DNA from: Leifsonia sp. Leaf264
GTDB taxonomy: Bacteria; Actinomycetota; Actinomycetes; Actinomycetales; Microbacteriaceae
Direction of reading: 5' to 3'
Assembly: GCF_001422325.1 (NCBI RefSeq)
Contig: NZ_LMMR01000011.1
Coordinates: 1 to 64,000, forward strand
Length of the DNA stretch: 64,000 bases
Of this stretch, positions 1 through 64,000 are shown one piece after another (positions within the stretch are counted from its first letter, which is position 1; every line of letters begins with the position of its first letter). Both the position numbers and the translations under genes were made by a program. The notes under the pieces are model-generated. The model had not been told where the DNA came from. It searched no databases and saw nothing but the letters and a program-made list of their open reading frames with translations.

Positions 1-91
1 GAACCAGCGTCCCCGACCCACCCTCGACTACCGCACACCAGCCCAAGCACTCAACACACTCCTGAACCCGCAAGTTGCAACGACCACTTGA
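1..91 (+). mobile_element. 3' end of an IS30-family-like transposase, cut by the window edge
   Basis: Reading from base 2, an open frame runs to a TGA at 89-91 and encodes about 29 residues beginning NQRPRPTLDYRTPAQALN and ending in VATTT. An asparagine-rich R-P-[KR]-x-T-L-x-[WY]-x-T-P-x-x-x-L pattern followed by a short tail is typical of the C-terminus of IS30-family (DDE, rve-domain) transposases, where the stop lies close to the terminal inverted repeat. The rest of the gene lies outside the window, so completeness of the element cannot be judged. Bases 92-153 hold no gene. Confidence 0.6.
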
Positions 92-153
92 CAGCGCCGC
101 GCAGAAAACCCCGGGAAATGGCGCGGCACCGACGAGGACCGGTGCGGCTCCGC

Positions 154-870
154 TCAGATGGAGGCGGCTGCGAGCAGCACTGACAAGGGGTTCGTCTCGT
201 CGACGTTGCTGACCCCGAAGCGCGTGCGCGCCCATCCGGGATCGAGCCTGTCGAATGCGCCCCATTCCTCGTGGTCGTAGAGCAGCATCGCCACCTCGAC
301 CTCCGTCGGTGCCATGATCCGGTCGCGAACGGATGCCGCAGCATCGTCCTCCACGCCGTTGAGGGCATCGACGAGACCCTCGCCGATGGGGCCGCGGAGT
401 TCGTCGCCGTCCTCGAGCCCGCTGATGATCGGTTCGCTGAGCTCGAGGCCGTCCATGACGCTGCGCGCATAGGGGATGCGCACCGAGAGCAGGCCGTCGT
501 CGAGGGATCCGAGTGTCACGGCGATCGCCTCGGACACACGGGGATCGCCGACCTCGAATCGGGATTCGATGGTCGCCGACGCGCGGGTCGCCGGATCGAG
601 CCCCACCGCGATCCAGGTGTCGCTGGTGATGGCGATGGCATCGGCGTTGAGGTGCTTGGTGATGTGGTGCAGCAGACCGAGGGCGCGCTCATCGGGAACG
701 ACGGCGAAGGATGCGTAGGGCCGGGATCCGAGGTAGAGGTCGGCGTAGAGCGGCATGAAGCCGTTCTCGAACGGCGTCTCGGCGAGCCGGCGGCAGGCGG
801 CGCGGGCCTGGTGCCTCGCCATCGCCTCGATGTCGAGTCGGTCGTCCGGGGGCACTGAGCCGGCTGCCAT
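154..870 (-). CDS. Conserved hypothetical protein, 238 aa
   Basis: No domain is recognised. The protein is soluble, acidic overall and has no signal peptide or membrane segment. The N-terminus (residues about 1-75) is followed by a long stretch of beta-like character and a C-terminal part with many Glu, Asp and Trp residues. It lies downstream of ctaA on the same strand, separated by nine bases. The ATG is preceded by TAGACT at exactly six bases, so the start is probably the 5' end of a leaderless mRNA; there is no Shine-Dalgarno sequence. Codon use matches the surrounding genes. No function is proposed. Confidence 0.75.
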   Translation of the reverse strand: MAAGSVPPDDRLDIEAMARHQARAACRRLAETPFENGFMPLYADLYLGSRPYASFAVVPDERALGLLHHITKHLNADAIAITSDTWIAVGLDPATRASATIESRFEVGDPRVSEAIAVTLGSLDDGLLSVRIPYARSVMDGLELSEPIISGLEDGDELRGPIGEGLVDALNGVEDDAAASVRDRIMAPTEVEVAMLLYDHEEWGAFDRLDPGWARTRFGVSNVDETNPLSVLLAAASI

Positions 871-876
871 GTCGGG

Positions 877-882
877 AGTCTA
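877..882 (-). promoter_or_regulatory. -10 box TAGACT overlapping the ctaA stop codon
   Basis: Read on the minus strand, TAGACT ends six bases before the ATG at 870. Its TAG is the ctaA stop codon. Transcription would start at or next to the ATG, giving a leaderless mRNA. No clear -35 box is seen. Confidence 0.55.
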
Positions 883-1920
883 CGACCGGGCGGGCTCCGC
901 GGTCGCGAGCTCGTCGGGCCGTGTCGTGATGGCGATGACGGGCCGCTTCAGCCCGAGGACCACGTTCACCATGGCGGCGGCGAGGCAGGCGGCGAGCACC
1001 ATGTGCAGGCCGACGAGCAGGGGCGGCAGGCCGGTGCGGGCCTGGATGAGCCCGACGACGATCTGCACAGCCTCGACCGCGAGCAGGAGGAGCACGGGTC
1101 CGCCTCCCGGGATCTTCGCGATCAGAACTGCGACGAGCATGGTCACGGTGAGTGCCAGGGTCGCGTACGCGGGCCAGGAGTGCACGTGCTGCAGGATGAC
1201 GGGGTCGAGGCCGTTGCGCGGGGCATCCGCGTCTCCGGCGTGCGGGCCGGATCCCGTGGTCATGATGCCGACCAGGATCGTGACGGCCACCACGGCACTG
1301 GTGACGTGCGCTATCACCGCGTACCACCGCGGCACGGCCAGCGCGCGAGGGCCGGGTGTCGCGTAGACCCGCTGCACCAGCACCGTGGCCAGGCAGACCA
1401 ACGCGATCGACACCACGAAGTGCAGGCCGACCACGTAGGGGTTGAGGCCGGTCAGCACACTGAGGCCGCCGATCACTCCCTGCGCCGGGATGCCGAGTCC
1501 GATCAGGAGCGAAAGCGTGAACAGGTCGCGGCGCTCGGCGCGCATCCGGATCACCAGCAGGAACATGGCGATGGCGATGAAGACCAGCACGAAGGTCATG
1601 AGGCGGTTGCCGAACTCGATGACGCCGTGGATGCCCATCTCGGGAGTGTTCACCAGCGAGTCGTCGGTGCATGTCGGCCAGGTGGGGCATCCGAGTCCCG
1701 ACGCCGTCAACCGCACCAGCCCACCCGTGCCGATGAGCACGATCTGGGCGATGAGCGAGAGCCAGGCGAACACGCGCACGCGGCGATCGATCTGCGTGGG
1801 GAGCCAGTTCTTGAATCGCGACACGTCGGGGAGGTCCTGTTCTTCGTACGGCAGACTCTCGGGCGGCACCGCTGCAAGGTCATCACGGGTGCCTGTAGAA
1901 TCAATTGGTTGGAGAACCAC
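880..1920 (-). CDS. ctaA: Heme A synthase (COX15/CtaA family)
   Basis: Integral membrane enzyme that converts heme O to heme A for cytochrome aa3 oxidase. The 346-residue protein has about eight hydrophobic segments after a polar N-terminal tail of roughly 48 residues. Family hallmarks are visible: the extracytoplasmic Cys pair Cys78 and Cys84 in GLGCPTWPTC, and conserved histidines His98 (IHGVIEFGNR), His167 (VGLHF), His245/His247 (LQHVH) and His306 (VGLHM) that ligate heme. The start is a GTG at 1920 without a good ribosome-binding site, so the true start may lie some codons downstream; the tail before residue 40 is poorly conserved in character. It is divergent from sufB across 173 bases. 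SURF1, another oxidase assembly factor, lies elsewhere in the window. Confidence 0.93.
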   Translation of the reverse strand: MVLQPIDSTGTRDDLAAVPPESLPYEEQDLPDVSRFKNWLPTQIDRRVRVFAWLSLIAQIVLIGTGGLVRLTASGLGCPTWPTCTDDSLVNTPEMGIHGVIEFGNRLMTFVLVFIAIAMFLLVIRMRAERRDLFTLSLLIGLGIPAQGVIGGLSVLTGLNPYVVGLHFVVSIALVCLATVLVQRVYATPGPRALAVPRWYAVIAHVTSAVVAVTILVGIMTTGSGPHAGDADAPRNGLDPVILQHVHSWPAYATLALTVTMLVAVLIAKIPGGGPVLLLLAVEAVQIVVGLIQARTGLPPLLVGLHMVLAACLAAAMVNVVLGLKRPVIAITTRPDELATAEPARS

Positions 1921-2093
1921 GTGTCGCTGGTGTCAATCAGCCGGCGCACGATCGATCGGTTCCTTCGACAATTCTAGGTACGCACAGAAGCTGCCCCGCA
2001 CAAATCAGACCTCGTGACCGCTCGTATCCACATACGCGGAAGGGGAATGAGCCGGATTGATAGCCGGTCGTCATGGGTAGGAAAGAGGGAGAC

Positions 2094-3512
2094 ATGTCGG
2101 ACGTTCTCATCGACCGCCCCGAACTGGAAGGACTCGGCGTCTACGAGTTCGGCTGGTCGGATTCCGATGCTGCAGGCGCATCAGCCCGCCGCGGAATCTC
2201 GTCGGAGGTGGTCAGCGACATCTCGGCCCTGAAGCAGGAGCCCGACTGGATGCTCCAGCGCAGGCTCAAGGCCCTGCAGCTGTTCGAGCGCAAGCCGATG
2301 CCCACCTGGGGTGCCGACCTGTCGGAGATCGACTTCGACAACATCAAGTACTTCGTGCGCTCGACCGAGAAGCAGGCCCAGAGCTGGGAAGACCTTCCCG
2401 ACGACATCAAGAGCACCTACGAGAAGCTCGGCATCCCCGAGGCCGAGCGCCAGCGCCTCGTCGCCGGTGTCGCAGCCCAGTACGAGTCCGAGGTGGTCTA
2501 CCACCAGATCAACGAGGAGCTCGAAGCCCAGGGCGTGATCTTCATGGACACCGACACGGCGCTCAAGGAGCACCCCGAATTCTTCGACGAGTACTTCGGC
2601 ACCGTCATCCCCTCGGGTGACAACAAGTTCGCCGCTCTCAACACGGCGGTCTGGTCGGGTGGATCCTTCGTCTACGTGCCGCCCGGCGTGCACGTCTCCA
2701 TCCCGCTGCAGGCCTATTTCCGCATCAACACCGAGAACATGGGCCAGTTCGAGCGCACGCTGATCATCGCCGACGAGGGCAGCTACGTGCACTACATCGA
2801 GGGCTGCACCGCTCCGATCTACAAGAGCGACTCGCTGCACTCCGCCGTCGTCGAGATCATCGTGAAGAAGAACGCCCGCGTGCGCTACACGACGATCCAG
2901 AACTGGTCGAACAACGTCTACAACCTCGTCACCAAGCGCGCCACGGCCGCTGAGGGCGCGACGATGGAGTGGATCGACGGCAACATCGGCTCCAAGGTGA
3001 CGATGAAGTACCCGTCGATCTACCTGATGGGCGAGCACGCCAAGGGCGAGACGCTCTCCGTCGCCTTCGCCGGGCCCGGCCAGCACCAGGACGCCGGCGC
3101 CAAGATGATCCACATGGCTCCGCACACGCAGAGCTCGATCGTCTCGAAGTCGATCGCCCGTGGCGGCGGCCGCGCCGGCTACCGCGGCGAGGTGCGGGTG
3201 GATGCCAACGCGCACCACTCCGCCAACACCGTGCGCTGCGACGCCCTGCTTGTCGACACCATCTCGCGTTCGGACACCTACCCGGCCATCGACATCCGTG
3301 TCGACGACGTGCAGCTCGGGCACGAGGCCACAGTCTCGCGCGTCTCCGAGGAGCAGCTGTTCTACCTCATGAGCCGCGGCATGCCGGAGGACGAGGCCAT
3401 GGCCATGATCGTGCGCGGCTTCATCGAACCGATCGCCCGCGAGCTGCCCATGGAATACGCGCTCGAACTCAACAAGCTCATCGAAATGGGCATGGAAGGC
3501 TCTGTCGGATGA
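2094..3512 (+). CDS. sufB: Fe-S cluster assembly scaffold protein SufB
   Basis: Core subunit of the SufBCD scaffold on which Fe-S clusters are built in the cytoplasm. The 472-residue product is full length for the family. The Cys that acts in cluster assembly is likely Cys382 in [10 protein letters not shown], and the conserved His410-Glu411 of LGHEATVSR is present. The start chosen is ATG 2094, preceded by the purine-rich ribosome-binding site AAGAGGGAG; an in-frame ATG at 2073 lacks one. It is the first gene of a run sufB-sufD-Rieske-sufC-sufT. No intein is present, unlike SufB of some mycobacteria. No SufR repressor gene is next to it, and I see no convincing promoter in the 173-base upstream gap. 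Confidence 0.97.
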
Positions 3513-3547
3513 CCTTCCTCCCGACGTCGAAAGGAACCGTAGTCTAG

Positions 3548-4753
3548 ATGGCTGCCTCTGCAACCACCGTTCCCAGCGTGCCGACTTTCGAGCAGCACGG
3601 ACTCAAGAAGCACAGCGACGGTGACTGGGCCAACAAGGCTCCGGTCCAGACCCGCTCGGCCCGACCGAAGTCGACGGATGTCGCCGACTTCGCGCCGGTC
3701 ACCGGCCGCGAGGTCGAGTGGCGCTACTCGCCTGTCGCGAAGCTCACCGACCTCACGGCCGGCGAGCTCGACGGCTCGGTCTACGAGTACTCGGCGACGC
3801 CGGTCGACGGCATCGCCGTCGCCTGGGTCTCCCGCGACGACGCTCGCATCGGCTCGGCCGGCATCCCCGAGGAGCGTGCGTCCGCCAACGCGTGGACCAG
3901 CTTCGAGCAGGCCCTCGTCATCTCGGTGACCGGCGAGGAGGCGAAGACGTTCACGCTGAACCGCGGTGCGCTCGGGTCCTCCCCGCGTGCGGCTCACACC
4001 GTGATCGAGGCCGCTCCGTTCAGTCGGGCGCTCGTCGTCCTCCAGAACACCGGTGAGGCCCGCCTCGCCGAGAACGTCGAGATCGTGCTCGGCGAGGGCG
4101 CACAGCTCTCCGTCGTGTCCGTGCAGGAGTGGGCGGATGACGCCATCCACACCGCAACGCACTTCTCGCGTGTCGGCCGCGACGCCAAGCTCAAGCACAT
4201 CGTCGTCTCGCTCGGCGGGTCCATCGTGCGGGTCAACCCGACCACGCTCCTCGCCGAGCAGGGCGCCGACGTCGAGGCCTTCGGCCTGTACTTCTCGGAT
4301 GCCGGCCAGCACCTCGAGCAGCAGGTCTACGTCAACCACGACGCCCCGAACACCCGTTCGCGCGTCACCTACAAGGGCGCACTGCAGGGCCAGGGTGCTC
4401 GCTCGGTCTGGATAGGCGACGTGCTCATCGGCAACAAGGCCACCGGCACCGACAGCTACGAGCAGAACCGCAACCTGGTGCTGACCGACGGCACCCGTGC
4501 CGACTCGGTGCCGAACCTCGAGATCGAGACCGGCGACATCGCCGGTGCCGGCCACGCGAGTGCCACCGGCCGCTTCGACGACGAGCAGCTGTTCTACCTG
4601 ATGAGCCGCGGCATCACCGAAGACGAGGCACGTCGTCTCGTCGTGCGTGGCTTCCTCACCGAGATCGTGCAGCAGATCGGCGACGCCGAACTCGAGACCA
4701 GGCTCCAGGAGTCGCTCGAGACCGAGCTGGTCGGAACGGTGCTGGCATCGTGA
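3548..4753 (+). CDS. sufD: Fe-S cluster assembly protein SufD
   Basis: SufD pairs with SufB in the SufBC2D scaffold and is needed for iron delivery. The 401-residue protein carries the SufBD beta-helix core, with clear similarity of its last 150 residues to SufB ([27 protein letters not shown]). The histidine in the GAGHAS segment takes the place of the functional SufD histidine. The gene starts 35 bases after sufB with an AAGGA ribosome-binding site, and its TGA overlaps the GTG start of the Rieske gene by four bases, implying translational coupling. Confidence 0.96.
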   Translation: MAASATTVPSVPTFEQHGLKKHSDGDWANKAPVQTRSARPKSTDVADFAPVTGREVEWRYSPVAKLTDLTAGELDGSVYEYSATPVDGIAVAWVSRDDARIGSAGIPEERASANAWTSFEQALVISVTGEEAKTFTLNRGALGSSPRAAHTVIEAAPFSRALVVLQNTGEARLAENVEIVLGEGAQLSVVSVQEWADDAIHTATHFSRVGRDAKLKHIVVSLGGSIVRVNPTTLLAEQGADVEAFGLYFSDAGQHLEQQVYVNHDAPNTRSRVTYKGALQGQGARSVWIGDVLIGNKATGTDSYEQNRNLVLTDGTRADSVPNLEIETGDIAGAGHASATGRFDDEQLFYLMSRGITEDEARRLVVRGFLTEIVQQIGDAELETRLQESLETELVGTVLAS

Positions 4754-5076
4754 GCGCCCAGCGGATCTGCGCCGTCGACGAGCTCGAGGCGAACCAGGCC
4801 GTCAAGGTCGACATCGACGGCACGGCCATGGCCGTCGTGAAGGACGACTCCGGGGCTGTCTTCGCGATCGGCGACACCTGCACCCACGGCGACATCTCGC
4901 TGTCGGAGGGTTTCGTCGAGGACGACACCCTCGAGTGCTGGGCGCACGGCTCGAAGTTCTCGCTCCGCACGGGCAAGCCGCTGAGCCTCCCGGCCTACGA
5001 CCCGGTGCCCGTGTACCAGGTCGAGATCCGCGACGGCGACATCTACATCGACCCCACCATCACAGTCGCGGTCTGA
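4750..5076 (+). CDS. Rieske-type [2Fe-2S] ferredoxin (non-heme oxygenase ferredoxin-like)
   Basis: Small 108-residue electron carrier with a complete Rieske motif: Cys44-x-His46 and Cys63-x-x-His66, which bind a [2Fe-2S] cluster. The protein is only the Rieske domain, without a membrane anchor, as in ferredoxin components of ring-hydroxylating dioxygenases. The start is GTG 4750, inside the sufD stop region (GTGA overlap). Its position between sufD and sufC is recurrent in actinobacteria and suggests a role as electron donor or test substrate of the Suf system rather than in aromatic degradation, since no oxygenase gene is nearby. That role is inferred from position. Confidence 0.9.
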   Translation: MSAQRICAVDELEANQAVKVDIDGTAMAVVKDDSGAVFAIGDTCTHGDISLSEGFVEDDTLECWAHGSKFSLRTGKPLSLPAYDPVPVYQVEIRDGDIYIDPTITVAV

Positions 5077-5136
5077 ACCGCGCCATGACTTTCGGCGCCT
5101 CGTGCGCCGACGAAACGAAAGAGACGAAGAAGAACC

Positions 5137-5898
5137 ATGTCAGTTCTTGAGATCAAGGACCTCCGCGTCAGCGTCGAGACCGACCAGGGCACCAAGCACA
5201 TCCTCAAGGGTGTCGACCTCACCATCAACGAGGGCGAGATCCACGCCGTCATGGGCCCCAACGGCTCGGGCAAGTCGACCCTCGCGTACACGATCGCCGG
5301 CCACCCCAAGTACCACGTCGAGGGCGGATCGGTGCTGTTCGACGGCGCCGAGGTGCTCGACATGACCGTCGACGAGCGTGCGCGCGCCGGACTCTTCCTC
5401 GCGATGCAGTACCCGGTCGAGATCCCCGGCGTGACCAACACCAACTTCCTCCGCACTGCGAAGACCGCGATCGACGGCGAGGCTCCGGCCATCCGCACGT
5501 GGGTCAAGGACGTGCGCGAGGCCATGGGGAACCTCCGCATGGACAACTCGTTCGCCGAGCGCAACGTCAACGAGGGCTTCTCGGGCGGCGAGAAAAAGCG
5601 CAATGAGATCCTCCAGCTCGAGCTGCTCAAGCCGAAGTTCGCCGTGCTCGACGAGACCGACTCCGGCCTCGACGTCGACGCTCTCAAGATCGTGTCGGAG
5701 GGCGTCAACCGCGCCAAGGCGAACACCGGTCTCGGCATCCTGCTGATCACGCACTACACCCGCATCCTGCGCTACATCGAGCCCGACTTCGTGCACGTCT
5801 TCGTCAACGGACGCGTGGCCGAACAGGGTGGCCGCGAACTGGCGAACCGCCTCGAGGACGAGGGCTACGACAGGTTCCTCACCGGCGTGACGGCGTAG
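5137..5898 (+). CDS. sufC: Fe-S cluster assembly ATPase SufC
   Basis: ABC-type ATPase of the SufBCD complex; hydrolysis drives rearrangement of SufB and SufD. The 253-residue protein shows Walker A (GPNGSGKST, near residue 41), the SufC-type signature FSGGEKKRNEI and Walker B (FAVLDETDSGLDVDAL). It has no membrane domain. The start ATG 5137 follows a purine-rich stretch. The TAG stop forms the first half of a -10 hexamer for sufT. Confidence 0.97.
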   Translation: MSVLEIKDLRVSVETDQGTKHILKGVDLTINEGEIHAVMGPNGSGKSTLAYTIAGHPKYHVEGGSVLFDGAEVLDMTVDERARAGLFLAMQYPVEIPGVTNTNFLRTAKTAIDGEAPAIRTWVKDVREAMGNLRMDNSFAERNVNEGFSGGEKKRNEILQLELLKPKFAVLDETDSGLDVDALKIVSEGVNRAKANTGLGILLITHYTRILRYIEPDFVHVFVNGRVAEQGGRELANRLEDEGYDRFLTGVTA

Positions 5899-5901
5899 GC
5901 T
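5896..5901 (+). promoter_or_regulatory. -10 box TAGGCT overlapping the sufC stop codon
   Basis: TAGGCT ends six bases before the sufT ATG at 5908; its TAG is the sufC stop. It would allow leaderless, independent transcription of sufT. There is no ribosome-binding site before sufT. Confidence 0.55.
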
Positions 5902-5907
5902 GTTCCC

Positions 5908-6237
5908 ATGGTGACGACACTCGAACCCGCACTCTTCGACCAGGTCGAAGAGGCGCTCAAAGAGGTCATGGACCCCGAGCTCGGAGTCAACGTCGTCGAC
6001 CTCGGCCTGATCTACGACCTGGGCTGGGACGACGAGAACAACGCGCTCGTCATCCACATGACCCTGACGAGCGCCGGATGCCCCCTCACGGACGTGCTCG
6101 AGGAGCAGACCGCGCAGTCCCTCGACGGCATCGTCGAGGCCTTCCGCATCAACTGGGTCTGGATGCCGCCGTGGGGTCCGGAACGGATCACCGACGACGG
6201 GCGCGACATGATGCGCGCTCTCGGCTTCGCGATCTAG
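5908..6237 (+). CDS. sufT: SufT-type metal-sulfur cluster assembly factor (MIP18/DUF59)
   Basis: Accessory Fe-S maturation factor of the MIP18/DUF59 family, 109 residues. Conserved features are the DPELGVNVVDLGLIYDL block (residues 22-38) and Cys58 in TSAGCPL, the residue associated with cluster handling in this family. It is the last gene of the suf cluster, nine bases after sufC. A strong hairpin follows it. The cysteine desulfurase SufS and the SufU scaffold, usual neighbours in actinobacteria, are absent here. Confidence 0.92.
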   Translation: MVTTLEPALFDQVEEALKEVMDPELGVNVVDLGLIYDLGWDDENNALVIHMTLTSAGCPLTDVLEEQTAQSLDGIVEAFRINWVWMPPWGPERITDDGRDMMRALGFAI

Positions 6238-6251
6238 ACCGCCCAGCCTCG

Positions 6252-6285
6252 AACGGCCCGCACTCCTCCGGGAGCGCGGGCCGTT
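6252..6285 (+). terminator. Hairpin after the suf operon
   Basis: Perfect 10-bp stem, AACGGCCCGC (6252-6261) with GCGGGCCGTT (6276-6285), and a further small stem inside the loop. No T-run follows, as is common in actinobacteria. It lies 15 bases after the sufT stop. Confidence 0.6.
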
Positions 6286-6338
6286 GGCGCGTCCGCGGTC
6301 GGCGCCTCGGGTGCGCTGAGAGAGGGGCATCCGCTCGG

Positions 6339-6344
6339 TAGGCT
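6339..6344 (+). promoter_or_regulatory. -10 box TAGGCT for a leaderless methyltransferase mRNA
   Basis: TAGGCT ends six bases before the ATG at 6351; no ribosome-binding site is present. Confidence 0.5.
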
Positions 6345-6350
6345 CGGTTC

Positions 6351-7190
6351 ATGAGCACGGATCCGCAGGAGAAGGAGATCGCCCCGCGCGATCAGTACAC
6401 CCACGGCCACCACGAGAGCGTGCTGCGCTCGCACACCTGGCGCACGGTGGAGAACTCGGCCGCCTACCTGGCGCCGCACCTCGTGCCCGGGCTCGCCGTG
6501 CTCGACCTCGGATGCGGCCCCGGCACCATCACCGTCGACATCGCGCGTCGCGTCAGCCCGGGTCGCGTGGTCGGCGTCGACGTCGCGGCGGAGATCGTCG
6601 CCCAGGCGCGCGGCCTGGGCATCGACAACGGCCAGGAGAACGTCGACTTCCTCGTCGCCGATGCCTACGCCCTGCCCTTCGACGATGCGTCGTTCGACGT
6701 GGTACACGCTCACCAGACCCTCCAGCACCTCGTGCGACCCGTCGCAGCGCTGAGTGAGGCCCTGCGCGTTCTGAAACCGGGCGGACTCCTCGCCGTGCGC
6801 GATGTCGACTACGGGGGAGTGACCTGGTTCCCGGCCCTTCCCGGCCTGACCGAATGGCTGGACGTCTACCACGACGTGGCGCGCTACAACGGGGGAGAGC
6901 CCGATGCCGCGCGCTTCCTCAAGTCGTGGGTGCGGGCGGCCGGGTTCACGGATGTCGAGTGCACGGCGTCGGTCTGGTGCTTCGCCTCGGATGCCGAGCG
7001 CGAATGGTGGGGTGAATCCTGGGCCGTGCGCGCCACCGAGTCCGCCTTCGCCGCACATGCCATCGAGGCCGGCATGGCCGACGTCGACGAGCTGCGTGCC
7101 ATCGCCTCGGCCTGGCGGGAATGGAAGCTCGACGCCGACGGCTGGATGCAGATGCCGCACGGCGAGGTGCTCGCGCGGAAGCCCGAGTGA
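6351..7190 (+). CDS. Class I SAM-dependent methyltransferase
   Basis: The 279-residue protein has the class I methyltransferase core: motif I VLDLGCGPGT (residues about 51-60), an acidic motif II in VVGVDVAAEIV, and motif IV FDVVHAHQTLQHL, followed by LRVLKPGGLLAVRDVDYGG. This order is that of the Methyltransf_11/25 group (UbiE-like), which methylates small molecules such as quinone precursors. The substrate cannot be read from the sequence. The gene stands alone between the suf hairpin and the convergent valS operon. The start fits a leaderless transcript. Confidence 0.88.
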   Translation: MSTDPQEKEIAPRDQYTHGHHESVLRSHTWRTVENSAAYLAPHLVPGLAVLDLGCGPGTITVDIARRVSPGRVVGVDVAAEIVAQARGLGIDNGQENVDFLVADAYALPFDDASFDVVHAHQTLQHLVRPVAALSEALRVLKPGGLLAVRDVDYGGVTWFPALPGLTEWLDVYHDVARYNGGEPDAARFLKSWVRAAGFTDVECTASVWCFASDAEREWWGESWAVRATESAFAAHAIEAGMADVDELRAIASAWREWKLDADGWMQMPHGEVLARKPE

Positions 7191-7197
7191 GGACTGG

Positions 7198-7464
7198 CTA
7201 CCAGTCGTCCTCATCGTCGACCGCCTGAGCCGGCAGCACGATCTGGGCGGAATCGTCTTCGGCGACGTAGCGGATGACCGTGCCGTCGTCGAGCTCGATG
7301 ACGGGCTTGCCCTCGAGCCAGGTGAGGGTCCAGCGCCAGTCTGCCCCGGCATCCGGGGTGATCTCGTCGTCCGTCTCGACGGCGTCGAGCGCGAATCCGA
7401 CGACCTCGGGCAGGTTGCCCGGACGGTCGGTGCCGCGGAACGGCCAGCGGGTTCCGAGCTGCAT
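7198..7464 (-). CDS. Small acidic conserved protein, 88 aa
   Basis: Unknown function. An acidic protein rich in Trp and Asp, with a central segment WRWTLTWLEGKPVIELDDG that suggests beta strands. Its ATG lies two bases after the stop of the acetyltransferase gene, with GGAGG just upstream, so it is the last gene of the valS-acetyltransferase operon. It ends seven bases from the convergent methyltransferase gene. Confidence 0.75.
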   Translation of the reverse strand: MQLGTRWPFRGTDRPGNLPEVVGFALDAVETDDEITPDAGADWRWTLTWLEGKPVIELDDGTVIRYVAEDDSAQIVLPAQAVDDEDDW

Positions 7465-7466
7465 GC

Positions 7467-7910
7467 TCAGGCCTCCGTCTCGTAGGTCACCCAGGAGGTG
7501 CGGGTGCCGACGTTGTCGTACAGGTGCTGCGCTGTCTCGTTGTCGGCCGCTGTGATCCAGGTCACGACACCGGCGTTGCGCTCGCGCGCGATGCGCTTGG
7601 CCTCCTCGATCAGGGCGCCGCCGACACCGTTCGAGCGGGCGTCCTCAGCGACGAACAGGTCGTCGAGGAACAGTGCGCGATCGGCCTCGAGGGTGCGCGG
7701 GTACTCGCGTACGTGGGCGAAGCCGACGAGCCTGCCGTCGTCCTCGGCCACGAAGCCCGAGAGCTCGTGAGCCTTGTCGGTGAGCCAGGACCAGACGATG
7801 AGGGCCTTGGTGTCGGTGACCTCGGACTCGTAGAAGGCGCTGTAGCCCTCCCAGAGGCCGAGCCAGTCGAAGAAGTCGCGGTCGACGATGGGGCGAACCT
7901 GAACAGTCAT
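7467..7910 (-). CDS. GNAT-family N-acetyltransferase
   Basis: The 147-residue protein has the GNAT fold. Beta-4 reads RALFLDDLFVAEDARSNGVG with the acetyl-CoA pyrophosphate-binding R-x-x-G-x-G/A type loop (ARSNGVGGALIEEA), and a beta-5/alpha-4 region VVTWITAADNETAQHLYDNVG. The C-terminal SWVTYE is also typical. The start is ATG 7910 with AGGAG seven bases upstream; it follows the valS stop by ten bases. The acceptor substrate is unknown; close homologues are diamine- or amino-group acetyltransferases. Confidence 0.88.
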   Translation of the reverse strand: MTVQVRPIVDRDFFDWLGLWEGYSAFYESEVTDTKALIVWSWLTDKAHELSGFVAEDDGRLVGFAHVREYPRTLEADRALFLDDLFVAEDARSNGVGGALIEEAKRIARERNAGVVTWITAADNETAQHLYDNVGTRTSWVTYETEA

Positions 7911-7920
7911 TCGTATGCTC

Positions 7921-10503
7921 CTAACTCTCCGGCACAGTCTCGAGGACGATGTCGGTGACGGCGAGGTCATCGGCCTCCGCGAAATCGAGTGCTGCGATGC
8001 GCCCGACTGCTGCGAGGTCCGAAGCGGCCTGTTTCAGCAGCCCGACCTGTTCTCCCGTTCCCGCAATTACAGCAGAAATCACTGGTGTGCGCTGAGAAAC
8101 CTTCGCATCCGTCTTCGCCCGACGGATGGCCGTGAGCGCGCGGCTGGCGAGGTCGAGCACGGCTGTCACGCCGTCCTCGGCACCGGGGATCTCGACTTCG
8201 TTCGGCCAGGCCGCGACGTGCACCGAGCCCTCGTTCGACCACGACCACGCCTCCTCGGTCGCGAAGGGCACGAAGGGGGCGAACAGGCGCAGGAACACGG
8301 ACAGTGCCGTGTGGAGTGCCGCGACGGCGGACTCCTTCTCGGCGTCGGCTCCGCCGTACGCCCGCTCCTTGACCAGTTCGAGGTAGTCGTCGCAGAACGT
8401 CCAGAAGAACGCCTCGGTGACCTCGAGGGCGCGGGCGTGGTCGTAGTTGTCCAGTGCGATCGTGGCCTGGTGCACCACCTCCGAGAGCGATGCGAGCATG
8501 CTCAGGTCGACGGAGTTGGTGACCGACGCGTCTCCGGCGTCACCGGCGCCGTGGATGAACTTCGCCGCGTTCAGCAGCTTGATGGCGAGGCGACGCCCGA
8601 TCTTGATCTGCGTCGGGTTCTGCGGGTCGAAGGCGGCGTCGGTGCCGAGGCGAGAGGACGCGGCCCAGTAGCGGACGGCATCCGATCCGTGGGTCTCGAG
8701 GATGTCGGCCGGGGTGACGACGTTTCCCTTCGACTTCGACATCTTCTTGCGGTCGGGGTCGACGATGAAGCCCGAGAGCGTGGTGTGGTCCCACGGGCGC
8801 TGACCGTGCTCGAGCTCGGCGCGCAGCATGGTCGAGAACAGCCAAGTGCGGATGATGTCCTGGCCCTGCGGACGCAGGGAGAACGGGAACACCAGCTCGA
8901 AGAGCTCGGGGTCGCGCTCCCAACCACCGGCGAGCTGCGGCGTCAGCGAGGAGGTGGCCCAGGTGTCCATGACATCGTGCTCGCCGACGAAGCCGCCGGC
9001 CTGCCCGCGCTGCGACTCGTCGTAGCCCGGAGCGGCATCCGACGACGGATCGACCGGGAGGAGGTCCTGGGTGGCGACGATCGGCTCGTCGAAGACGGGG
9101 TTGCCGTCGGCATCGAGCGGGTACCAGACGGGGATCGGCACACCGAAGAAGCGCTGGCGTGAGATGAGCCAGTCGCCGGTCAGGCCACCCACCCAGTTCT
9201 CGTAGCGCACGCGCATGAAGTCGGGGTGCCAGACGAGCTCCTGCCCGTTCTCGAGCAGTTTCGCGCGCAGGGCCTCGTCGCGGGCGCCGTTGGAGATGTA
9301 CCACTGGCGGGTCGAGACGACCTCGAGCGGCTTGTCGCCCTTCTCGAAGAACTTGACGGGGTGGGTGATCTTCTTCGGCTCGCCGATCAGCTCGCCCGAG
9401 GCACGGAGCAGATCGACCATCGCCTGCTTGGCCGAGAACACCGTCTTGCCGGCGAGCTCGGCGTAGGCCGCGAGTCCGGCCTCGCTCGTGATCGCATCGG
9501 GAGCGTCGGCGATGATGCGGCCGTCGAAGCCCATGATCGCCCGGTTCGGGAGGTCGAGCTCACGCCACCACACCACGTCGGTCACGTCGCCGAAGGTGCA
9601 GATCATGGCGATGCCCGATCCCTTGTCCTTCTGGGCGAGGTGATGCGCGAGTACAGGGACCTCGACGCCGAAGACCGGGGTCGTGACAGTCGTGCCGAAG
9701 TAAGGCTTGTAGCGCTCGTCGTCGGGGTGCGCCACCAGGGCGACGCAGGCGGGCAGCAACTCGGGACGGGTGGTCTCGATCTCGATGGTGCCGCCATCGG
9801 GCTTGTGGAAGGCGACGCGGTGGTACGCGGCCGGCTGCTCGCGGTCCTCGAGCTCGGCCTGGGCGACGGCCGTGCGGAAGGTGACGTCCCAGAGCGTCGG
9901 TGCCATGGCCTGGTAGGCCTCGCCACGCTCCACGTTGCGGATGAAGGCGAGCTGCGACGTGAACAGCGCCTCCTCGCCGATGGTGCGGTAGGTCTGGGTC
10001 CAGTCCACCGAGAGGCCGAGGTCGCGCCAGAGCTTCTCGAACTGCACCTCGTCCTCGCGGGTGAGCTGCTCGCAGAGTTCGATGAAGTTGCGACGGCTCA
10101 CGGGCTTCTGGTCGGCGGCCTTGGTGCTCTTGCCGTCGCCTCCCTCGAACGGAGGCGTGAAGTCTGCCTCGTAGGGCAGCGACGGGTCGCAGCGCACGCC
10201 GTAGTAGTTCTGCACGCGACGTTCGGTGGGCAGGCCGTTGTCGTCCCAGCCCATCGGGTAGAACACGCTGCGGCCGCGCATGCGCTGGAAGCGCGCGATG
10301 ACATCGGTGTGGGTGTAGGAGAACACGTGCCCGATGTGGAGGGACCCGGACGCCGTCGGCGGCGGGGTGTCGATCGAGTAGATGTTGTCGCGGGTGGCAC
10401 GGTCACGATCGAAGCGGTGGGTGCCGTCGGACTCCCAGACAGCGCCCCACTTGGACTCGAGTCCCTCGAGGGCCGGCTTGTCGGGAATGGGCGCGGTTGA
10501 CAT
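7921..10503 (-). CDS. valS: Valyl-tRNA synthetase
   Basis: Charges tRNA-Val with valine in the cytoplasm. The 860-residue class I synthetase carries the HIGH motif (SGSLHIGHVFSYTHTD, near residue 55), the large editing (CP1) domain, the KMSKS loop (KKMSKSKGNVV), and the anticodon-binding helical domain. It is of the shorter actinobacterial type without the long coiled-coil tail of E. coli ValS. Start ATG 10503 follows a CGGAGCAAC ribosome-binding site. The 126-base gap upstream holds a possible -10 (CATACT on the minus strand, near 10555) but no clear -35 and no T-box. Confidence 0.97.
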   Translation of the reverse strand: MSTAPIPDKPALEGLESKWGAVWESDGTHRFDRDRATRDNIYSIDTPPPTASGSLHIGHVFSYTHTDVIARFQRMRGRSVFYPMGWDDNGLPTERRVQNYYGVRCDPSLPYEADFTPPFEGGDGKSTKAADQKPVSRRNFIELCEQLTREDEVQFEKLWRDLGLSVDWTQTYRTIGEEALFTSQLAFIRNVERGEAYQAMAPTLWDVTFRTAVAQAELEDREQPAAYHRVAFHKPDGGTIEIETTRPELLPACVALVAHPDDERYKPYFGTTVTTPVFGVEVPVLAHHLAQKDKGSGIAMICTFGDVTDVVWWRELDLPNRAIMGFDGRIIADAPDAITSEAGLAAYAELAGKTVFSAKQAMVDLLRASGELIGEPKKITHPVKFFEKGDKPLEVVSTRQWYISNGARDEALRAKLLENGQELVWHPDFMRVRYENWVGGLTGDWLISRQRFFGVPIPVWYPLDADGNPVFDEPIVATQDLLPVDPSSDAAPGYDESQRGQAGGFVGEHDVMDTWATSSLTPQLAGGWERDPELFELVFPFSLRPQGQDIIRTWLFSTMLRAELEHGQRPWDHTTLSGFIVDPDRKKMSKSKGNVVTPADILETHGSDAVRYWAASSRLGTDAAFDPQNPTQIKIGRRLAIKLLNAAKFIHGAGDAGDASVTNSVDLSMLASLSEVVHQATIALDNYDHARALEVTEAFFWTFCDDYLELVKERAYGGADAEKESAVAALHTALSVFLRLFAPFVPFATEEAWSWSNEGSVHVAAWPNEVEIPGAEDGVTAVLDLASRALTAIRRAKTDAKVSQRTPVISAVIAGTGEQVGLLKQAASDLAAVGRIAALDFAEADDLAVTDIVLETVPES

Positions 10504-10629
10504 GTTGCTCCGATCGATATGTGCGGCACCGTGTCAGTGGTGAAGTGCCTGAGTATGCAGTCCTCCCAGCTTACAGTTCCCGTCGTGGCGGGCCTTGCTG
10601 TCGGCGTGCGGCCGGTCAGCGAACCTCGT

Positions 10630-12300
10630 TCAGCGAGCCGACGGCAGCCGAGGGGCATCCGCGATGAGAGCGCGGGTGTACTCGTGCACCGGCGCGGTGA
10701 AGACCTGCTCGGTCGGACCGGTCTCGACGATCCGGCCGGCGAGCATCACGGCGACCGTGTCGCTCATGTGGCGCACGACGCCGAGGTCGTGCGAGATCAG
10801 CAACAGCGACAGGCCGCGGTCCCGCTGCAACTCGTCGAGGAGGTCGAGCACCTGCGCTTGGACTGTCGCATCCAGTGACGACACCGGTTCGTCGCAGACG
10901 AGGATCTCGGGGGCCGCGGCCAGCGCCCGCGCGATCGAGACGCGTTGCCGTTGCCCTCCCGAGAGGGCGAGCGGATGCCGCCGAGCCGTGTCGGGCGCCA
11001 GGTGGACGCGGTCGAGGAGTTCGCCGACGGCGGCATCCGTCCCGTCAGTACCGAGGGCGTCGCGGAGGATGCGACCGACGCTCCAGCGCGGGTCGAAGGA
11101 TCCGAGAGCGTCCTGGTAGATCGCCGCGAGGCGCGGCCGCAGCGGCTGCCGCTCGCGCTCGCTGAGGCTCGACCAGGCGCCGCCGTCGAGCAGCACCTCG
11201 CCGCTGTCCGGGCGTCGGAGGGCCAGGGCGAGCCTCGCGAGGGTCGTCTTGCCGGAGCCGGATTCTCCCACCAGCCCGAGGGTGGTGCCACGCTCGAGCC
11301 TGAACGATACGTCGTCGGCGGCCCGAACCGTCCTGCCGCCGGTGCTGAACGTCGCGGTGAGGCCGCGCCCCTCGAGCACGATGCCCTGGTCGGGCACACC
11401 CGCGCCGCTCGACGGAATCGGCCGGGGCTGCAGTGTCGCCGTCCCGGTCCCGCGCTCCGCGACGCGTACCGTCGACTCCGCCGAGAGTCGGCGTCCGCGG
11501 GGGACGTCGGTGGGGACCGCGGCGACGAGGGCGGCTGTCGTGGGATGCCGCGGCGCCGTGATCACCTGGAGGGTCGGCCCCTCCTCGACAACGGCGCCGG
11601 AGTCGAGCACGATGACGCGATCGGCGACGGAGGACACCACGGCGAGGTCGTGACTGATCAGGAGGATCCCGGTGCCACGGTCGCGCGCTTCGGAGAGCAG
11701 GGCGAGGACCCGGGTCTGCACGCCGACGTCGAGGGCCGTCGTCGGCTCGTCGGCGATGAGCAGCGGCGGATCGAGGGCGATGGCCGAGGCGATCAGTGCG
11801 CGCTGCCGCATCCCGCCTGACAGCTCGCCCGATCGCCGGTCGATCGCCGTCTCAGGATCGGGCATCCCGACCAGGGTCAGGAGCTCGAGTACCCGGATCC
11901 GGGCGGCCGCCGCCGACATCCGCCGGTGCAGCCGCAGGGCGTCGCCGATCTCTCGTCCGATGGTGCGGAGCGGGTCGAGGGAGACCAGGGCGTCCTGGAG
12001 GACGAGCCCGACACCGTCGCCGCGGCGTCGTCGCCACTCCCGCTCGCCGGCGTGCAGCATCCCGACGCCGCCGATGTCGAGCAGGTCCGCTCGGACGTCG
12101 GAGTCAGGGCCGGCCAAGCCGAGCAGGGAGCGCGCCGTGACCGACTTGCCGGATCCGGACTCTCCGACGATGGCGACGCACTGGCCGGGCTCGATGCGCA
12201 GGTCGAGGCCGAGCACGACGTCGCGTCGCGTTCGGCCGGTCTCGAACGACACCCGCAGTCCACGCACGTCGAGCACGGGCGTGCCGGCGGCGGCGCTCAT
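10630..12300 (-). CDS. Double ATPase of a peptide/nickel-type ABC importer (DppD-DppF fusion)
   Basis: The 556-residue protein carries two complete ABC ATPase halves. The first (residues about 5-250) has Walker A GESGSGKSV, signature LSGGMRQRALIA and Walker B PLLIADEPTTALD. The second (about 305-550) has Walker A GESGSGKTT, signature LSGGQRQRVSIARAL and Walker B ILVCDEPVSSLD. The two halves correspond to DppD/OppD and DppF/OppF, fused as in many actinobacterial importers. The start ATG 12300 overlaps the preceding permease stop by four bases. The open frame continues upstream as noise through the permease gene. The substrate is probably a short peptide or related compound. Confidence 0.93.
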   Translation of the reverse strand: MSAAAGTPVLDVRGLRVSFETGRTRRDVVLGLDLRIEPGQCVAIVGESGSGKSVTARSLLGLAGPDSDVRADLLDIGGVGMLHAGEREWRRRRGDGVGLVLQDALVSLDPLRTIGREIGDALRLHRRMSAAAARIRVLELLTLVGMPDPETAIDRRSGELSGGMRQRALIASAIALDPPLLIADEPTTALDVGVQTRVLALLSEARDRGTGILLISHDLAVVSSVADRVIVLDSGAVVEEGPTLQVITAPRHPTTAALVAAVPTDVPRGRRLSAESTVRVAERGTGTATLQPRPIPSSGAGVPDQGIVLEGRGLTATFSTGGRTVRAADDVSFRLERGTTLGLVGESGSGKTTLARLALALRRPDSGEVLLDGGAWSSLSERERQPLRPRLAAIYQDALGSFDPRWSVGRILRDALGTDGTDAAVGELLDRVHLAPDTARRHPLALSGGQRQRVSIARALAAAPEILVCDEPVSSLDATVQAQVLDLLDELQRDRGLSLLLISHDLGVVRHMSDTVAVMLAGRIVETGPTEQVFTAPVHEYTRALIADAPRLPSAR

Positions 12301-13151
12301 CGGGCCGCTCCTGTGCGGCTGGTGATGGCACGGCCGAGCACAGTGGTCGCGATGGTGGTGAGGACGATCATCAGGCCGGGGAACACCGTCATCCACCAGG
12401 CCGTCGTGATGTAGGTGCGGCCAGCGGCCAGCATGGCGCCCCACTCGGCTGCCGGCGGTTCGGCGCCGAGTCCGAGATAGCTCAGCGCCGACGCCCACAC
12501 GATGGCCTGGCCGACGCCCAGCGTCGCGAGGACGGCGATGGGTGCAAGGGCATTGGGCAGGATGTGGCGTCGGATGATCCGGGGCGTGCTGTGCCCGAGC
12601 ACCCGGGCGGCTTCGACGAATCCCGACGAGCGGATGCCGCGGAGCTCGCCCTGGACGATGCGGGCGTAGCCCGGCGCCGTCGAGAGCCCGACGGCGATGG
12701 TCGCCGTCACCGGGCCGGGGCCGTAGAGCACGATGACGAGGAGGGCGAGCAGCAGCCCGGGGAAGGCGAACAGCACCTCGTTCACCCGGCCGACGGCGAA
12801 GTCCAGGGCACGCCCACCGAGGCCCCCGATCGCACCCAGCAGAAGCCCGAGGGCGAGACCGATGGCCGTCGCCGTGATGCCGATGAGCAGCGAGGTCGAC
12901 GTGCCCCAGATCACCCGGCTGTAGATGTCGCGCCCGGACTCGTCGGTGCCGAACCAGTGCGTCGACGACGGCGGCTGGAACGCGTCGCGGGGAGCGATGG
13001 CATCGGGATCGAAGGGAGCGAGCAGTCCGGGCCAGACCACGGAGATAGCGAGGAACACGACGAAGAGCCCGGCCAGCACGGTCCCGATGCGGGGGAGCGG
13101 CCGGACGGCCGACTCCACGGTCACAGTGCTGCGCACCTCCAGCTCGCTCAC
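12297..13151 (-). CDS. DppC-type ABC transporter permease
   Basis: The 284-residue inner-membrane protein starts at GTG 13151 (GTGA overlap with the previous permease). It has about six membrane segments. The N-terminal extracytoplasmic piece HWFGTDESGRDIYSRVIWG is diagnostic of the DppC/OppC family, and the EAA loop EAARVLGHSTPRIIRRHIL contacts the ATPase. Codes for the second permease of the divergently regulated importer. Confidence 0.93.
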   Translation of the reverse strand: MSELEVRSTVTVESAVRPLPRIGTVLAGLFVVFLAISVVWPGLLAPFDPDAIAPRDAFQPPSSTHWFGTDESGRDIYSRVIWGTSTSLLIGITATAIGLALGLLLGAIGGLGGRALDFAVGRVNEVLFAFPGLLLALLVIVLYGPGPVTATIAVGLSTAPGYARIVQGELRGIRSSGFVEAARVLGHSTPRIIRRHILPNALAPIAVLATLGVGQAIVWASALSYLGLGAEPPAAEWGAMLAAGRTYITTAWWMTVFPGLMIVLTTIATTVLGRAITSRTGAAR

Positions 13152-14095
13152 GCGTCGACCTCCGTCTGCCGCAGTCTGGGGTCGGCGACGCGGGAGAGCG
13201 CATCGGTCACGAAGGTCATCACGACGTAGACGAGGGCGACGAGGAGCACGACTCCGAGGACGACGGGAACGTCGCGGGATTCGACGGCGTGCAGCAGCGT
13301 GCGGCCCAGGCCGGGGCGGGCGAAGATCGTCTCGACGACGACAGCGCCGGAGATGAGGTAGCCGACGGCCCACCCAGACAGGTTGATCCCCGGCAACGCC
13401 GCGTGGCGCAGGGCATGACGCAGCCGGATGCCAGCCGCCGACTCGCCACGGGCACGGGCCGACAGGGCGAACGGCTGCTCGAGAGCTATCAGCAGGTGCT
13501 CGCGCATGAGCTGGGCGAGGAATCCGGCGAGGGGGATCGCCAGGGTGACGACGGGCAGCACCAGCCCCGCCGCACCTCCAGTGGACACCGCAGGGAGCCA
13601 GCCCAAGCCGGTACTGAAGACCGCGATGAGCACCGTCGCCAGCCAGAACTGCGGCAGAGACGCCGCGGTGAGCTCGACCCCCTGTGCCACGGCGCGGCTC
13701 AGCCGACCGGGACCGGTGGACCAGAGCGCGAGACCGACCGCTATCACCCAGGCGACGACGAGCGAGAGCAGCGCCAGCACGAGCGTTCCGACGAGTTGCC
13801 CGCCGATCAACTGCGCCACGGGGGTTCGGAGGGCGTAGGACTCGCCGAGATCCCCTGTCGCCAGTCGTCCGAGCATGGCCAGGTACTGCACGATGAGCGG
13901 CTGGTCGAGCCCGTAGTCCGCGCGGACCCTGTCGAGGGCCTCCTGCGAGGCCTGCGAGCCGGGGCCGCCGAGGATCGCCTGGGCAGGATCACCCGGAACC
14001 AGGTGGATGGCGAAGAAGGTCAGCGTGGCGACAGCCCACAGCACGAACAGCGCGCCGGCGAGGCGCCCCAGCGTGCGGCGGGCGGCCGGTCCCAT
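13148..14095 (-). CDS. DppB-type ABC transporter permease
   Basis: The 315-residue permease has an N-terminal segment followed by HLVPGDPA, the signature of DppB/OppB proteins, and about six membrane helices. The EAA-like loop is SARARGESAAGIRLRHALRHAALPG. Its ATG directly follows the TAG stop of the binding-protein gene (no gap), so the two are translationally linked. Confidence 0.93.
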   Translation of the reverse strand: MGPAARRTLGRLAGALFVLWAVATLTFFAIHLVPGDPAQAILGGPGSQASQEALDRVRADYGLDQPLIVQYLAMLGRLATGDLGESYALRTPVAQLIGGQLVGTLVLALLSLVVAWVIAVGLALWSTGPGRLSRAVAQGVELTAASLPQFWLATVLIAVFSTGLGWLPAVSTGGAAGLVLPVVTLAIPLAGFLAQLMREHLLIALEQPFALSARARGESAAGIRLRHALRHAALPGINLSGWAVGYLISGAVVVETIFARPGLGRTLLHAVESRDVPVVLGVVLLVALVYVVMTFVTDALSRVADPRLRQTEVDA

Positions 14096-15757
14096 CTACT
14101 CGGCGAGCCAGGCGTCGGCGAAGGTCGGGGTCGACACCGTCGGCATGGCCCGCGCGCCCTTCACCGCAGTGCTCAGCAGGAAGTGGTTCTGCTGGTCGTA
14201 GAGCGGGAGGGCGTAGAAGCCCCCGAGGATGATCTTCTGCGCCTGTTCGTAGAGCGAGGCCCGCTCATCGCTGTCGCTCGTGCTCGCGGCCGTGCGCAGC
14301 AGCTCGTCGAGCTTCGGGTCGTTCAGCTGGGCGAGGTTGGCGAAATAGCCGCTCGGCGCCGGGGTGATGCCGGCCGAGTCGTAGAGCGTGCGCAGCACGT
14401 CGGGGCCGATCTTCGTGTACGGGGCGCTCACCAGCTCGTAGGAGTCGGAGAACAGCGCGCCGTACCAGCTCGAGATGTCGAGGGGGGAGATGACGACGTC
14501 GAAGCCGGCCTCCTTCGCCGTCGCCTGGATCTGCTCGAACAACGACTGCTCCGCCGGGATCGACTGGTTGGTCGACACCGGGAAGCGCAGCGTCAGTCGG
14601 GCGCCGTCCTTGGTGCGGTAGCCGTCGGAGTCGCGGGTGGTCCAACCGGCTTCGTCAAGGAGCGCGTTCGCCGCGTCGAGGTCGGTCGTGAACAACGTCT
14701 CGTCGGAATAGCCGAGGGGCTCGACGCTGGAGAGGACTGAGTAGGAGCGCTTCGCGGTTCCGAAGAACAGCGAGTCGATGCCGTCGTTCACGTCGGCGGC
14801 GCGGATGAAGGCCTCCCGCACCCGCACGTCGTCGAACGGGGCCCGCGAGGAGTTGAGCTCGATGCGGTTGGAGGCGCCGGGGCGGGGCGCGTCGATCTCG
14901 GCCAGCGAGCCGTTCTTCGTGGCCTGGGCGATCGTGTCGGGCTGGGCGTTGTCGATGACGTCGACCTCACCGGACTGCAGGGCGGCGTAGCGCGAGGCGG
15001 AGTCGGGGATGAAGCGCCACTCGATTCCCTCGAGGTAGGGCGCACCTGTGTGCGCGGCGTCAGCAGGGGCCGAGTCGTAGTCATCATTGCGCGTCAGGGT
15101 GAGGTGGTCCTGCTGCACCCAGTCGGTCACCACGAAGGGGCCGGTGCCGATGGGGGCGAGGCAGTTCTCGTCCATTCCGCGGGCGATTCCGGCAGGCGAT
15201 TCGATCGCCAGCCAGGGCTGGGCGAGCGATTCCAACAGGGCGCTGTCGGGAGTGCTGAGGTGGAAGCGCGCCGTCGTGTCGTCGACGGCCTCGACGGAGT
15301 CGACCTTGCCGAGGGCGAGGTAGCCGGTCGAAGACTGCGTGTCGGGATCCTTGAGGTGCTCGACGTTCACCTTCACGGCCTCGGCGTTCAACGGGGTGCC
15401 GTCGGTGAAGGTGACGTCGTCGCGCAGGGTGAAGTCCCAGGTGAGTCCGTCGTCGGATGCCGTCCACTTCGTGGCGAGCCACGGGATGATGGCGCCGGAC
15501 TTGTCGAGCGAGACCAGCGACTCGAGGAACTGCCCGGCCACCAGCGCCTGCGGGTAGTTGCCACCGACATGCGGGTCGAGGCAGTCGGGCTCGGCGTCGC
15601 CGCTGGCGTAGACCAGGGTGCCGCCGGCCACGGGAGTCGACGCGGCCTCGGGCTCCGCCGCCGAGCAGCCGGCGAGCAGGAGAGCGGCGCCGCTCGCGGC
15701 GGCCAGGAGTGTGAGGAGGCGCCGGCTCTGTCGAACCGGGGTGGAAGCGCTGCGCAT
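14096..15757 (-). CDS. Solute-binding lipoprotein of the peptide-type ABC importer (family 5)
   Basis: Extracellular receptor of the importer. The 553-residue precursor starts at ATG 15757, preceded by AAGGAAAC. A positively charged N-terminus, hydrophobic segment and lipobox LLAGC (near residues 28-32) mark it as a lipoprotein. The SBP_bac_5 body follows (LVYASGDAEPDCLDPH, then LRDDVTFTDGTPLNAEAVKVNVEHLKDPD). It is first in the operon lipoprotein-DppB-DppC-ATPase. Family 5 proteins bind peptides, nickel chelates or glycosides; the ligand is not predictable here. Divergent from a GntR-type gene 130 bases away. Confidence 0.93.
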   Translation of the reverse strand: MRSASTPVRQSRRLLTLLAAASGAALLLAGCSAAEPEAASTPVAGGTLVYASGDAEPDCLDPHVGGNYPQALVAGQFLESLVSLDKSGAIIPWLATKWTASDDGLTWDFTLRDDVTFTDGTPLNAEAVKVNVEHLKDPDTQSSTGYLALGKVDSVEAVDDTTARFHLSTPDSALLESLAQPWLAIESPAGIARGMDENCLAPIGTGPFVVTDWVQQDHLTLTRNDDYDSAPADAAHTGAPYLEGIEWRFIPDSASRYAALQSGEVDVIDNAQPDTIAQATKNGSLAEIDAPRPGASNRIELNSSRAPFDDVRVREAFIRAADVNDGIDSLFFGTAKRSYSVLSSVEPLGYSDETLFTTDLDAANALLDEAGWTTRDSDGYRTKDGARLTLRFPVSTNQSIPAEQSLFEQIQATAKEAGFDVVISPLDISSWYGALFSDSYELVSAPYTKIGPDVLRTLYDSAGITPAPSGYFANLAQLNDPKLDELLRTAASTSDSDERASLYEQAQKIILGGFYALPLYDQQNHFLLSTAVKGARAMPTVSTPTFADAWLAE

Positions 15758-15852
15758 CGGTTTCCTTGCAGTGGGAGAGGAAGAGGATGCCCTCCGCTCA
15801 GGGCGGCAGGCATCACTCATCCTGACAGCAGTCCTGGCAGCATCCGCCCATA

Positions 15853-15884
15853 TTGAGTCACTTGAACTAGCGCAATAGACTCAA
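15853..15884 (+). promoter_or_regulatory. Promoter and putative operator of the GntR-type regulator
   Basis: TTGAGT (15853-15858) and TAGACT (15876-15881), 17 bases apart, form a good -35/-10 pair; the first transcribed base would be near the GTG at 15888. The same bases carry a perfect inverted repeat, TTGAGTC (15853-15859) and GACTCAA (15878-15884), 18 bases apart. It sits between divergent genes and probably binds the regulator, coupling autorepression with control of the importer operon. Confidence 0.6.
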
Positions 15885-15887
15885 CCC

Positions 15888-16238
15888 GTGGTGATTCGCG
15901 TCGATCCGTCCAGCCCCCGGCCCCTGTTCGAGCAACTCGCGGCGGGCATCCGCGGATCCATCGTCGATGGTCGCCTGGTCGACGGGGAACGACTGCCATC
16001 GGCGCGCGCGCTGGCCGAATCGCTCGACATCAACGTGAACACCGTTCTGCACGGATATCGCGTGCTGAGAGACGAGGGCCTCGTCGAGCTGCACCGAGGA
16101 CGGGGCGCCGTCGTGACGGTTCGCGTCGGCGGCCATGCCGTGCTCGCTGGACTCATCCACGACCTCGTGGCCGAGGCCAGGGAGCACCGGGTGGCGCCGG
16201 CGGCGCTGCACGCGCTCATCGACGAGGCCTACAGGTAG
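15888..16238 (+). CDS. GntR-family transcriptional regulator, short YtrA-like type
   Basis: The 116-residue protein has an N-terminal winged helix-turn-helix of the GntR family (PLFEQLAAGIRGSIVDGRLVDGE, then LPSARALAESLDINVNTV as recognition region) and only a short C-terminal helical tail. This length is that of the YtrA subfamily, which typically controls neighbouring ABC transporters. It diverges from the peptide-type importer operon, its likely target. GTG 15888 is six bases after a TAGACT -10 box, so the mRNA is probably leaderless. Confidence 0.9.
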   Translation: MVIRVDPSSPRPLFEQLAAGIRGSIVDGRLVDGERLPSARALAESLDINVNTVLHGYRVLRDEGLVELHRGRGAVVTVRVGGHAVLAGLIHDLVAEAREHRVAPAALHALIDEAYR

Positions 16239-16273
16239 CGATTCCCCTCAAGTGCTCGTGCCGCGGTATCGCG

Positions 16274-16279
16274 TAGACT
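16274..16279 (+). promoter_or_regulatory. Likely -10 box (TAGACT) of the ileS T-box transcript
   Basis: TAGACT places the transcription start near 16286, just before the conserved T-box leader. No good -35 is seen. Confidence 0.45.
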
Positions 16280-16285
16280 GGGCGC

Positions 16286-16501
16286 AACGACATCGATCCG
16301 GCCATCACCGGGGAGTCTTCGGTAGAACGGCGTGAGCCCAGTAGAGCCGAACGGGTCTGGCCCGTCACAGCCAATGAACAAGCGGTGCAGCGGTCTCGGA
16401 GCCAGTCGACGGGAGTGGTGCACAAGCGGGGTGGTACCGCGGTGGAGCTCGACGGGCTCGCCGTCCTCGTGGAGAAGTCTCTCGCATCCAGGAGCCACGC
16501 G
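16286..16501 (+). promoter_or_regulatory. Actinobacterial translational T-box riboswitch (tRNA-Ile)
   Basis: The leader senses uncharged tRNA-Ile and controls ileS. Stem I is of the very short actinobacterial type: CCGG (16298-16301) pairs with CCGG (16308-16311) around the loop that holds the Ile specifier ATC at 16304-16306. The T-box GGGGTGGTACCGCGG lies at 16428-16442 within the usual AAGCGGGGTGGTACCGC context; TGG pairs with the free tRNA acceptor end. Between T-box and start, GTCCTCGTGG (16463-16472) can pair with the AGGAGCCACG region (16490-16499) that holds the ribosome-binding site. There is no terminator stem with a T-run, which fits translational control. Confidence 0.92.
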
Positions 16502-19500
16502 TTGTACCCCAAGGGTCAGGATCCCCAGCACACCTCCGACGGAGTCGTGCCGTCCCCGAACTTCCCCTCCATCGAGCGGGAGGTGCTCGAGTTCTGGAAG
16601 AACGACGACACCTTCCAGGCCTCGATCGACAACCGCGAGGGCGCGCCTGAGTGGGTGTTCTACGACGGTCCGCCGTTCGCCAACGGCCTGCCGCACTACG
16701 GTCACCTCCTCACCGGCTACGCCAAGGACGTGTTCCCCCGCTTCCAGACCATGCGGGGCAAGCAGGTGCACCGTCGCTTCGGCTGGGACACCCACGGCCT
16801 GCCGGCCGAGCTCGAGGCCGAGCGGCAGTTGGGCATCACCGACAAGAGTCAGATCGAGGAGATGGGCATCGCCGCGTTCAACCGCGCCGCCCAGGACTCG
16901 GTGCTGCGGTACACGAAGGAGTGGGAGGGCTACGTCACCCGCCAGGCCCGCTGGGTGGACTTCGAGAACGACTACAAGACCCTCGACGTCACCTTCATGG
17001 AGAGCGTGATCTGGGCGTTCAAGCGACTGCACGACAAGGGTCTCGCCTACGAGGGCTACAGGGTGCTGCCGTACTGCTGGCGCGACCAGACGCCGCTCTC
17101 GAACCACGAGTTGCGCATGGACGACGACGTCTACAAGGACCGCCAGGACCAGACCGTCACCGTCACCTTCCCGCTGACCGGCCCGAAGGCCGAGTCGCTC
17201 GGGCTCACCGCCGTGCGGGCTCTCGCCTGGACGACGACTCCCTGGACTCTTCCAACCAACGCCGCGCTCGCCGTCGGTCCGACGATCAGCTACGCGGTCG
17301 TGCCTGCCGGACCGAACGGCACCCCCGATGCCACGGTCCTGCGCGAGCGGGCCGGTGGCGCCGACGGCACCGAGGTGCTCGGAGCCGAGTACCTCATCGC
17401 GATCGACCTCGTCGGCAACTACGCGAAAGACCTCGGCTACGAGTCGGCGGCGGACGCACAGGCCGCGGTCTCCCGCACGGTCCTCGGCAGCGAGCTCGAG
17501 GGAATCAGCTACGACAGGCTGTTCGACTACTACGCCGACGTCGAGGCCTGGGGGATGCAGAACGGATGGCGCATCCTCGTCGCCGACTACGTCACCACTG
17601 AAGACGGCACGGGCATCGTGCACCTCGCCCCCGCCTACGGCGAGGAGGACCAGAAGGTCTCCGAGGCCAACGGCATCCCGGTGATCATCTCCCTCGATGA
17701 CGGCGGTAAGTTCCTGTCCGACGTGACCGACGTCGCCGGCCAGCTCTGGAGCGACGCGAACAAGCCGCTCACGCAGCTGTTGAAGGCCGAGGGCCGACTG
17801 CTGCGACAGGCCAGCTACGTGCACTCCTACCCGCACTGCTGGCGCTGCCGCAATCCGCTGATCTACAAGGCCGTGTCGAGCTGGTTCGTGCGCGTCACGG
17901 ACTTCCGCGACCGCATGGTCGACCTCAACCAGGACATCTCCTGGGTTCCCGAGAACGTCAAGGACGGCCAGTTCGGCAAGTGGATCGGCAACGCGCGCGA
18001 CTGGTCGATCAGCCGCAACCGCTACTTCGGGTCGCCCATCCCGGTGTGGAAGAGCGACGACCCCGAGTTCCCGCGCACTGACGTCTACGGCTCCCTGGAG
18101 GAGCTGGAGCGCGACTTCGGCACCCAGCCGCGCAACGCGGCCGGCGAGCCCGACCTGCACCGTCCCTACATCGACGAGCTCACCCGTCCGAATCCCGACG
18201 ACCCGAGCGGGAAGTCGACGATGCGCCGCATCCCCGACGTGCTCGACGTCTGGTTCGACTCCGGATCGATGCCGTTCGCGCAGGTGCACTACCCGTTCGA
18301 GAACCAGGAGTGGTTCGACAGCCACAACCCGGCCGACTTCATCGTGGAGTACATCGGGCAGACCCGCGGCTGGTTCTACATGCTGCACGTGCTCTCGACG
18401 GCGCTGTTCGATCGTCCGGCGTTCAAGAACGTCGTGAGCCACGGCATCGTGCTCGGCAGCGACGGCCAGAAGATGAGCAAGTCGCTGCGCAACTACCCCG
18501 ACGTCTCCGAGGTCTTCGACCGCGACGGCTCCGATGCCATGCGCTGGTTCCTGATGTCGAGCTCGGTGCTCCGCGGCGGCAACCTCGTCGTGACCGAGGA
18601 GGGCATCCGCGAGGGCGTGCGTCAGGTGATGCTCCCGCTCTGGAGCACCTGGTACTTCTTCTCCCTGTACGCGAACGCCTCGTCGCAGGACGGCTACGAG
18701 GCCCGGCGTCGCACTGATTCCACCGACGTGCTCGACAGGTACCTGCTGGCCAAGCTCGGCGACCTCGTCTCCGCCGTCACGACCGACCTCGAGCAGCTCG
18801 ACTCCACTCTCGCGGCCGCGAAGCTCCGCGACTTCGCCGACGTGCTCACGAACTGGTACGTGCGCCGCTCCCGCGACCGCTTCTGGGCGGGCGTGGGGGA
18901 GGACGGTTCAGGAAGTGAGGCGTTCGACACGCTGTTCACCGTGCTCGAGACCTACACCCGCCTCTCGGCTCCGCTGCTTCCCCTCGTCTCCGAGCGGATC
19001 TGGCAGGGTCTCACCGGCGGTCGCAGCGTGCACCTGGCCGACTGGCCCGACGCCGCCGAGTTCCCGGCCGACGACGCCCTCGTCGCCGTCATGGACGAGG
19101 TGCGTGCCATCAGCTCGACCGCGCTCTCGCTGCGCAAGCAGTCCGGCCTTCGGGTGCGACTGCCGTTGGCGAAGCTCACGGTGGTGTCGGCATCCGCGAA
19201 CTCCCTCGCGCCGTTCGAGTCCATCCTGCGGGAGGAGTTGAACGTGAAGGCCGTCGACCTCGTGGTGCTGGCCGAGTCCAGCGCCGCCGACTACGGCGTC
19301 TCGAGCCGGCTCACCGTCAACGCCCGTGCAGCCGGTCCCCGGCTGGGCAAGGAGGTGCAGAAGGCCATCCAGGGTGCCCGCACCGGCGACTGGTCCGAGC
19401 TGGACGGCGTCGTCACGGCGGGCGGCATCGTCCTCGCCGACGGAGAGTACGACCTCGTGCTCGAGGCAGCGGCGGCGGAGGGCTCCGGCGTCGCACTCGC

Positions 19501-19822
19501 ACTGCTCCCCGGCGGCGGCTTCGTGCTGCTCGACACCGTCACCACCGACGAGCTCGAGGCCGAGGGGCTCGCCCGCGACGTCATCCGCGCCGTGCAGGAC
19601 GCCCGCAAGGCGGCCGGGCTCGAGGTGAGCGACCGCATCCGACTGCGCCTCACCCTGAACGAGACCGCAGCCACTGCAGCCCGCGTGCACACCGAGCTCA
19701 TCGCCGCCGAGACCCTCGCCGTCGACCTCGACGTCGCCGCATTCGGCGGCACCGAGCTGCCGGCCGAGGCACTCTCGGTCGGGCGCGACTCCACCCTCAC
19801 CATCGCTCTGGAGAAGGCATGA
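16502..19822 (+). CDS. ileS: Isoleucyl-tRNA synthetase
   Basis: Charges tRNA-Ile. The 1106-residue class I enzyme has the HIGH-type motif [15 protein letters not shown] (near residue 62), the CP1 editing domain, the KMSKS loop ([13 protein letters not shown]), and a long C-terminal region, as in the eukaryote-like IleS type common in actinobacteria. The start chosen is TTG 16502, seven bases after AGGAG; the open frame continues upstream through the T-box and cannot be coding there. The gene is controlled by the T-box leader. Its stop overlaps the folC start by four bases. Confidence 0.97.
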
Positions 19823-21180
19823 ACGACGAAGACATCTGGCGCCAGCCGGCGGACGCCGTCTACGAGGGCCTGCTGGCCCGCATCGGGGAGTCGAACCCGC
19901 AGCCCAGGCTCGCCGCCACGCGGCGCGCCGTCGAGCTGCTCGGCGATCCGCAGCGCGCCTACCCCGTCATCCACATCACGGGTACGAACGGCAAGACCAG
20001 CACGAGTCGCATCATCGACAGCATCCTGCGGGCGTACGGGCTCAAGACGGGACTGCTCACCAGCCCGCACCTGTCGCGATTCACCGAACGCATCCTCATC
20101 GACGGCGCGCCGATCACCGATGAGGCGCTGGTGCGCAACTGGGAGGACATCGAGCCCTACATCGCGATGACGGATGCCGAGCTCGAGGCGGCGGGGGATG
20201 CCCCGCTCAGCTTCTTCGAGGCGTTGACGGTGCTCGCGTTCGCGTGCTTCGCGGATGCGCCCGTCGACGTCGTCGTGCTCGAGGTCGGGATCGGCGGAGA
20301 GTGGGACTCCACCAACGTCGCCGACGGGCAGGTGGCGGTGTTCACGCCGATCGCGCTCGACCACGTCGGACGCCTCGGCTCCACGATCGCCGAGATCGCC
20401 CGCACCAAGTCGGGCATCATCAAGCCGGCCGCGAGCGTGGTCTCCGCCGCCCAGACTCCTGAGGCTCTCGCCGAGCTCGAGCGCGCCGTGGAATTGACCG
20501 AGTCCACCTTCGCCGTGGAGGGCGCGCAGTTCGCGCTCTCCGAGCACAGGGTCGCCGTCGGCGGACAGCTCATCAGCGTGCGCGGTGCAGCGGGTCAGTA
20601 CGACGAGATGTTCCTGCCCCTCTACGGCGCTCACCAGGCCCAGAACGCCGCCGTGGCCATCGCTGCCGTCGAGGCCTTCATCGGCGGAGGCGCTCAACCT
20701 CTCACCACTGCGCTGGTCGAGGAGGGGCTGGCCACAGTCACCTCTCCCGGACGGCTGCAGCTGGTCGGCATCGAGCCGAGCGTGATCGTCGACGGCGCCC
20801 ACAACCCGCACGGCGCCCAGGCCCTGGTGGCATCGCTCGACACCTTCTTCGACTTCGACGAGATCGTCGCCGTCGTCGGGATCCTCACCGACAAGGACGC
20901 GCGCGGCATCGTCGAGGCGCTCGCGCCGGCCGTGCACCACTTCAACGTGACGGCGTCGTCGTCGGAGCGCGCGATCCCGGTCTCAGAACTCGCCGACGAC
21001 ATGGTGGAGTGGGTGGACCAGGACGTCGTCTTCCAGTTCGACAGCGTGATCGACGCCCTCGACGACGCACGCCGGTGGGCGTCGGACGCGCCGCGCCGCG
21101 CCGTGATCGTGACCGGGTCGATCACCCTCGTCGCCGAGGCGATCGAGATCGCGGCCGACGCCGACTGGATGAGCTCGTGA
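19819..21180 (+). CDS. folC: Bifunctional folylpolyglutamate / dihydrofolate synthase
   Basis: Adds glutamate to dihydropteroate and to folates. The 453-residue Mur-ligase-fold protein has the P-loop [11 protein letters not shown] (residues 53-63), the [11 protein letters not shown] folate loop, [11 protein letters not shown] and [22 protein letters not shown], all folC signatures, plus the C-terminal DGAHNPHGA motif. ATGA overlap with ileS and GTGA overlap with the next gene show a tightly coupled operon. Confidence 0.96.
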
Positions 21181-21602
21181 GCGATGCTGCAGCCGAGGCG
21201 CCCGGAAGCCCCGAGGCGTCGCCGGCGCCGGCGCACGGACGTGCTCCGGCCCCGCGATCGATCAGGCGCAGCCTCGCTTCGATCGTGCTCGGCTTCGAGC
21301 TGATCGTGGTGTTCCTCGCCGCCCTCGTGAACTACGGCCTGCCGACAGCCGGCCTGATCAGCATCGGCCCCGTCGCGGCCCTCGTGAGCGGCGGCATCGT
21401 GTGCCTGCTCATCATCGTCACGCTCGGCCTGCTGCGATACCAGTTCGCGTACGTGCTCGGATGGACCGTCCAGGTTCTCATCCTGCTCGCCGGACTTCTC
21501 AACCCCGGCATGTTCTTCGTAGGAGCCATCTTCGCCGCCATATGGACCTACGCCATGATCAGCGGCGGCCGAATCGACCGATACAACAAGGAGAACGCAT
21601 GA
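21177..21602 (+). CDS. DUF4233 membrane protein
   Basis: A 141-residue protein, start GTG 21177 in the folC stop. After an Ala/Pro-rich cytoplasmic tail (residues 1-32) it has four hydrophobic helices and a polar C-terminus ending SGGRIDRYNKENA. This matches the actinobacterial DUF4233 family, found between folC and ndk in many genera. Function is unknown. The TGA stop overlaps the ndk ATG. Confidence 0.88.
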   Translation: MSDAAAEAPGSPEASPAPAHGRAPAPRSIRRSLASIVLGFELIVVFLAALVNYGLPTAGLISIGPVAALVSGGIVCLLIIVTLGLLRYQFAYVLGWTVQVLILLAGLLNPGMFFVGAIFAAIWTYAMISGGRIDRYNKENA

Positions 21603-22018
21603 CCACGATCGAAGAGACCCTCGTCCTCGTCAAGCCCGACGGCGTCGCCCGCAGCCTGACCGGGGAGATCCTGCGTCGCATCGAGGCCAAGGGCTACTCG
21701 CTCGTCGACATCCGTCTCGTCGAGGCCGACCGCGACCTTCTCGCCCAGCACTACGCCGAGCACGAGGGCAAGCCGTTCTACGAGCCGCTCATCGAGTTCA
21801 TGGAGTCCGGCCCGAGCGTCGCCATCCGCCTCGCGGGCAACCGCGTCATCGAGGGCTTCCGCTCGCTGGCCGGCACCACCGATCCGACCACCGCTGCCCC
21901 CGGCACGATCCGCGGCGACCTCGGACGCGACTGGGGCCTCAAGGTGCAGCAGAACCTCGTGCACGGCTCCGACTCGCCCGAGTCGGCCGCGCGCGAGCTC
22001 GCCCTCTGGTTCGCCTGA
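21599..22018 (+). CDS. ndk: Nucleoside diphosphate kinase
   Basis: Transfers the gamma-phosphate from ATP to other nucleoside diphosphates. The 139-residue protein has the usual length and all motifs: TLVLVKPDGVAR at the N-terminus, GTIRGDLG for nucleotide binding, and the active-site His122 in NLVHGSDSPESA. The start ATG 21599 overlaps the stop of the DUF4233 gene and follows AAGGAGAA. It is the last gene of the ileS operon and is followed by a long palindrome. Confidence 0.97.
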   Translation: MTTIEETLVLVKPDGVARSLTGEILRRIEAKGYSLVDIRLVEADRDLLAQHYAEHEGKPFYEPLIEFMESGPSVAIRLAGNRVIEGFRSLAGTTDPTTAAPGTIRGDLGRDWGLKVQQNLVHGSDSPESAARELALWFA

Positions 22019-22057
22019 GTTCGTCAGCGCTGCACGAGCAGCGCCCGCCCATCCGCT

Positions 22058-22144
22058 GATCGAGTAACGCCCGAGCGAAGCGAACTGCGGCCGAGATGTG
22101 GTCTCGATACGGCAACTCGCTTCGCTCGCGGCCTACTCGACCAA
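22058..22144. repeat. REP-like imperfect palindrome of about 87 bases
   Basis: The left arm reads CGAGTA (22062-22067) then GAGCGAAGCGA (22074-22084); the right arm is TCGCTTCGCTC (22118-22128) then TACTCG (22135-22140), exact complements. The centre holds GATGTGGTCTCGATACG. Elements of the form CGAGTAG...GAGCGAAGCGAG...TATCGAGACC are familiar as dispersed intergenic repeats in Microbacteriaceae. It sits between convergent ndk and the VKOR gene, so it could end transcription from both sides. Confidence 0.75.
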
Positions 22145-22150
22145 CGGAGG

Positions 22151-22765
22151 TCAGAACAGGTAGCCCAGCACGTCGAGGCGAAGCTGCGCGATGACGGCCA
22201 CGATCAGGTAGCAGATCAGCGTGATCAGCGGGATCCATCCGAAGGCCGCCGCCGCGAACCGTTGGAATCGCTCGGTCGTCGGTATGCGTCCAGTGCGCAG
22301 GTTGTCGATCGTGACGATCCAGAACAGCGGGATGACCACGGCCCAGGTGAGCATGCACCACGGGCACAGCGTCGCGAGGATGTGGATGCTCTGGTACATC
22401 AGCCAGATCACGAAGGCGAGGGATCCGACGACGCCCACGTTGAGGCCGATCCAGAACCACGAGGCGAAGCGTGCCCGGGCGAGGATCGCGACGCCGATGG
22501 TGATGACGACGGGCCAGCTGATGAGTCCGATCACCGGGTTGGGGAACCCGAGCACGGCGCCCTGCGACGAGGCCAGGTTCACCGAGCACTGCACGATGAG
22601 ACTGAAGTCGCAGGATGCGCCCGTTCCCGGGAACTCCAGGGCGTGGAACTTCTCCAGCGTCAGTTCGAACGCGGCCAGCAGCCCGATTCCACCGAGTACG
22701 GCGAGCAGGATTCCGACGAGGTAGGCGGGTCTGGACGCTGGACTGGTCGGGCTGCTGTCGCTCAT
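22151..22765 (-). CDS. Vitamin K epoxide reductase (VKOR) family membrane protein
   Basis: Re-oxidises the periplasmic disulfide-forming thiol oxidase system with a quinone. The 204-residue protein has five hydrophobic helices. The active-site pair is CPWC (Cys134 and Cys137); the second, shuttle pair is Cys52 and Cys60 in the loop after helix 1. A fused thioredoxin domain is absent. In actinobacteria VKOR substitutes for DsbB; its partner DsbA is not in the window. The start ATG 22765 lies eight bases after a CATAAT box. Confidence 0.92.
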   Translation of the reverse strand: MSDSSPTSPASRPAYLVGILLAVLGGIGLLAAFELTLEKFHALEFPGTGASCDFSLIVQCSVNLASSQGAVLGFPNPVIGLISWPVVITIGVAILARARFASWFWIGLNVGVVGSLAFVIWLMYQSIHILATLCPWCMLTWAVVIPLFWIVTIDNLRTGRIPTTERFQRFAAAAFGWIPLITLICYLIVAVIAQLRLDVLGYLF

Positions 22766-22773
22766 GATTGGCG

Positions 22774-22779
22774 ATTATG
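22774..22779 (-). promoter_or_regulatory. -10 box CATAAT for the VKOR gene
   Basis: Minus-strand CATAAT, eight bases before the ATG at 22765; implies a leaderless or nearly leaderless transcript. Confidence 0.4.
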
Positions 22780-22814
22780 GCATGGCTGATCACCACCGAT
22801 CTGTGAAGGCGTGC

Positions 22815-23047
22815 GATAATCGTGAGTGTCGACTGAGCCGCGCTCAGTCCGACGCCAAAGAAGGCTTGATGGGTGCAGTGCACCCGGACATTCGGTCCCA
22901 GACCGAGAGAAGTGGCAGCCAGAGCCAGTGTGCCGGCTGCAGACGACAGAGGATTAGCGAGATTCCGCACCGGCGGAGACTCGCGTGAGAGAGTACCCGG
23001 AACGCGGATGGCGCGGCCAGTCGCACCGGTCGAGGAGTGCCCCAGCA
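22815..23047 (+). promoter_or_regulatory. Promoter and long 5' leader of the RNase E/G gene
   Basis: GATAAT (22815-22820) is a likely -10; transcription would start near 22827, leaving a leader of about 220 bases. The leader contains the compact palindrome GGGTGCAGTGCACCC near 22871. Long leaders of RNase E genes often serve autoregulation by the enzyme; whether this one does is inference. No small ORF with a good ribosome-binding site is obvious. Confidence 0.4.
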
Positions 23048-25804
23048 ATGGTGGAGAACAACGAGAACACCGACCCGACGAAGAATGTCGGGGAGACCGG
23101 CGGACGCAAGCGCACGCGCATCTTCGGGGCTCGCAAGAGCCAGAAGAAGGCGGAGCAGGCGTCAGCCGAGCCCACGACGGCCGGAACGGATGCCGCCCAG
23201 TCGGCGGCTCCGGCCGCCCCAGTCGAGGCGCCCGTCGCCGCGGTGACGGAGTCCGTCCCCGCATCGGTCGTGGCCGACGCGCCGACGCCCGACGCCCCGG
23301 CCGCGGAGGCCGATGCCGAGGAGGCCGCCGCCGCCGAGCACCAGCCTGAGGTCGAGGCATCCGTCGCCCTGACGCTCTTCCCGGCGGCTCTGACCACGAC
23401 GTCGCTCATCTTCCACGCGCCCGAGATCGCGGCGCTTCCGCCTCGCCCATCGCGCGGCGGACGCCCCGAGCGCGACGACCGCGACGACGACTTCGAGGAG
23501 TCGGAGTCGACGGTGCGTCGTCGGGCGCGTCGTCGCAGCGGCGACGAGAACCGCGGCGGGTCGGACGACCCCAGCAACACCGTCGTCAAGGTGCGCACCC
23601 CGCGTCAGCCCGAGCTCATCACCGAGCCGCAGCGCATCAAGGGTTCCACCCGCCTCGAGGCCAAGAAGCAGCGCCGCCGTGACGGCCGCGATGCCGGTCG
23701 TCGTCGGGCCGTCATCACCGAGGCCGAGTTCCTCGCCCGCCGCGAGTCGGTCGATCGCACCATGGTCGTGCGTTCCAAGAGCGCCCGCATCCAGATCGGC
23801 GTGCTCGAGGACGGCGTTCTCGTGGAGCACTACGTCGCGCGCAACCAGGACGCATCCCTCATCGGGAATGTGTACTTCGGCCGTGTGCAGAACGTGCTGC
23901 CCAGCATGGAGGCGGCGTTCGTCGACATCGGACGCGGCCGCAACGCCGTGCTGTACTCCGGCGAGGTCGACTGGGAGGCCGCCGCGGCGGAGAACCCCGG
24001 CGGCAACCAGCCCCGCCGCATCGAGCTCGCGCTCAAGCCCGGCGACAAGGTGCTCGTGCAGGTCACGAAGGACCCCGTCGGCCACAAGGGTGCCCGCCTG
24101 ACCAGCCAGATCTCGCTGCCCGGCCGATACCTCGTCTACGTGCCCAACGGGTCGATGAACGGCATCAGCCGCAAGCTCCCCGACACCGAGCGCGCGCGCC
24201 TCAAGAAGATCCTCAAGGAGGTCCTCCCGGACAACCAGGGCGTCATCGTGCGCACTGCAGCCGAGGGTGCGACCGAGGAGCAGTTGACGCTCGACGTCAA
24301 CCGCCTCATCGAGCAGTGGGCGTCGATCTCCAAGCAGCTCGAGACCGTGCAGGCGCCGGCTCTGCTGCACTCCGAGCCCGACCTGCTCATCAAGATCGTG
24401 CGCGACGTCTTCAACGAGGACTTCCAGAAGATGGTCATCGCCGGTGACGAGGCGCAGGAGACCATCGAGGCCTACCTGCGTGCTGTCGCCCCCGACCTGG
24501 TCGAGCGTGTCGAGACCTACACGGGCGAGAAGGACGCCTTCGACGAGTTCCGCGTGTCGGAGCAGATCGAGAAGGCCCTCGACCGCAAGGTCTGGCTGCC
24601 CTCCGGAGGCTCGCTGGTCATCGACCGCACCGAGGCGATGACCGTCGTCGACGTCAACACCGGCAAGTTCGTCGGCTCGGGCGGAAACCTCGAGGAGACC
24701 GTCACCAAGAACAACCTCGAGGCCGCGGAGGAGATCGTGCGTCAGCTCCGGCTGCGCGACATCGGCGGCATCATCGTCGTCGACTTCATCGACATGGTGC
24801 TCGAGTCGAACCGCGACCTCGTGCTGCGTCGTCTCGTCGAGTGCCTCAGCCGCGACCGCACCAAGCACCAGGTCGCCGAGGTCACCTCGCTCGGCCTCGT
24901 GCAGATGACGCGCAAGAAGCTGGGCCTCGGCCTGCTCGAGTCGTTCAGCGAGAACTGCGAGGTCTGCGCCGGCCGCGGCATCATCGTGCACCACGACCCC
25001 GTCGTGCGTCACCGCCAGCAGCAGCAGACCCCCCAGCCGGCCATCGCCGGTTCCGGCAACCGCCGCCGCGGTGGCGCACAGTCGGCTCCTGCAGCACAGT
25101 CCTCGGCTCCGACCGATGCAGCCAAGTCGGGCAACGGCACCCACGGCATCACCGAGGACGCGAAGCACGCCCTCGCCATGATCGCGGCGTCGACCCTGCA
25201 CCCGCACGAGAAGGACGCCGCTGTCGCTGCCGTCGTCGCCGAGCCCGCCGAAGCGCAGGCACAGGCCGACGCCGTCGAGGCGTCGTCCACGTCCGACAAC
25301 GCGGCGGGCGAGCGCAAGTCCTCCCGTCGTGGCCGCCGTGGTCGCCATGGCAAGGGCGAGCAGTCCCCAGCAGGCGACCAGGCGACCGGCTCCGAGGGGC
25401 AGAACGACGTCACCCCGTCGACGGATGCCGCAGCCGAGCCGGCACGCACCGAGCAGCCGGCCGCAGCGGCGGCTCCGGTAGAGGTCGCTGCGCCTGCCGC
25501 GGCGGCATCCGAAACTGGGAATCGCCCGGAAGAAAAGCGTCCGGCTTCACGACGTGCCCGTCAGGAGAAGCCCGTCACGGCCGAGGCTCCGGTCGCGATC
25601 CTCGACATCCCGGTGGCGAAGATCGTGCGCGAGCCGAAGCGCACGAACCCCGTCGAGACCGAGCACCTGCTCGACTCCGTGCTGGACTCGCTTCCGCAGC
25701 CCAAGCAGCCCGGACAGGGTCGTGCCCGCAGTCGGCGCGTCACGACGGCCGGACTCTCGACCACCCCGGTCGAGCCCATCGTCACAGCAGGCGGCGGCGA
25801 GTAG
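23048..25804 (+). CDS. rne: Ribonuclease E/G
   Basis: Endoribonuclease of mRNA decay and rRNA/tRNA maturation. The 918-residue protein (ATG 23048, AGGAG upstream) has a low-complexity Ala/Arg-rich N-terminal extension of about 230 residues, the catalytic core with S1 domain (from about residue 240: RIQIGVLEDGVLVEHYV, GNVYFGRVQNVLPSMEAAFVDIG), Asp535 of VDVNTGKFVG as a metal ligand, and the Zn-link Cys637/Cys640 in CEVCAGRG. A basic, Ala-rich disordered tail of about 260 residues follows. Central placement of the core between two disordered arms is the actinobacterial architecture. Confidence 0.95.
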   Translation: MVENNENTDPTKNVGETGGRKRTRIFGARKSQKKAEQASAEPTTAGTDAAQSAAPAAPVEAPVAAVTESVPASVVADAPTPDAPAAEADAEEAAAAEHQPEVEASVALTLFPAALTTTSLIFHAPEIAALPPRPSRGGRPERDDRDDDFEESESTVRRRARRRSGDENRGGSDDPSNTVVKVRTPRQPELITEPQRIKGSTRLEAKKQRRRDGRDAGRRRAVITEAEFLARRESVDRTMVVRSKSARIQIGVLEDGVLVEHYVARNQDASLIGNVYFGRVQNVLPSMEAAFVDIGRGRNAVLYSGEVDWEAAAAENPGGNQPRRIELALKPGDKVLVQVTKDPVGHKGARLTSQISLPGRYLVYVPNGSMNGISRKLPDTERARLKKILKEVLPDNQGVIVRTAAEGATEEQLTLDVNRLIEQWASISKQLETVQAPALLHSEPDLLIKIVRDVFNEDFQKMVIAGDEAQETIEAYLRAVAPDLVERVETYTGEKDAFDEFRVSEQIEKALDRKVWLPSGGSLVIDRTEAMTVVDVNTGKFVGSGGNLEETVTKNNLEAAEEIVRQLRLRDIGGIIVVDFIDMVLESNRDLVLRRLVECLSRDRTKHQVAEVTSLGLVQMTRKKLGLGLLESFSENCEVCAGRGIIVHHDPVVRHRQQQQTPQPAIAGSGNRRRGGAQSAPAAQSSAPTDAAKSGNGTHGITEDAKHALAMIAASTLHPHEKDAAVAAVVAEPAEAQAQADAVEASSTSDNAAGERKSSRRGRRGRHGKGEQSPAGDQATGSEGQNDVTPSTDAAAEPARTEQPAAAAAPVEVAAPAAAASETGNRPEEKRPASRRARQEKPVTAEAPVAILDIPVAKIVREPKRTNPVETEHLLDSVLDSLPQPKQPGQGRARSRRVTTAGLSTTPVEPIVTAGGGE

Positions 25805-25810
25805 GACCCC

Positions 25811-26083
25811 CTACAAGCCCCGCCGTTCGCGGGCAGTCACCCGGAGTCCGCTCGCGCGGAGCCGGGTGACCAGCTCGCGATTCGACACGAAGACCGCCCC
25901 GGCGGCCACGAGAGCCTCATGGCGCTCGAGCGGCACGTCGTAGTGGTCTCGGTCGAAACCACGCCTGGGGATGCCGTTCGCGGCAGCGAAGGCGTGGAGT
26001 TCATCGAGTGAGGCGTCGCTGACGAGATGGGCCCAGATCGTGTCGTGGGCCGGCCACATCGGCTGGTCGATGAGCACGGTCAT
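25811..26083 (-). CDS. DUF4031 domain-containing protein
   Basis: A 90-residue protein starting MTVLIDQPMWPAHDTIWAHL, the conserved beginning of DUF4031. Other family positions are a central HAFAAANGIPRRGFDRDHYD with a His/Asp cluster and a basic C-terminus. The function is unknown; the D-x-P/H-x-H-D pattern suggests a metal site. The frame stays open upstream to 26242, but the N-terminus above and a TATGAT box seven bases before ATG 26083 fix the start. It is convergent with rne, six bases between stops. Confidence 0.85.
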   Translation of the reverse strand: MTVLIDQPMWPAHDTIWAHLVSDASLDELHAFAAANGIPRRGFDRDHYDVPLERHEALVAAGAVFVSNRELVTRLRASGLRVTARERRGL

Positions 26084-26090
26084 GTACGTG

Positions 26091-26096
26091 ATCATA
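26091..26096 (-). promoter_or_regulatory. -10 box TATGAT for the DUF4031 gene
   Basis: Near-consensus hexamer on the minus strand, seven bases before ATG 26083; implies a leaderless mRNA. Confidence 0.45.
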
Positions 26097-26132
26097 AGGC
26101 GGACCACCGGGCGACGCGCCGGGTGGCCCTGT

Positions 26133-26161
26133 TTGACCGAGGTAGTTCCATCGGCTAAACT
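26133..26161 (+). promoter_or_regulatory. Strong promoter of the rplU-rpmA operon
   Basis: TTGACC (26133-26138) and TAAACT (26156-26161) with a 17-base spacer, the best sigma-70-type match in the window. Transcription would start near 26168, giving a leader of about 140 bases. Confidence 0.75.
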
Positions 26162-26271
26162 CGACCGTTGGTGTGTGTTGGATTCTTCGTCCTCACCGTC
26201 ACCACGGTTTTCTGGTTGGCCAGGTCGGCTCGGATCGGTCAACCCAGCGGAATTTCACCGTGAAACGAATC

Positions 26272-26289
26272 GGGGCTTCTCGGAGCCCC
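26272..26289 (+). promoter_or_regulatory. Leader hairpin before rplU
   Basis: GGGGCT (26272-26277) and AGCCCC (26284-26289) form a 6-bp stem with a six-base loop, 20 bases before the L21 start. It may be a regulatory leader element of the ribosomal protein operon; no match to a described L21 leader is claimed. Confidence 0.35.
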
Positions 26290-26309
26290 CCAGAGAATAG
26301 GTACGTAAA

Positions 26310-26618
26310 GTGGTTTACGCAGTTGTGCGCGCCGGTGGCCGCCAGGAAAAGGTCGAGGTCGGGACCATCGTCACGATGGACCGCATCAAGGCTGACAAGA
26401 ACGGCAACGTCGAGCTCGCTCCGGTGCTGCTTGTCGATGGCGACTCGATCACCTCGGACGCCAAGTCGCTCGAGAAGGTGACCGTCACGGCCGAGGTCCT
26501 CAACGACCTCCGCGGTCCGAAGATCGTCATCCAGAAGTTCAAGAACAAGACCGGATACAAGAAGCGTCAGGGCCACCGTCAGGAGCTCACGCGCGTCAAG
26601 ATCACCGGCATCAAGTAA
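26310..26618 (+). CDS. rplU: 50S ribosomal protein L21
   Basis: The 102-residue protein matches L21 throughout: N-terminal [17 protein letters not shown], the central [21 protein letters not shown] basic segment that binds 23S rRNA, and the C-terminal LTRVKITGI. Translation starts at GTG 26310. It is first in the conserved cluster rplU-rpmA-obgE. Confidence 0.97.
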
Positions 26619-26637
26619 GCCCTGAGGAGACTGACAG

Positions 26638-29320
<2,683 letters not shown>

Positions 29321-29337
29321 CGTCTGCAGGGCTGCCC

Positions 29338-29343
29338 TAGGCT
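29338..29343 (+). promoter_or_regulatory. -10 box TAGGCT for proA
   Basis: TAGGCT lies six bases before the proA ATG at 29350; no ribosome-binding site precedes proA. Leaderless transcription is likely in addition to read-through from proB. Confidence 0.5.
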
Positions 29344-29349
29344 GGATCC

Positions 29350-30618
29350 ATGCCTGAAACGGATGCCGCCCTCCCCGGATTCGAGGCGCGCCTGGAGGAC
29401 GCCCGCACGGCGTCGTTCGCCTTGGCCGTCGCGACCACGGCCCAGCGGAACGACGCCCTTCTCGCGGTCGCCGCGCACCTGCGCGGAGCCGTCCACGACG
29501 TCATCGCGGCCAATTCGCTCGACCTCGACAACGGCCGAGCGGCCGCCATGTCCTCCGGCCTGCTCGACCGACTCGCGCTCGACGGCAATCGGGTGGAGGC
29601 GCTGGCCACCTCCGTGGAGCAGATCGCCGGACTCACCGACCCCGTCGGGGAGGTGGTGCGCGGCAGCACCCTGCCGAACGGCGTGCGCATCTCGCAGGTG
29701 CGGGTGCCTTTCGGCGTTGTCGGAGTCATCTACGAGGCCAGGCCCAACGTCACCGTCGACATCGCCGCCCTCGCCCTCAAGAGCGGCAACGCCGTCGTGC
29801 TGCGCGGCGGCTCGGCCGCTGAGAACAGCAATCGCGCCCTGGTCGGCCTGATCCAGGACGCCCTGGAGTCCGTCGGGCTGCCGCGCACCGCCGTGCAGAC
29901 CATCGACGACTTCGGCCGCGACGGGGCTCGCGCGCTCATGCAGGCTCGCGGATTCGTCGACGTACTCATCCCGCGCGGCAGCGCCGACCTGATCAACACC
30001 GTCGTCGCCGAGTCGAAGGTCCCTGTCATCGAGACCGGCGCCGGCGTCGTGCACATTTTCCTCGACGAGAGCGCGACGCGCGACTGGGCCGTTGACATCG
30101 TGCACAACGCGAAGACCCAGCGTCCGAGTGTCTGCAACGCCGTGGAGACCGTGCTCGTCCACGCGGATGCCGCCGAGCGACTGCTGCCGGCCGTGCTCGA
30201 CCGGCTCGCGGCATCCGGAGTCACAGTCCATGGCGACGAACGCACCAGGGCCATCTGGCCGACGGCTGCACCAGCTACGGCCGAGGACTGGGGCACCGAG
30301 TACATGAGCCTCGACGTGACGGTCGGCGTGGTCGACTCGCTCGACGACGCCATCCGGCACATCCGTCGCTATTCGACGAAGCACACCGAGTCGATCATCA
30401 CGAACGATCTGCGCAATGCGGAGCGCTTCCTGAACGAGGTCGATTCTGCGGCCGTCATGGTGAACGCGTCGACGCGTTTCACGGACGGCGGCGAGTTCGG
30501 CTTCGGCGCCGAGGTGGGCATCTCGACCCAGAAACTGCACGCGCGGGGTCCGATGGGGCTCATCGAGCTCACCAGCACCAAGTGGATCGTGCGTGGCGAT
30601 GGCCAGGTGCGCGGTTAG
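29350..30618 (+). CDS. proA: Gamma-glutamyl phosphate reductase
   Basis: Second step of proline biosynthesis: NADPH-dependent reduction of glutamyl 5-phosphate. The 422-residue aldehyde-dehydrogenase-fold protein has VPFGVVGVIYEARPNVT, GNAVVLRGGSAAENSN, the catalytic Cys in NAKTQRPSVCNAVET, and the C-terminal GEFGFGAEVGISTQKLHARGPMG split across its end. Length is normal. proC is not in the window. Confidence 0.96.
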   Translation: MPETDAALPGFEARLEDARTASFALAVATTAQRNDALLAVAAHLRGAVHDVIAANSLDLDNGRAAAMSSGLLDRLALDGNRVEALATSVEQIAGLTDPVGEVVRGSTLPNGVRISQVRVPFGVVGVIYEARPNVTVDIAALALKSGNAVVLRGGSAAENSNRALVGLIQDALESVGLPRTAVQTIDDFGRDGARALMQARGFVDVLIPRGSADLINTVVAESKVPVIETGAGVVHIFLDESATRDWAVDIVHNAKTQRPSVCNAVETVLVHADAAERLLPAVLDRLAASGVTVHGDERTRAIWPTAAPATAEDWGTEYMSLDVTVGVVDSLDDAIRHIRRYSTKHTESIITNDLRNAERFLNEVDSAAVMVNASTRFTDGGEFGFGAEVGISTQKLHARGPMGLIELTSTKWIVRGDGQVRG

Positions 30619-30675
30619 CGGTACTAAACTCTCGGAGGGGCGAAAAGGCCGATACCGCCGCGAATGGAGAAACAC

Positions 30676-30888
30676 ATGACGTTCCTGACCACAGTTCTGA
30701 CTGAGACGGAAGCAGCATCGACCAGCTTCCCGACGATCATCTTCGGCGCCATCGCGCTCGTCATCTTCGCCGCCCTCGGTTTCGTGGTCTGGAGCTTCCG
30801 CGACGTGGCCAACCGTCACGCTGTGAAGGCAGAGGCGTACGCCGCGGCCCACGGTGGCGGCCACGATGCTCACGGCGGCGGGCACTGA
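30676..30888 (+). CDS. Small His/Gly-tailed membrane protein, 70 aa
   Basis: A single membrane helix (about residues 18-42) is followed by a polar tail that ends in a His-Gly-rich repeat (HGGGHDAHGGGH). The tail could bind metal or be cytoplasmic; topology prediction would place the N-terminus outside. Start ATG 30676 has GGAG six bases upstream; the ATG at 30664 does not. A TAAACT box at 30625-30630 may be its -10. Similar proteins occur between proA and nadD in related genera. Function unknown. Confidence 0.8.
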   Translation: MTFLTTVLTETEAASTSFPTIIFGAIALVIFAALGFVVWSFRDVANRHAVKAEAYAAAHGGGHDAHGGGH

Positions 30889-30911
30889 CCGGAATCGGCT
30901 GAAGCCGACTC

Positions 30912-31511
30912 ATGGGAGAGTCCTCGCGCCGGCGCCGGGTGGGCGTCATGGGTGGCACCTTCGACCCCATCCATCACGGGCACCTCGTCGCCGCGAGCGA
31001 GGTGGCGCAGTCGTTCGACCTCGATGAGGTCGTGTTCGTCCCGACGGGTCAGCCATGGCAGAAGGCCGCCGTCTCGACGGGGGAGCACCGCTACCTGATG
31101 ACGGTGATCGCCACGGCCTCCAATCCGCGGTTCACGGTCAGTCGAGTCGACATCGATCGCACGGGCCCGACGTACACGATCGACACGCTGCGTGACATCC
31201 GTGCAGCGCGTCCGGAGGCCGAGCTGTTCTTCATCACCGGAGCTGACGCCATCGCGCAGATCCTCACCTGGAAGAACGTGCACGAGCTCTGGGAACTGGC
31301 TCACTTCGTCGCTGTGAGTCGTCCGGGACACGATCTGAGCATTTCTGGATTGCCACAGGCCGACGTAAGCTTGTTGGAGGTTCCCGCACTTGCGATCTCC
31401 TCGACCGCCTGCAGGGAACGTGTGAACCGGGGCTACCCGGTCTGGTATCTGGTACCCGACGGCGTGGTCCAGTACATCTCGAAGCACCATCTGTATCGGA
31501 GTGCGGCATGA
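30912..31511 (+). CDS. nadD: Nicotinate-nucleotide adenylyltransferase
   Basis: Makes deamido-NAD from nicotinate mononucleotide and ATP. The 199-residue protein has the nucleotidyltransferase motif [12 protein letters not shown] (residues about 14-25), [10 protein letters not shown], the [14 protein letters not shown] segment and the C-terminal [13 protein letters not shown] motif that substitutes for ISSTxIR. The ATG at 30912 leaves a basic N-terminal tail; a later start is possible but would come close to the active site. Stop overlaps the next gene by four bases. Confidence 0.94.
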
Positions 31512-32908
31512 CGACGTGGCAGGATCAACCGCCACTGACGCGCAGACAGGCGCGTGAAGCGGAGCGTTCGCAGGAGAGCGCAGCTTCGCCGAGCCCTCTG
31601 ACTCGCCGCGCGGTCACCACCGAGCCGACCCCGGGCGGGGAGACCCCCCAGCTCGTCACTCCCTACACGGGATCCATCGACACGGTCAGCAACGGCGACG
31701 GTGCCCGCGCCGAGAAGAGCGACTACGACGCGGTCCTCGCCGCACGCCCCGCAGCTCCGAACTACGCCGGATCATCCTTCGCAGCCGGAAGCCTCACCAG
31801 CGCTCCGCCGCAGGCACCAGCGCAGGTGGCGCCAGACGAAGCGCCCTCGTTCACGACCCCGGCATCTCCCACTCCAGAGTTCCGTCAGCGTTCCTACGCT
31901 CCCGGCGGCTCCGCCGGCCTCGAGACCGCTCCTCCTGCAGTGCCGGCCACTGAGGCCGCAACCGAGGATGCTGCCGATGGCGCGGTCGACGGCGACGGAA
32001 CGCCGCTGCGCACGCTCACCCGTCGCGAGTTGCGCGCCATGCTCGCTGAGCAGGAGGCCGCCGCGGCGGCCGAGTCGGCCACGGAGGTCGTGGTCTCGGC
32101 CCCTGCAACCCTGGCCGAGGCCGAGCCGACGGCATCCGACACCGGCCGTCGTGTCACCTGGTCGCCGCCGGCTCCCGAGCCGGAGGCTGAGACGCGACCG
32201 GTCTGGGAGACCGCGCAGACGGCGATCTCGGTGCCCCCCACTGTCGCCGTCCCCGTCGTGCCGTCCGCGCCCGCCGCTCAGCCCGCTGCAGCCATCGTCG
32301 TGCCCCCGGCCGATGCCCCGGTCGCGCCGGCTCCGGTCGCGCCGCCCGCCACCTCACCCTTCGACTTCGGCCACGTCGAAGACGTGCAGCCGGCGAAGCC
32401 GATCGGCCACTGGTCGATCGCAGCCGACCATGAAGACGACCGCGACGTCACCGGAGTGCAGCCGTCGTTCGACCAGCTCCTCTCTCGTGGCATCGCCGCC
32501 GGCGGAGTCTCCGCCGGGGGAGTGCCCACCACCACGAGTGCGCTCATCCTGCCGTCGATCCCGCAGAGCGGCGACGGTTCGGTCGCCCTCACGACCGGCG
32601 AGGTGCTGGTCACCGGTTCGTTCGACCTGCCCCGCAGCCTCGGCTCGACCGGCGCCCACCCCGATCGCATCGATTCCTCCGACATCGATCGACTCTTCGA
32701 GCTCGAGGATGCCGCGCCCGCAACGGGCGCCCAGCCGATCCGTGCTTCACGGGCCGTCAGCGGGCACACCTCGACGCGAGACGTGATCCAGCCCCCGCAG
32801 AAGCAGAGCCGCTGGACCGTCCCCTTCATCCTCTCCATCTCTGCGGGCGTTCTCGCCGTGGGCGTCGTGGCCCTCATCATCGCCGGACTCGTGTCCGGCA
32901 TCTTCTGA
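31508..32908 (+). CDS. Ala/Pro-rich single-span membrane protein, 466 aa
   Basis: No domain is recognised. Residues 1-430 are low-complexity, rich in Ala, Pro, Val and Thr, with several short basic patches such as [11 protein letters not shown] near the N-terminus and [21 protein letters not shown] in the middle. The last 30 residues form one membrane helix ([27 protein letters not shown]) with a very short exit. The layout predicts a tail-anchored or type II protein with a long disordered cytoplasmic region. It lies between nadD and rsfS with an ATGA overlap, as in many Microbacteriaceae. Function unknown. Confidence 0.85.
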
Positions 32909-32948
32909 TGCGCCGACAGCGCATCTCATCTCATCAAGGAACCACTTC

Positions 32949-33326
32949 ATGCCTGCCACCGAACGCGCCATCGAACTCCTGAACATCGCCGCACGCGCGG
33001 CCGATTCCAAGTCGGGTGAAGACCTCGTCGGTCTCGACACCTCCGGCCCCCTGCCGTTCGTCGATGCCTTCCTCATCGTCACGGGCAACTCCGAGCGCAA
33101 CGTCGTCGCCATCGCCGGAGAGGTCGAGGACGAGCTCCTCGCCGCCGGCGTGAAGACCATCCGCCGCGAGGGACGCTCCGATGGACGCTGGATCCTTCTC
33201 GACTTCGGCGACATCGTCGTACACGTCTTCCACCAGGAGGACCGTCAGTACTACGCCCTCGAGCGCCTCTGGAAGGACTGCCCCGTCGTGCCCCTCGAGC
33301 TGCCCGTGCACGACACGCGCGACTGA
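32949..33326 (+). CDS. rsfS: Ribosomal silencing factor RsfS
   Basis: Binds L14 on the 50S subunit and blocks subunit joining under starvation. The 125-residue protein is full length with the conserved DAFLIVTGNSERNVVAIAGEVED segment, EGRSDGRWILLDFGDIVVHVFHQEDRQYYALERLW and the C-terminal CPVVPL. The start has AAGGAACC upstream. nadD-rsfS proximity is a classic arrangement. Confidence 0.96.
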   Translation: MPATERAIELLNIAARAADSKSGEDLVGLDTSGPLPFVDAFLIVTGNSERNVVAIAGEVEDELLAAGVKTIRREGRSDGRWILLDFGDIVVHVFHQEDRQYYALERLWKDCPVVPLELPVHDTRD

Positions 33327-33401
33327 GGCCGCTCGATTTCTCACCGCCTCGCGAATGTAGTAATCTAATCAAGTTGCTTCCGGAGGAATTCGGAAGAGAA
33401 C

Positions 33402-33477
33402 GGGTCTGTGGCGCAGCTGGTAGCGCACCTGCATGGCATGCAGGGGGTCAGGGGTTCGAGTCCCCTCAGATCCACCA
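33402..33477 (+). tRNA. tRNA-Ala (anticodon GGC)
   Basis: Cloverleaf folds completely: acceptor GGGTCTG with CAGATCC, D-stem GCGC, anticodon stem CCTGC/GCAGG around loop ATGGCAT (anticodon GGC at 34-36), T-stem AGGGG/CCCCT with TTCGAGT loop, discriminator A, encoded CCA. The acceptor stem has one G-T pair. It reads GCC and GCT alanine codons. Confidence 0.97.
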
Positions 33478-33478
33478 A

Positions 33479-33516
33479 AACCCCTGATGAACGTTATGTT
33501 CTCAGGGGTTCTTTTC
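33479..33516 (+). terminator. Rho-independent terminator after tRNA-Ala
   Basis: AACCCCTGA (33479-33487) pairs with TCAGGGGTT (33502-33510), followed by CTTTTC. The best classical terminator in the window. The next 170 bases up to the TAGGGT box hold nothing recognisable. Confidence 0.85.
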
Positions 33517-33685
33517 TTCAGGCCGGTGCCCGTCGGCCTCCTGGGGATGGTCCTGCCATCGTTCTGATAGCGCCATTCGCTCCGCAGCGGATCATCCGCT
33601 GGGTGCTGTCGCACGTTCGATGCAGCGGATGCGTGCAACCTCGCCGCTCCCCTTCGGGTGCCGTGACGGCGTCCACCCTCAGCTC

Positions 33686-33691
33686 TAGGGT
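33686..33691 (+). promoter_or_regulatory. -10 box TAGGGT for the 229-aa membrane protein
   Basis: Lies five bases before ATG 33697; fits leaderless transcription. Confidence 0.4.
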
Positions 33692-33696
33692 GGACG

Positions 33697-34386
33697 ATGT
33701 CGGAGGCCACACCGGGGGACGGGGCAGCAGTGAATTTCGAAGCACGCCAGCAGGCGATCATCGACGCTGCCCGAGAGCGCCAGATCAGCTACGACCACGC
33801 TGCCGTCTGGATCGGCTACCCGGAGATGGTCGGAACAGCACCCGCCGGCTTCATCGACCCGAGCCGAGCGACCGCCACCGCTGAGGTGAAGCCCGGGCGG
33901 AGGAGGCTTCGCGTCGTGGCGGGGATCCTCGCTGCTCTCGCCGTCGCCTTCTACCTCGTCGGCGCGCTCATCCTCGTGACGAACCAGTGGGTGTTCGACA
34001 GGTTCGGCGGCTACACCCCCGAAGGCCTGTTCCAGTTCCCTCGCGCGAACGGCTTCCCGGACGACGCGATCGGACTGGCATCCATCATCGTCGCGATCCC
34101 CGGCCCGATCCTCGTCTGGGTGGTCGGCTTGTTCTACCTGTTGACCCGCACTCGGCTCGGTGCGGCTGGCATCTTCTGGTGGATGGTCGCGGCCATCGCC
34201 GTCGTCGTCGGAATCGCCGTTTTCGGCCCGATCGTCGTATTGGTCACGCTGTTCAGCTACGGGCTCGGGGCCATCGTGGGAACGATCCTGCTCGCTCTCA
34301 TCATCGGCGGGATCGTCACGGATGCTCGCGCGCTGCGGAAGGCGACCGAGCCGCCGCTGATCGCGGCCCGGAAGAATCTGCCGTAG
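33697..34386 (+). CDS. Four-helix membrane protein with short N-terminal cytoplasmic domain, 229 aa
   Basis: Residues 1-65 are polar (EARQQAIIDAARERQISYDHAAVWIGYPE), resembling a small helical domain. Four hydrophobic helices follow, at about 70-95, 128-150, 158-180 and 185-212, with an extracytoplasmic loop after helix 1 (VFDRFGGYTPEGLFQFP). The C-terminus is basic. No family is recognised. It is monocistronic, bounded by the tRNA terminator and a strong hairpin downstream. Confidence 0.8.
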   Translation: MSEATPGDGAAVNFEARQQAIIDAARERQISYDHAAVWIGYPEMVGTAPAGFIDPSRATATAEVKPGRRRLRVVAGILAALAVAFYLVGALILVTNQWVFDRFGGYTPEGLFQFPRANGFPDDAIGLASIIVAIPGPILVWVVGLFYLLTRTRLGAAGIFWWMVAAIAVVVGIAVFGPIVVLVTLFSYGLGAIVGTILLALIIGGIVTDARALRKATEPPLIAARKNLP

Positions 34387-34423
34387 GAGAACCGACCCCA
34401 CCCCGAGTACATTCGACCTCAGC

Positions 34424-34457
34424 GAACCCCCGACGAAGCTTTCACCGTCGGGGGTTC
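34424..34457 (+). terminator. Strong hairpin downstream of the membrane protein gene
   Basis: Perfect 12-bp stem, GAACCCCCGACG (34424-34435) with CGTCGGGGGTTC (34446-34457), 10-base loop, no T-run. It lies 38 bases after the stop. Bases 34458-34604 show nothing else firm. Confidence 0.65.
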
Positions 34458-34604
34458 CGCCGTGCCGGGCCTCACGAAGCGCCTGCTCGGGGTGCGCGTC
34501 GGCAGGTGGAACGCCAGCAGTCCCGTTGCCGTACTCCTCCGGGAGTAGGCATCCGCCTCCCTAGGTCGGATGCGGAGGAGCCTGCACGCGCGCAGGATGG
34601 GGTC

Positions 34605-35423
34605 ATGAGTGAATCACCGCGCCCTTTCCGCTTCGGCGCCATCCTGTCCGTCCGTGGAGGTGCACGAGCATGGGCGGACTCCGCGGTCGAGATCGAGGCC
34701 CTCGGGTACTCCACCCTCCTGGTACCGGACACACTGTGGACGCCGTCGCCGTTCCTCGTACTCACCGCCGCCGCGACGACGACGTCGACGCTGCGGTTGG
34801 GCACGTGGGTGTTGTCCGCACCCCTCCGGAGGCCGGCCGAGGTCGTTCGCGAGGCGAAGACCCTGCAGGAACTCTCGGGCGGTCGTCTCGAACTCGGCAT
34901 CGGAGCGGGCCGCCCCGAGGGGGAGCGGGACGCCGCAGTTCTCGGGGCTGAGTGGGGCTCGCCGCGGGATCGGGTCGATCGCGTACGCGAGGTGATCGCC
35001 GCCGTGCGTGCGCAGGTGGATCCGGCGCCGACGATCGTGGTGGCGGGTCAGGGCGATCGGATGCTGCGCATAGCCGGCGATGCGGCCTCGACTCTCGCCC
35101 TCCCGGTCCCGCCGGTCACCGACCTCGATGGACTGGTCGTCACCACCGACAGGGTCACTGCGATCGCGGGCAGAGGTCTCGAGCTCAGTCTGGCGGTAGC
35201 CGGAGTCGGCGATGACCTGCCCCCGTGGCTCCGACAGCAGATGGGACTCACCCCCGATTCCCTGCGGCGATCGGGATCAGTGGCCCTCCTGTCGGGCGAC
35301 GTCGGGCGCGATGCAGACACGCTCGACCGACTGCGCTCTCGCACCGGGATCTCCTACCTGACGGTGCCGGGCGAGTTCGCGTCGCGGCTCGCACCACTCG
35401 TCGCACGGCTCAGCCGGCACTGA
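34605..35423 (+). CDS. Luciferase-like (LLM class) flavin-dependent oxidoreductase
   Basis: The 272-residue protein is a TIM-barrel bacterial-luciferase-like protein. Typical segments are RFGAILSVRGGARAWADSAVEIEALGYSTLLVPD, then TLRLGTWVLSAPLRRPAEVVREAKTLQELSGGRLELGIGAG and a C-terminal GISYLTVPGEF. Members use F420 or FMN; the ELGIGAGRPE loop is common to F420-dependent forms, but the cofactor is inferred. It is shorter than LuxAB. The ATG at 34605 is chosen because upstream sequence in this frame lies inside the preceding gene's shadow. A deazaflavin-type protein occurs at 50.3 kb. Confidence 0.85.
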   Translation: MSESPRPFRFGAILSVRGGARAWADSAVEIEALGYSTLLVPDTLWTPSPFLVLTAAATTTSTLRLGTWVLSAPLRRPAEVVREAKTLQELSGGRLELGIGAGRPEGERDAAVLGAEWGSPRDRVDRVREVIAAVRAQVDPAPTIVVAGQGDRMLRIAGDAASTLALPVPPVTDLDGLVVTTDRVTAIAGRGLELSLAVAGVGDDLPPWLRQQMGLTPDSLRRSGSVALLSGDVGRDADTLDRLRSRTGISYLTVPGEFASRLAPLVARLSRH

Positions 35424-35494
35424 CCCGGAGGTGATCGCGCCGCGCACCTGCTCGCGGCAGATGCGTCGTCAGACGCTGGATGTCACGCGTCGGG

Positions 35495-35671
35495 TCACTC
35501 GGCACCGTCGCCGGCATCCGTCGTGCCCGCAGACGCGTCGTCAGCCAGGTTGTCGCCCGAGTCATCCGTAGCGGCGTCGACCTCGTCGGCCGTGTCGTCG
35601 GGATTCGTCAACTGGTAGTCGACCTGGTCGTCCGGGCTCTCATCCGGCTGGGCGTTGGTGCCGTCGCTCAT
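35495..35671 (-). CDS. Very acidic 58-aa protein
   Basis: The product begins MSDGTNAQPDESPDDQVDYQ and is about one third Asp plus Glu, with no Lys or Arg and no Cys. It is predicted to be disordered. The ATG overlaps the stop of the next gene upstream (ATGA), and codon use is like that of neighbours. Such short acidic proteins are common in Microbacteriaceae and usually unannotated. Function unknown. Confidence 0.6.
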   Translation of the reverse strand: MSDGTNAQPDESPDDQVDYQLTNPDDTADEVDAATDDSGDNLADDASAGTTDAGDGAE

Positions 35672-35850
35672 CGTTCGTCTACCTCTCCGCGTTGGTCGTG
35701 TTCGTCGTCGGGCCCTGTCGGTTGCTCCTCGGTGACCATGCGCCTGCCCATCGCGAGGGCGTCGGCGGGCTCATGGTCGGCGACAAGGGGGCGGTCACTC
35801 TGCGCTCCCGTGTCGGCCTGCGGTTCATCGCGGGTGGTCGTGTCGGTCAT
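35668..35850 (-). CDS. Small acidic 60-aa protein
   Basis: The product begins MTDTTTRDEPQADTGAQSDR, carries a central ALAMGRRMVTEEQ segment and ends in a charged tail. It is hydrophilic and lacks Cys. Its TGA overlaps the ATG of the following 58-aa ORF by four bases, so both are probably made from one mRNA. It lies downstream of the histidine kinase gene, 88 bases after its stop, on the same strand. Function unknown. Confidence 0.6.
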   Translation of the reverse strand: MTDTTTRDEPQADTGAQSDRPLVADHEPADALAMGRRMVTEEQPTGPDDEHDQRGEVDER

Positions 35851-35938
35851 GGTTCCAGTGAACGCCCATCGCCCGGAAGCTGACAGGGCTTGACAGGTGG
35901 CTGGACGGGCGAGATCGAGCAGCCGGGGGAGGAATCGC

Positions 35939-37171
35939 TCAGCGATCCCGAACGGGGATGCGCACTGTGATGCTGGCGCCGCCGCCCGGTGAGGTGGCGG
36001 CAATCGCGACGGATCCACCGTGACGGCTGGCGACATCGGAGACGAGAGCCAGGCCCAGCCCGTAGTGACGCTGTCCGGTCGGGTCGGTGTCGATGGGGCG
36101 CGAGGTGGCGAATCGCTCGAAGGCGCGGCCGGCCAACTCCGGGGGAAATCCCGGGCCGTCGTCCGCGACGGTCACGACGGCCTCCTTTCCGGATGTTGTC
36201 GCCGTGATCGTCACCCGGCGGCGCGCGTGGTCGAGAGCGTTGGCCAGCAGTGCGACGAGCATGCGCTGAAGTGCTGCCGGGGCGCCTGAGATCGGGAGGG
36301 GTGCTGCATCCGTGACATCGAGCTCGATGCCCCGGTCCGATGCCTCCGTGGTGAACGTGGCGGCAACCTCCCGGATGCTCGCAGTCAGGTCGATGTCCTC
36401 GAAGTTCGTCACCTCACGCGGATCGGCGGCGATGAGAAGGTCCTCGAGGGTGGCTGTGAGGTCACGTGCGTCCTGCACGATCTCGTCGAGGCCCGTCCCC
36501 AGCGCGCCGCTCTCCTCGGCGAGCGGCACGCGGCGCCTCAACAGTTGCGCCCGGGTGCTGAGCAGGGTGAGGGGCGTGCGCAGCTCGTGGCTGGCGTCGG
36601 CGACGAATCGGCGCTGAAGGGAGAGTGCGTCGGCGAGCGGACGGATGGCGCGTCGGGCCATCCACGTGGCTGCGACAGCACTCACCACGAGCGCTGCCAC
36701 TCCGGCGGCGACCAATGCGGTGAGGAGGCGTGACAGCTCTTCGCGGGCTTCCTGTTCGTCGACGGCCACCTGCACCACGTGCCCGTGTTCAAGAGACGTG
36801 AGCACGCGGAAGGTATGTCCATCGGCGGACACCTCTGAGCTGAGCGCCTGGCCGCTCGCACCCACCTGGGCGAGCGCGGCCGTGTCGGGTAGCCCCGTTG
36901 GCATCCCTCGGGACGATCGAGTGGGGTCACCGTCGTCGTCGATGATCGTCACCCACACTCCTGCTGGAAGGTCACGCGGCGAGTCGACCTGGGCGGCGTC
37001 GCGCAGGGTGCGGTCGAGAGTCTCGTTGGCGCTGCGGCTCACGAGGCCGTACACCAGGGCGCCTAGCAGCAGGAAGAGCACACCGATGAGAGCGGTGAAC
37101 TGCAGCGTGAGTCGGCGCACAGCCCGCCGCATCTCTCGATCGTCGGCCGTGTTCCTCGCTGGCCCCGTCAT
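35939..37171 (-). CDS. Sensor histidine kinase
   Basis: The 410-residue membrane kinase has two helices (about 21-44 and 150-172) that bracket an extracytoplasmic sensor region of about 105 residues. The cytoplasmic part has a short HAMP-like linker, HisKA with the phospho-acceptor His195 in DASHELRTPLTLL, and HATPase with LLANALDHARRR, DDGPGFPPELAGRAFERF and HYGLGLALVSDVASRHGG. It overlaps the response regulator by four bases (ATGA). Genomic context, downstream of the flavinyl-transfer genes, suggests it reports redox or metal state; the signal is not known. Confidence 0.94.
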   Translation of the reverse strand: MTGPARNTADDREMRRAVRRLTLQFTALIGVLFLLLGALVYGLVSRSANETLDRTLRDAAQVDSPRDLPAGVWVTIIDDDGDPTRSSRGMPTGLPDTAALAQVGASGQALSSEVSADGHTFRVLTSLEHGHVVQVAVDEQEAREELSRLLTALVAAGVAALVVSAVAATWMARRAIRPLADALSLQRRFVADASHELRTPLTLLSTRAQLLRRRVPLAEESGALGTGLDEIVQDARDLTATLEDLLIAADPREVTNFEDIDLTASIREVAATFTTEASDRGIELDVTDAAPLPISGAPAALQRMLVALLANALDHARRRVTITATTSGKEAVVTVADDGPGFPPELAGRAFERFATSRPIDTDPTGQRHYGLGLALVSDVASRHGGSVAIAATSPGGGASITVRIPVRDR

Positions 37172-37836
37172 CGCTGGACCCCGATGCGATAGCCGATGCC
37201 GCGCACCGTGAGGATCACGCCGCGACCGAGTTTGCGCCGCAGATAGTGCACGTAGGTGTCGACGACACCGAGGTCGTCAGCATCGGGGAAGACCTCGTCC
37301 AGCAGGTCGGCTCGCTCGAACACCTGGTTCGGCCGTCGCGCGAGCTTCTCGAGCAGGTCGCTCTCGCGCTCCGAGAGCATGATGCTCCCCGCTCCGTCGA
37401 GGGTCACGAGGCGGCTGTCGGCGTCGAATCGCCCACCGGGAACGGGGAGAACGGGGGAGGTCGGTGCGCGACGCCGCAGCAGGGCCCGGATCCGGGCGAG
37501 GAGCTCGCCGATGTCGAAGGGCTTGGACAGGTAGTCCTCGGCACCGCGGTCGAGCCCTTCGACGCGATCCGCCGGATTTCCGAGGGCGGAGAGGACCAGC
37601 GCTGGTGTCGCGACGCCCCGAGCGCGGAGCTTGTCGAGCACGTCGAGGCCCTCGATCACCGGGAGCCCCCGGTCGAGCAGGAGGAGGTCGAAGCTGGAGG
37701 TGAGTCCTTCGTGCAGCGCTCGCTGTCCGTCTCGGGCGATGACGACGGCGTATCCCTCACCCTCCAGCAACTCACCGAGCATTCCGGCGAGACGACCGTC
37801 GTCCTCCACCACCAGGATGCGCGCGTGCTCGGTCAT
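37168..37836 (-). CDS. OmpR/PhoB-family response regulator
   Basis: The 222-residue protein has a receiver domain with the acidic pair Glu11-Asp12/13, phospho-acceptor Asp55 in LLLLDRGLP and Lys in YLSKPF, followed by a winged-helix domain (LSERESDLLEKLARRPNQVFERADLLDEVF, VDTYVHYLRRKLGRG). It is transcribed with the kinase. The start ATG 37836 has no ribosome-binding site but a TAGACT box exactly six bases upstream; TAG is the stop of apbE. The regulator may therefore be expressed apart from the redox genes. Confidence 0.95.
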   Translation of the reverse strand: MTEHARILVVEDDGRLAGMLGELLEGEGYAVVIARDGQRALHEGLTSSFDLLLLDRGLPVIEGLDVLDKLRARGVATPALVLSALGNPADRVEGLDRGAEDYLSKPFDIGELLARIRALLRRRAPTSPVLPVPGGRFDADSRLVTLDGAGSIMLSERESDLLEKLARRPNQVFERADLLDEVFPDADDLGVVDTYVHYLRRKLGRGVILTVRGIGYRIGVQR

Positions 37837-37842
37837 GCTCGA

Positions 37843-37848
37843 AGTCTA
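37843..37848 (-). promoter_or_regulatory. -10 box TAGACT overlapping the apbE stop codon
   Basis: Minus-strand TAGACT, six bases before the response-regulator ATG; its TAG is the apbE stop. A clear case of the fused stop/-10 arrangement. Confidence 0.6.
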
Positions 37849-38598
37849 GGCAGCGTGCTGCGTGATCAGACCGCGCAGCCGCGGGGTGACCTCGACGACG
37901 CCATCCAGGTCGACGATCAGCACGTCGACATCCCAGCTATCGGTAGCGGCATCGCGGCTTGCACGCCCGCCCGAGAGGATCGCAGTGGCGAGCACATCGG
38001 CCGTCACGATGTCGGATGCGACGACTGTGACCTGACGGAAGTCGGCGAGGCCCTGACGCCAGATGTGTTCACCGCGCTCGGCGGTGCCCGAGGTGGCGAT
38101 GGCCGGCCGCTGCGGGTCGAGCGGGACGGTGCAGAGCAGCGCCCCACGGTCGTCCGGATCGAGGACGCCGACAGTCCACGCCTGCCCGGCCGCATCCGCA
38201 TGCCCGATGACGACACCGTCGCCACCGATGGAGACGAGCGCATCGGCGATGCCGGCACCCTGCACGAGGTCGAGTGCGCACTGGATGGCCTGCGCCTTGA
38301 CGATGCCGGAGAGGTCGATGACGCCGTCCGGGCGATGAGGGTCGAAGGTGCCGTTGGTGGCGAGTTTCCAGTCGATGGCTGCGGCATAGGACGACAGGAA
38401 TTCGGGCGACGCCTTCGTCATGGCCGATTCTCGGCTGGCAATGCGGCTGATCTCGCTGTTCGGTCGATACAGACTGAATCGGGCCTCGACCTCGTCGAAG
38501 GCGGCGTGGATGGTGGGGAGCAGCGCAGCATCCGGCGGACCGGCTGCGAACGCCAGGCTCGCAACGGTCCCCATGGTCTCGAAGTGCTCGCGATGCAT
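37846..38598 (-). CDS. apbE: FAD:protein FMN transferase (ApbE)
   Basis: Covalently attaches FMN from FAD to a Thr or Ser of partner proteins. The 250-residue protein starts HFETMGTVASLAF, has LYRPNSEISRI, the DLSGIVKAQAIQCALD helix, the conserved ALVSIGGDGVV glycine loop and the C-terminal TSGTAERGEHI and TVVASDIVTADVLATAIL, the Mg-binding region. It lacks a lipobox or signal peptide, so the enzyme appears cytoplasmic or uses another export route. The target is almost certainly the FMN-binding protein one base upstream in the operon. Confidence 0.93.
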   Translation of the reverse strand: MHREHFETMGTVASLAFAAGPPDAALLPTIHAAFDEVEARFSLYRPNSEISRIASRESAMTKASPEFLSSYAAAIDWKLATNGTFDPHRPDGVIDLSGIVKAQAIQCALDLVQGAGIADALVSIGGDGVVIGHADAAGQAWTVGVLDPDDRGALLCTVPLDPQRPAIATSGTAERGEHIWRQGLADFRQVTVVASDIVTADVLATAILSGGRASRDAATDSWDVDVLIVDLDGVVEVTPRLRGLITQHAA

Positions 38599-38599
38599 G

Positions 38600-39163
38600 T
38601 CAGAGCCCGGCCTGATCGATCGCCGACTGCAGGGACGTGAGATACGCCTCGCTGGTGTAGGTGGCACCTGACACCATCTGCACGGAGGCCGACTGCGCCG
38701 AGAGCACTTCCTCGCGCAGCACAGGGGCGGCGCTATTGCTGATCTGCACGGAGCGGCCATCGGCATCCGTGAGGTGCAGTGCCTCGACGTCGGTGATGGA
38801 GCCATCAGCAACGATGATCTGCACCTGCACATCGCCGAAACGGGTGCTCGCCACCGCTCCTGTGAAGGTTCCGGATGGCCCAGCCGCGGCGGGTGCCTGG
38901 GCGCTCGTGCCCGTGTCGGTGCCGATGCCCGTGTCGGACGTGCCCCCGGCGGAGCTTGCCGAGCCCGTGCTCGTCGAGGCATCCGAGGTGCCGGTCGTGG
39001 CTGAGCCTTCGGAGCCGCCGGTCGTCCCGGCAGGGGTCGTGCCGCTCGCGGTGGGCGCGGCCAGCCCCGGGGACCCGACATGGGCCTGCGCTCCCATCTG
39101 CCAACTGATGACCAGGACGGCCGATGCCGACAGGATGCTCGCCGCTGCTGCTCGTCTTCTCAC
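38600..39163 (-). CDS. Exported FMN-binding domain protein with flavinylation motif
   Basis: The 187-residue protein begins with a positively charged N-terminus and hydrophobic segment (residues 1-27), probably a signal peptide or anchor. A Ser/Thr/Gly/Ala-rich linker (about 30-95) leads to an FMN_bind domain (GTFTGAVASTRFGDVQVQII ... TYTSEAYLTSLQSAI). The motif SGAT with Thr168 is the consensus site for covalent FMN. It lies between the ferric-reductase-like gene (GTGA overlap) and apbE. It is expected to carry electrons outside the membrane. Confidence 0.92.
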   Translation of the reverse strand: MRRRAAAASILSASAVLVISWQMGAQAHVGSPGLAAPTASGTTPAGTTGGSEGSATTGTSDASTSTGSASSAGGTSDTGIGTDTGTSAQAPAAAGPSGTFTGAVASTRFGDVQVQIIVADGSITDVEALHLTDADGRSVQISNSAAPVLREEVLSAQSASVQMVSGATYTSEAYLTSLQSAIDQAGL

Positions 39164-40569
39164 CAGTCGAACCTCTCCACGTGGATCTGCTCATCGCGCA
39201 GGCCGGCGGCCTGGGCATCCGCGACCACCAGGTCCGACCACGCCTGCGGTCCGCAGATGTAGAGGTCGGAGCTGGCGAGGTCGGGGAACGTACTGCCGAG
39301 GGTGACACCGCGCCGATAGTCGTCGGCCGACATCCAGGTGTCGAGGTTCGCGGGTCGACGACCTGTCATCGTGTACGCCTGTCCACGCGATGCGGTGGCC
39401 AACGCGATCGTCTCGTCCCAGAGGTAGTTCTGGTTCTCATCCGTTCCCCGAAGCAGCAGGGTCGCCTCTCCGGGCGCCAGGCTGGAATGCTCGAGGAGGG
39501 CGCGTGCTGGTGTGACGCCGATGCCGGCCGCGATGATCGCCAGGTGCGGTGATGTTCTGGTGACATCGGTGAACACACCGTACGGACCCTCGATCGAGAC
39601 CGGAGTTCCGGGCCGCAACCGCGAGAGACGCGCTGTTCCGGCGCCGAGTTCCCGCACGGTGATGCGTGCCGAGGTGTCGGTGGGTACAGCGGAGAAGGAG
39701 ATCGGGTGAGCGTGCCACCACGTGCCAGCGCTCCAGAACCGCCAGATGGCGTACTGGCCGCCGTTGATGCGGAGGTGGTCGAGGTCGCGTCCGGTCAGGT
39801 GGATGGAGTAGACGCCGGTGGCGACGTTCTCGATCCCGGCTACCCGGATGCCGTGCCTGAACGAGCGCACGATCGGCACCGCGAAGCGGAAGCACGCGAC
39901 GGCCGCGAAGGCCAGGACGTAGAGGATGATCCAGTAGGTGCGCTGCCAGGTTCCCTCGGCGAGCACACCGCCCACGCTCAACTGGTGCGGAACAGCCACC
40001 AGCACGGCGGCGTAGCTCAGCAGGTGGATGGCATGCCAGGCCTCGTAGGGGAAGCGGCGTCGCACCGCGACGAGCGAGCTCACGACGACGACGATCAGCA
40101 GTCCGAGACCGAGGTAGGCGAAAGCCATGTCGGGCGTGGTGAACATCGTCACAGTCTCGACGACCACGCTCTGTCCGTCTGCCATGGCCCACCCCACGGT
40201 GAGAAGGGCGAAGTGTGCGAGCAGGAGGTAGAGCGCTGGCTTGCCCAAGCGTCGATGGAAAGCCATCGCCACGTCCTGTCCGACTGCGCGGTCGATGATC
40301 GGGATGCGGGCGGCGATGAGCAGCATCACCAGGATCAGGTTCGTGCCGATGAGGCCGGCCGTGATGCCCACGGCGTCGATGAGGCTCGAGGGGCTCGCAA
40401 CCGAGCTCAGCCCTCCATAGGCGAGGTAGAGGCCGACGGCGAGCGCCACCGAGGTCCAGAATGCGATGAGCAGCAGATCGCCGGAGCGCAGTCTCCTGCG
40501 CGTGCGGACACGGCGGTCCCGATCGCGGGTGGGGTTCCACCGAGTGGTCGCCCGGGTGGTGGTGGTCAT
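39160..40569 (-). CDS. Ferric-reductase-like membrane flavoprotein with NAD(P)H:FAD reductase domain
   Basis: The 469-residue protein starts at ATG 40569 (GGAGAGGG upstream). The N-terminal 230 residues form about six helices of the ferric reductase type, with His-containing helices (FHRRLGKPALYLLLAHFALL, AWHAIHLLSYAAVL, AVPHQLS) that can bind two hemes. The C-terminal half is ferredoxin-NADP-reductase-like: FAD loop WHAHPISFSAVP, RPGTPVSIEGPYG, NAD loop IIAAGIGVTPARALLEH and CGP near the end. It should move electrons from cytoplasmic NAD(P)H across the membrane to the flavinylated partner encoded next. Confidence 0.9.
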   Translation of the reverse strand: MTTTTRATTRWNPTRDRDRRVRTRRRLRSGDLLLIAFWTSVALAVGLYLAYGGLSSVASPSSLIDAVGITAGLIGTNLILVMLLIAARIPIIDRAVGQDVAMAFHRRLGKPALYLLLAHFALLTVGWAMADGQSVVVETVTMFTTPDMAFAYLGLGLLIVVVVSSLVAVRRRFPYEAWHAIHLLSYAAVLVAVPHQLSVGGVLAEGTWQRTYWIILYVLAFAAVACFRFAVPIVRSFRHGIRVAGIENVATGVYSIHLTGRDLDHLRINGGQYAIWRFWSAGTWWHAHPISFSAVPTDTSARITVRELGAGTARLSRLRPGTPVSIEGPYGVFTDVTRTSPHLAIIAAGIGVTPARALLEHSSLAPGEATLLLRGTDENQNYLWDETIALATASRGQAYTMTGRRPANLDTWMSADDYRRGVTLGSTFPDLASSDLYICGPQAWSDLVVADAQAAGLRDEQIHVERFDW

Positions 40570-40658
40570 CGTCCCTCTCCTGTCGTCCACCTCAAGGATG
40601 ACCTCCCTTTCTTCCAGCATTCTTAGCCGCAGCTCCGGATGAGTGGTTGAGTGGCCGC

Positions 40659-41393
40659 ATGTCGATCGCACCAGTACCTCCTCACGATCAACACGCAGAC
40701 GAGCCGCACCGGGGAGGGATCGCCCAGCGCCTGAACTGGCTGCGGGCCGGTGTCCTGGGCGCCAACGACGGCATCGTCTCAGTGGCCGCGATCGTCGTCG
40801 GCGTCGCCGGTGCGACCATGGCGAGCGCACCGATCCTCACGGCTGGGATCGCCGGGCTCGTCGGCGGTGCCGTGTCCATGGCGTTGGGGGAGTACGTCTC
40901 GGTGAGCAGCCAGAGCGACAGTGAGAAGGCCCTGATCGAGAAGGAGCGCCGAGAGCTCGAGGACATGCCCGAGCAGGAGCTGGCCGAACTCGCCGGACTG
41001 TACGAGGCGCGCGGCCTGTCAGCGGAGACGGCGAAGCAGGTGGCGGTCGAGCTGACCGCGCATGACGTGCTCGCGGCCCATCTCTCTGCAGAGCTGAACA
41101 TCGATGCCAACGACGTGGTGAGCCCGTGGCACGCCGCCTTCGCGTCGGCTCTCGCCTTCACGCTGGGCGGCATCCTTCCGCTCCTCGCCATTCTCCTTCC
41201 CCCCGAGGGGTGGCGCGTGCCCGTCACATTCGTGGTCGTGCTGGCGGCGTTGGCGCTCACCGGATCGATCGCAGCGAGCATCGGAGGAAGCTCGAGACTG
41301 CGCGCGATGTCGCGTGTCGTCATAGGAGGAGCGATCGCCCTCGTCGCCACCTTCGCCATAGGCGCCCTTCTCGGCACCGCAGGCGTCGTCTGA
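40659..41393 (+). CDS. VIT1/CCC1-family iron/manganese transporter
   Basis: The 244-residue protein has the VIT1 fold: helix 1 begins LRAGVLGANDGIVSVAAIVVGVAGA, then SMALGEYVSVSSQSDSEKALIEKERRELED, a cytoplasmic helical metal-binding insert rich in Glu (about residues 85-135), and three C-terminal helices. Family members export Fe2+ or Mn2+ from the cytosol. The start ATG 40659 is preferred to TTG 40647. It diverges from the ferric-reductase-like gene over 89 bases, so both may respond to metal supply. Confidence 0.92.
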   Translation: MSIAPVPPHDQHADEPHRGGIAQRLNWLRAGVLGANDGIVSVAAIVVGVAGATMASAPILTAGIAGLVGGAVSMALGEYVSVSSQSDSEKALIEKERRELEDMPEQELAELAGLYEARGLSAETAKQVAVELTAHDVLAAHLSAELNIDANDVVSPWHAAFASALAFTLGGILPLLAILLPPEGWRVPVTFVVVLAALALTGSIAASIGGSSRLRAMSRVVIGGAIALVATFAIGALLGTAGVV

Positions 41394-41397
41394 GAAC

Positions 41398-41652
41398 GTG
41401 ATGCACGCGCACGGCTGTACGTCTTCGTCTCGGCTGCTCGATCTCCACGACGTCCTTGTCGCGGCTCGCCTGGTCGGACGGCAGCCCGGTGTCACGGCCA
41501 TCTCGGGATCGGTCTCAGTCGACGAGCTGGTGGAACTCGAGACCATCTTCGCGATCTACGAGAAGGCGCGGTCGATCTCCGTCATCCAGGCCCGTCCATT
41601 CTCAGCACGTGAACTGGAGGACTGGCGCCTGATGGACGAGTGGATCGCCTGA
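41398..41652 (+). CDS. Small unknown protein, 84 aa
   Basis: Unrecognised. The product contains a hydrophobic start and a helical, acidic middle (SVDELVELETIFAIYEKARS), ending DWRLMDEWIA. The start (GTG 41398 or ATG 41401) is four bases after the VIT1-type gene and the ribosome-binding site is weak. GC-rich third positions throughout support coding. Probably cotranscribed with the transporter. Confidence 0.6.
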   Translation: MMHAHGCTSSSRLLDLHDVLVAARLVGRQPGVTAISGSVSVDELVELETIFAIYEKARSISVIQARPFSARELEDWRLMDEWIA

Positions 41653-41672
41653 GCCGCTGGTCACTGTCTCCC

Positions 41673-42344
41673 TCAGCGTCTGCGGTCGGGGCGCTCAGGG
41701 CGGAGCAGAAGTCGCAGGACCGGTTCGAGCGGCTCGGTCAACTCCTCGGGTGACGCCGTCGCGATGGGGTGCACACCGGCGGATGTCCGGAGCATCACCA
41801 CACCCAGCATGGTCGCGATGGCGAGTTGGGCCCGCAGGAGGATCGGGGCCGTCGCCGGCTCATCGGCGTTCCATCCCGCCGCCGCCGCAAGCCTCTCCGT
41901 GAAGTGCTCCAGGGTGCTGCGACGAACGCGATCCGCGTTCTCGTCGCCCGATGAGCGCAGGAGCAACAGCAATTGCAGCGGGTCATCGCTGTCGGGGGAG
42001 TTGACCACGTGGGCGATGAGACGTTCGACGACGTCGCCACCGGACGAGGCGGTCGGAGTCTGCGAATCCAGTTCGCTCGAGGTGCGCTGCATGCAGGCCT
42101 CGAAGAGACCCTCCTTCGACTCGAAGTACCGATTGATCAGGGCGACGTTGACGCCGACGTCCGCGGCGATCTGCCGCACCGTGGTGGCTCGGTACCCGTC
42201 GGTCGCGAAGCGCCTGCGTGCCGCGCGCACGAGGGCCCGTCGGGTGGCGGATGAATCACGGCCCGAGCGGATGATCTCGTCATCCGCGTTCGGCGTCGCT
42301 GTCTTGGTCAACATCGTCGGGGACCTCTTCGTCTCGTCAGTCAT
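41673..42344 (-). CDS. TetR-family transcriptional regulator
   Basis: The 223-residue protein has an N-terminal TetR helix-turn-helix after a short tail (ALVRAARRRFATDGYRATTVRQIAADVGVNVALINRYFESKEGLFEACM). The rest is a helical ligand-binding domain typical of actinobacterial TetR/AcrR proteins. It starts at ATG 42344 and diverges from an MFS transporter, which it very probably represses. The gene is near a palindrome that overlaps both promoters. Confidence 0.93.
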   Translation of the reverse strand: MTDETKRSPTMLTKTATPNADDEIIRSGRDSSATRRALVRAARRRFATDGYRATTVRQIAADVGVNVALINRYFESKEGLFEACMQRTSSELDSQTPTASSGGDVVERLIAHVVNSPDSDDPLQLLLLLRSSGDENADRVRRSTLEHFTERLAAAAGWNADEPATAPILLRAQLAIATMLGVVMLRTSAGVHPIATASPEELTEPLEPVLRLLLRPERPDRRR

Positions 42345-42384
42345 GGTGCACGTCCTCACTCAATCTAGCGGTTTTCACCGCGAA

Positions 42385-42446
42385 GTAAACAAATGTTGAC
42401 AAAGTGGGTCACTGTCGGAATAATCGATAAGTCAGCGTGTGTTTAC
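42385..42446. promoter_or_regulatory. Divergent TetR/MFS promoter with putative TetR operator
   Basis: For the MFS gene, TTGACA (42396-42401) and AATAAT (42419-42424) are 17 bases apart. The imperfect palindrome GTAAACA-AA-TGTTGAC (42385-42400) overlaps that -35, and a second half-site TGTTTAC lies at 42440-42446. On the minus strand GTTTAC (42390-42385) followed after 17 bases by TAGATT is a candidate TetR promoter. The layout predicts repression of both genes. Confidence 0.65.
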
Positions 42447-42464
42447 ATCGTTTCGAGGAGATCT

Positions 42465-43949
42465 ATGTCCGGCATCATCCAGAACCCCACAACGGGTTCC
42501 CTCCAGGCGCAGAAGGCGACCGGGTCCCGCGGAACCGCCATCATCCTGTTCCTCTCACTCGGAGGTCTGTCGTTCGCTGTTCTGCAGTCGCTCGTCGCAC
42601 CGGCGCTGGGCACGATCGGCAGCGACCTGGGTGTCGAGACGGCTGACGCGAGTTGGGTTCTCACCGCCTACCTCCTGTCGGCCGCTGTTCTGACGCCGAT
42701 CCTCGGACGGCTTGGCGACATGGTCGGCAAGCGCAAGGTCATCATCGTGGTCCTCGCACTGCTGCTCGTCGGAACCGTGCTCGCGGCGCTCGCCCCGAGC
42801 CTCGGCGTGCTGATCGTGGCCCGCGTCCTCCAGGGAGCCGCCGGCGCCGTGATGCCGTTGTCGATCGGAATCGTTCGCGACGAGCTGCCCAAGGAGCGCG
42901 TGAGCGTGACGATCGGTCTGCTGTCGGCGATCTTCGGCATCGGCGCCGGAGTCGGCATCGTCGCTGCGGGTCCCATCGTCGAGGCCCTGAGCTGGCACTG
43001 GCTGTTCTGGTTCCCCGCGGTGCTCGTCGCCATCGCCCTTCTCGGCGCGATCTTCGGCATCCCGGAGTCGCCGGTGCGCACCCCGGGTCGCCTCGACATG
43101 CTCGGTACGGCGATCCTCTCGATCGGCCTGGTCTCGGCGCTTCTCGCCATCAGTGAAGGCGAGAAGTGGGGCTGGGACGACGGCAAGACCATCGGGCTGC
43201 TCATCCTCGGTGGCGTCGCTCTCATCGTGTTCGTGTTCGTCGAGCTGCGCGTCAAAGAACCGCTGATCGATGTGCGTCTGTTCAAGCACCGCGGCGTCTG
43301 GACCGCCCACATCGTGGCGCTCGCCTTCGGCTTCGCGATGTTCGGCACCTTCATCCTGGTCCCCACCCTGCTTCAGCTGCCGTCGGTGCTCGGCTACGGC
43401 TTCGGCAAGAGCGTCAGCGAGGCCGGCCTCTACCTGCTTCCCACAGTCGTTGCGATGGTGCTCTCGGGTGTCGCCGCCGGCATCCTGATCCGCCGCATCG
43501 GACCGAAGATCCCGATGATCGTCGGTGGCGTCGCCGTCACCATCGCGTTCCTGATCCCCGCTCTCGGTCACGCGGAGGAGTGGCAGATCATCGTGTCGGG
43601 CATCCTGACCGGAATCGGTATCGGCATGGCGCTCGCTGCGACCTCGAACGCCATCGTCGAGAGCGTCCCCGCGGCCCAGACCGGCGAGGCGATCAGCGCG
43701 AACACGGTCATCCGCACCGTGGGAAGCAGCGTCGGCACGGCCGTCATCGCCGCATTGATCTCCTCCAACGTCACCGCCCAGGGTGCCCCCACCGATGACG
43801 CCTTCACGATCGGCTTCTGGGTGTCGGCCGGCGTCGGCGTGCTTGCGATCATCGCAGCCCTGGCAGCGCCGTCTCTGCGCGCACGCCGCCGTGAGGCCGA
43901 GGCCGCCGGCGTGGACGACTTCCTCGAGGTGGAGAAGGCCCACAACTAG
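42465..43949 (+). CDS. MFS drug-efflux transporter, DHA2-like
   Basis: The 494-residue protein has about 14 membrane segments. The MFS motif A-like loop LGRLGDMVGKRK lies between helices 2 and 3, and motif C-like ...GIGAGVGIVAAGPIVEALSWHWLFWF in helix 5. The C-terminal half has ...IGIGMALAATSNAIVESVPAAQTGEAI and NTVIRTVGSSVGTAV, typical of EmrB/QacA proteins. Start ATG 42465 has GAGGAG four bases upstream. The MFS-TetR pair is a classic inducible efflux system; its ligand is unknown. Confidence 0.93.
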   Translation: MSGIIQNPTTGSLQAQKATGSRGTAIILFLSLGGLSFAVLQSLVAPALGTIGSDLGVETADASWVLTAYLLSAAVLTPILGRLGDMVGKRKVIIVVLALLLVGTVLAALAPSLGVLIVARVLQGAAGAVMPLSIGIVRDELPKERVSVTIGLLSAIFGIGAGVGIVAAGPIVEALSWHWLFWFPAVLVAIALLGAIFGIPESPVRTPGRLDMLGTAILSIGLVSALLAISEGEKWGWDDGKTIGLLILGGVALIVFVFVELRVKEPLIDVRLFKHRGVWTAHIVALAFGFAMFGTFILVPTLLQLPSVLGYGFGKSVSEAGLYLLPTVVAMVLSGVAAGILIRRIGPKIPMIVGGVAVTIAFLIPALGHAEEWQIIVSGILTGIGIGMALAATSNAIVESVPAAQTGEAISANTVIRTVGSSVGTAVIAALISSNVTAQGAPTDDAFTIGFWVSAGVGVLAIIAALAAPSLRARRREAEAAGVDDFLEVEKAHN

Positions 43950-43964
43950 TTCGACCACGCGTGG

Positions 43965-44008
43965 CCCCGTCGCCGACGAGCATCTCCGGGTGCTCGCCGG
44001 CGACGGGG
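43965..44008. terminator. Bidirectional hairpin between the MFS gene and dinB
   Basis: CCCCGTCGCCGACGAGC (43965-43981) pairs with GCTCGCCGGCGACGGGG (43992-44008), 17 bp with one mismatch, 10-base loop. It ends at the base before the dinB stop and 15 bases after the MFS stop. Convergent genes and lack of a T-run suggest it ends both transcripts. Confidence 0.7.
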
Positions 44009-45205
44009 TCACTCGTGTTCCGGCAGCAGCGGCGTCGACCAGCCCGGATCGCGATCGAGCTGCGTCGCCCGGGCGACGGATGCCGCGCCGAAGCGATCAC
44101 GGACGGCGTCGAGCACGCTGTCCAGACGTGCCTGGTCGTTCCAGTCGATCGGCAGCTCGGGTTGGAGGCTGTCGGCGCGGGCCAACTGCGACAGCGAGAC
44201 GCCGATGAGGGTGATGCCGCGTTCCGCTATCTCGGGGTGGGCGGATTCGAGCAGCTCGCGAGCGATGGCCAGGAGTAGCGAGGTGCGGTCGGATGCCGAG
44301 CCCATCGTGCGCGATCGGGTGGCCTTCGCGAAATCGCCGTAGCGAAGCCGCAGCACGACAGTGCGGCACACCCGGTCGCCGTCACGCAGGCGGCGGGCGA
44401 GCCGATCGACGATCTGGGTGAGGATGATGTCGAGCTCCTCGATCGAACGCGGGTGTCTGCCGAGTGCGCGCTGCGATCCGATGGATGATCGGCGACGCGT
44501 GGTGTCGACGGGGCGCGGGTCGCGCAGACGGGCCAGCGCGTGCAGGTGCGCACCGGTCGCCTTGCCGAGGAGCCTCTCGGCTGTCGCTTCCTCGAGCTCG
44601 GCGAGTTGTCCGACTGTGGTGATCCCCAGTCTGTGCAGCTTCTCGGCGGTGACGGCGCCGACTCCCCACAGTCGTTCGACCGGCAGCGGGAGCAGGAACG
44701 CCTCCTCGCGGTCGGGCTCGACCACGAGCAGCCCGTCGGGCTTGCTGACCGCGCTGGCGACTTTGGCCAGGTACTTGGTGCGGGCTACTCCCACCGAGAT
44801 CGCCAGGCCCGCCTCCACGCGGACTCGCTCGCGCAACCGCACTGCTACCTGCTCAGGGGTGCCGGCGATGCGTCGAAGGCCGCCGACCTCCAGGAACGCC
44901 TCATCGATCGACAGGCCCTCCACGAGCGGGGTCGTGTCGCGGAAGATCGCGAAGACGTCGCGGCTGGCGGCGGAGTAGGCGTCCATCCGAGGCGGAACGA
45001 CGATGGCATCGGGGCACAGCTCGCGTGCCTGCCGACCGCCCATGGCGGTGCGGACTCCGCGGGCCTTCGCCTCGTAGCTGGCTGCCAGCACCACGCCGCC
45101 GCCGACGATGACGGGGCGGCCGCGCAGGGCAGGCGTGTCGCGCTGCTCGACCGAGGCGTAGAAGGCGTCGAGGTCGGCGTGCAGCACTGTCGCCTCGCCC
45201 CGCAT
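44009..45205 (-). CDS. dinB: DNA polymerase IV (Y-family)
   Basis: Translesion polymerase. The 398-residue protein has catalytic Asp11 in HADLDAFYASVE, Asp101-Glu102 in SIDEAFLEV, the YEAKARGVR fingers loop, the helix-hairpin-helix region LWGVGAVTAEKLHRLGI and a little-finger domain. The C-terminal beta-clamp motif is not obvious, though QPELPI can serve. No LexA-type SOS box is visible upstream. Start ATG 45205 has GGAGGC upstream. Confidence 0.95.
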   Translation of the reverse strand: MRGEATVLHADLDAFYASVEQRDTPALRGRPVIVGGGVVLAASYEAKARGVRTAMGGRQARELCPDAIVVPPRMDAYSAASRDVFAIFRDTTPLVEGLSIDEAFLEVGGLRRIAGTPEQVAVRLRERVRVEAGLAISVGVARTKYLAKVASAVSKPDGLLVVEPDREEAFLLPLPVERLWGVGAVTAEKLHRLGITTVGQLAELEEATAERLLGKATGAHLHALARLRDPRPVDTTRRRSSIGSQRALGRHPRSIEELDIILTQIVDRLARRLRDGDRVCRTVVLRLRYGDFAKATRSRTMGSASDRTSLLLAIARELLESAHPEIAERGITLIGVSLSQLARADSLQPELPIDWNDQARLDSVLDAVRDRFGAASVARATQLDRDPGWSTPLLPEHE

Positions 45206-45315
45206 GCCGCCTCCAGCCCCATCGTCCGTCTCGGGGGATCATGGCAGGTACCACCGACAGCGGGCTGCTCGTGAGCCGACTCCGCGGAGCGGCCCTGCCG
45301 ACGCGAGCGAGGGTG

Positions 45316-45321
45316 TAGACA
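45316..45321 (+). promoter_or_regulatory. -10 box TAGACA for the SnoaL-like gene
   Basis: Five bases before GTG 45327. No ribosome-binding site; a leaderless start is likely. Confidence 0.4.
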
Positions 45322-45326
45322 GAACT

Positions 45327-45674
45327 GTGACCGACTTCGACGACCTCCTCCACCGCAATCTTCTCGGCGTCTTCAACGAGCGGGATGAGTCGCGGCGTCT
45401 CCCGCTGCTCGCCGAGCTCTACGCCCCGGACGCCCGGTTCGCCGACCACGACGGAGTGGCCATCGGTCCCGAGGCGATCAACGAGAAGATCCGGGAACTG
45501 CACGCCAGGACGCCCGGGTTCGAGTTCGTGCCGGGAGCGTCGCACGACGTCCAGGACCTCGCGACCCTCGAGTGGTCGTACGGCCCCGCCGGCGCCGATC
45601 CGGTCGTGAACGGGACCGACGTCATGATCGTCCGCGATGGGCGGATCGCAGCCCTCTACGTGTACCTGAGGTAG
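45327..45674 (+). CDS. SnoaL-like / nuclear transport factor 2-fold protein
   Basis: The 115-residue protein fits the SnoaL/NTF2 cone fold: an initial helix (DDLLHRNLLGVFNERDESRRLPLLAELYAPDARFADHDGVAIG), an IREL helix, and C-terminal strands GTDVMIVRDGRIAALYVYL. Members are small isomerases, hydrolases or lone ligand-binding proteins; the substrate cannot be assigned. The GTG 45327 start removes 41 residues of unlikely sequence from the longer frame. Confidence 0.82.
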   Translation: MTDFDDLLHRNLLGVFNERDESRRLPLLAELYAPDARFADHDGVAIGPEAINEKIRELHARTPGFEFVPGASHDVQDLATLEWSYGPAGADPVVNGTDVMIVRDGRIAALYVYLR

Positions 45675-45742
45675 CCCGTCGGCACCGAGGCGATGCCCCA
45701 TTGCGCCTGCCGGGTCACCGGAGCGGGACCCGGGTGGGATCG

Positions 45743-47653
45743 TCAGATCTCGACGCGTGATCCCATCAGGATGGTGCGATCCCGCGGGAGGTCGAAGTAC
45801 TGGGCGGCATCGGCGGCCCCGCGCGCTGTCGCGAGGAACAGGGGCTTGCGCCACCGGGCCAGTCCCGGGACGTTCCCTCGGTGAAGGTCGATGGTGGAGA
45901 GGAAGTAGGTGGCATCGTCCAGCTCGAGAGGGATCTCGAGGGAGTCGGGGTCGAGTGTCCTCAGCGTCGCCGGCAGGTCGGGGCGTTCCATGTATCCGAA
46001 ACGTGCCCGCACGAGTTCGATGCCGTCGTCGCTGAACTTGAGGGGATCAGTGGTGAACCGTTCCTCCGGTGCGACGGTCGGGGTCTGCGCGGTCTCGATC
46101 GACAGGATGATCACGTGCTCGTGCAATGACCCGAGATGCTCGACGGTGGAACGCATGGCGAGGGGCGTCGTCGTCGTGCCTCGATTGAGGTAGATCGCGG
46201 TTCCCGGCACCCGCACGACGGCGATGGTGCCGTCGTGGAGCCCTTCGAGGAAGGAGTCGAGCGGCCCCTCTTCGCCCTCTCGCTGCGCCGTGACGAGCTG
46301 GCGGCCGCGATACCAGGTCATCAGGATGAGATAGGCGACGACGGCGATGACCAACGGCAGCCAGGCTCCGCTGACCAGCTTGGTGAGGTTCGCGCTGAAG
46401 AAGAGCAGCTCGAGGGTGAGGAGCAGACCGCCGCCGACGATGACGAGCCACAGGGGAGTGCGCCAGGTCTTCCGGGCGTAATAGAGGAAGAGGGTGGTGG
46501 TGATCGTGATGGTGCCGGTGACGGCCATCCCGAACGCGTAGGCCAGCGCGGCCGACTCGCGGAACGTGAGCACGAGCACGGTGACAGCGGCCAGCAGGAT
46601 CCAGTTGATCAGCGGTACGTACACCTGGCCGATGGTGCGTGCCGACGTGTGGTCGATGCGCAGCCGGGGAAGGTAACCGAGTTGGACCAGTTGACGCGTC
46701 ACAGAGAATGCGCCCGTGATCACGGCTTGCGAGGCGATGACAGTCGCTGCTGTGGCCAGGATGACCATCGGCAACTGGAGCGGCGCGGGGATCAGCAGGA
46801 AGAACGGGCTCGAGAGGGCCGACCTGTCGTTGAGGATGAGGGCGCCCTGGCCGAAGTAGCTCAGGATGCAGGTCGGGAACACGAGGATCAGCCAGGCGCG
46901 TGCGATCGGAAGCCGACCGAAGTGGCCGAGGTCGGCGTACAACGCCTCGGCACCGGTGATCGCGAGCACGACGGCGGCGAGAGCGAAGAAGGCGATCGAT
47001 GGATGGGTGAACGCGAATCCCAACGCATACGTCGGAGACAGGGCGAGCAGGATCTCCGGCTCCCGAGCGATCCCCAGGATCCCGAAGACGCCGATGGCGA
47101 CGAACCAGACGACCATGACCGGTCCGAACAACCGGCTGACCGCTGCCGTACCGAATCGTTGGAAGAAGAACAGGATGAAGATGATGACCAGGGTGATGGG
47201 GATGACGAACGCCGTGAGCTGGGGCGCCGCGACCTCGAGGCCTTCGACGGCGGAGAGCACCGAGATCGCCGGCGTGATCATGCTGTCTCCGAAGAACAGC
47301 GACGCGCCGAAGATCCCGAGGCTCACCAGGATCATCTTCGTTCGCCGTCGGCCGCCGATCATCTTCTGTCCGATGAGGGTGAGAAGGGCCATGATGCCGC
47401 CCTCGCCTTCGTTGTCGGCGCGCAGGATGAGCGCGACGTAGGCGATGCTGACGATCACCGTCACCGACCAGAAGATCATCGAGACGATGCCGTACACGCT
47501 GTCGGTCGAGACCGGAACCGGATGCGGGTCTGCCGGGTTGAAGGCGGTCTGGATCGTATAGATCGGGCTGGTGCCGATGTCACCGAACACGACTCCCAGA
47601 GCGCCGACCACAATCGCCGTCCGTGCGAATCGGCGAGTCTCGGGCGCGGCCAT
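45743..47653 (-). CDS. kup: Potassium uptake protein Kup/KUP family
   Basis: Proton-coupled K+ importer. The 636-residue protein has twelve hydrophobic segments, the N-terminal ALGVVFGDIGTSPIYT motif, the GDSMITPAISVLSAVEGL motif and a hydrophilic C-terminal domain of about 190 residues, as in Kup. No gene for K+ regulation is nearby. ATG 47653 is six bases after a CATACT box, so the mRNA may be leaderless; the frame also extends ten codons upstream without a ribosome-binding site. Confidence 0.96.
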   Translation of the reverse strand: MAAPETRRFARTAIVVGALGVVFGDIGTSPIYTIQTAFNPADPHPVPVSTDSVYGIVSMIFWSVTVIVSIAYVALILRADNEGEGGIMALLTLIGQKMIGGRRRTKMILVSLGIFGASLFFGDSMITPAISVLSAVEGLEVAAPQLTAFVIPITLVIIFILFFFQRFGTAAVSRLFGPVMVVWFVAIGVFGILGIAREPEILLALSPTYALGFAFTHPSIAFFALAAVVLAITGAEALYADLGHFGRLPIARAWLILVFPTCILSYFGQGALILNDRSALSSPFFLLIPAPLQLPMVILATAATVIASQAVITGAFSVTRQLVQLGYLPRLRIDHTSARTIGQVYVPLINWILLAAVTVLVLTFRESAALAYAFGMAVTGTITITTTLFLYYARKTWRTPLWLVIVGGGLLLTLELLFFSANLTKLVSGAWLPLVIAVVAYLILMTWYRGRQLVTAQREGEEGPLDSFLEGLHDGTIAVVRVPGTAIYLNRGTTTTPLAMRSTVEHLGSLHEHVIILSIETAQTPTVAPEERFTTDPLKFSDDGIELVRARFGYMERPDLPATLRTLDPDSLEIPLELDDATYFLSTIDLHRGNVPGLARWRKPLFLATARGAADAAQYFDLPRDRTILMGSRVEI

Positions 47654-47659
47654 CGCATC

Positions 47660-47665
47660 AGTATG
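47660..47665 (-). promoter_or_regulatory. -10 box CATACT for kup
   Basis: Minus-strand CATACT, six bases before ATG 47653. Confidence 0.4.
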
Positions 47666-47767
47666 TACCCGCTCTCCTCGCACTCCAACCTCCGGTGCTC
47701 GGGTGGCCGTTCTGAATGTCGCGGGCTTGCTCCAACCGTCGTCGACGGCACTGGCCTGCTCCCGTTG

Positions 47768-48172
47768 TCAGTCCCTCGCGGCGAACTCCCGTCCGTGCAC
47801 CGTGACCGCGTAGATGATGACGACGTCGAGCGCGATGACGATGAGCGACCACCATGGTTCAGCCGGAACCAGGAGCAGTTGTCCGACGGCGCTGATGCCC
47901 GCCACGATGGCGACGACGATGCGCGCCCAGAGCGCGCCGTTCAGGATCGAGACTCCGGCGGCGATGAGGAGGATGCCGACGACGAGGTTCCACCAGCCCC
48001 ATCCCGTGAGGTCCAACACGAGCAGGCTTCCGTCGACGACAGCCGAGTAGCTGTTCGATCCGATCAACGCGAAGAAGCCCTGAAGCACGCTGAAGGTGCC
48101 GTTGAGGAGCGTGATGACGGCCGCGAAGCCGATCCATCCGGCCCAGCCGCTGGTTCTCGTGACGTCGGCCAT
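47768..48172 (-). CDS. DUF7144-like membrane protein, 134 aa
   Basis: Four hydrophobic helices at about 13-35, 55-75, 78-98 and 105-125 fill nearly the whole protein. The start MADVTRTSGWAGWIGFAAVITLLNGTFSVLQG and the GWGWWNLVVGILLIAAGVSILNGALWAR centre match small actinobacterial membrane proteins grouped as DUF7144. Function unknown. A perfect 20-base palindrome lies 52 bases upstream. Confidence 0.82.
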   Translation of the reverse strand: MADVTRTSGWAGWIGFAAVITLLNGTFSVLQGFFALIGSNSYSAVVDGSLLVLDLTGWGWWNLVVGILLIAAGVSILNGALWARIVVAIVAGISAVGQLLLVPAEPWWSLIVIALDVVIIYAVTVHGREFAARD

Positions 48173-48223
48173 GGCTGTTGTCCCATCTCACTCCGCCGGC
48201 GACCATCGCGCCGGGCGCTTGAT

Positions 48224-48243
48224 ACGGCCGAGATCTCGGCCGT
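48224..48243. repeat. Perfect 20-bp palindrome between DUF7144 and VOC genes
   Basis: ACGGCCGAGA followed by its exact reverse complement. It lies in the 229-base gap between divergent genes and resembles a regulator site or cruciform. Its GATACGGC beginning shares letters with the core of the REP-like element at 22.1 kb. The rest of the gap (48244-48401) holds nothing firm. Confidence 0.55.
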
Positions 48244-48401
48244 GCTATGAGTATCCTGCTCCGCGCCGCCCAGCGCTGTCATGTGTCACGGCATGGCTCC
48301 GGATGGGTCCGGATGCCGCACCGATCGCTCGACGATCTGGAGCACCTCGTCCGAACATGCCATGGTTGAGGACGGACCTTCGACAGGACGGAGTTGTCAC
48401 C

Positions 48402-48761
48402 ATGGGCGTGACGGGCATCGGCGGGATCTTCTTCCGCAGCGGCGATCCGACGGCGCGGGCGGCCTGGTATCGCGAACACCTCGGCGTCGAGGCCGGCCAC
48501 GACCACATCTGGAAGCAGCAGGAGGGAATGACGGTCTTCGCACCATTCCCGGCTGATTCCGACTACTTCCCTGCCGAGCAGCCGTTCATGCTCAATCTGC
48601 GCGTGACGGGCCTGGAGGACCTCGCCGCGCGGCTCGAGACCGCAGGCATCCCCGTCGAGCGTCGGGACGAGTGGAACACGGCCGAGTACGGAACCTTCGC
48701 GCGCATTCACGATCCCGAGGGGCTTCCGATCGAACTGTGGGAACCGCCGGCTGGAGCCTAG
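48402..48761 (+). CDS. VOC-family (glyoxalase/bleomycin resistance-like) protein
   Basis: The 119-residue protein has the two beta-alpha-beta-beta-beta modules of the VOC superfamily: GIGGIFFRSGDPTARAAWYREHLGVEA, then MLNLRVTGLEDLAARLETAGIPVER and RIHDPEGLPIELWEP. Metal ligands would include the C-terminal Glu of IELWEP. Substrate unknown. Start ATG 48402 has a GGAG upstream. Its TAG stop overlaps the stop of the convergent GIY-YIG gene within the sequence CTAG. Confidence 0.88.
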   Translation: MGVTGIGGIFFRSGDPTARAAWYREHLGVEAGHDHIWKQQEGMTVFAPFPADSDYFPAEQPFMLNLRVTGLEDLAARLETAGIPVERRDEWNTAEYGTFARIHDPEGLPIELWEPPAGA

Positions 48762-49321
48762 AGCGCGATCAGGGCGCTGAGCCAGCGGGCGTGCATGTCC
48801 CACGGGTCGACGCCGCCGCGCACGGTGTCGATGTGCTGCAGCAGCGCATCGTGAGCGTGGAACCACTCCCCGCCGTTCAGCTGTCGTGCAGCGAACTGAG
48901 CATGTCGACGCTGCTCGAGACGCCTGTCGCCGCGCTCGAACGCAAGCACCTCGTCGTGGGGGAGACTCGCGATGCGCCGGCGCGGCGTGGCTGAGGTTCC
49001 GATCTTGATCAGCTCTCCGTAACGGATGTAGTACACGACGTCGAGGCGCGGCGGTACGAGCTCGCCGTCAGGCGCTGTGCCGTAACGCCACTCGCAGACG
49101 GCGCAGAGCCAGCCCGACGGATAGCGCACGCCGAGTGGCGAGCCGCAGGCCGGGCACGGACCGGGCAGCAGGTCGGTGACGCCGACGGTGGCTGCGGCCT
49201 CGTCGGCCGCCGAGAGCAGGTGCGGCTCGCAGAGGTTGAGACCGGCATCCGTCGGCACGATGCCCGCACAGGTCGTGCCGTCGGGCATCACGATGCCGCA
49301 CGACCGATCGAGGTGTTCCAT
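48758..49321 (-). CDS. Zinc-finger protein with C-terminal GIY-YIG (T5orf172/MUG113-like) domain
   Basis: The 187-residue protein has two N-terminal cysteine clusters, Cys8/Cys18/Cys31/His34 and Cys56/Cys59/Cys73/Cys76, likely two zinc sites. Residues 95-165 form a GIY-YIG-type nuclease domain: Tyr97-Tyr98-Ile, KIG (106-108), Arg114-Arg116, Glu136, His140 and GEWF (151-154), the order seen in T5orf172/MUG113 proteins. GIY-YIG domains cut DNA, often in repair or phage/mobile contexts, but some are inactive. The start ATG 49321 lies seven bases after TAACGT. No mobile element is adjacent. Confidence 0.8.
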   Translation of the reverse strand: MEHLDRSCGIVMPDGTTCAGIVPTDAGLNLCEPHLLSAADEAAATVGVTDLLPGPCPACGSPLGVRYPSGWLCAVCEWRYGTAPDGELVPPRLDVVYYIRYGELIKIGTSATPRRRIASLPHDEVLAFERGDRRLEQRRHAQFAARQLNGGEWFHAHDALLQHIDTVRGGVDPWDMHARWLSALIAL

Positions 49322-49328
49322 GGTGACG

Positions 49329-49334
49329 ACGTTA
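49329..49334 (-). promoter_or_regulatory. -10-like box TAACGT for the GIY-YIG gene
   Basis: Minus strand, seven bases before ATG 49321; weak match, consistent with a leaderless start. Confidence 0.3.
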
Positions 49335-49381
49335 GGCGTCGGCACCGACACCGGTCGGCTGCGTGCGACCGGATGCCGGGA

Positions 49382-49651
49382 TCAGCGGATGCGGCGGACC
49401 AGCGGATCGGCTGGCTGATGTCGGGGCCGCCGCAGCATGCCGATCAGTCCGTAGAGCAGCCCCGGAACGCCCACGGCCAGCAGGGCGACGCCGATGACGA
49501 TCGGGAGCCACGGCGGAATCGCGGGGATCAGGTGCGATGCGACCGATGCGGCAGCGAGCAACAGGCCGCCGGTGACGGTGAAGATCAATCCGAGCGCCGC
49601 GGCTGCAGCGAGTGCAGCGCGATCCGGCACCGATTCGGGTTCGGTGGTCAT
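49382..49651 (-). CDS. Two-helix small membrane protein, 89 aa
   Basis: Helices at about 13-35 and 46-70, a polar Glu/Asp-containing N-terminus and an Arg-rich C-terminus (MLRRPRHQPADPLVRRIR). No family recognised. A TAACGT box (49658-49663 on the minus strand) lies exactly six bases before its ATG, and there is no ribosome-binding site. Confidence 0.7.
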   Translation of the reverse strand: MTTEPESVPDRAALAAAAALGLIFTVTGGLLLAAASVASHLIPAIPPWLPIVIGVALLAVGVPGLLYGLIGMLRRPRHQPADPLVRRIR

Positions 49652-49657
49652 GCGGCC

Positions 49658-49663
49658 ACGTTA
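49658..49663 (-). promoter_or_regulatory. -10-like box TAACGT for the 89-aa membrane protein
   Basis: Six bases before ATG 49651; weak but position matches the other leaderless starts. Confidence 0.3.
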
Positions 49664-49708
49664 TTGCTGAGGCGTGCTCAGTTCCCGCCCCCAGAACGGG
49701 GCGTTGAC

Positions 49709-50296
49709 TCAGGCCTCGACGTTGACGGCCGCGTCGATCCGGGTGCGTCCGACGAAGCGGATGTCGGATCCCGACACGGCGAACTCGGTGATCGAGCCGT
49801 TGTCGGCCGAGCCGGGGAACTCGTCGGGGGAGGTGGTGTGACGGGTGAGGCCGTTGATCACGCCGCCGTGGCTGGCGACGATGACGGTTCCGGTCGACTC
49901 CGCCGCGAGACGGCGCAGAGCCGCCGTCGACCGCTCGAGCACGGCGGGCCGGGCCTCGGCACCAGGGACCACGCCGTCGGAGTAGAGATGGCGGATGTCC
50001 TGCCAGACCGCGCCTTCGGCTTCGCCGTACTGCATCTCGATGAAGTCGGCCTCGGTCTCGACCGCCGGCCCTCCGATGGCCTCGGTGATGATGGCGGCGG
50101 TCTCGGCGGCGCGCCCGAGCGGGCTCGCGATGATGCGGGTGGGCTCGGCGCTGCTCAGCACGTCGGCAGCGGCGAGGGCCTGCGCGCGACCCAGGTCGTT
50201 GAGCGGGATGTCGGTGTGCCCCTGCACCCGGCCCTGTCGGTTCCAATCGGTCTCACCGTGACGCACGAGCAGGAATCGAGTGGGTGAAGAGGTCAT
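49709..50296 (-). CDS. Histidine phosphatase family protein (phosphoglycerate mutase-like)
   Basis: The 195-residue protein has the catalytic LLVRHGETDWNRQGRVQGHTDIPLNDLG at the N-terminus, with the phospho-His in RHG, SPLGRAAETA and VIVASHGGVINGL near the end. It belongs to the cobC/GpmB-like branch of broad phosphatases; the substrate is open. The start ATG 50296 is six bases after TAGGGT on the minus strand. Confidence 0.93.
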   Translation of the reverse strand: MTSSPTRFLLVRHGETDWNRQGRVQGHTDIPLNDLGRAQALAAADVLSSAEPTRIIASPLGRAAETAAIITEAIGGPAVETEADFIEMQYGEAEGAVWQDIRHLYSDGVVPGAEARPAVLERSTAALRRLAAESTGTVIVASHGGVINGLTRHTTSPDEFPGSADNGSITEFAVSGSDIRFVGRTRIDAAVNVEA

Positions 50297-50302
50297 GCAT
50301 CG

Positions 50303-50308
50303 ACCCTA
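50303..50308 (-). promoter_or_regulatory. -10 box TAGGGT for the histidine phosphatase gene
   Basis: Six bases before ATG 50296; leaderless start. Confidence 0.45.
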
Positions 50309-50327
50309 TCCGGAGCAGAATGTGAGA

Positions 50328-50819
50328 ATGGCGAGCCTTCTCGAGATGACGCGGTCTGCCGTGGCACCGCTCACGCGCACCGGTGCGTTCCGTCGCGCTG
50401 CACCGACGATGCTGCCGCCGCTCGAGCGGGCCACAGCATGGCTGAGCCGTGGCCACGTTCAGCTCAGCGGCCTGCTCGTCCCGTCGCTCGTGCTGCATTC
50501 CACCGGAGCGAAGTCGGGGCTGCCCCGCGACGTGCCGCTGATGTACTGCCCCGACGGAGACGTCTGCATCGTCGCGGGGAGCAACTTCGCGCGTGAGCAC
50601 CACCCGGCGTGGACGGCGAACCTCACCGCCCACCCCGACGCTGCTGTGAGCATCAAGGGACGACGGATGCCCGTTAGAGCCGAACTCATCGGCGACGACG
50701 AACGCGACGCCGTGTGGGCGCGCATCGAGAGGCAGTGGCCGGGCTATCGGGCGTATGAGCGCGGCTCCGGCCGCACGGTGCGGCTGTTCCGGCTGCATCC
50801 GGTGGCAGAAGCCGGCTGA
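50328..50819 (+). CDS. Deazaflavin-dependent (F420H2) nitroreductase-family protein
   Basis: The 163-residue protein has the Ddn-type split beta-barrel: LVLHSTGAKSGLPRDVPLMYCPDGDVCIVAGSNFAREHHPAWTANLTAHPDAAVSI, a hallmark of F420-dependent nitroreductases. With the luciferase-like protein at 34.6 kb it implies that the host uses coenzyme F420; no F420 biosynthesis gene is in the window. ATG 50328 sits six bases after CAGAAT; the GTG at 50322 with GGAG upstream is an alternative start two codons earlier. Confidence 0.87.
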   Translation: MASLLEMTRSAVAPLTRTGAFRRAAPTMLPPLERATAWLSRGHVQLSGLLVPSLVLHSTGAKSGLPRDVPLMYCPDGDVCIVAGSNFAREHHPAWTANLTAHPDAAVSIKGRRMPVRAELIGDDERDAVWARIERQWPGYRAYERGSGRTVRLFRLHPVAEAG

Positions 50820-50985
50820 CGCTCAGCTGCCGCTCCTTCCTCCGTCGCCGCCTGCTGGACCGGGGAAGAGCGCCGCGCCGCGCGATCTGCGGGGGCCTGC
50901 GATCGAGCGACGTAGCCTCGAACGGAGCGTCCTGCGCCCCGGCGGGGTAGTTGCACGCGCTGACACGACCAGCGGAGGAGGAATC

Positions 50986-52155
50986 ATGCGCCGTATCGCA
51001 CGGGTGATCGCCTCCGTCGCCGTGGCGGGCATGCTGTGCCTCGCGGTGGTGCCTGCGGCATCCGCCGAGGACTATCCATCGTGGGACGAGGTCGAGGCCG
51101 CCCGTTCGAGTGCAGCGGCGACGAGTGCGGAGGTCGACCGCATCTCCGACTTCATCACCTCTCTCACAGCGGAGTCGGCGCGACTCGGACGCATCACCAT
51201 CGAGAAGGCCGCGGCCTATTCGGCGGCGAAGGCGGCCCTGGATGCGGCCACTCAGCGCGCCGACGTGCTGATCGCGCAGCGCGATACCGCCGTGGCTCAG
51301 GCTGCCGACGCCCACGAGCGCTACGGCGCGATCGTGTCGCAACTGGTGGTCTCCGGTGGCACCGAGAGCCTCACCGTGCAGCTCCTGCTCGACCACTCCG
51401 CCGACTCCGACCTGCTGTACAGGCTCGGAGCGATGTCGAAGCTGACCCAGCAGGCCGCCGGACTCGAGGAGCAGGCGCGGAGCCGCAGCAACGAGGCCGA
51501 TGCTCTCAGCGCGCAGGCCACCGTGGCCGAGAAGGAGCGCGACAAGCTCGCAGCGGCCGCCGAGACGGCACTCGGTGCGGCCCAGGCCGCCGAGAAGGAG
51601 GCCGGAGATCGGCTCGCCTCCCAGAAGGCCGCGAGCGTCACCCTCCAGGCCCAGCTCGCCTCTCTCACCAGCACCGCGGCCGACGTCGAGAAGCGCTACA
51701 ACGAAGGCGAGGCCGCACGGAGGGCAGCCGAGGCTGCAGCCGCCGCAGCTGCGGCCGAAGCAGCGGCAGCGGCCGCCGCCGCGGAGGCAGCTGCCGGTGG
51801 AGACGGTGGCGGAGGCGCGACCCCGATCTACACGGGCGACGTCGATTCGGATCCGGGCGCCGCGCAGTCCTATGCGGCCGGAGCCATCGGCGCGTACGGC
51901 TGGGGCGGCGATCAATTCGGATGCCTGCAGTCGCTATGGAACAAGGAGTCCGGTTGGCGCGCGAACGCCTACAACGCCTCCAGCGGTGCCTACGGAATCC
52001 CGCAGTCCCTTCCGGGCGAGAAGATGGCGTCAGCCGGTGTCGACTGGCGCACCAATGCCGCGACCCAGATCAACTGGGGCCTGTCGTACATCAGCCAGCG
52101 CTACGGCTCGCCCTGCTCCGCCTGGGCTCACTCCGTCGCGACCGACTGGTACTAG
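50986..52155 (+). CDS. Secreted cell-wall hydrolase: coiled coil plus lytic transglycosylase-like domain
   Basis: The 389-residue precursor has a signal peptide ending ...ASA (residue 27), a long coiled coil (about 35-255), an Ala-rich linker (about 245-278) and a Gly patch, then a C-terminal domain of about 90 residues (WNKESGWRANAYN to the end) with putative catalytic Glu321 and a GIPQSLPGEKMASAG motif. This architecture is found in actinobacterial aggregation-promoting or lysozyme-like surface proteins. GGAGGAGG precedes ATG 50986. It acts outside the membrane on peptidoglycan; catalysis has not been shown for this exact type. Confidence 0.85.
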   Translation: MRRIARVIASVAVAGMLCLAVVPAASAEDYPSWDEVEAARSSAAATSAEVDRISDFITSLTAESARLGRITIEKAAAYSAAKAALDAATQRADVLIAQRDTAVAQAADAHERYGAIVSQLVVSGGTESLTVQLLLDHSADSDLLYRLGAMSKLTQQAAGLEEQARSRSNEADALSAQATVAEKERDKLAAAAETALGAAQAAEKEAGDRLASQKAASVTLQAQLASLTSTAADVEKRYNEGEAARRAAEAAAAAAAAEAAAAAAAAEAAAGGDGGGGATPIYTGDVDSDPGAAQSYAAGAIGAYGWGGDQFGCLQSLWNKESGWRANAYNASSGAYGIPQSLPGEKMASAGVDWRTNAATQINWGLSYISQRYGSPCSAWAHSVATDWY

Positions 52156-52925
52156 GCCTCGGCCTGCCGTGCGGGAGCCACTCCGACACGGAGGGCATCG
52201 ACCGCGTCGGCGCTGCGCAACTCGACCATGCGGGCGACGATGCGATCGGCCACGTCGGCGGTGAGCGACGCGCACACGATGCTGTTTGGTCCGATCGACT
52301 CCAGGCCGCCGGCGCGCACGCGGATGACCTCCCAGCCGACCTCACCCAAGGCGTCGTCCTTCTCGCGATCCGAAGCCTCCTTGAGGCCCAGGTGTGCGCG
52401 CCGGGAGCGCCCCGGATCGTCGTACTCGATCGCTATGCGCAGCGCCGGAACGAGGATGTCGGGCCACACCTCCTGCTTGCCGTAGAACATGCGGTTGATG
52501 CGCACGGTGTTCACCCCGCGAGGTACACGGATGCGCTCCTCGAGCAGCGCCCGCAGTCGCTGCTCGGTCAGCGAGGTTCGCGTGCGCAACCCGGCGTTCA
52601 TGGAGGCGACGCCGCCCTCGCGGGAGACCGTCGGGCTCTGGGCGTTCCGGATGCACTTCGGGCAACTCGGACCGGTGAGAACATCGATCACCGTCGCCTG
52701 GTACCTGTCGTGGCCTCGTTCGCAGACCCAGGGGTAGACGGCTCCGAGCCGAGTCTCGGAGGCCAGTGCCGACCGCGATGACGAGGCCACCCGTCCGAGC
52801 AGTTCGCCGCGCGTGCGGTGGGTCTCGTGCAGGAGCATGCACAGCGGGCAGGCCCGCCGCAGGGTGATCGCGCCGACGTCGGAGGGGGCTGCACCGTGCC
52901 CGCAGGCGAAGCTCACGAGGGTCAT
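52152..52925 (-). CDS. Double treble-clef zinc-finger protein with Vsr-like/restriction-endonuclease-fold domain
   Basis: The 257-residue protein has two zinc knuckle pairs: Cys8-x-His10 with Cys26/Cys29, and Cys68, His72 with Cys88/Cys91 (VCERGHDRYQATVIDVLTGPSCPKC is typical of DUF4379-type treble clefs). Residues 118-210 resemble a Vsr/MutH-like nuclease: Glu121, Asp156 (PDILVP), Glu167 in IAIEYDD, followed by a basic helix and EVIRVRAGG. The Asp-x10-Glu spacing fits a PD-(D/E)xK site. It is convergent with the hydrolase gene and shares its CTAG stop. Candidate DNA repair or defence nuclease. Confidence 0.75.
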   Translation of the reverse strand: MTLVSFACGHGAAPSDVGAITLRRACPLCMLLHETHRTRGELLGRVASSSRSALASETRLGAVYPWVCERGHDRYQATVIDVLTGPSCPKCIRNAQSPTVSREGGVASMNAGLRTRTSLTEQRLRALLEERIRVPRGVNTVRINRMFYGKQEVWPDILVPALRIAIEYDDPGRSRRAHLGLKEASDREKDDALGEVGWEVIRVRAGGLESIGPNSIVCASLTADVADRIVARMVELRSADAVDALRVGVAPARQAEA

Positions 52926-52931
52926 GCGGGC

Positions 52932-52937
52932 AGCGTA
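52932..52937 (-). promoter_or_regulatory. -10-like box TACGCT for the treble-clef nuclease gene
   Basis: Minus strand, exactly six bases before ATG 52925. Confidence 0.35.
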
Positions 52938-53036
52938 ACCCGCGCCGCCGACATGCCCGGGGCCGTCCTTGACCTCCCCCTGTATGCGGCACACAATGGC
53001 ATGGCGACCCGAGCGCATCCGATGAGAAGGGGCACC

Positions 53037-53660
53037 ATGTCAGACACCCAGCAGGTCTCGCCAGAGACCGGCGCGCCGATCGCGGCGCCGAGTCACGCGA
53101 GCAGCCGGTCGATCCAGGAGACGACGGTGCTCCCGGCGTTCGCGCCCGAATCCGGTGCCGCGCCGCTGCCGACTACGTCGTCGCCCGCATCCGCCCCAGC
53201 CTCCGACGCGGTATCGGTCTCGGCGCCGGAGGCCGAGCAGGAGTCCGGGCGGAAGGCGCCGAAGAAGACATTCTCGTGGTTCCAGGACCAGCCGATGCGG
53301 CTCACCCTGGTCGTGATCATCGGTGTCGTCGCCCTGTTCTTCGCCTTCGGCCTGCTCATCATCTTCAGCCCGACCTCGGCGGCGGTCTCGGCCCTCGCCG
53401 TGATCGCGACGCCCGTGGTCTCCATCGTGGCCGCGTACTACGGCATCACGCTGAGCATGCAGCAGGTGCGCGACGAGCGGCTGGAGCGAGCTGCGGCGGT
53501 TCGGCGTGCCGAGGAGGCCGAGACCGCGGCCCAGGAGGCCGATGTCTGGGCTGCGCAGATGGAGTCGGGGCTTCGCGTGGCGAAGGTGAAACTGGACGCT
53601 GCCGGCGTGGGCTCCGACGACGTCGCGAAGGCGGCCGGAGTGACCCCGGACTTCTTCTGA
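53037..53660 (+). CDS. Membrane protein with disordered N-terminus and coiled-coil tail, 207 aa
   Basis: Residues 1-80 are Ser/Ala/Pro-rich and disordered. Two hydrophobic helices (about 88-112 and 118-142) form a hairpin, followed by a basic-acidic helix (ERAAAVRRAEEAETAAQEADVWAAQM) likely to form a coiled coil. No family recognised. AGAAGGGG precedes ATG 53037. Codon use is ordinary. Confidence 0.75.
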   Translation: MSDTQQVSPETGAPIAAPSHASSRSIQETTVLPAFAPESGAAPLPTTSSPASAPASDAVSVSAPEAEQESGRKAPKKTFSWFQDQPMRLTLVVIIGVVALFFAFGLLIIFSPTSAAVSALAVIATPVVSIVAAYYGITLSMQQVRDERLERAAAVRRAEEAETAAQEADVWAAQMESGLRVAKVKLDAAGVGSDDVAKAAGVTPDFF

Positions 53661-53676
53661 GGATCCCGCCGGCGGG

Positions 53677-54459
53677 TCAGCCCCGCCTGATGATCGCCAG
53701 GCTTCGACGCTGAGGCCACTGGCGCAGCGACACGGGCAGCCACGGCCACAGCAGGCCGGTGATGGCCAGGGTGCGACGGAATCGGCGCTCGGCGCGAGCC
53801 GTCCAGCGGATGCCGTACGCGGATCGGACGGCATCGGGCAGCAGTCCGGCCGTCACGAGACGGGCGAGAGGCATGGCCAGCCCGAGCGGCGCCGGCAGGG
53901 AGCGCGCGAACATCAGCTGCCGGGAGACCGCATGCACATCGGCATCCACGGACAACCGCGGGAGCATCTGCGCCCAGTACTCCGCGAAAGCGGCCCTGTC
54001 GGCCGGCCACTGTCCGCGCGGTAGTTGCAGGCGGATGCCGAGCTCGGCATAGGCGTCGTACAGGGCGTCGGCCTCGGCCGGGTCCAGCGGGCCGAAGAGC
54101 TCCTCGTGCACGACCACGGCGGTGTCGTAGAGGGTCGCGGCCACCCAGAGCTGCAACTGCGGATCGTAGGCGCTGTACGCAGGGGCTGTGCCGCGCGCCT
54201 CACCGCGCACCGGCGAGTGCGCGCGGTTCACGAGTCGCACGGCTCGCACCCTGTCGGCCTCGGTTCCGTAGACGATCGCGTACGCGTAGGCGAGGGTGGC
54301 CCAGAGCCGGTCCAGGGGTCGCCCGGCGAAGTCGGAGTGATCGACGACGCCGCGCCCGACAGGCGGATACGCCAGTTGCAGCAGGATCGCGCGTGCCCCG
54401 CCCGCGATGAGCACGCCATCGCCGGCGAACCGGGGGAGGCCGCGCTGATGCTCTGACAT
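53677..54459 (-). CDS. MpaB/rubber-oxygenase-like protein (DUF2236)
   Basis: The 260-residue protein matches the oxygenase MpaB/rubber oxygenase (Lcp) catalytic-domain family: GGARAILLQLAYPPVGRGVVDHSDFAGRPLDRLWATLAYAYAIVYG near the start, ELFGPLDPAEADALYDAYAELG in the middle and LRQWPQRRSLAIIRRG at the end. Members bind heme b; conserved His/Arg residues are in VVDHSDF and VNRAHSPVRG. Substrate unknown. ATG 54459 is six bases after TAGCGT. Confidence 0.85.
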   Translation of the reverse strand: MSEHQRGLPRFAGDGVLIAGGARAILLQLAYPPVGRGVVDHSDFAGRPLDRLWATLAYAYAIVYGTEADRVRAVRLVNRAHSPVRGEARGTAPAYSAYDPQLQLWVAATLYDTAVVVHEELFGPLDPAEADALYDAYAELGIRLQLPRGQWPADRAAFAEYWAQMLPRLSVDADVHAVSRQLMFARSLPAPLGLAMPLARLVTAGLLPDAVRSAYGIRWTARAERRFRRTLAITGLLWPWLPVSLRQWPQRRSLAIIRRG

Positions 54460-54465
54460 GCGACA

Positions 54466-54471
54466 ACGCTA
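54466..54471 (-). promoter_or_regulatory. -10-like box TAGCGT for the MpaB-like gene
   Basis: Minus strand, six bases before ATG 54459. It faces the TAGACT box of the divergent GH3 gene, only 30 bases apart. Confidence 0.4.
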
Positions 54472-54501
54472 CGCGCTCAGACTGCTCGGATGCCGCACGC
54501 C

Positions 54502-54507
54502 TAGACT
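54502..54507 (+). promoter_or_regulatory. -10 box TAGACT for the GH3 lipoprotein gene
   Basis: Exactly six bases before ATG 54514; leaderless start. Confidence 0.5.
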
Positions 54508-54513
54508 CCCTGC

Positions 54514-55683
54514 ATGGTCGGGCGGCGAGTGAGGACGACGGCGCTCGCACTGGCGGTCGCCGTGCTGCTCGTGGGTTGCGCGGCGTCCGGGTCGGCCATC
54601 CCGACATCGACGCAGCCAGCCCCCGTGCAGCACCCGCATCGGGCCGCTCCGGATCCCGTGACCGTCGAGGCGCGTGAACGCCTGCACGCCATGAGCCTGG
54701 AGCAGCGGATCGCGAGCCTGCTCATGCTGCATCTCCCCGGCACGGATGCCGCTGCCATCGCGGCGCAGGCCACACGATACGCACCGGGCGGCATCATCCT
54801 GATGGGCGACAACACGGCGGGGGGAGTGGCCGGGGTGCGCGCCATCACCGATGCCGTGGACTCGGCGTCGGAGCTGCCGCTCCTGGTCGCCGTCGATCAG
54901 GAAGGCGGCGAGGTCAGCCGACTGGACGAGGACCCGTCACCCGGCGCCGATGTGTTGCGGGGGCTGGCGGCATCCGTCACCGACGACGCCTTCTCCGCCA
55001 GGGCCGACGTGCTCGCCGGCGCAGGGATCTCGGTCAACTTCGGCATCGTCGCCGACGTGACGGCGGATCCGGAGTCCTTCCTGGCCGGCCGTGTGCTCGG
55101 CACCGACCCGTCGGCAGCCGCCGATCACGTCGCCGCGGCCGTGGCCGGCGAGCACGGCCGGGTGCTCAGCACGCTCAAGCACTTCCCAGGTCACGGTGCC
55201 GCGCCCGGCGACTCGCACACCTCCATCCCGACGACGGCCGAGACCCTCGTCGACTGGCGGGCGACGGATGCAGCGCCCTTCGCCGCGGGCATCGCCGCCG
55301 GAGCCGAGCTGGTGATGTTCGGCCACCTCGCCTACACGGCGGTCGATGACGCTCCAGCCTCCCTGTCGCCGGCGTGGCACGGGATCCTGCGCGACCAGCT
55401 CGGCTTCGACGGCATCTCGATCACCGATGACATGGGCATGCTCGAAGACTCCGGGGTGCCGGCCTATGCCGACAGCAGCGAGAACGCCGTGCAGGCCATT
55501 GCGGCCGGCAACACGATGCTGCTGTACGTGCCGTCGCCGGACCCGTCGGGTGCCGGGTTCGACCCTGATGCGGTGGTGGCCGACGTCGCCGCGGCCGTGC
55601 GCGCTGGCCGCATTCCGGCCGCGACGGTCGATCGAGCGGCGCTCGCGCTACTCCGGGCGAGGATCGGTCTCGCCGCCGACTGA
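54514..55683 (+). CDS. Glycoside hydrolase family 3 lipoprotein (NagZ-like)
   Basis: The 389-residue precursor has a signal peptide with lipobox VLLVGCAAS (Cys22) and a single GH3 TIM barrel. Hallmarks are KHFPGHGAAPGDSHTSIP (from residue 223), the NagZ-type His/Asp dyad, and the nucleophile region ISITDDMGM (Asp305/Asp306). NagZ removes beta-N-acetylglucosamine from peptidoglycan fragments; being extracellular here, it would act on released or surface wall material. It lacks the C-terminal domain of larger GH3 enzymes. Its 3' end overlaps the convergent TMEM175-like gene by 36 bases. Confidence 0.92.
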   Translation: MVGRRVRTTALALAVAVLLVGCAASGSAIPTSTQPAPVQHPHRAAPDPVTVEARERLHAMSLEQRIASLLMLHLPGTDAAAIAAQATRYAPGGIILMGDNTAGGVAGVRAITDAVDSASELPLLVAVDQEGGEVSRLDEDPSPGADVLRGLAASVTDDAFSARADVLAGAGISVNFGIVADVTADPESFLAGRVLGTDPSAAADHVAAAVAGEHGRVLSTLKHFPGHGAAPGDSHTSIPTTAETLVDWRATDAAPFAAGIAAGAELVMFGHLAYTAVDDAPASLSPAWHGILRDQLGFDGISITDDMGMLEDSGVPAYADSSENAVQAIAAGNTMLLYVPSPDPSGAGFDPDAVVADVAAAVRAGRIPAATVDRAALALLRARIGLAAD

Positions 55684-56328
55684 CGGCGAGGATGCGTCGT
55701 CGGCCTGCGGATCCGGCGCACCACCGATCAGGCGCGACAGAACGGGGTCGAAGGCGTAGGCGATGAACGCCCAGGAGCCAATGAGCGGTGCGGCGAGCAC
55801 CACGAGGGCGCCGAGGATGACGGCGCTGAGCGCGTTGCGGCGGCTGCGCGCAGTCTCGTCGGGGGTCAGCCCATCGACCAGGCCGGCGCCGGGACGGGTG
55901 GCCCGAATCCAGAGCAGGTAGCCGAACAGGACGACCCAGAAGAAGTTGAGCGGGAGCAGGCTCTGTCCGAGGGTGAGATCGCCGAACCGGCTGTCGAGGC
56001 TGGTCGTGAACGGTATGAGAACGACGCCGAACAGGCGCACGGTGTTCAGCACCAGCATCGAGCCGTCCACCTTGATGATGTACTCGAATTGGCGCACGTG
56101 GATGCTCCACAACAGGCACAGCAGGAAGAAGCTGATGGCGAAGCTCAGGATGGCGGGCCACATGTCGACGAGCCCCTGCCAGAGTTCGGCATCCGTCGTC
56201 GCCCGTGAGAGGTCGTTCACCGTCAGGTCGAGCACGAGGAGGGTGGCCGCGATGGCGAACACCCCGTCGGTGAAGGCCTCGAGGCGTCGAGTGGAGACTG
56301 TGGCCGCGGCGGGGCGTGAGCGTTTCAT
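55648..56328 (-). CDS. TMEM175-family (DUF1211) potassium channel-like protein
   Basis: The 226-residue protein has one six-helix TMEM175 unit. The first helix carries the signature RLEAFTDGVFAIAATLLVLDL, with the F-(S/T)-D motif. Prokaryotic TMEM175 proteins are K+ channels. It is the last gene of the winged-helix-FUSC-TMEM175 run, with an ATGA overlap with the FUSC gene. Its final 36 bases lie antisense to the end of the GH3 gene. Confidence 0.9.
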   Translation of the reverse strand: MKRSRPAAATVSTRRLEAFTDGVFAIAATLLVLDLTVNDLSRATTDAELWQGLVDMWPAILSFAISFFLLCLLWSIHVRQFEYIIKVDGSMLVLNTVRLFGVVLIPFTTSLDSRFGDLTLGQSLLPLNFFWVVLFGYLLWIRATRPGAGLVDGLTPDETARSRRNALSAVILGALVVLAAPLIGSWAFIAYAFDPVLSRLIGGAPDPQADDASSPSVGGETDPRPE

Positions 56329-57377
56329 TCGGTACCGACGATCTCTTCGTGCACCCGGCGCAGGTCTTCCATGAGGGAGCCGATGAGCACCCAGTGCTCG
56401 GCATGCGGTGTGAGGATGCGCAGGGGCGCTGTGAGCAGGGGCAGGCCCTCGGTCATCGTCTCGGGCTCGGGCCGGGTGTCATCGACAGGGTGCACGAGCA
56501 GCCGCAGGTCGTGGGCCGCCCGTTCGAGCTCGTCGACGATGGGTTCGACTGTCGGCTCGGTCGGCAGGGTGGCGTCGTAGTGGTCGTGCACGGCGCGTGT
56601 CATGTTCAGCGAGCGAGTAACGAGCGGCCCCATGCGCGTGAACAGGGCCTCTTCGGCGTCGAGCTTCGCCCGATAGCGCTGCTGGCGTGGGTTGAACGCG
56701 AGCGACTCGTCGGCGGCGGTCAACGCCTCCTGCGCCTTGGCCTGAATCGGACGCAGGAGGCGGGCCGTGATCAGGATCTCCTGCAGCTGGGCGTCGGTCT
56801 TGGCGGTGCGCAGCGCGTCGGCGAGGCGGTCGAAGGTGGCGGCGATCTCGACGCCGAGAGCCGTCACGGCGTTCTGAGCCGGCGCCAGCAGAACCGGCGG
56901 TACGACGAGGATGTTGACGATGACGCCGATGGCCGCGCCGATGAGGGTCTCGATGATGCGGGCAAGAGCGTAGTCGGGAGTCGTCGAGCCGATCGTCAGC
57001 ACCAGCATCACGCTGATCGGGATCTGGTTGGCCGAACCCGGAGTGAGGCGCAGCGCCCAGCCCACGAAGATCGCCAGCACTATGGCGGCGAGCACCACGA
57101 AGCTGTGCTGGCCGAAGACGATCCCGATGCCGAAGGCGATGATCACGCCGGCGATCACGCCGAAGCTGCGCTCGACGGCGCGGCCGACGGACTGGTTGAC
57201 GCTCGGCTGCACGACGAGGAGGGCTGCGATGGCCGCGAAGACGGGCAGGGTGCCCGGCAGCACCAGCTCGGCGATGAACCAGGCGAGCACCGTGGCGACA
57301 GCGGACTTCGTCACCTGGAGCAACGGGATGCGCGCGCTCGATCGGAGTCGGGACGTGAAGCGTGCGGGGCCGGTCAC
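56325..57377 (-). CDS. FUSC-family membrane protein (aromatic acid exporter-like)
   Basis: The 350-residue protein has an N-terminal FUSC/ArAE-type domain of about six helices (residues 15-165), including the typical ...VVQPSVNQSVGRAVERSFGVIAGVIIAF and ...ETLIGAAIGVIVNILVVPP, and a long soluble helical C-terminus (170-345). Family members export aromatic acids or are scaffolds. GTG 57377 is six bases after TAGCCT on the minus strand, which contains the stop of the upstream winged-helix gene. Confidence 0.88.
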   Translation of the reverse strand: MTGPARFTSRLRSSARIPLLQVTKSAVATVLAWFIAELVLPGTLPVFAAIAALLVVQPSVNQSVGRAVERSFGVIAGVIIAFGIGIVFGQHSFVVLAAIVLAIFVGWALRLTPGSANQIPISVMLVLTIGSTTPDYALARIIETLIGAAIGVIVNILVVPPVLLAPAQNAVTALGVEIAATFDRLADALRTAKTDAQLQEILITARLLRPIQAKAQEALTAADESLAFNPRQQRYRAKLDAEEALFTRMGPLVTRSLNMTRAVHDHYDATLPTEPTVEPIVDELERAAHDLRLLVHPVDDTRPEPETMTEGLPLLTAPLRILTPHAEHWVLIGSLMEDLRRVHEEIVGTE

Positions 57378-57383
57378 TCTCTC

Positions 57384-57389
57384 AGGCTA
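57384..57389 (-). promoter_or_regulatory. -10 box TAGCCT overlapping the winged-helix gene stop
   Basis: Minus strand, six bases before the FUSC GTG; TAG is the stop of the 374-aa gene. Fourth example of the fused stop/-10 arrangement. Confidence 0.5.
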
Positions 57390-58511
57390 CTGCGACCGAA
57401 CGTGCGACTGGCCGAGGAAGGCGGCGTACGCGGCCGTGGAACGCTCGATGGCCTTCATCCGGCTCGCCGACGGCGGGCGCCCGTCGAAGGGCCGCACCTC
57501 GACACCGACACCCGCCCGGCTGGAGCGGCGACGCCAGGTGCCGATCACCCGTCCGGCCGCGACCACGGTCGGCTGGAAGACGCCGTTCCGGCCCGGGACG
57601 ACGGCGTCCTCGTTCGCGGGATCGATGATCGGGCCGCGGTCGGTGTAGCCGAGGTAGTACTCGTCGAAGCCCGGGAGGAGGTGAACCGATGCCGTGAACG
57701 CCCGCCTGCCGGCATCGGCTGTGGTCGCAGTAGCGGCCGTGGTCTCGGCATCGGCCGTCGACCAGAGGCCGGCGTCGGCGTCGAACGGCACGACCCGGCC
57801 GTCGGTCCGTGCGATCTCGAGGCCGCGCCGCGAGTCCGTGAGAGTCAGCTTGCTCCAGCCGGCGAAATCCCGCACCGTCGCCGGACCGCGGCCCCGCAGG
57901 TAGCGCGTGACGAACTCGGCGAGTGCCTCGTCTCGCTCGAGGGTGCGAGACTCGCGGATCCAGCGCTCGGTGGGCACCAGCCTCTGCACGCCGTCGCGGA
58001 CCGGCCCCCAGGCCCAGTACCCGGTCTGCGCGAGGTGGGCGATGAGGTGGTAGCCGCGTTGTCCCGTCGGATCGATGCCGTTCTCGACCAGCAGGGTCAT
58101 GAACTCGTCGCGGGCGAGGTCGTCGGCGCTCGCAAGGGCGTCGTCGCAGATCGCCTGGACGCGATCCAGCATGGCCTCATCGATGCCGAGCTGGGCCCGG
58201 CGCGTCGTCGCCTGCGCGAGCATGCGCGGCCCCGTGAGCGCGAGCATCCAGCCGAGGTCGACCGCCGGCACCGTGAACAGAGTGCCGCGCATGGTCCAGG
58301 CGCGCACGAGCTCGCCGCGGTCGAAGGCGTCGAGCACGGCGGCATCCGTCACTCCGGAACGGATGCCGATGGCCCAGCGGGCCGCGGCGAAGTCCTGCGC
58401 CTGGATGGCCAGCATGCGCTCGAGAACGTGCAGGGGCGTGTCGGTGCCACCGATGCCGTGAGCGCCGAGCCTCAGTCTGAGCAGCTCGCGTTGCTGGGAA
58501 TCCGCCGCCAT
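57387..58511 (-). CDS. HTH_42 winged-helix protein, AlkZ/YcaQ DNA glycosylase-like
   Basis: The 374-residue protein belongs to the HTH_42 family: three tandem winged helices and a C-terminal beta-rich part. The catalytic QxQ motif is Gln37-Ala-Gln39 in LAIQAQDFAA, the same spacing as in AlkZ, which removes bulky or crosslinking alkyl lesions. Further hallmarks are RAWTMRGTLFTVPAVDLGWM and HLLPGFDEYYLGYTDR. The insertion of Ala/Thr-rich sequence near residue 265 is unusual. It is followed by the FUSC exporter and a channel. Glycosylase activity is inferred from the motif. Confidence 0.85.
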   Translation of the reverse strand: MAADSQQRELLRLRLGAHGIGGTDTPLHVLERMLAIQAQDFAAARWAIGIRSGVTDAAVLDAFDRGELVRAWTMRGTLFTVPAVDLGWMLALTGPRMLAQATTRRAQLGIDEAMLDRVQAICDDALASADDLARDEFMTLLVENGIDPTGQRGYHLIAHLAQTGYWAWGPVRDGVQRLVPTERWIRESRTLERDEALAEFVTRYLRGRGPATVRDFAGWSKLTLTDSRRGLEIARTDGRVVPFDADAGLWSTADAETTAATATTADAGRRAFTASVHLLPGFDEYYLGYTDRGPIIDPANEDAVVPGRNGVFQPTVVAAGRVIGTWRRRSSRAGVGVEVRPFDGRPPSASRMKAIERSTAAYAAFLGQSHVRSQ

Positions 58512-58519
58512 AGTGCCTC

Positions 58520-58525
58520 AGTATC
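58520..58525 (-). promoter_or_regulatory. -10-like box GATACT for the winged-helix gene
   Basis: Minus strand, eight bases before ATG 58511. Confidence 0.35.
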
Positions 58526-58569
58526 GCGCAACCCACCGACGGCGGAACAGGCGGCCGGCCGGCAGCGTT

Positions 58570-58575
58570 TAGACT
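58570..58575 (+). promoter_or_regulatory. -10 box TAGACT for the ABC-F gene
   Basis: It gives a transcription start near 58582 and a leader of about 50 bases with a GAAGGG ribosome-binding site before GTG 58632. It also argues against the earlier in-frame GTG at 58578. Confidence 0.45.
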
Positions 58576-58631
58576 GAGTGGCTGCGCCTCTCGCGCGACT
58601 TCCCCACTTTCTGCTACCGAAGGGTTCCCCC

Positions 58632-60230
58632 GTGCTCGCCGTACACGACCTCGAGATCCGCGTGGGGGCGCGCGTGCTGATGCAGGACGTGAACTTCCGG
58701 GTCTCCGACGGAGACAAGATCGGTCTGGTGGGTCGCAATGGAGCGGGCAAGACGACACTGACGAAGACTCTCGCCGGGGAGACCCTTCCCACCGGCGGTC
58801 GCATCGACCGCAGTGGCGAGATCGGCTACCTGCCGCAGGACCCGCGCTCGGGCGACCCCGAGGAGCTCGCGCGCACGCGCATCCTGAACGCCCGCGGCCT
58901 CGGCTCGCTGGTGCAGGGCATGCACGAGGCGACCCTGGCCATGGCCAGCGACGATCCGGCGGTCAGTGAGGCCGGCATGAAGAAGTACGGCACCCTGACC
59001 GACCAGTTCCAGGCCCTCGGCGGCTATGCGGCCGAGGCGGAGGCCGCGTCGATCGCGTCGAACCTCAACCTGCCCGATCGCATCCTCGAGCAGCCGCTGA
59101 AGACGCTCTCGGGTGGTCAGCGTCGCCGCATCGAGCTGGCCCGCATCCTGTTCTCGGATGCCGGCACCATGATCCTCGACGAGCCGACGAACCACCTCGA
59201 CGCCGACTCCATCGTGTGGCTGCGCGACTTCCTGAAGAACTACAAGGGCGGCTTCATCGTGATCACCCACGATGTCGAGCTCGTGGGGGAGACCGTGAAC
59301 CGCGTCTTCTACCTCGACGCCAACCGCACCGTCATCGACATCTACAACATGGGCTGGAAGCACTACCAGCGCCAGCGTGCCGCCGACGAGGAGCGCCGCA
59401 AGAAGGAGCGCTCCAACGCCGAGAAGAAGGCCGGCGTGCTGCAGATGCAGGCGGCCAAGTTCGGCGCCAAGGCGTCGAAGGCGGCAGCGGCCCACCAGAT
59501 GGTCGCCCGCGCCGAGAAGCTGCTCTCGGGACTCGAGGAGGTGCGTGCGGTCGACCGCGTCGCCAAGCTGCGCTTCCCGACGCCCGCCCCCTGCGGTCGC
59601 ACGCCCCTGCAGGCCTCCGACCTGTCGAAGAGCTACGGTTCGCTCGAGATCTTCACGGCGGTCGACCTCGCGATCGACCGCGGCTCCAAGGTGGTCATCA
59701 TCGGCCTGAACGGTGCCGGGAAGACGACCCTGCTGCGCATCCTCGGCGGAGTCGACCAGCCGGACACCGGCCAGGTCGAGCCCGGCCACGGACTGCGCGT
59801 CGGCTACTTCGCCCAGGAGCACGAGACCATCGACGTGAAGGCCACTGTTCTCCAGAACATGGTGTCGTCGTCGCCGAGCCTGACCGAGACCGAGGCCCGC
59901 AAGGTGCTCGGCTCGTTCCTGTTCACCGGCGATGACTCCCACAAGCTCGCCGGCGTGCTCTCGGGCGGCGAGAAGACCCGTCTCGCCCTCGCGATGATCG
60001 TCGTCTCCGGCGCCAACGTGCTGCTGCTGGACGAGCCCACGAACAACCTCGACCCCGCCAGCCGCGCCGAGATCCTCGACGCCCTCGCGCACTTCGAGGG
60101 TGCCGTCGTGCTGGTCTCGCACGACCCCGGAGCCGTCGAGGCGCTCAACCCCGAGCGCGTGCTCATCCTGCCCGACGGCGTCGAGGACCACTGGAACGCC
60201 GAGTACGCCGACCTGATCGCGCTGGCGTAA
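58632..60230 (+). CDS. ABC-F family ATPase
   Basis: The 532-residue soluble protein has two ABC domains without membrane helices. First: Walker A GRNGAGKTT, signature LSGGQRRRIELARIL, Walker B MILDEPTNHLDADS. Second: Walker A GLNGAGKTT, signature LSGGEKTRLALA, Walker B VLLLDEPTNNLDPAS. The linker between them (about 245-330) is basic and helical, as in ribosome-binding ABC-F factors (EttA/Uup/ARE-like). It most resembles the actinobacterial EttA-like housekeeping type rather than a resistance factor; this is a judgement from the linker length. It is convergent with SURF1. Confidence 0.92.
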   Translation: MLAVHDLEIRVGARVLMQDVNFRVSDGDKIGLVGRNGAGKTTLTKTLAGETLPTGGRIDRSGEIGYLPQDPRSGDPEELARTRILNARGLGSLVQGMHEATLAMASDDPAVSEAGMKKYGTLTDQFQALGGYAAEAEAASIASNLNLPDRILEQPLKTLSGGQRRRIELARILFSDAGTMILDEPTNHLDADSIVWLRDFLKNYKGGFIVITHDVELVGETVNRVFYLDANRTVIDIYNMGWKHYQRQRAADEERRKKERSNAEKKAGVLQMQAAKFGAKASKAAAAHQMVARAEKLLSGLEEVRAVDRVAKLRFPTPAPCGRTPLQASDLSKSYGSLEIFTAVDLAIDRGSKVVIIGLNGAGKTTLLRILGGVDQPDTGQVEPGHGLRVGYFAQEHETIDVKATVLQNMVSSSPSLTETEARKVLGSFLFTGDDSHKLAGVLSGGEKTRLALAMIVVSGANVLLLDEPTNNLDPASRAEILDALAHFEGAVVLVSHDPGAVEALNPERVLILPDGVEDHWNAEYADLIALA

Positions 60231-60300
60231 GGACCGTTCGGTCACTCCCGCTCGCGGAGCTCCGCGCAGCGGAGGGACCGGGCGTCTGCTCTCCTCGGCT

Positions 60301-60346
60301 TCGCAGCAGCAGCACCAGCAGCCGCCGCAGCCGCCGCAGCCGCTGC
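60301..60346. repeat. Short-period GCAGC/GCCGCC repeat
   Basis: A run of AGCAGC, CAGCAGC and CCGCAGC units in the 142-base gap between the ends of the ABC-F and SURF1 genes. It is not in a plausible reading frame and may be a slippage-prone tract. Confidence 0.5.
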
Positions 60347-60372
60347 GCGTCTGTGGCTCTGCCAGCGGCGGG

Positions 60373-61227
60373 TCAGCGACCCGGCGTGTGCTGCGCGTCG
60401 AGGATCTCGTCCTCGATCGCGCCGTCGGTCTTGGCCTTCTTCGCTCGACGACGCTCGCGCTCGAGGGCGCGCTCGCGTTCCTCGGGGTCGTCGGCGTTCA
60501 GCATCCGGTACTCGTTGCGCACGGCCCAGCCGAAGCCGATGAAGCCCAGGAGGGCGAAGACGAACCACTGGAACGCGTACGACAGGTGCGGACCCTCGTC
60601 GAGGGCCGGCTTCTCGGCGGCGGCGGGACGGGTGGCCGTAGCCGGCGTCTCCGAGTCCATGAGGCCGTACGCGCCCGTGTACGTCGACTCTCCGACGATC
60701 TCGGCCATGTCGTTGAGTTCGATGGTGGCGACCTCGTTTCCGGATGCGCTGCGACCGGCGATGTGCGGCTCACCGGCCTTCAGCCGCGCCACGACGGTCA
60801 CCTCGCCCGACGGTGCTTCGGGGATCTCATCGGGGGCATCCTGACGCGATCCCGTCGGCAGCCAGCCGCGGTCGACGATGAAGACCGTTCCGTCCGCAAG
60901 CTGCAGCGGGGTCAGCACCTCGAAGCCCGGACTCTGGTCGCGCGGTCGGTTGCGGGCGAGCCGCTGGTCATCCGTGAGGTAGACCCCGGTCATCGTGACG
61001 GGCAGGTACTTCTGCGAGTCCTCGAAGGAGTCGAGCTGCGGGAGGGCGTCGGCGAGCGGAACCGGGTCGGCGTTCCAGTTGGTCTCGATGCGGTCGATCT
61101 CGGCCAGCGCCTCACCGCGGCGGGCGATCTGCCAGAAGCCCAGCGAGACGCAGACGAGCGCGAAGACGATGATGAGGGCGAGGTAACCGATCCATCGTCT
61201 GCTGAAGGCGAAGGACCATCCGGTCAC
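60373..61227 (-). CDS. SURF1-family cytochrome oxidase assembly protein
   Basis: The 284-residue protein has two membrane helices, near residues 10-30 and 212-232, bracketing an extracytoplasmic domain. SURF1 features are LGFWQIARRGE after helix 1, PVTMTGVYLTDDQRLARNRP, FIVDRGWLP and HLSYAFQWFVFALLGFIGFGWAVRNEY. SURF1 helps insert heme A into cytochrome aa3 oxidase, which links it to ctaA at 0.9 kb. The tail after residue 245 is basic and coiled. GTG 61227 overlaps the stop of the small upstream gene. Confidence 0.93.
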   Translation of the reverse strand: MTGWSFAFSRRWIGYLALIIVFALVCVSLGFWQIARRGEALAEIDRIETNWNADPVPLADALPQLDSFEDSQKYLPVTMTGVYLTDDQRLARNRPRDQSPGFEVLTPLQLADGTVFIVDRGWLPTGSRQDAPDEIPEAPSGEVTVVARLKAGEPHIAGRSASGNEVATIELNDMAEIVGESTYTGAYGLMDSETPATATRPAAAEKPALDEGPHLSYAFQWFVFALLGFIGFGWAVRNEYRMLNADDPEERERALERERRRAKKAKTDGAIEDEILDAQHTPGR

Positions 61228-61448
61228 GCGTCGGCTCCGATCTCGATGGCGCTGACGGCGACGGGGAAGTCTCGTGCAGCGAGGAACTCGCGCAGGTAGT
61301 CGACGTGCTCGTCGCAGGCGAGCCACGTCTTGCCGCGCTCACCGGTGTGAATGCGGGGGTTGCGCCAGTCGATGCGCCACGACGCCGTCGAGTCGCATCC
61401 GGCCCGAGAGCACGCGTGCACGTCGGGTGCACCGCCGATTCCGATCAC
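61224..61448 (-). CDS. Small conserved zinc-binding-like protein, 74 aa
   Basis: The product begins MIGIGGAPDVHACSRAGCDS and contains Cys13, Cys18 and Cys-Asp-Glu-His in WLACDEHVDYLREFL, probably one zinc site. It overlaps both neighbours by four bases (DUF3099 upstream, SURF1 downstream), the order common in Microbacteriaceae. It is sometimes annotated as an acetone carboxylase, for which I see no support. Function unknown. Confidence 0.8.
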   Translation of the reverse strand: MIGIGGAPDVHACSRAGCDSTASWRIDWRNPRIHTGERGKTWLACDEHVDYLREFLAARDFPVAVSAIEIGADA

Positions 61449-61747
61449 TCGTCTTCTCCGGATCGTGGGGTGGTGTCGTCGTCACGTCGCGTGACGCGCT
61501 CGATGCTGCCCGGGCGCAGCACTGTGCGCGAGCCGGGGTTCGTCTTCACGTTCGCGATGACGACGGCGATGTAGGGGAGCACGATGGCCCCGGTGGCGAA
61601 GACCCACAGCCACGGTCCGCGGGCGAACAGCATGGCGAGCACGCAGAGCACGCGGATCGACATCGTGATCGAGTACTTGATGACTCGTGCGCGACGTTCC
61701 GCATCCGGAGAGGCCGGAAGGCTGGTGATCGAGGAGGGCTGTTTCAT
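61445..61747 (-). CDS. DUF3099 membrane protein
   Basis: The 100-residue protein has two helices, RVIKYSITMSIRVLCVLAMLFARG and WLWVFATGAIVLPYIAVVIANV, the complete DUF3099 pattern. The C-terminus is acidic and disordered. It is encoded at the head of the DUF3099-small protein-SURF1 operon, divergent from fabG. AGGA lies immediately before ATG 61747. Function unknown. Confidence 0.88.
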   Translation of the reverse strand: MKQPSSITSLPASPDAERRARVIKYSITMSIRVLCVLAMLFARGPWLWVFATGAIVLPYIAVVIANVKTNPGSRTVLRPGSIERVTRRDDDTTPRSGEDE

Positions 61748-61820
61748 TCCTGGCCGAACCGCGGCGACCCGAGTGTCTCCGCTGCATCCAGCCTACGCGG
61801 GCTCGAGAGCGCTTTCGTCC

Positions 61821-61826
61821 TAGGCT
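61821..61826 (+). promoter_or_regulatory. -10 box TAGGCT for fabG
   Basis: Gives a leader of about 27 bases that carries the ribosome-binding site GAGAAGGAACC before ATG 61860. Confidence 0.45.
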
Positions 61827-61859
61827 GGGGGAGTTGTCAGCGAGAGAAGGAACCATTCC

Positions 61860-62570
61860 ATGAGCACTCCCCGAACCGTCCTCGTCACCGGTGGAAACCG
61901 CGGCATCGGCTACGCCATCGCCGAGGAGTTCGTGCGCCAGGGCCACCGCGTGGCCGTGACGGCGCGTTCCGGCGCCGGCCCCGATGGCACTCTCACCGTG
62001 CAGGCCGACGTCACGGACTCGGCATCCGTCGATGCGGCGTTCACGACCATCGAAGCCGAGCTCGGCCCCGTCGAGATCGTCGTGGCCAATGCCGGCATCA
62101 CTCGCGACACGCTCCTCATGCGCATGAGCGACGAGGACTTCGAGACCGTCATCGACACGAACCTCACCGGCTCGTTCCGCGTGGTCAAGCGCGCTTCGAA
62201 GGGCATGCTCAAGGCGCGCTACGGCCGCATCGTGTTGATCTCGAGCGTCGTCGGCCTGTACGGCGGCCCCGGCCAGGCGAACTACTCCGCCTCGAAGGCC
62301 GGTCTCGTCGGCTTCGCCCGATCGATCACGCGCGAACTCGGCGCCCGCGGCATCACGGCGAACGTCGTCGCTCCGGGCTTCATCGAGACCGACATGACCG
62401 CAGAGCTTCCCGAGGCGACCCAGGCCGACTACAAGAAGTCCATCCCGGCCGGACGCTTCGCCACCCCGAACGAGGTCGCCAAGGTCGTCGCGTGGGTCGC
62501 GAGCGACGATGCCGGCTACATCTCCGGGGCCGTGATCCCCGTTGACGGCGGCCTCGGCATGGGGCACTAG
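61860..62570 (+). CDS. fabG: 3-oxoacyl-[acyl-carrier-protein] reductase FabG
   Basis: The 236-residue short-chain dehydrogenase reduces 3-oxoacyl-ACP in fatty-acid synthesis. It has the TGGNRGIG cofactor loop, NAG (VVANAG), and the catalytic Ser, Tyr-x-x-x-Lys in SSVVGLYGGPGQANYSASKAG, and ends GAVIPVDGGLGMGH as in actinobacterial FabG/MabA. Length is typical. Its downstream gap to serB holds a group of repeats. Confidence 0.93.
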   Translation: MSTPRTVLVTGGNRGIGYAIAEEFVRQGHRVAVTARSGAGPDGTLTVQADVTDSASVDAAFTTIEAELGPVEIVVANAGITRDTLLMRMSDEDFETVIDTNLTGSFRVVKRASKGMLKARYGRIVLISSVVGLYGGPGQANYSASKAGLVGFARSITRELGARGITANVVAPGFIETDMTAELPEATQADYKKSIPAGRFATPNEVAKVVAWVASDDAGYISGAVIPVDGGLGMGH

Positions 62571-62578
62571 CGATCGTT

Positions 62579-62673
62579 CGCTGAGGCCCGTGCGCTGAGG
62601 CCCGCGCACAGCGCGCGGTCGAAGCGCGTTCGTCAGCGTCGCTTCGGCCGCGGACGCCGTCCGGGCCTCGGCG
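62579..62673. repeat. Direct repeat and inverted copy between fabG and serB
   Basis: CGCTGAGGCCCG occurs at 62579-62590 and 62593-62604. An inverted copy with one change, CGGGCCTCGGCG, lies at 62662-62673. The set can form a hairpin with either direct copy and probably ends transcription from both convergent genes. Confidence 0.5.
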
Positions 62674-62684
62674 AGCAGGGCGGA

Positions 62685-63350
62685 TCAGCCGCGCAGCCCC
62701 AGCAGCGGAAGCACCTGGGACAGGTCGGGCACGTCGACCGCGACGCTCGCCCGCTCGCGCACCAGCGGCTTGGCGTTGAAGGCCACGGAGAGTGCGGCGA
62801 TGTCCATCATCGCGAGGTCGTTCGCCCCGTCGCCGATGGCCACTGTGCGGTGCATCGGCACATCGTGAGCTGATGCCCACTCCGCCAGGGCCGCCGCCTT
62901 CGCGCCGGCGTCGATGATCGGGCCGACGAGGCCGCCCGTGAGGCGTCCATCGACGACCTCCAGCCGGTTCGCGCGCCACTCGTCGATCCCGAAGGAGGCG
63001 CCGATGGGGTCGAGCAGTTCGTGGAATCCACCGGAGACCACGCCGACGACGCCACCGGCCGCATGGACCCCGGCGATGAGCTCGTGAACCCCGTCGGTCG
63101 GACGGATCCTGGCGCTCACGTCGGCGAACACGCCCTCGGGCAGCCCGGCCAGAGTCGCGACGCGCTCCCGCAGGCTCTCGGCGAAGTCGAGCTCGCCGCG
63201 CATCGCGCGCTCGGTCACCTCGGCGACGAGGGCGCGTGAGCCCGCGGCATCGGCGAGGAGCTCGATGACCTCGTCCTGGATGAGGGTGGAGTCGGCATCG
63301 AGCACGACGAGCAGGCGCGCGGCAGCGGCGCGCGGTGCGGCATCCGTCAT
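62685..63350 (-). CDS. serB: Phosphoserine phosphatase SerB
   Basis: Last step of serine biosynthesis. The 221-residue HAD-family protein has the nucleophile motif LDADSTLI (Asp18, Asp20), EVTERAMRGELDFAESLRERVATLAG, motif II VVSGGF and motif III/IV KAAALAEWA, GDGANDLAMM. It is a single-domain form without the ACT domain found in some SerB. Its ATG overlaps the glgC stop by four bases, an arrangement that links serine and glycogen genes. Confidence 0.95.
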   Translation of the reverse strand: MTDAAPRAAAARLLVVLDADSTLIQDEVIELLADAAGSRALVAEVTERAMRGELDFAESLRERVATLAGLPEGVFADVSARIRPTDGVHELIAGVHAAGGVVGVVSGGFHELLDPIGASFGIDEWRANRLEVVDGRLTGGLVGPIIDAGAKAAALAEWASAHDVPMHRTVAIGDGANDLAMMDIAALSVAFNAKPLVRERASVAVDVPDLSQVLPLLGLRG

Positions 63351-64000
63351 TCCGCAGTGACCCGCGTTCCCTTGCCGACGACGGTGATGCCGGAGTCCGT
63401 CACGGCGAAGCCGCGCGCGACGTCCTTGTCGTGGTCGACCCCGATCTGGGCGCCGGCCTCGACGACCACGCCCTTGTCGAGCACGGCGCGGATGACCTGG
63501 GCGTCGGACTCGATGTGAGCCCGCTCGAAGATGATCGAGTCGACCACCTTGGCGCCCGAACCGATGGTCGACCACGGGCCGAGCACGCTGCGCTCGATGT
63601 GGGCGCCCGAGATGACGGAGCCGAGCGAGACGATCGAGTCGATCATCGTTCCGAGCGAACCGCGGGCGTCGCGCACGAACTTCGCGGGCGGCGCGTTCAG
63701 CTGCTGGGTGAAGATCGGCCAGGCCTCGTTGTAGAGGTTGAAGACCGGCAGCGCCGAGATGAGGTCCTGGTGGGCCTCGAAGAAGGAGTCGATCGTTCCC
63801 ACGTCGCGCCAGTAATAGCGGTCGCGATCGGTCGATCCCGGCACGTCGTTGCGCATCAGGTCGTAGACGCCGGCCGTGCCGCGCGCCACGAAGTCGGGGA
63901 TGATGTCGCCGCCCATGTCGTGGCTGGAGTTCGTGCGCTCACCGTCGCGCAGCACGGCGTCGATGAGGGCATCCGTGTTGAACACGTAGTTGCCCATGGA
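63347..64000 (-). CDS. glgC: Glucose-1-phosphate adenylyltransferase GlgC, C-terminal part
   Basis: Makes ADP-glucose for glycogen. Only the last 218 residues are in the window; the N-terminus lies beyond base 64000. Visible are SMGNYVFNTDALIDAV, the RDVGTIDSFFEAHQDLI substrate-binding part, and the left-handed beta-helix domain (GSVISGAHIERSVLGPWSTIGSGAKVVDSIIFERAHIESDAQV). These match actinobacterial GlgC. The ATGA overlap with serB implies cotranscription. Confidence 0.95.
   Translation of the reverse strand, partial: SMGNYVFNTDALIDAVLRDGERTNSSHDMGGDIIPDFVARGTAGVYDLMRNDVPGSTDRDRYYWRDVGTIDSFFEAHQDLISALPVFNLYNEAWPIFTQQLNAPPAKFVRDARGSLGTMIDSIVSLGSVISGAHIERSVLGPWSTIGSGAKVVDSIIFERAHIESDAQVIRAVLDKGVVVEAGAQIGVDHDKDVARGFAVTDSGITVVGKGTRVTAE

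Follow-up and report, generated by a model that had tools for sequence, protein, structure and literature searches.

An ApbE that lacks an export signal, and whose substrate is predicted to lie outside, raises the question of the route by which covalently bound flavin arrives at the surface of the cell. We address this question, together with that of how such a system is controlled, at a locus of Leifsonia sp. Leaf264 (positions 35939 to 41393 of the window, i.e., of the whole 64,000-nucleotide stretch that was analysed). The core of the locus (reductase, FMN_bind protein and ApbE, the association with VIT1 included) is already published as the MsrQ-like system, and the passages on it in Meheust et al. 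(2021, eLife, PMC8238504) report 1797 MsrQ-like flavinylation clusters, 1437 of them with the C-terminal NAD-binding domain PF00175, and call such systems uncharacterised. As in the MsrQ-like system described there for Actinobacteria, we find a PF01794 membrane protein with an NAD-binding part, FMN_bind, ApbE and VIT1, the last present in a subset of the published clusters. By contrast, a word search of the main text of that paper gives no mention of a histidine kinase, a sensor or a response regulator (“two-component” occurs in a reference title only), and an ApbE without an export signal is absent from its passages on the MsrQ-like class. What is new relative to the published system is the regulation, and we consider it probable, judging from the sequence, that the whole locus encodes an extracytosolic module of the MsrQ-like kind for electron transfer by flavin, controlled by a two-component switch of its own.

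Gene order and the electron-transfer core

Five abutting genes on the minus strand code for the reductase, the FMN_bind protein, ApbE, a response regulator and a kinase, and a VIT1-type transporter gene diverges from them. The regulator and kinase genes overlap by 4 bp, as do those of FMN_bind and the reductase, while gaps of 1 bp, 9 bp and 89 bp separate FMN_bind from ApbE, ApbE from the regulator and the reductase from VIT1, respectively; gene calls and Pfam agree with the original prediction, which gave this order with zero or near-zero gaps. Outside the window, 77 matches with E values up to 6.6e-43 were found, of which 58 were fetched and, with G123 (L094), make up 59 related loci, which are therefore a part of the matches found. 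As reductase, FMN_bind and ApbE occur together in all 59, their grouping is not due to chance.

The MsrQ-like or NOX-like membrane reductase (39160..40569, minus strand) had been described as a ferric-reductase-like flavoprotein, with which its Ferric_reduct match agrees (PF01794, 3.9e-15, 56.4 bits against a cut-off of 28), the gene adjoining that of FMN_bind and thus lying within five genes of it. This description can be refined to that of a putative two-haem membrane protein, as the four histidines that are the predicted haem sites (His105, His119, His182 and His195) are conserved in 58–59 of 60 homologues. In the C-terminal part, FAD_binding_8 and NAD_binding_1 score below the Pfam cut-offs (17.6 bits for PF00175, cut-off 22), a phmmer comparison with flavohaemoprotein gives 4.3e-6, and G349, G351 and P354, together with C439-G440-P441, are kept in 57–58 of 60. 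Relatives in the PDB include flavohaemoproteins and 8qt6. The latter and related entries, which we take to be SpNOX, represent bacterial NADPH oxidase-like proteins, and the homology covers residues 158–364, from the last stretch of the membrane part through the FAD part; by contrast with such a likeness, the match reaches 26.5 bits only and the reductase of the window is operonic with FMN_bind and ApbE.

The FMN_bind protein (38600..39163, minus strand; 187 aa, GTG start, low-complexity linker; Pfam FMN_bind 3.3e-8) is predicted to be membrane-anchored and exported, as hydropathy reveals a hydrophobic N-terminal segment preceded by basic residues; such a segment is found in 60/60 of these proteins, and the flavin domain is predicted to lie outside the membrane. 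The SGAT sequence occupies residues 165–168, and the numbering of the proposed flavinylation site, Thr168 (codon at 38660..38662, minus strand), is therefore right, flavin attachment there being a prediction. Within the motif D-x-x-[S/T]-G-A-[S/T], the acceptor position is Thr in 59 of the 60 homologues, while the leading Asp is replaced in the window by Gln162, in a column that holds Gln (25), Ser (14), Ala (9), Asp (7), Asn (3), Thr (1) and Lys (1). This Asp has been described as “strictly conserved” in the published motif, and the relevant section of a review (PMC12052999) reports minor effects only when it is changed to Ala.

The Listeria PplA/FmnB system of extracellular electron transfer has an electron donor chain different from that of our module, which also lacks tandem flavin domains. 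What both would share is a flavinylated surface protein that moves electrons outward, as the same review describes for Listeria (PMC12052999) and as is predicted here.

The two-component pair and its predicted operator

The kinase (35939..37171, minus strand; 410 aa) comprises an N-terminal helix, a strand-rich domain (residues ~64–140) that we take as extracytosolic, a second helix, and HisKA and HATPase_c domains; the AlphaFold model of residues 1–187 has a pLDDT of 78.6. Across 12 orthologues, the sensor region has no Cys or His that is invariant or close to invariant, and thiol or direct metal sensing through such residues was discarded on this ground. The response regulator (37168..37836, minus strand; Pfam Response_reg and Trans_reg_C) has the domain architecture of OmpR/PhoB-type proteins, is predicted to bind DNA and will be called type A. 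Among the 59 relatives, 11 have a pair of this type, 28 have a second, non-orthologous pair (type B) and 20 have neither at the two usual places, although L043 and L082, counted among the latter, have a regulator match farther upstream. VIT1 is linked in 9/11 type A and 19/28 type B relatives. In a regulator tree that took in 27 of the 28 type B rows (the regulator of L075 was left out), the type A regulators form their own group of 12 rows with a support of 100/100. The presence of two unrelated two-component systems beside the same core suggests that a response to the envelope is required of the module.

The predicted operator, CTAAGAATGCTGGAAGAA (40609..40626, minus strand), lies in the divergent spacer between VIT1 and the reductase and consists of AAGAA repeated at 11 bp (AAGAA-n6-AAGAA). 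Such 11-bp direct-repeat spacing is typical of the OmpR/PhoB-type class. The sequence CTAAGAAnnCTGGAAGAA precedes the reductase in all 12 type A loci, that of the window included (11 exact copies and one with 3 mismatches), inside otherwise unconserved spacers. Pairwise identity is 0.28 before the operator and 0.30 beyond the next 18 bases; these low flank values are the informative ones, since the identity of 0.94 inside the operator is largely a product of construction, 11 loci having been chosen by exact match. No exact copy was found in the 28 type B or the 20 other loci (48 in total).

In the 4.54-Mb genome of the window, the operator has one match at up to 2 mismatches and the relaxed pattern one match at up to 1 mismatch, with none in the reversed control in the first case nor in the control in the second; this single copy is the one in the VIT1/reductase spacer. 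Across 299 genomes of the family there are 14 exact copies, 12 of them in fetched type A loci. Another, G026, has VIT1 and a regulator of type A as neighbours, and one (L128), at a DUF389 gene, has no flavinylation neighbour that was recognised. Such a neighbour was not recognised either at the one-mismatch sites L131, L133 and L135, and the seven one-mismatch sites do not exceed the control as a group, because the reversed control at up to 1 mismatch matches in 10/299 genomes. At up to 2 mismatches, ten genomes gave 18 operator sites versus 7 control matches. The type A operator is apparently the only recognisable site of the regulator in this genome, a predicted binding target. In this the system would differ from other OmpR/PhoB-type systems, as the flavinylation module is apparently the sole target of its regulator.

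The regulator was also used alone as a query. Of its 313 relatives the best 80 were kept, and some of these come from genomes that also supplied the 59 loci. Within the stretch fetched, FRE, FMN_bind or ApbE occurs in 63 of these best 80 loci, a count that takes in weak matches down to 23 bits, and in none of the remaining 17; FMN_bind alone, with every match above 100 bits, is found in 40/80. The relaxed motif is present in 36 of the same 80 loci and was not found in 44, compared with 0/80 in each of three shuffles. These data bear on whether the pair could be a passenger that controls unrelated genes, as might be thought from the 20 of 59 related modules with neither pair at the usual places. 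We hold this to be very improbable, given that regulator-only retrieval brought flavinylation genes so often, that the exact operator is confined to type A loci among those fetched and that its genomic copy is single. The linked sensor pair of the original prediction is borne out by this evidence in cis and from comparison, namely the operator, the uniqueness of its site and the recurrence in other actinobacteria, and the same evidence argues against targets in cell-wall genes only.

A shared operator for type B promoters was also sought, by a gapped-word search of the 28 upstream regions, and dropped, as nothing rose above 4/28; the overlong region of L075 makes this a weak test.

VIT1 and the metal question

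The divergent gene (40659..41393, plus strand; Pfam VIT1 2.9e-66) codes for a transporter of the VIT1/CCC1 Fe/Mn family. While type B upstream regions were being inspected, DtxR-like iron boxes (at least 12/19 positions) came to light, and they lie upstream of 16 of the 35 VIT1 genes examined, where shuffles lead us to expect 0.9 (35 of 36 upstream regions were taken in, that of L090 being masked and left out). The VIT1 gene of the window has no 19-bp box of the DtxR/IdeR kind, its best score of 9/19 being at chance level, and iron-box control of this gene was discarded for that reason; scores upstream of the reductases are likewise near chance. The metal link rests on the linkage of VIT1 and on the boxes at those 16 genes, not on the window's own.

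Known VIT1/CCC1 proteins carry Fe2+ or Mn2+ out of the cytosol, which argues against the module being an assimilatory ferric reductase that makes Fe2+ outside for VIT1 to import. The same can be said of MbfA, an efflux protein with a VIT-like part whose model the window VIT1 matches weakly (31.1 bits, cut-off 450), and of the iron-box scores at the window VIT1 and at the reductases. Such assimilation would fit the boxes at other VIT1 genes, and uptake has been proposed in the passage of Meheust et al. on 153 MsrQ-like clusters with VIT1 (PMC8238504); on balance, it seems to us rather unlikely. Slightly less doubtful, and still tentative, is a defence of the envelope against redox or metal stress, in which the exported reductant would quench oxidants, quinones or oxidised envelope proteins while VIT1 would expel excess Fe2+ or Mn2+ in the same response. 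One operator in the common divergent spacer, the discussion of the VIT1-related MbfA under iron efflux and oxidative stress, and the flavohaemoproteins among the PDB relatives of the reductase would all be consistent with it. However, Pfam recognises no oxidant-repair enzyme among the six genes, and no thiol switch is visible, because the kinase sensor lacks an invariant Cys or His. The transmembrane flavin module with ApbE, its linked pair and VIT1 is supported as originally read, with metal reduction or redox defence as a function that may be suggested for it.

Proposed mechanism

From gene content and order, conserved active-site residues, topology signals, and the occurrence and uniqueness of the operator, all read in the sequence, we infer an electron path, flavinylation, DNA binding, an acceptor and a direction for VIT1. 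Cytosolic NAD(P)H would reduce FAD in the C-terminal part of the reductase, two b-haems with His105, His119, His182 and His195 as ligands would carry the electrons across the membrane, and the electrons would then pass to FMN covalently bound at Thr168 of the anchored FMN_bind protein and from there to an acceptor outside, for which ferric iron is a plausible candidate. The kinase would sense a condition outside the cell, and the regulator would bind AAGAA-n6-AAGAA and control the operon of the reductase and, probably, the VIT1 gene that diverges from it. With one predicted site for a regulator dedicated to the module, there is a direct handle: in a reporter, the operator could reveal which signal induces the system and, through it, the physiological role.

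ApbE and the place of flavin loading

The ApbE of the window (37846..38598, minus strand; 250 aa; Pfam ApbE 4.1e-32) is a short form with ~50 profile positions missing and a split Pfam match. Its AlphaFold model (pLDDT 93.4) has the ApbE of V. cholerae as top Foldseek match (3.7e-16), with FmnB among the closest structures. Ser170, His178 and Asp201, present in 60/60, were matched by eye to Ser241, His257 and Asp285 of the V. cholerae enzyme; the structure alignment took in 40 of the 60 ApbE rows. With this fold and Ser-His-Asp set, the protein is predicted to transfer FMN from FAD.

As the original prediction held, no signal peptide is visible on this ApbE by hydropathy and start codons, and the same is true throughout the relatives examined: no hydrophobic stretch lies ahead of the MGT motif in 58 of the 60 ApbEs from these clusters, and in the other two (L073 and L080) the stretch is present and the sole start codon comes after it. 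In addition, an in-frame stop occurs within 20 codons in 5/59 ApbE loci. Another ApbE is absent from 5/30 genomes, and the second ApbE of the window genome, which adjoins a lipoprotein-like gene, likewise has no signal. Because there is no export signal, the enzyme is most likely active in the cytosol, where it would attach FMN ahead of the translocation of its substrate. Well-studied ApbEs are periplasmic lipoproteins whose location is, in one case, required for function, and from them one could argue that this ApbE also acts outside, having left by an unconventional route; we think this improbable, and the observations above on the cluster ApbEs, the in-frame stops and the second ApbE all speak against acting outside as far as a classical signal is concerned. 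Returning to cytosolic loading, we offer with considerable reserve, as a joint proposal that is itself rather doubtful, that actinomycete ApbEs load FMN onto the FMN_bind protein in the cytosol before this chain, already flavinylated, is exported, the reverse of the textbook order, and that a dedicated two-component clade watches the envelope and sets the amount of the module via one operator.

Two further candidates were rejected. Longer in-frame ORFs (411 aa), which might have hidden an ApbE start with a signal peptide, traverse the FMN_bind gene in another frame. Tat export as a general answer to the ApbE puzzle finds an RRx[FLI]-like start only in L038 and L045 of 60 FMN_bind proteins, and the MRRRAAAAS start of the window protein does not match it.

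The second ApbE lies on a different contig, in a cluster that has no type A site. This cluster also holds the lipoprotein-like gene, with a flavinylation-like motif recognised by eye, and a gene for a membrane protein whose C-terminal domain is NAD_binding_1. As neither the membrane part nor the lipoprotein has a Pfam match, the likeness to NqrB/RnfD is one seen by eye; with it, the cluster resembles the NQR/RNF-like flavinylation system as set out in the corresponding passages of PMC8238504.

Gene run and published class

The gene calls bear out the six-gene arrangement described originally, a minus-strand run of reductase, FMN_bind protein, ApbE, response regulator and kinase with near-zero spacing (overlaps or gaps of 4, 1, 9 and 4 bp) and a VIT1 gene diverging 89 bp away, and every one of the six genes receives a Pfam assignment. 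Beyond its flavoprotein part, the reductase carries a Ferric_reduct membrane domain, and its histidines 105, 119, 182 and 195, kept in 58-59 of 60 homologues (59 fetched related loci plus the window), are what a two-haem MsrQ-like protein would be expected to have. A small plus-strand ORF (window 41401-41649, 83 aa, no Pfam match) lies 7 bp behind VIT1.

In Meheust et al. (2021, PMC8238504), a flavinylation system counts as MsrQ-like when FMN_bind or ApbE has a PF01794 gene nearby. The same text counts 1797 such clusters across 1468 genomes, widespread among Actinobacteria but rare in other groups, with an NAD-binding domain in 1437 of them and VIT1 in 153, for which iron uptake was suggested. 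The window's core is a member of this class and is ordinary; regulation is the newly evidenced part. A word search for two-component, response regulator or histidine kinase in the main texts of that paper, a 2024 preprint from the same group (PMC10979944) and an ApbE review (PMC12052999) returned one reference title only, and no paper on a two-component partner was found among the open-licence papers listed, as judged by titles and abstract openings, which is weak evidence of absence.

Two sensor pairs with one core

ApbE matches occur in 122 of 299 family genomes. The survey comprised 59 fetched loci, in addition to the window and one further locus of its own genome, and all 59 have the order reductase, FMN_bind, ApbE. 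By adjoining regulator, 11 are type A (a window-like pair downstream of the core, regulator 67-94% identical to the window's), 28 are type B (a second, non-orthologous pair upstream, 35-45% identical) and 20 have neither at those places. VIT1 is linked in 9, 19 and 7 of these, respectively. At type A loci it diverges before the reductase in 8 and lies behind ApbE in 1, while the type B order, all on the same strand, is VIT1, regulator, kinase, reductase, FMN_bind and ApbE.

In the regulator tree, type A (12 rows including the window, support 100/100) and type B (27 rows, 100/99) form separate groups, with a long-branch warning that makes their position relative to the paralogues unsure. Their median mutual identity, 41%, is barely above the 39% and 38% to the genome's paralogues. 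Given this separation and low identity, two different sensor pairs are, from their sequences, associated with one flavinylation core. One locus (L075, genome G241) has extra reductase and FMN_bind gene copies ahead of the usual run.

A predicted operator at type A loci

The sequence CTAAGAAnnCTGGAAGAA is common to the 12 type A regions upstream of the reductase, exactly in 11 and with three mismatches in L046, whose locus has an exact copy at another place. None of the 28 type B and 20 other loci contains an exact copy, and only one of these 48 (L066) matches at up to three mismatches. Around the 11 exact sites, pairwise identity is 0.28 over the preceding 60 bases, 0.52 over the next 18 and 0.30 beyond; the 0.94 inside is largely by construction, but as the flanks are unconserved the site is distinct from the diverged sequence around it. 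Within it, AAGAA recurs at 11 bp, the repeat spacing of OmpR/PhoB-type sites. At up to two mismatches, the window's genome holds a single match, at window 40609-40626, which a looser pattern also returns alone (control 0 in both cases).

Searching GTDB genomes with the type A regulator alone, we took the best 80 of 313 relatives, 79 of them labelled actinobacteria (Microbacteriaceae, Arthrobacter, Pseudonocardia, Amycolatopsis, Kribbella and others) and one an "Acidobacteria" MAG. Among these 80 loci, 79 have a kinase match, 63 a reductase, FMN_bind or ApbE match (E up to 1e-5) in the fetched stretch, 40 FMN_bind and 19 VIT1; by our estimate from the window's 4.54-Mb genome, which has two known flavinylation clusters, a random 12-kb stretch would contain one with a chance of roughly 1%. 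A relaxed motif (at most one mismatch) is found in 36 of the 80, vs 2 for the reversed pattern and 0 in each of three shuffles, and lies just behind the kinase in 19 and before the reductase in 17 (both in L182). In L188, where it is behind the kinase, ApbE and then a NuoF-like protein follow, a combination also in the list of Meheust et al.

We are thus fairly confident of the module architecture and its dedicated regulation, in which the kinase and regulator would act on the flavinylation module through the predicted type A site.

Wider occurrence of the site

At up to one mismatch, the 299 family genomes contain 21 sites in 17 genomes, 14 of them exact; the reversed control matches 10 genomes. 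Twelve exact sites fall inside fetched type A loci, one of them (G285) behind the kinase, where genes for a small exported-looking protein and a further ApbE come next. Of the other two exact sites, one (G026) has VIT1, itself adjoining a type A regulator, on one side and a DUF2231 gene on the other, and one (G285) is beside a DUF389 gene. The seven one-mismatch sites are not above the reversed control as a group. In G155 the site is some 400 bp ahead of another ApbE, in G011 it precedes a DUF2231 gene that follows VIT1, in G205 its neighbours are a type A regulator and, by eye, a DUF2231-like gene, and in G064 it precedes a reductase homologue that comes after a type A pair; the sites in G157, G211 and G270 have no clear neighbour. 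The ten other type A genomes gave 18 sites at up to two mismatches vs 7 control matches; of the two-mismatch sites, one is ahead of a second reductase (G247), and at three (L123, L127 and L129) none of the six window proteins matched.

Directly behind type A sites, L122:1562-1915 (followed by ApbE) and L184:8032-8511 encode small exported-looking low-complexity proteins with no Pfam match, possible unrecognised partners. A DUF2231 membrane protein adjoining VIT1 and the site (L132:1627-2349, L124:950-1480) may belong to the same response.

Iron and VIT1

Iron boxes were sought with the DtxR consensus TTAGGTTAGCCTAACCTAA, as given in PMC1382209, counting at least 12 matches of 19 positions. They occur in 16 of 35 VIT1 upstream regions vs 0.9 expected; upstream of the reductase there are 4 in 60 vs 2.1 expected, two being in the spacer shared with VIT1, and upstream of FMN_bind (1/60) and ApbE (0/60) they are at chance level. 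DtxR/IdeR-like boxes precede VIT1 in L094, L087, L085, L070, L067, L064, L055 and others. Iron is thus likely a theme in the bacterial family, judging from these boxes. Upstream of the window's VIT1 the best score is 9, and its spacer with the reductase has the type A site in place of an iron box.

The two-component link of the original prediction gains from the operator and the regulator-only retrieval; metal reduction or redox defence would be a candidate function. Ferric iron uptake as the role of the module seems rather unlikely to us. No invariant Cys or His was found in the kinase sensor. The published idea of uptake through VIT1 is doubtful, because the transporter has relatives that are efflux or vacuolar proteins (PMC7762939). 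The same holds for VIT1/CCC1 proteins.

Flavin site and topology

The predicted flavin site, Thr168, is the Thr of SGATYT; Gln162 stands at the published motif's leading Asp, a column with Gln 25, Ser 14, Ala 9 and Asp 7 (n = 60). The window's ApbE has the ApbE fold in its predicted structure (pLDDT 93.4; Foldseek 3.7e-16 to V. cholerae ApbE), and Ser170, His178 and Asp201 are kept in 60/60. It is short, matching profile positions 1-74 and 125-250, and this gap of about 50 positions is common to most cluster ApbEs in the 30 genomes searched.

As originally noted, no export signal is visible in this ApbE. Among 60 cluster ApbEs, 58 lack a hydrophobic stretch within the 50 codons ahead of MGT and the remaining two lack a start codon in that region; in 5 of 59, a signal peptide would not fit because an in-frame stop occurs within 20 codons. 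None of 32 ApbEs (>100 bits) in the 80-locus set exceeds the hydropathy threshold, nor do the 19 readable non-cluster ApbEs (25 examined) show a signal-like stretch. In 5 of 30 genomes (G278, G203, G276, G105, G031), the cluster ApbE is the only one. A hydrophobic segment is present near the N terminus of all 60 FMN_bind proteins, preceded in 55 by at least two basic residues, so that their flavin domain is predicted to be outside. With unsignalled ApbEs and an outside flavin domain, we prefer, at slightly better than even chances, cytosolic flavinylation, unproven, in which FMN would be loaded before export of the FMN_bind protein.

A second, flavinylation-like cluster of the same genome (L035:5264-8113, contig C4) encodes a product that by eye looks lipoprotein-like and bears a DVSKVAGSS motif but has no Pfam match, an ApbE lacking a signal peptide, and a membrane protein whose C-terminal part is an NAD_binding_1 domain, and resembles the published NQR/RNF-like system.
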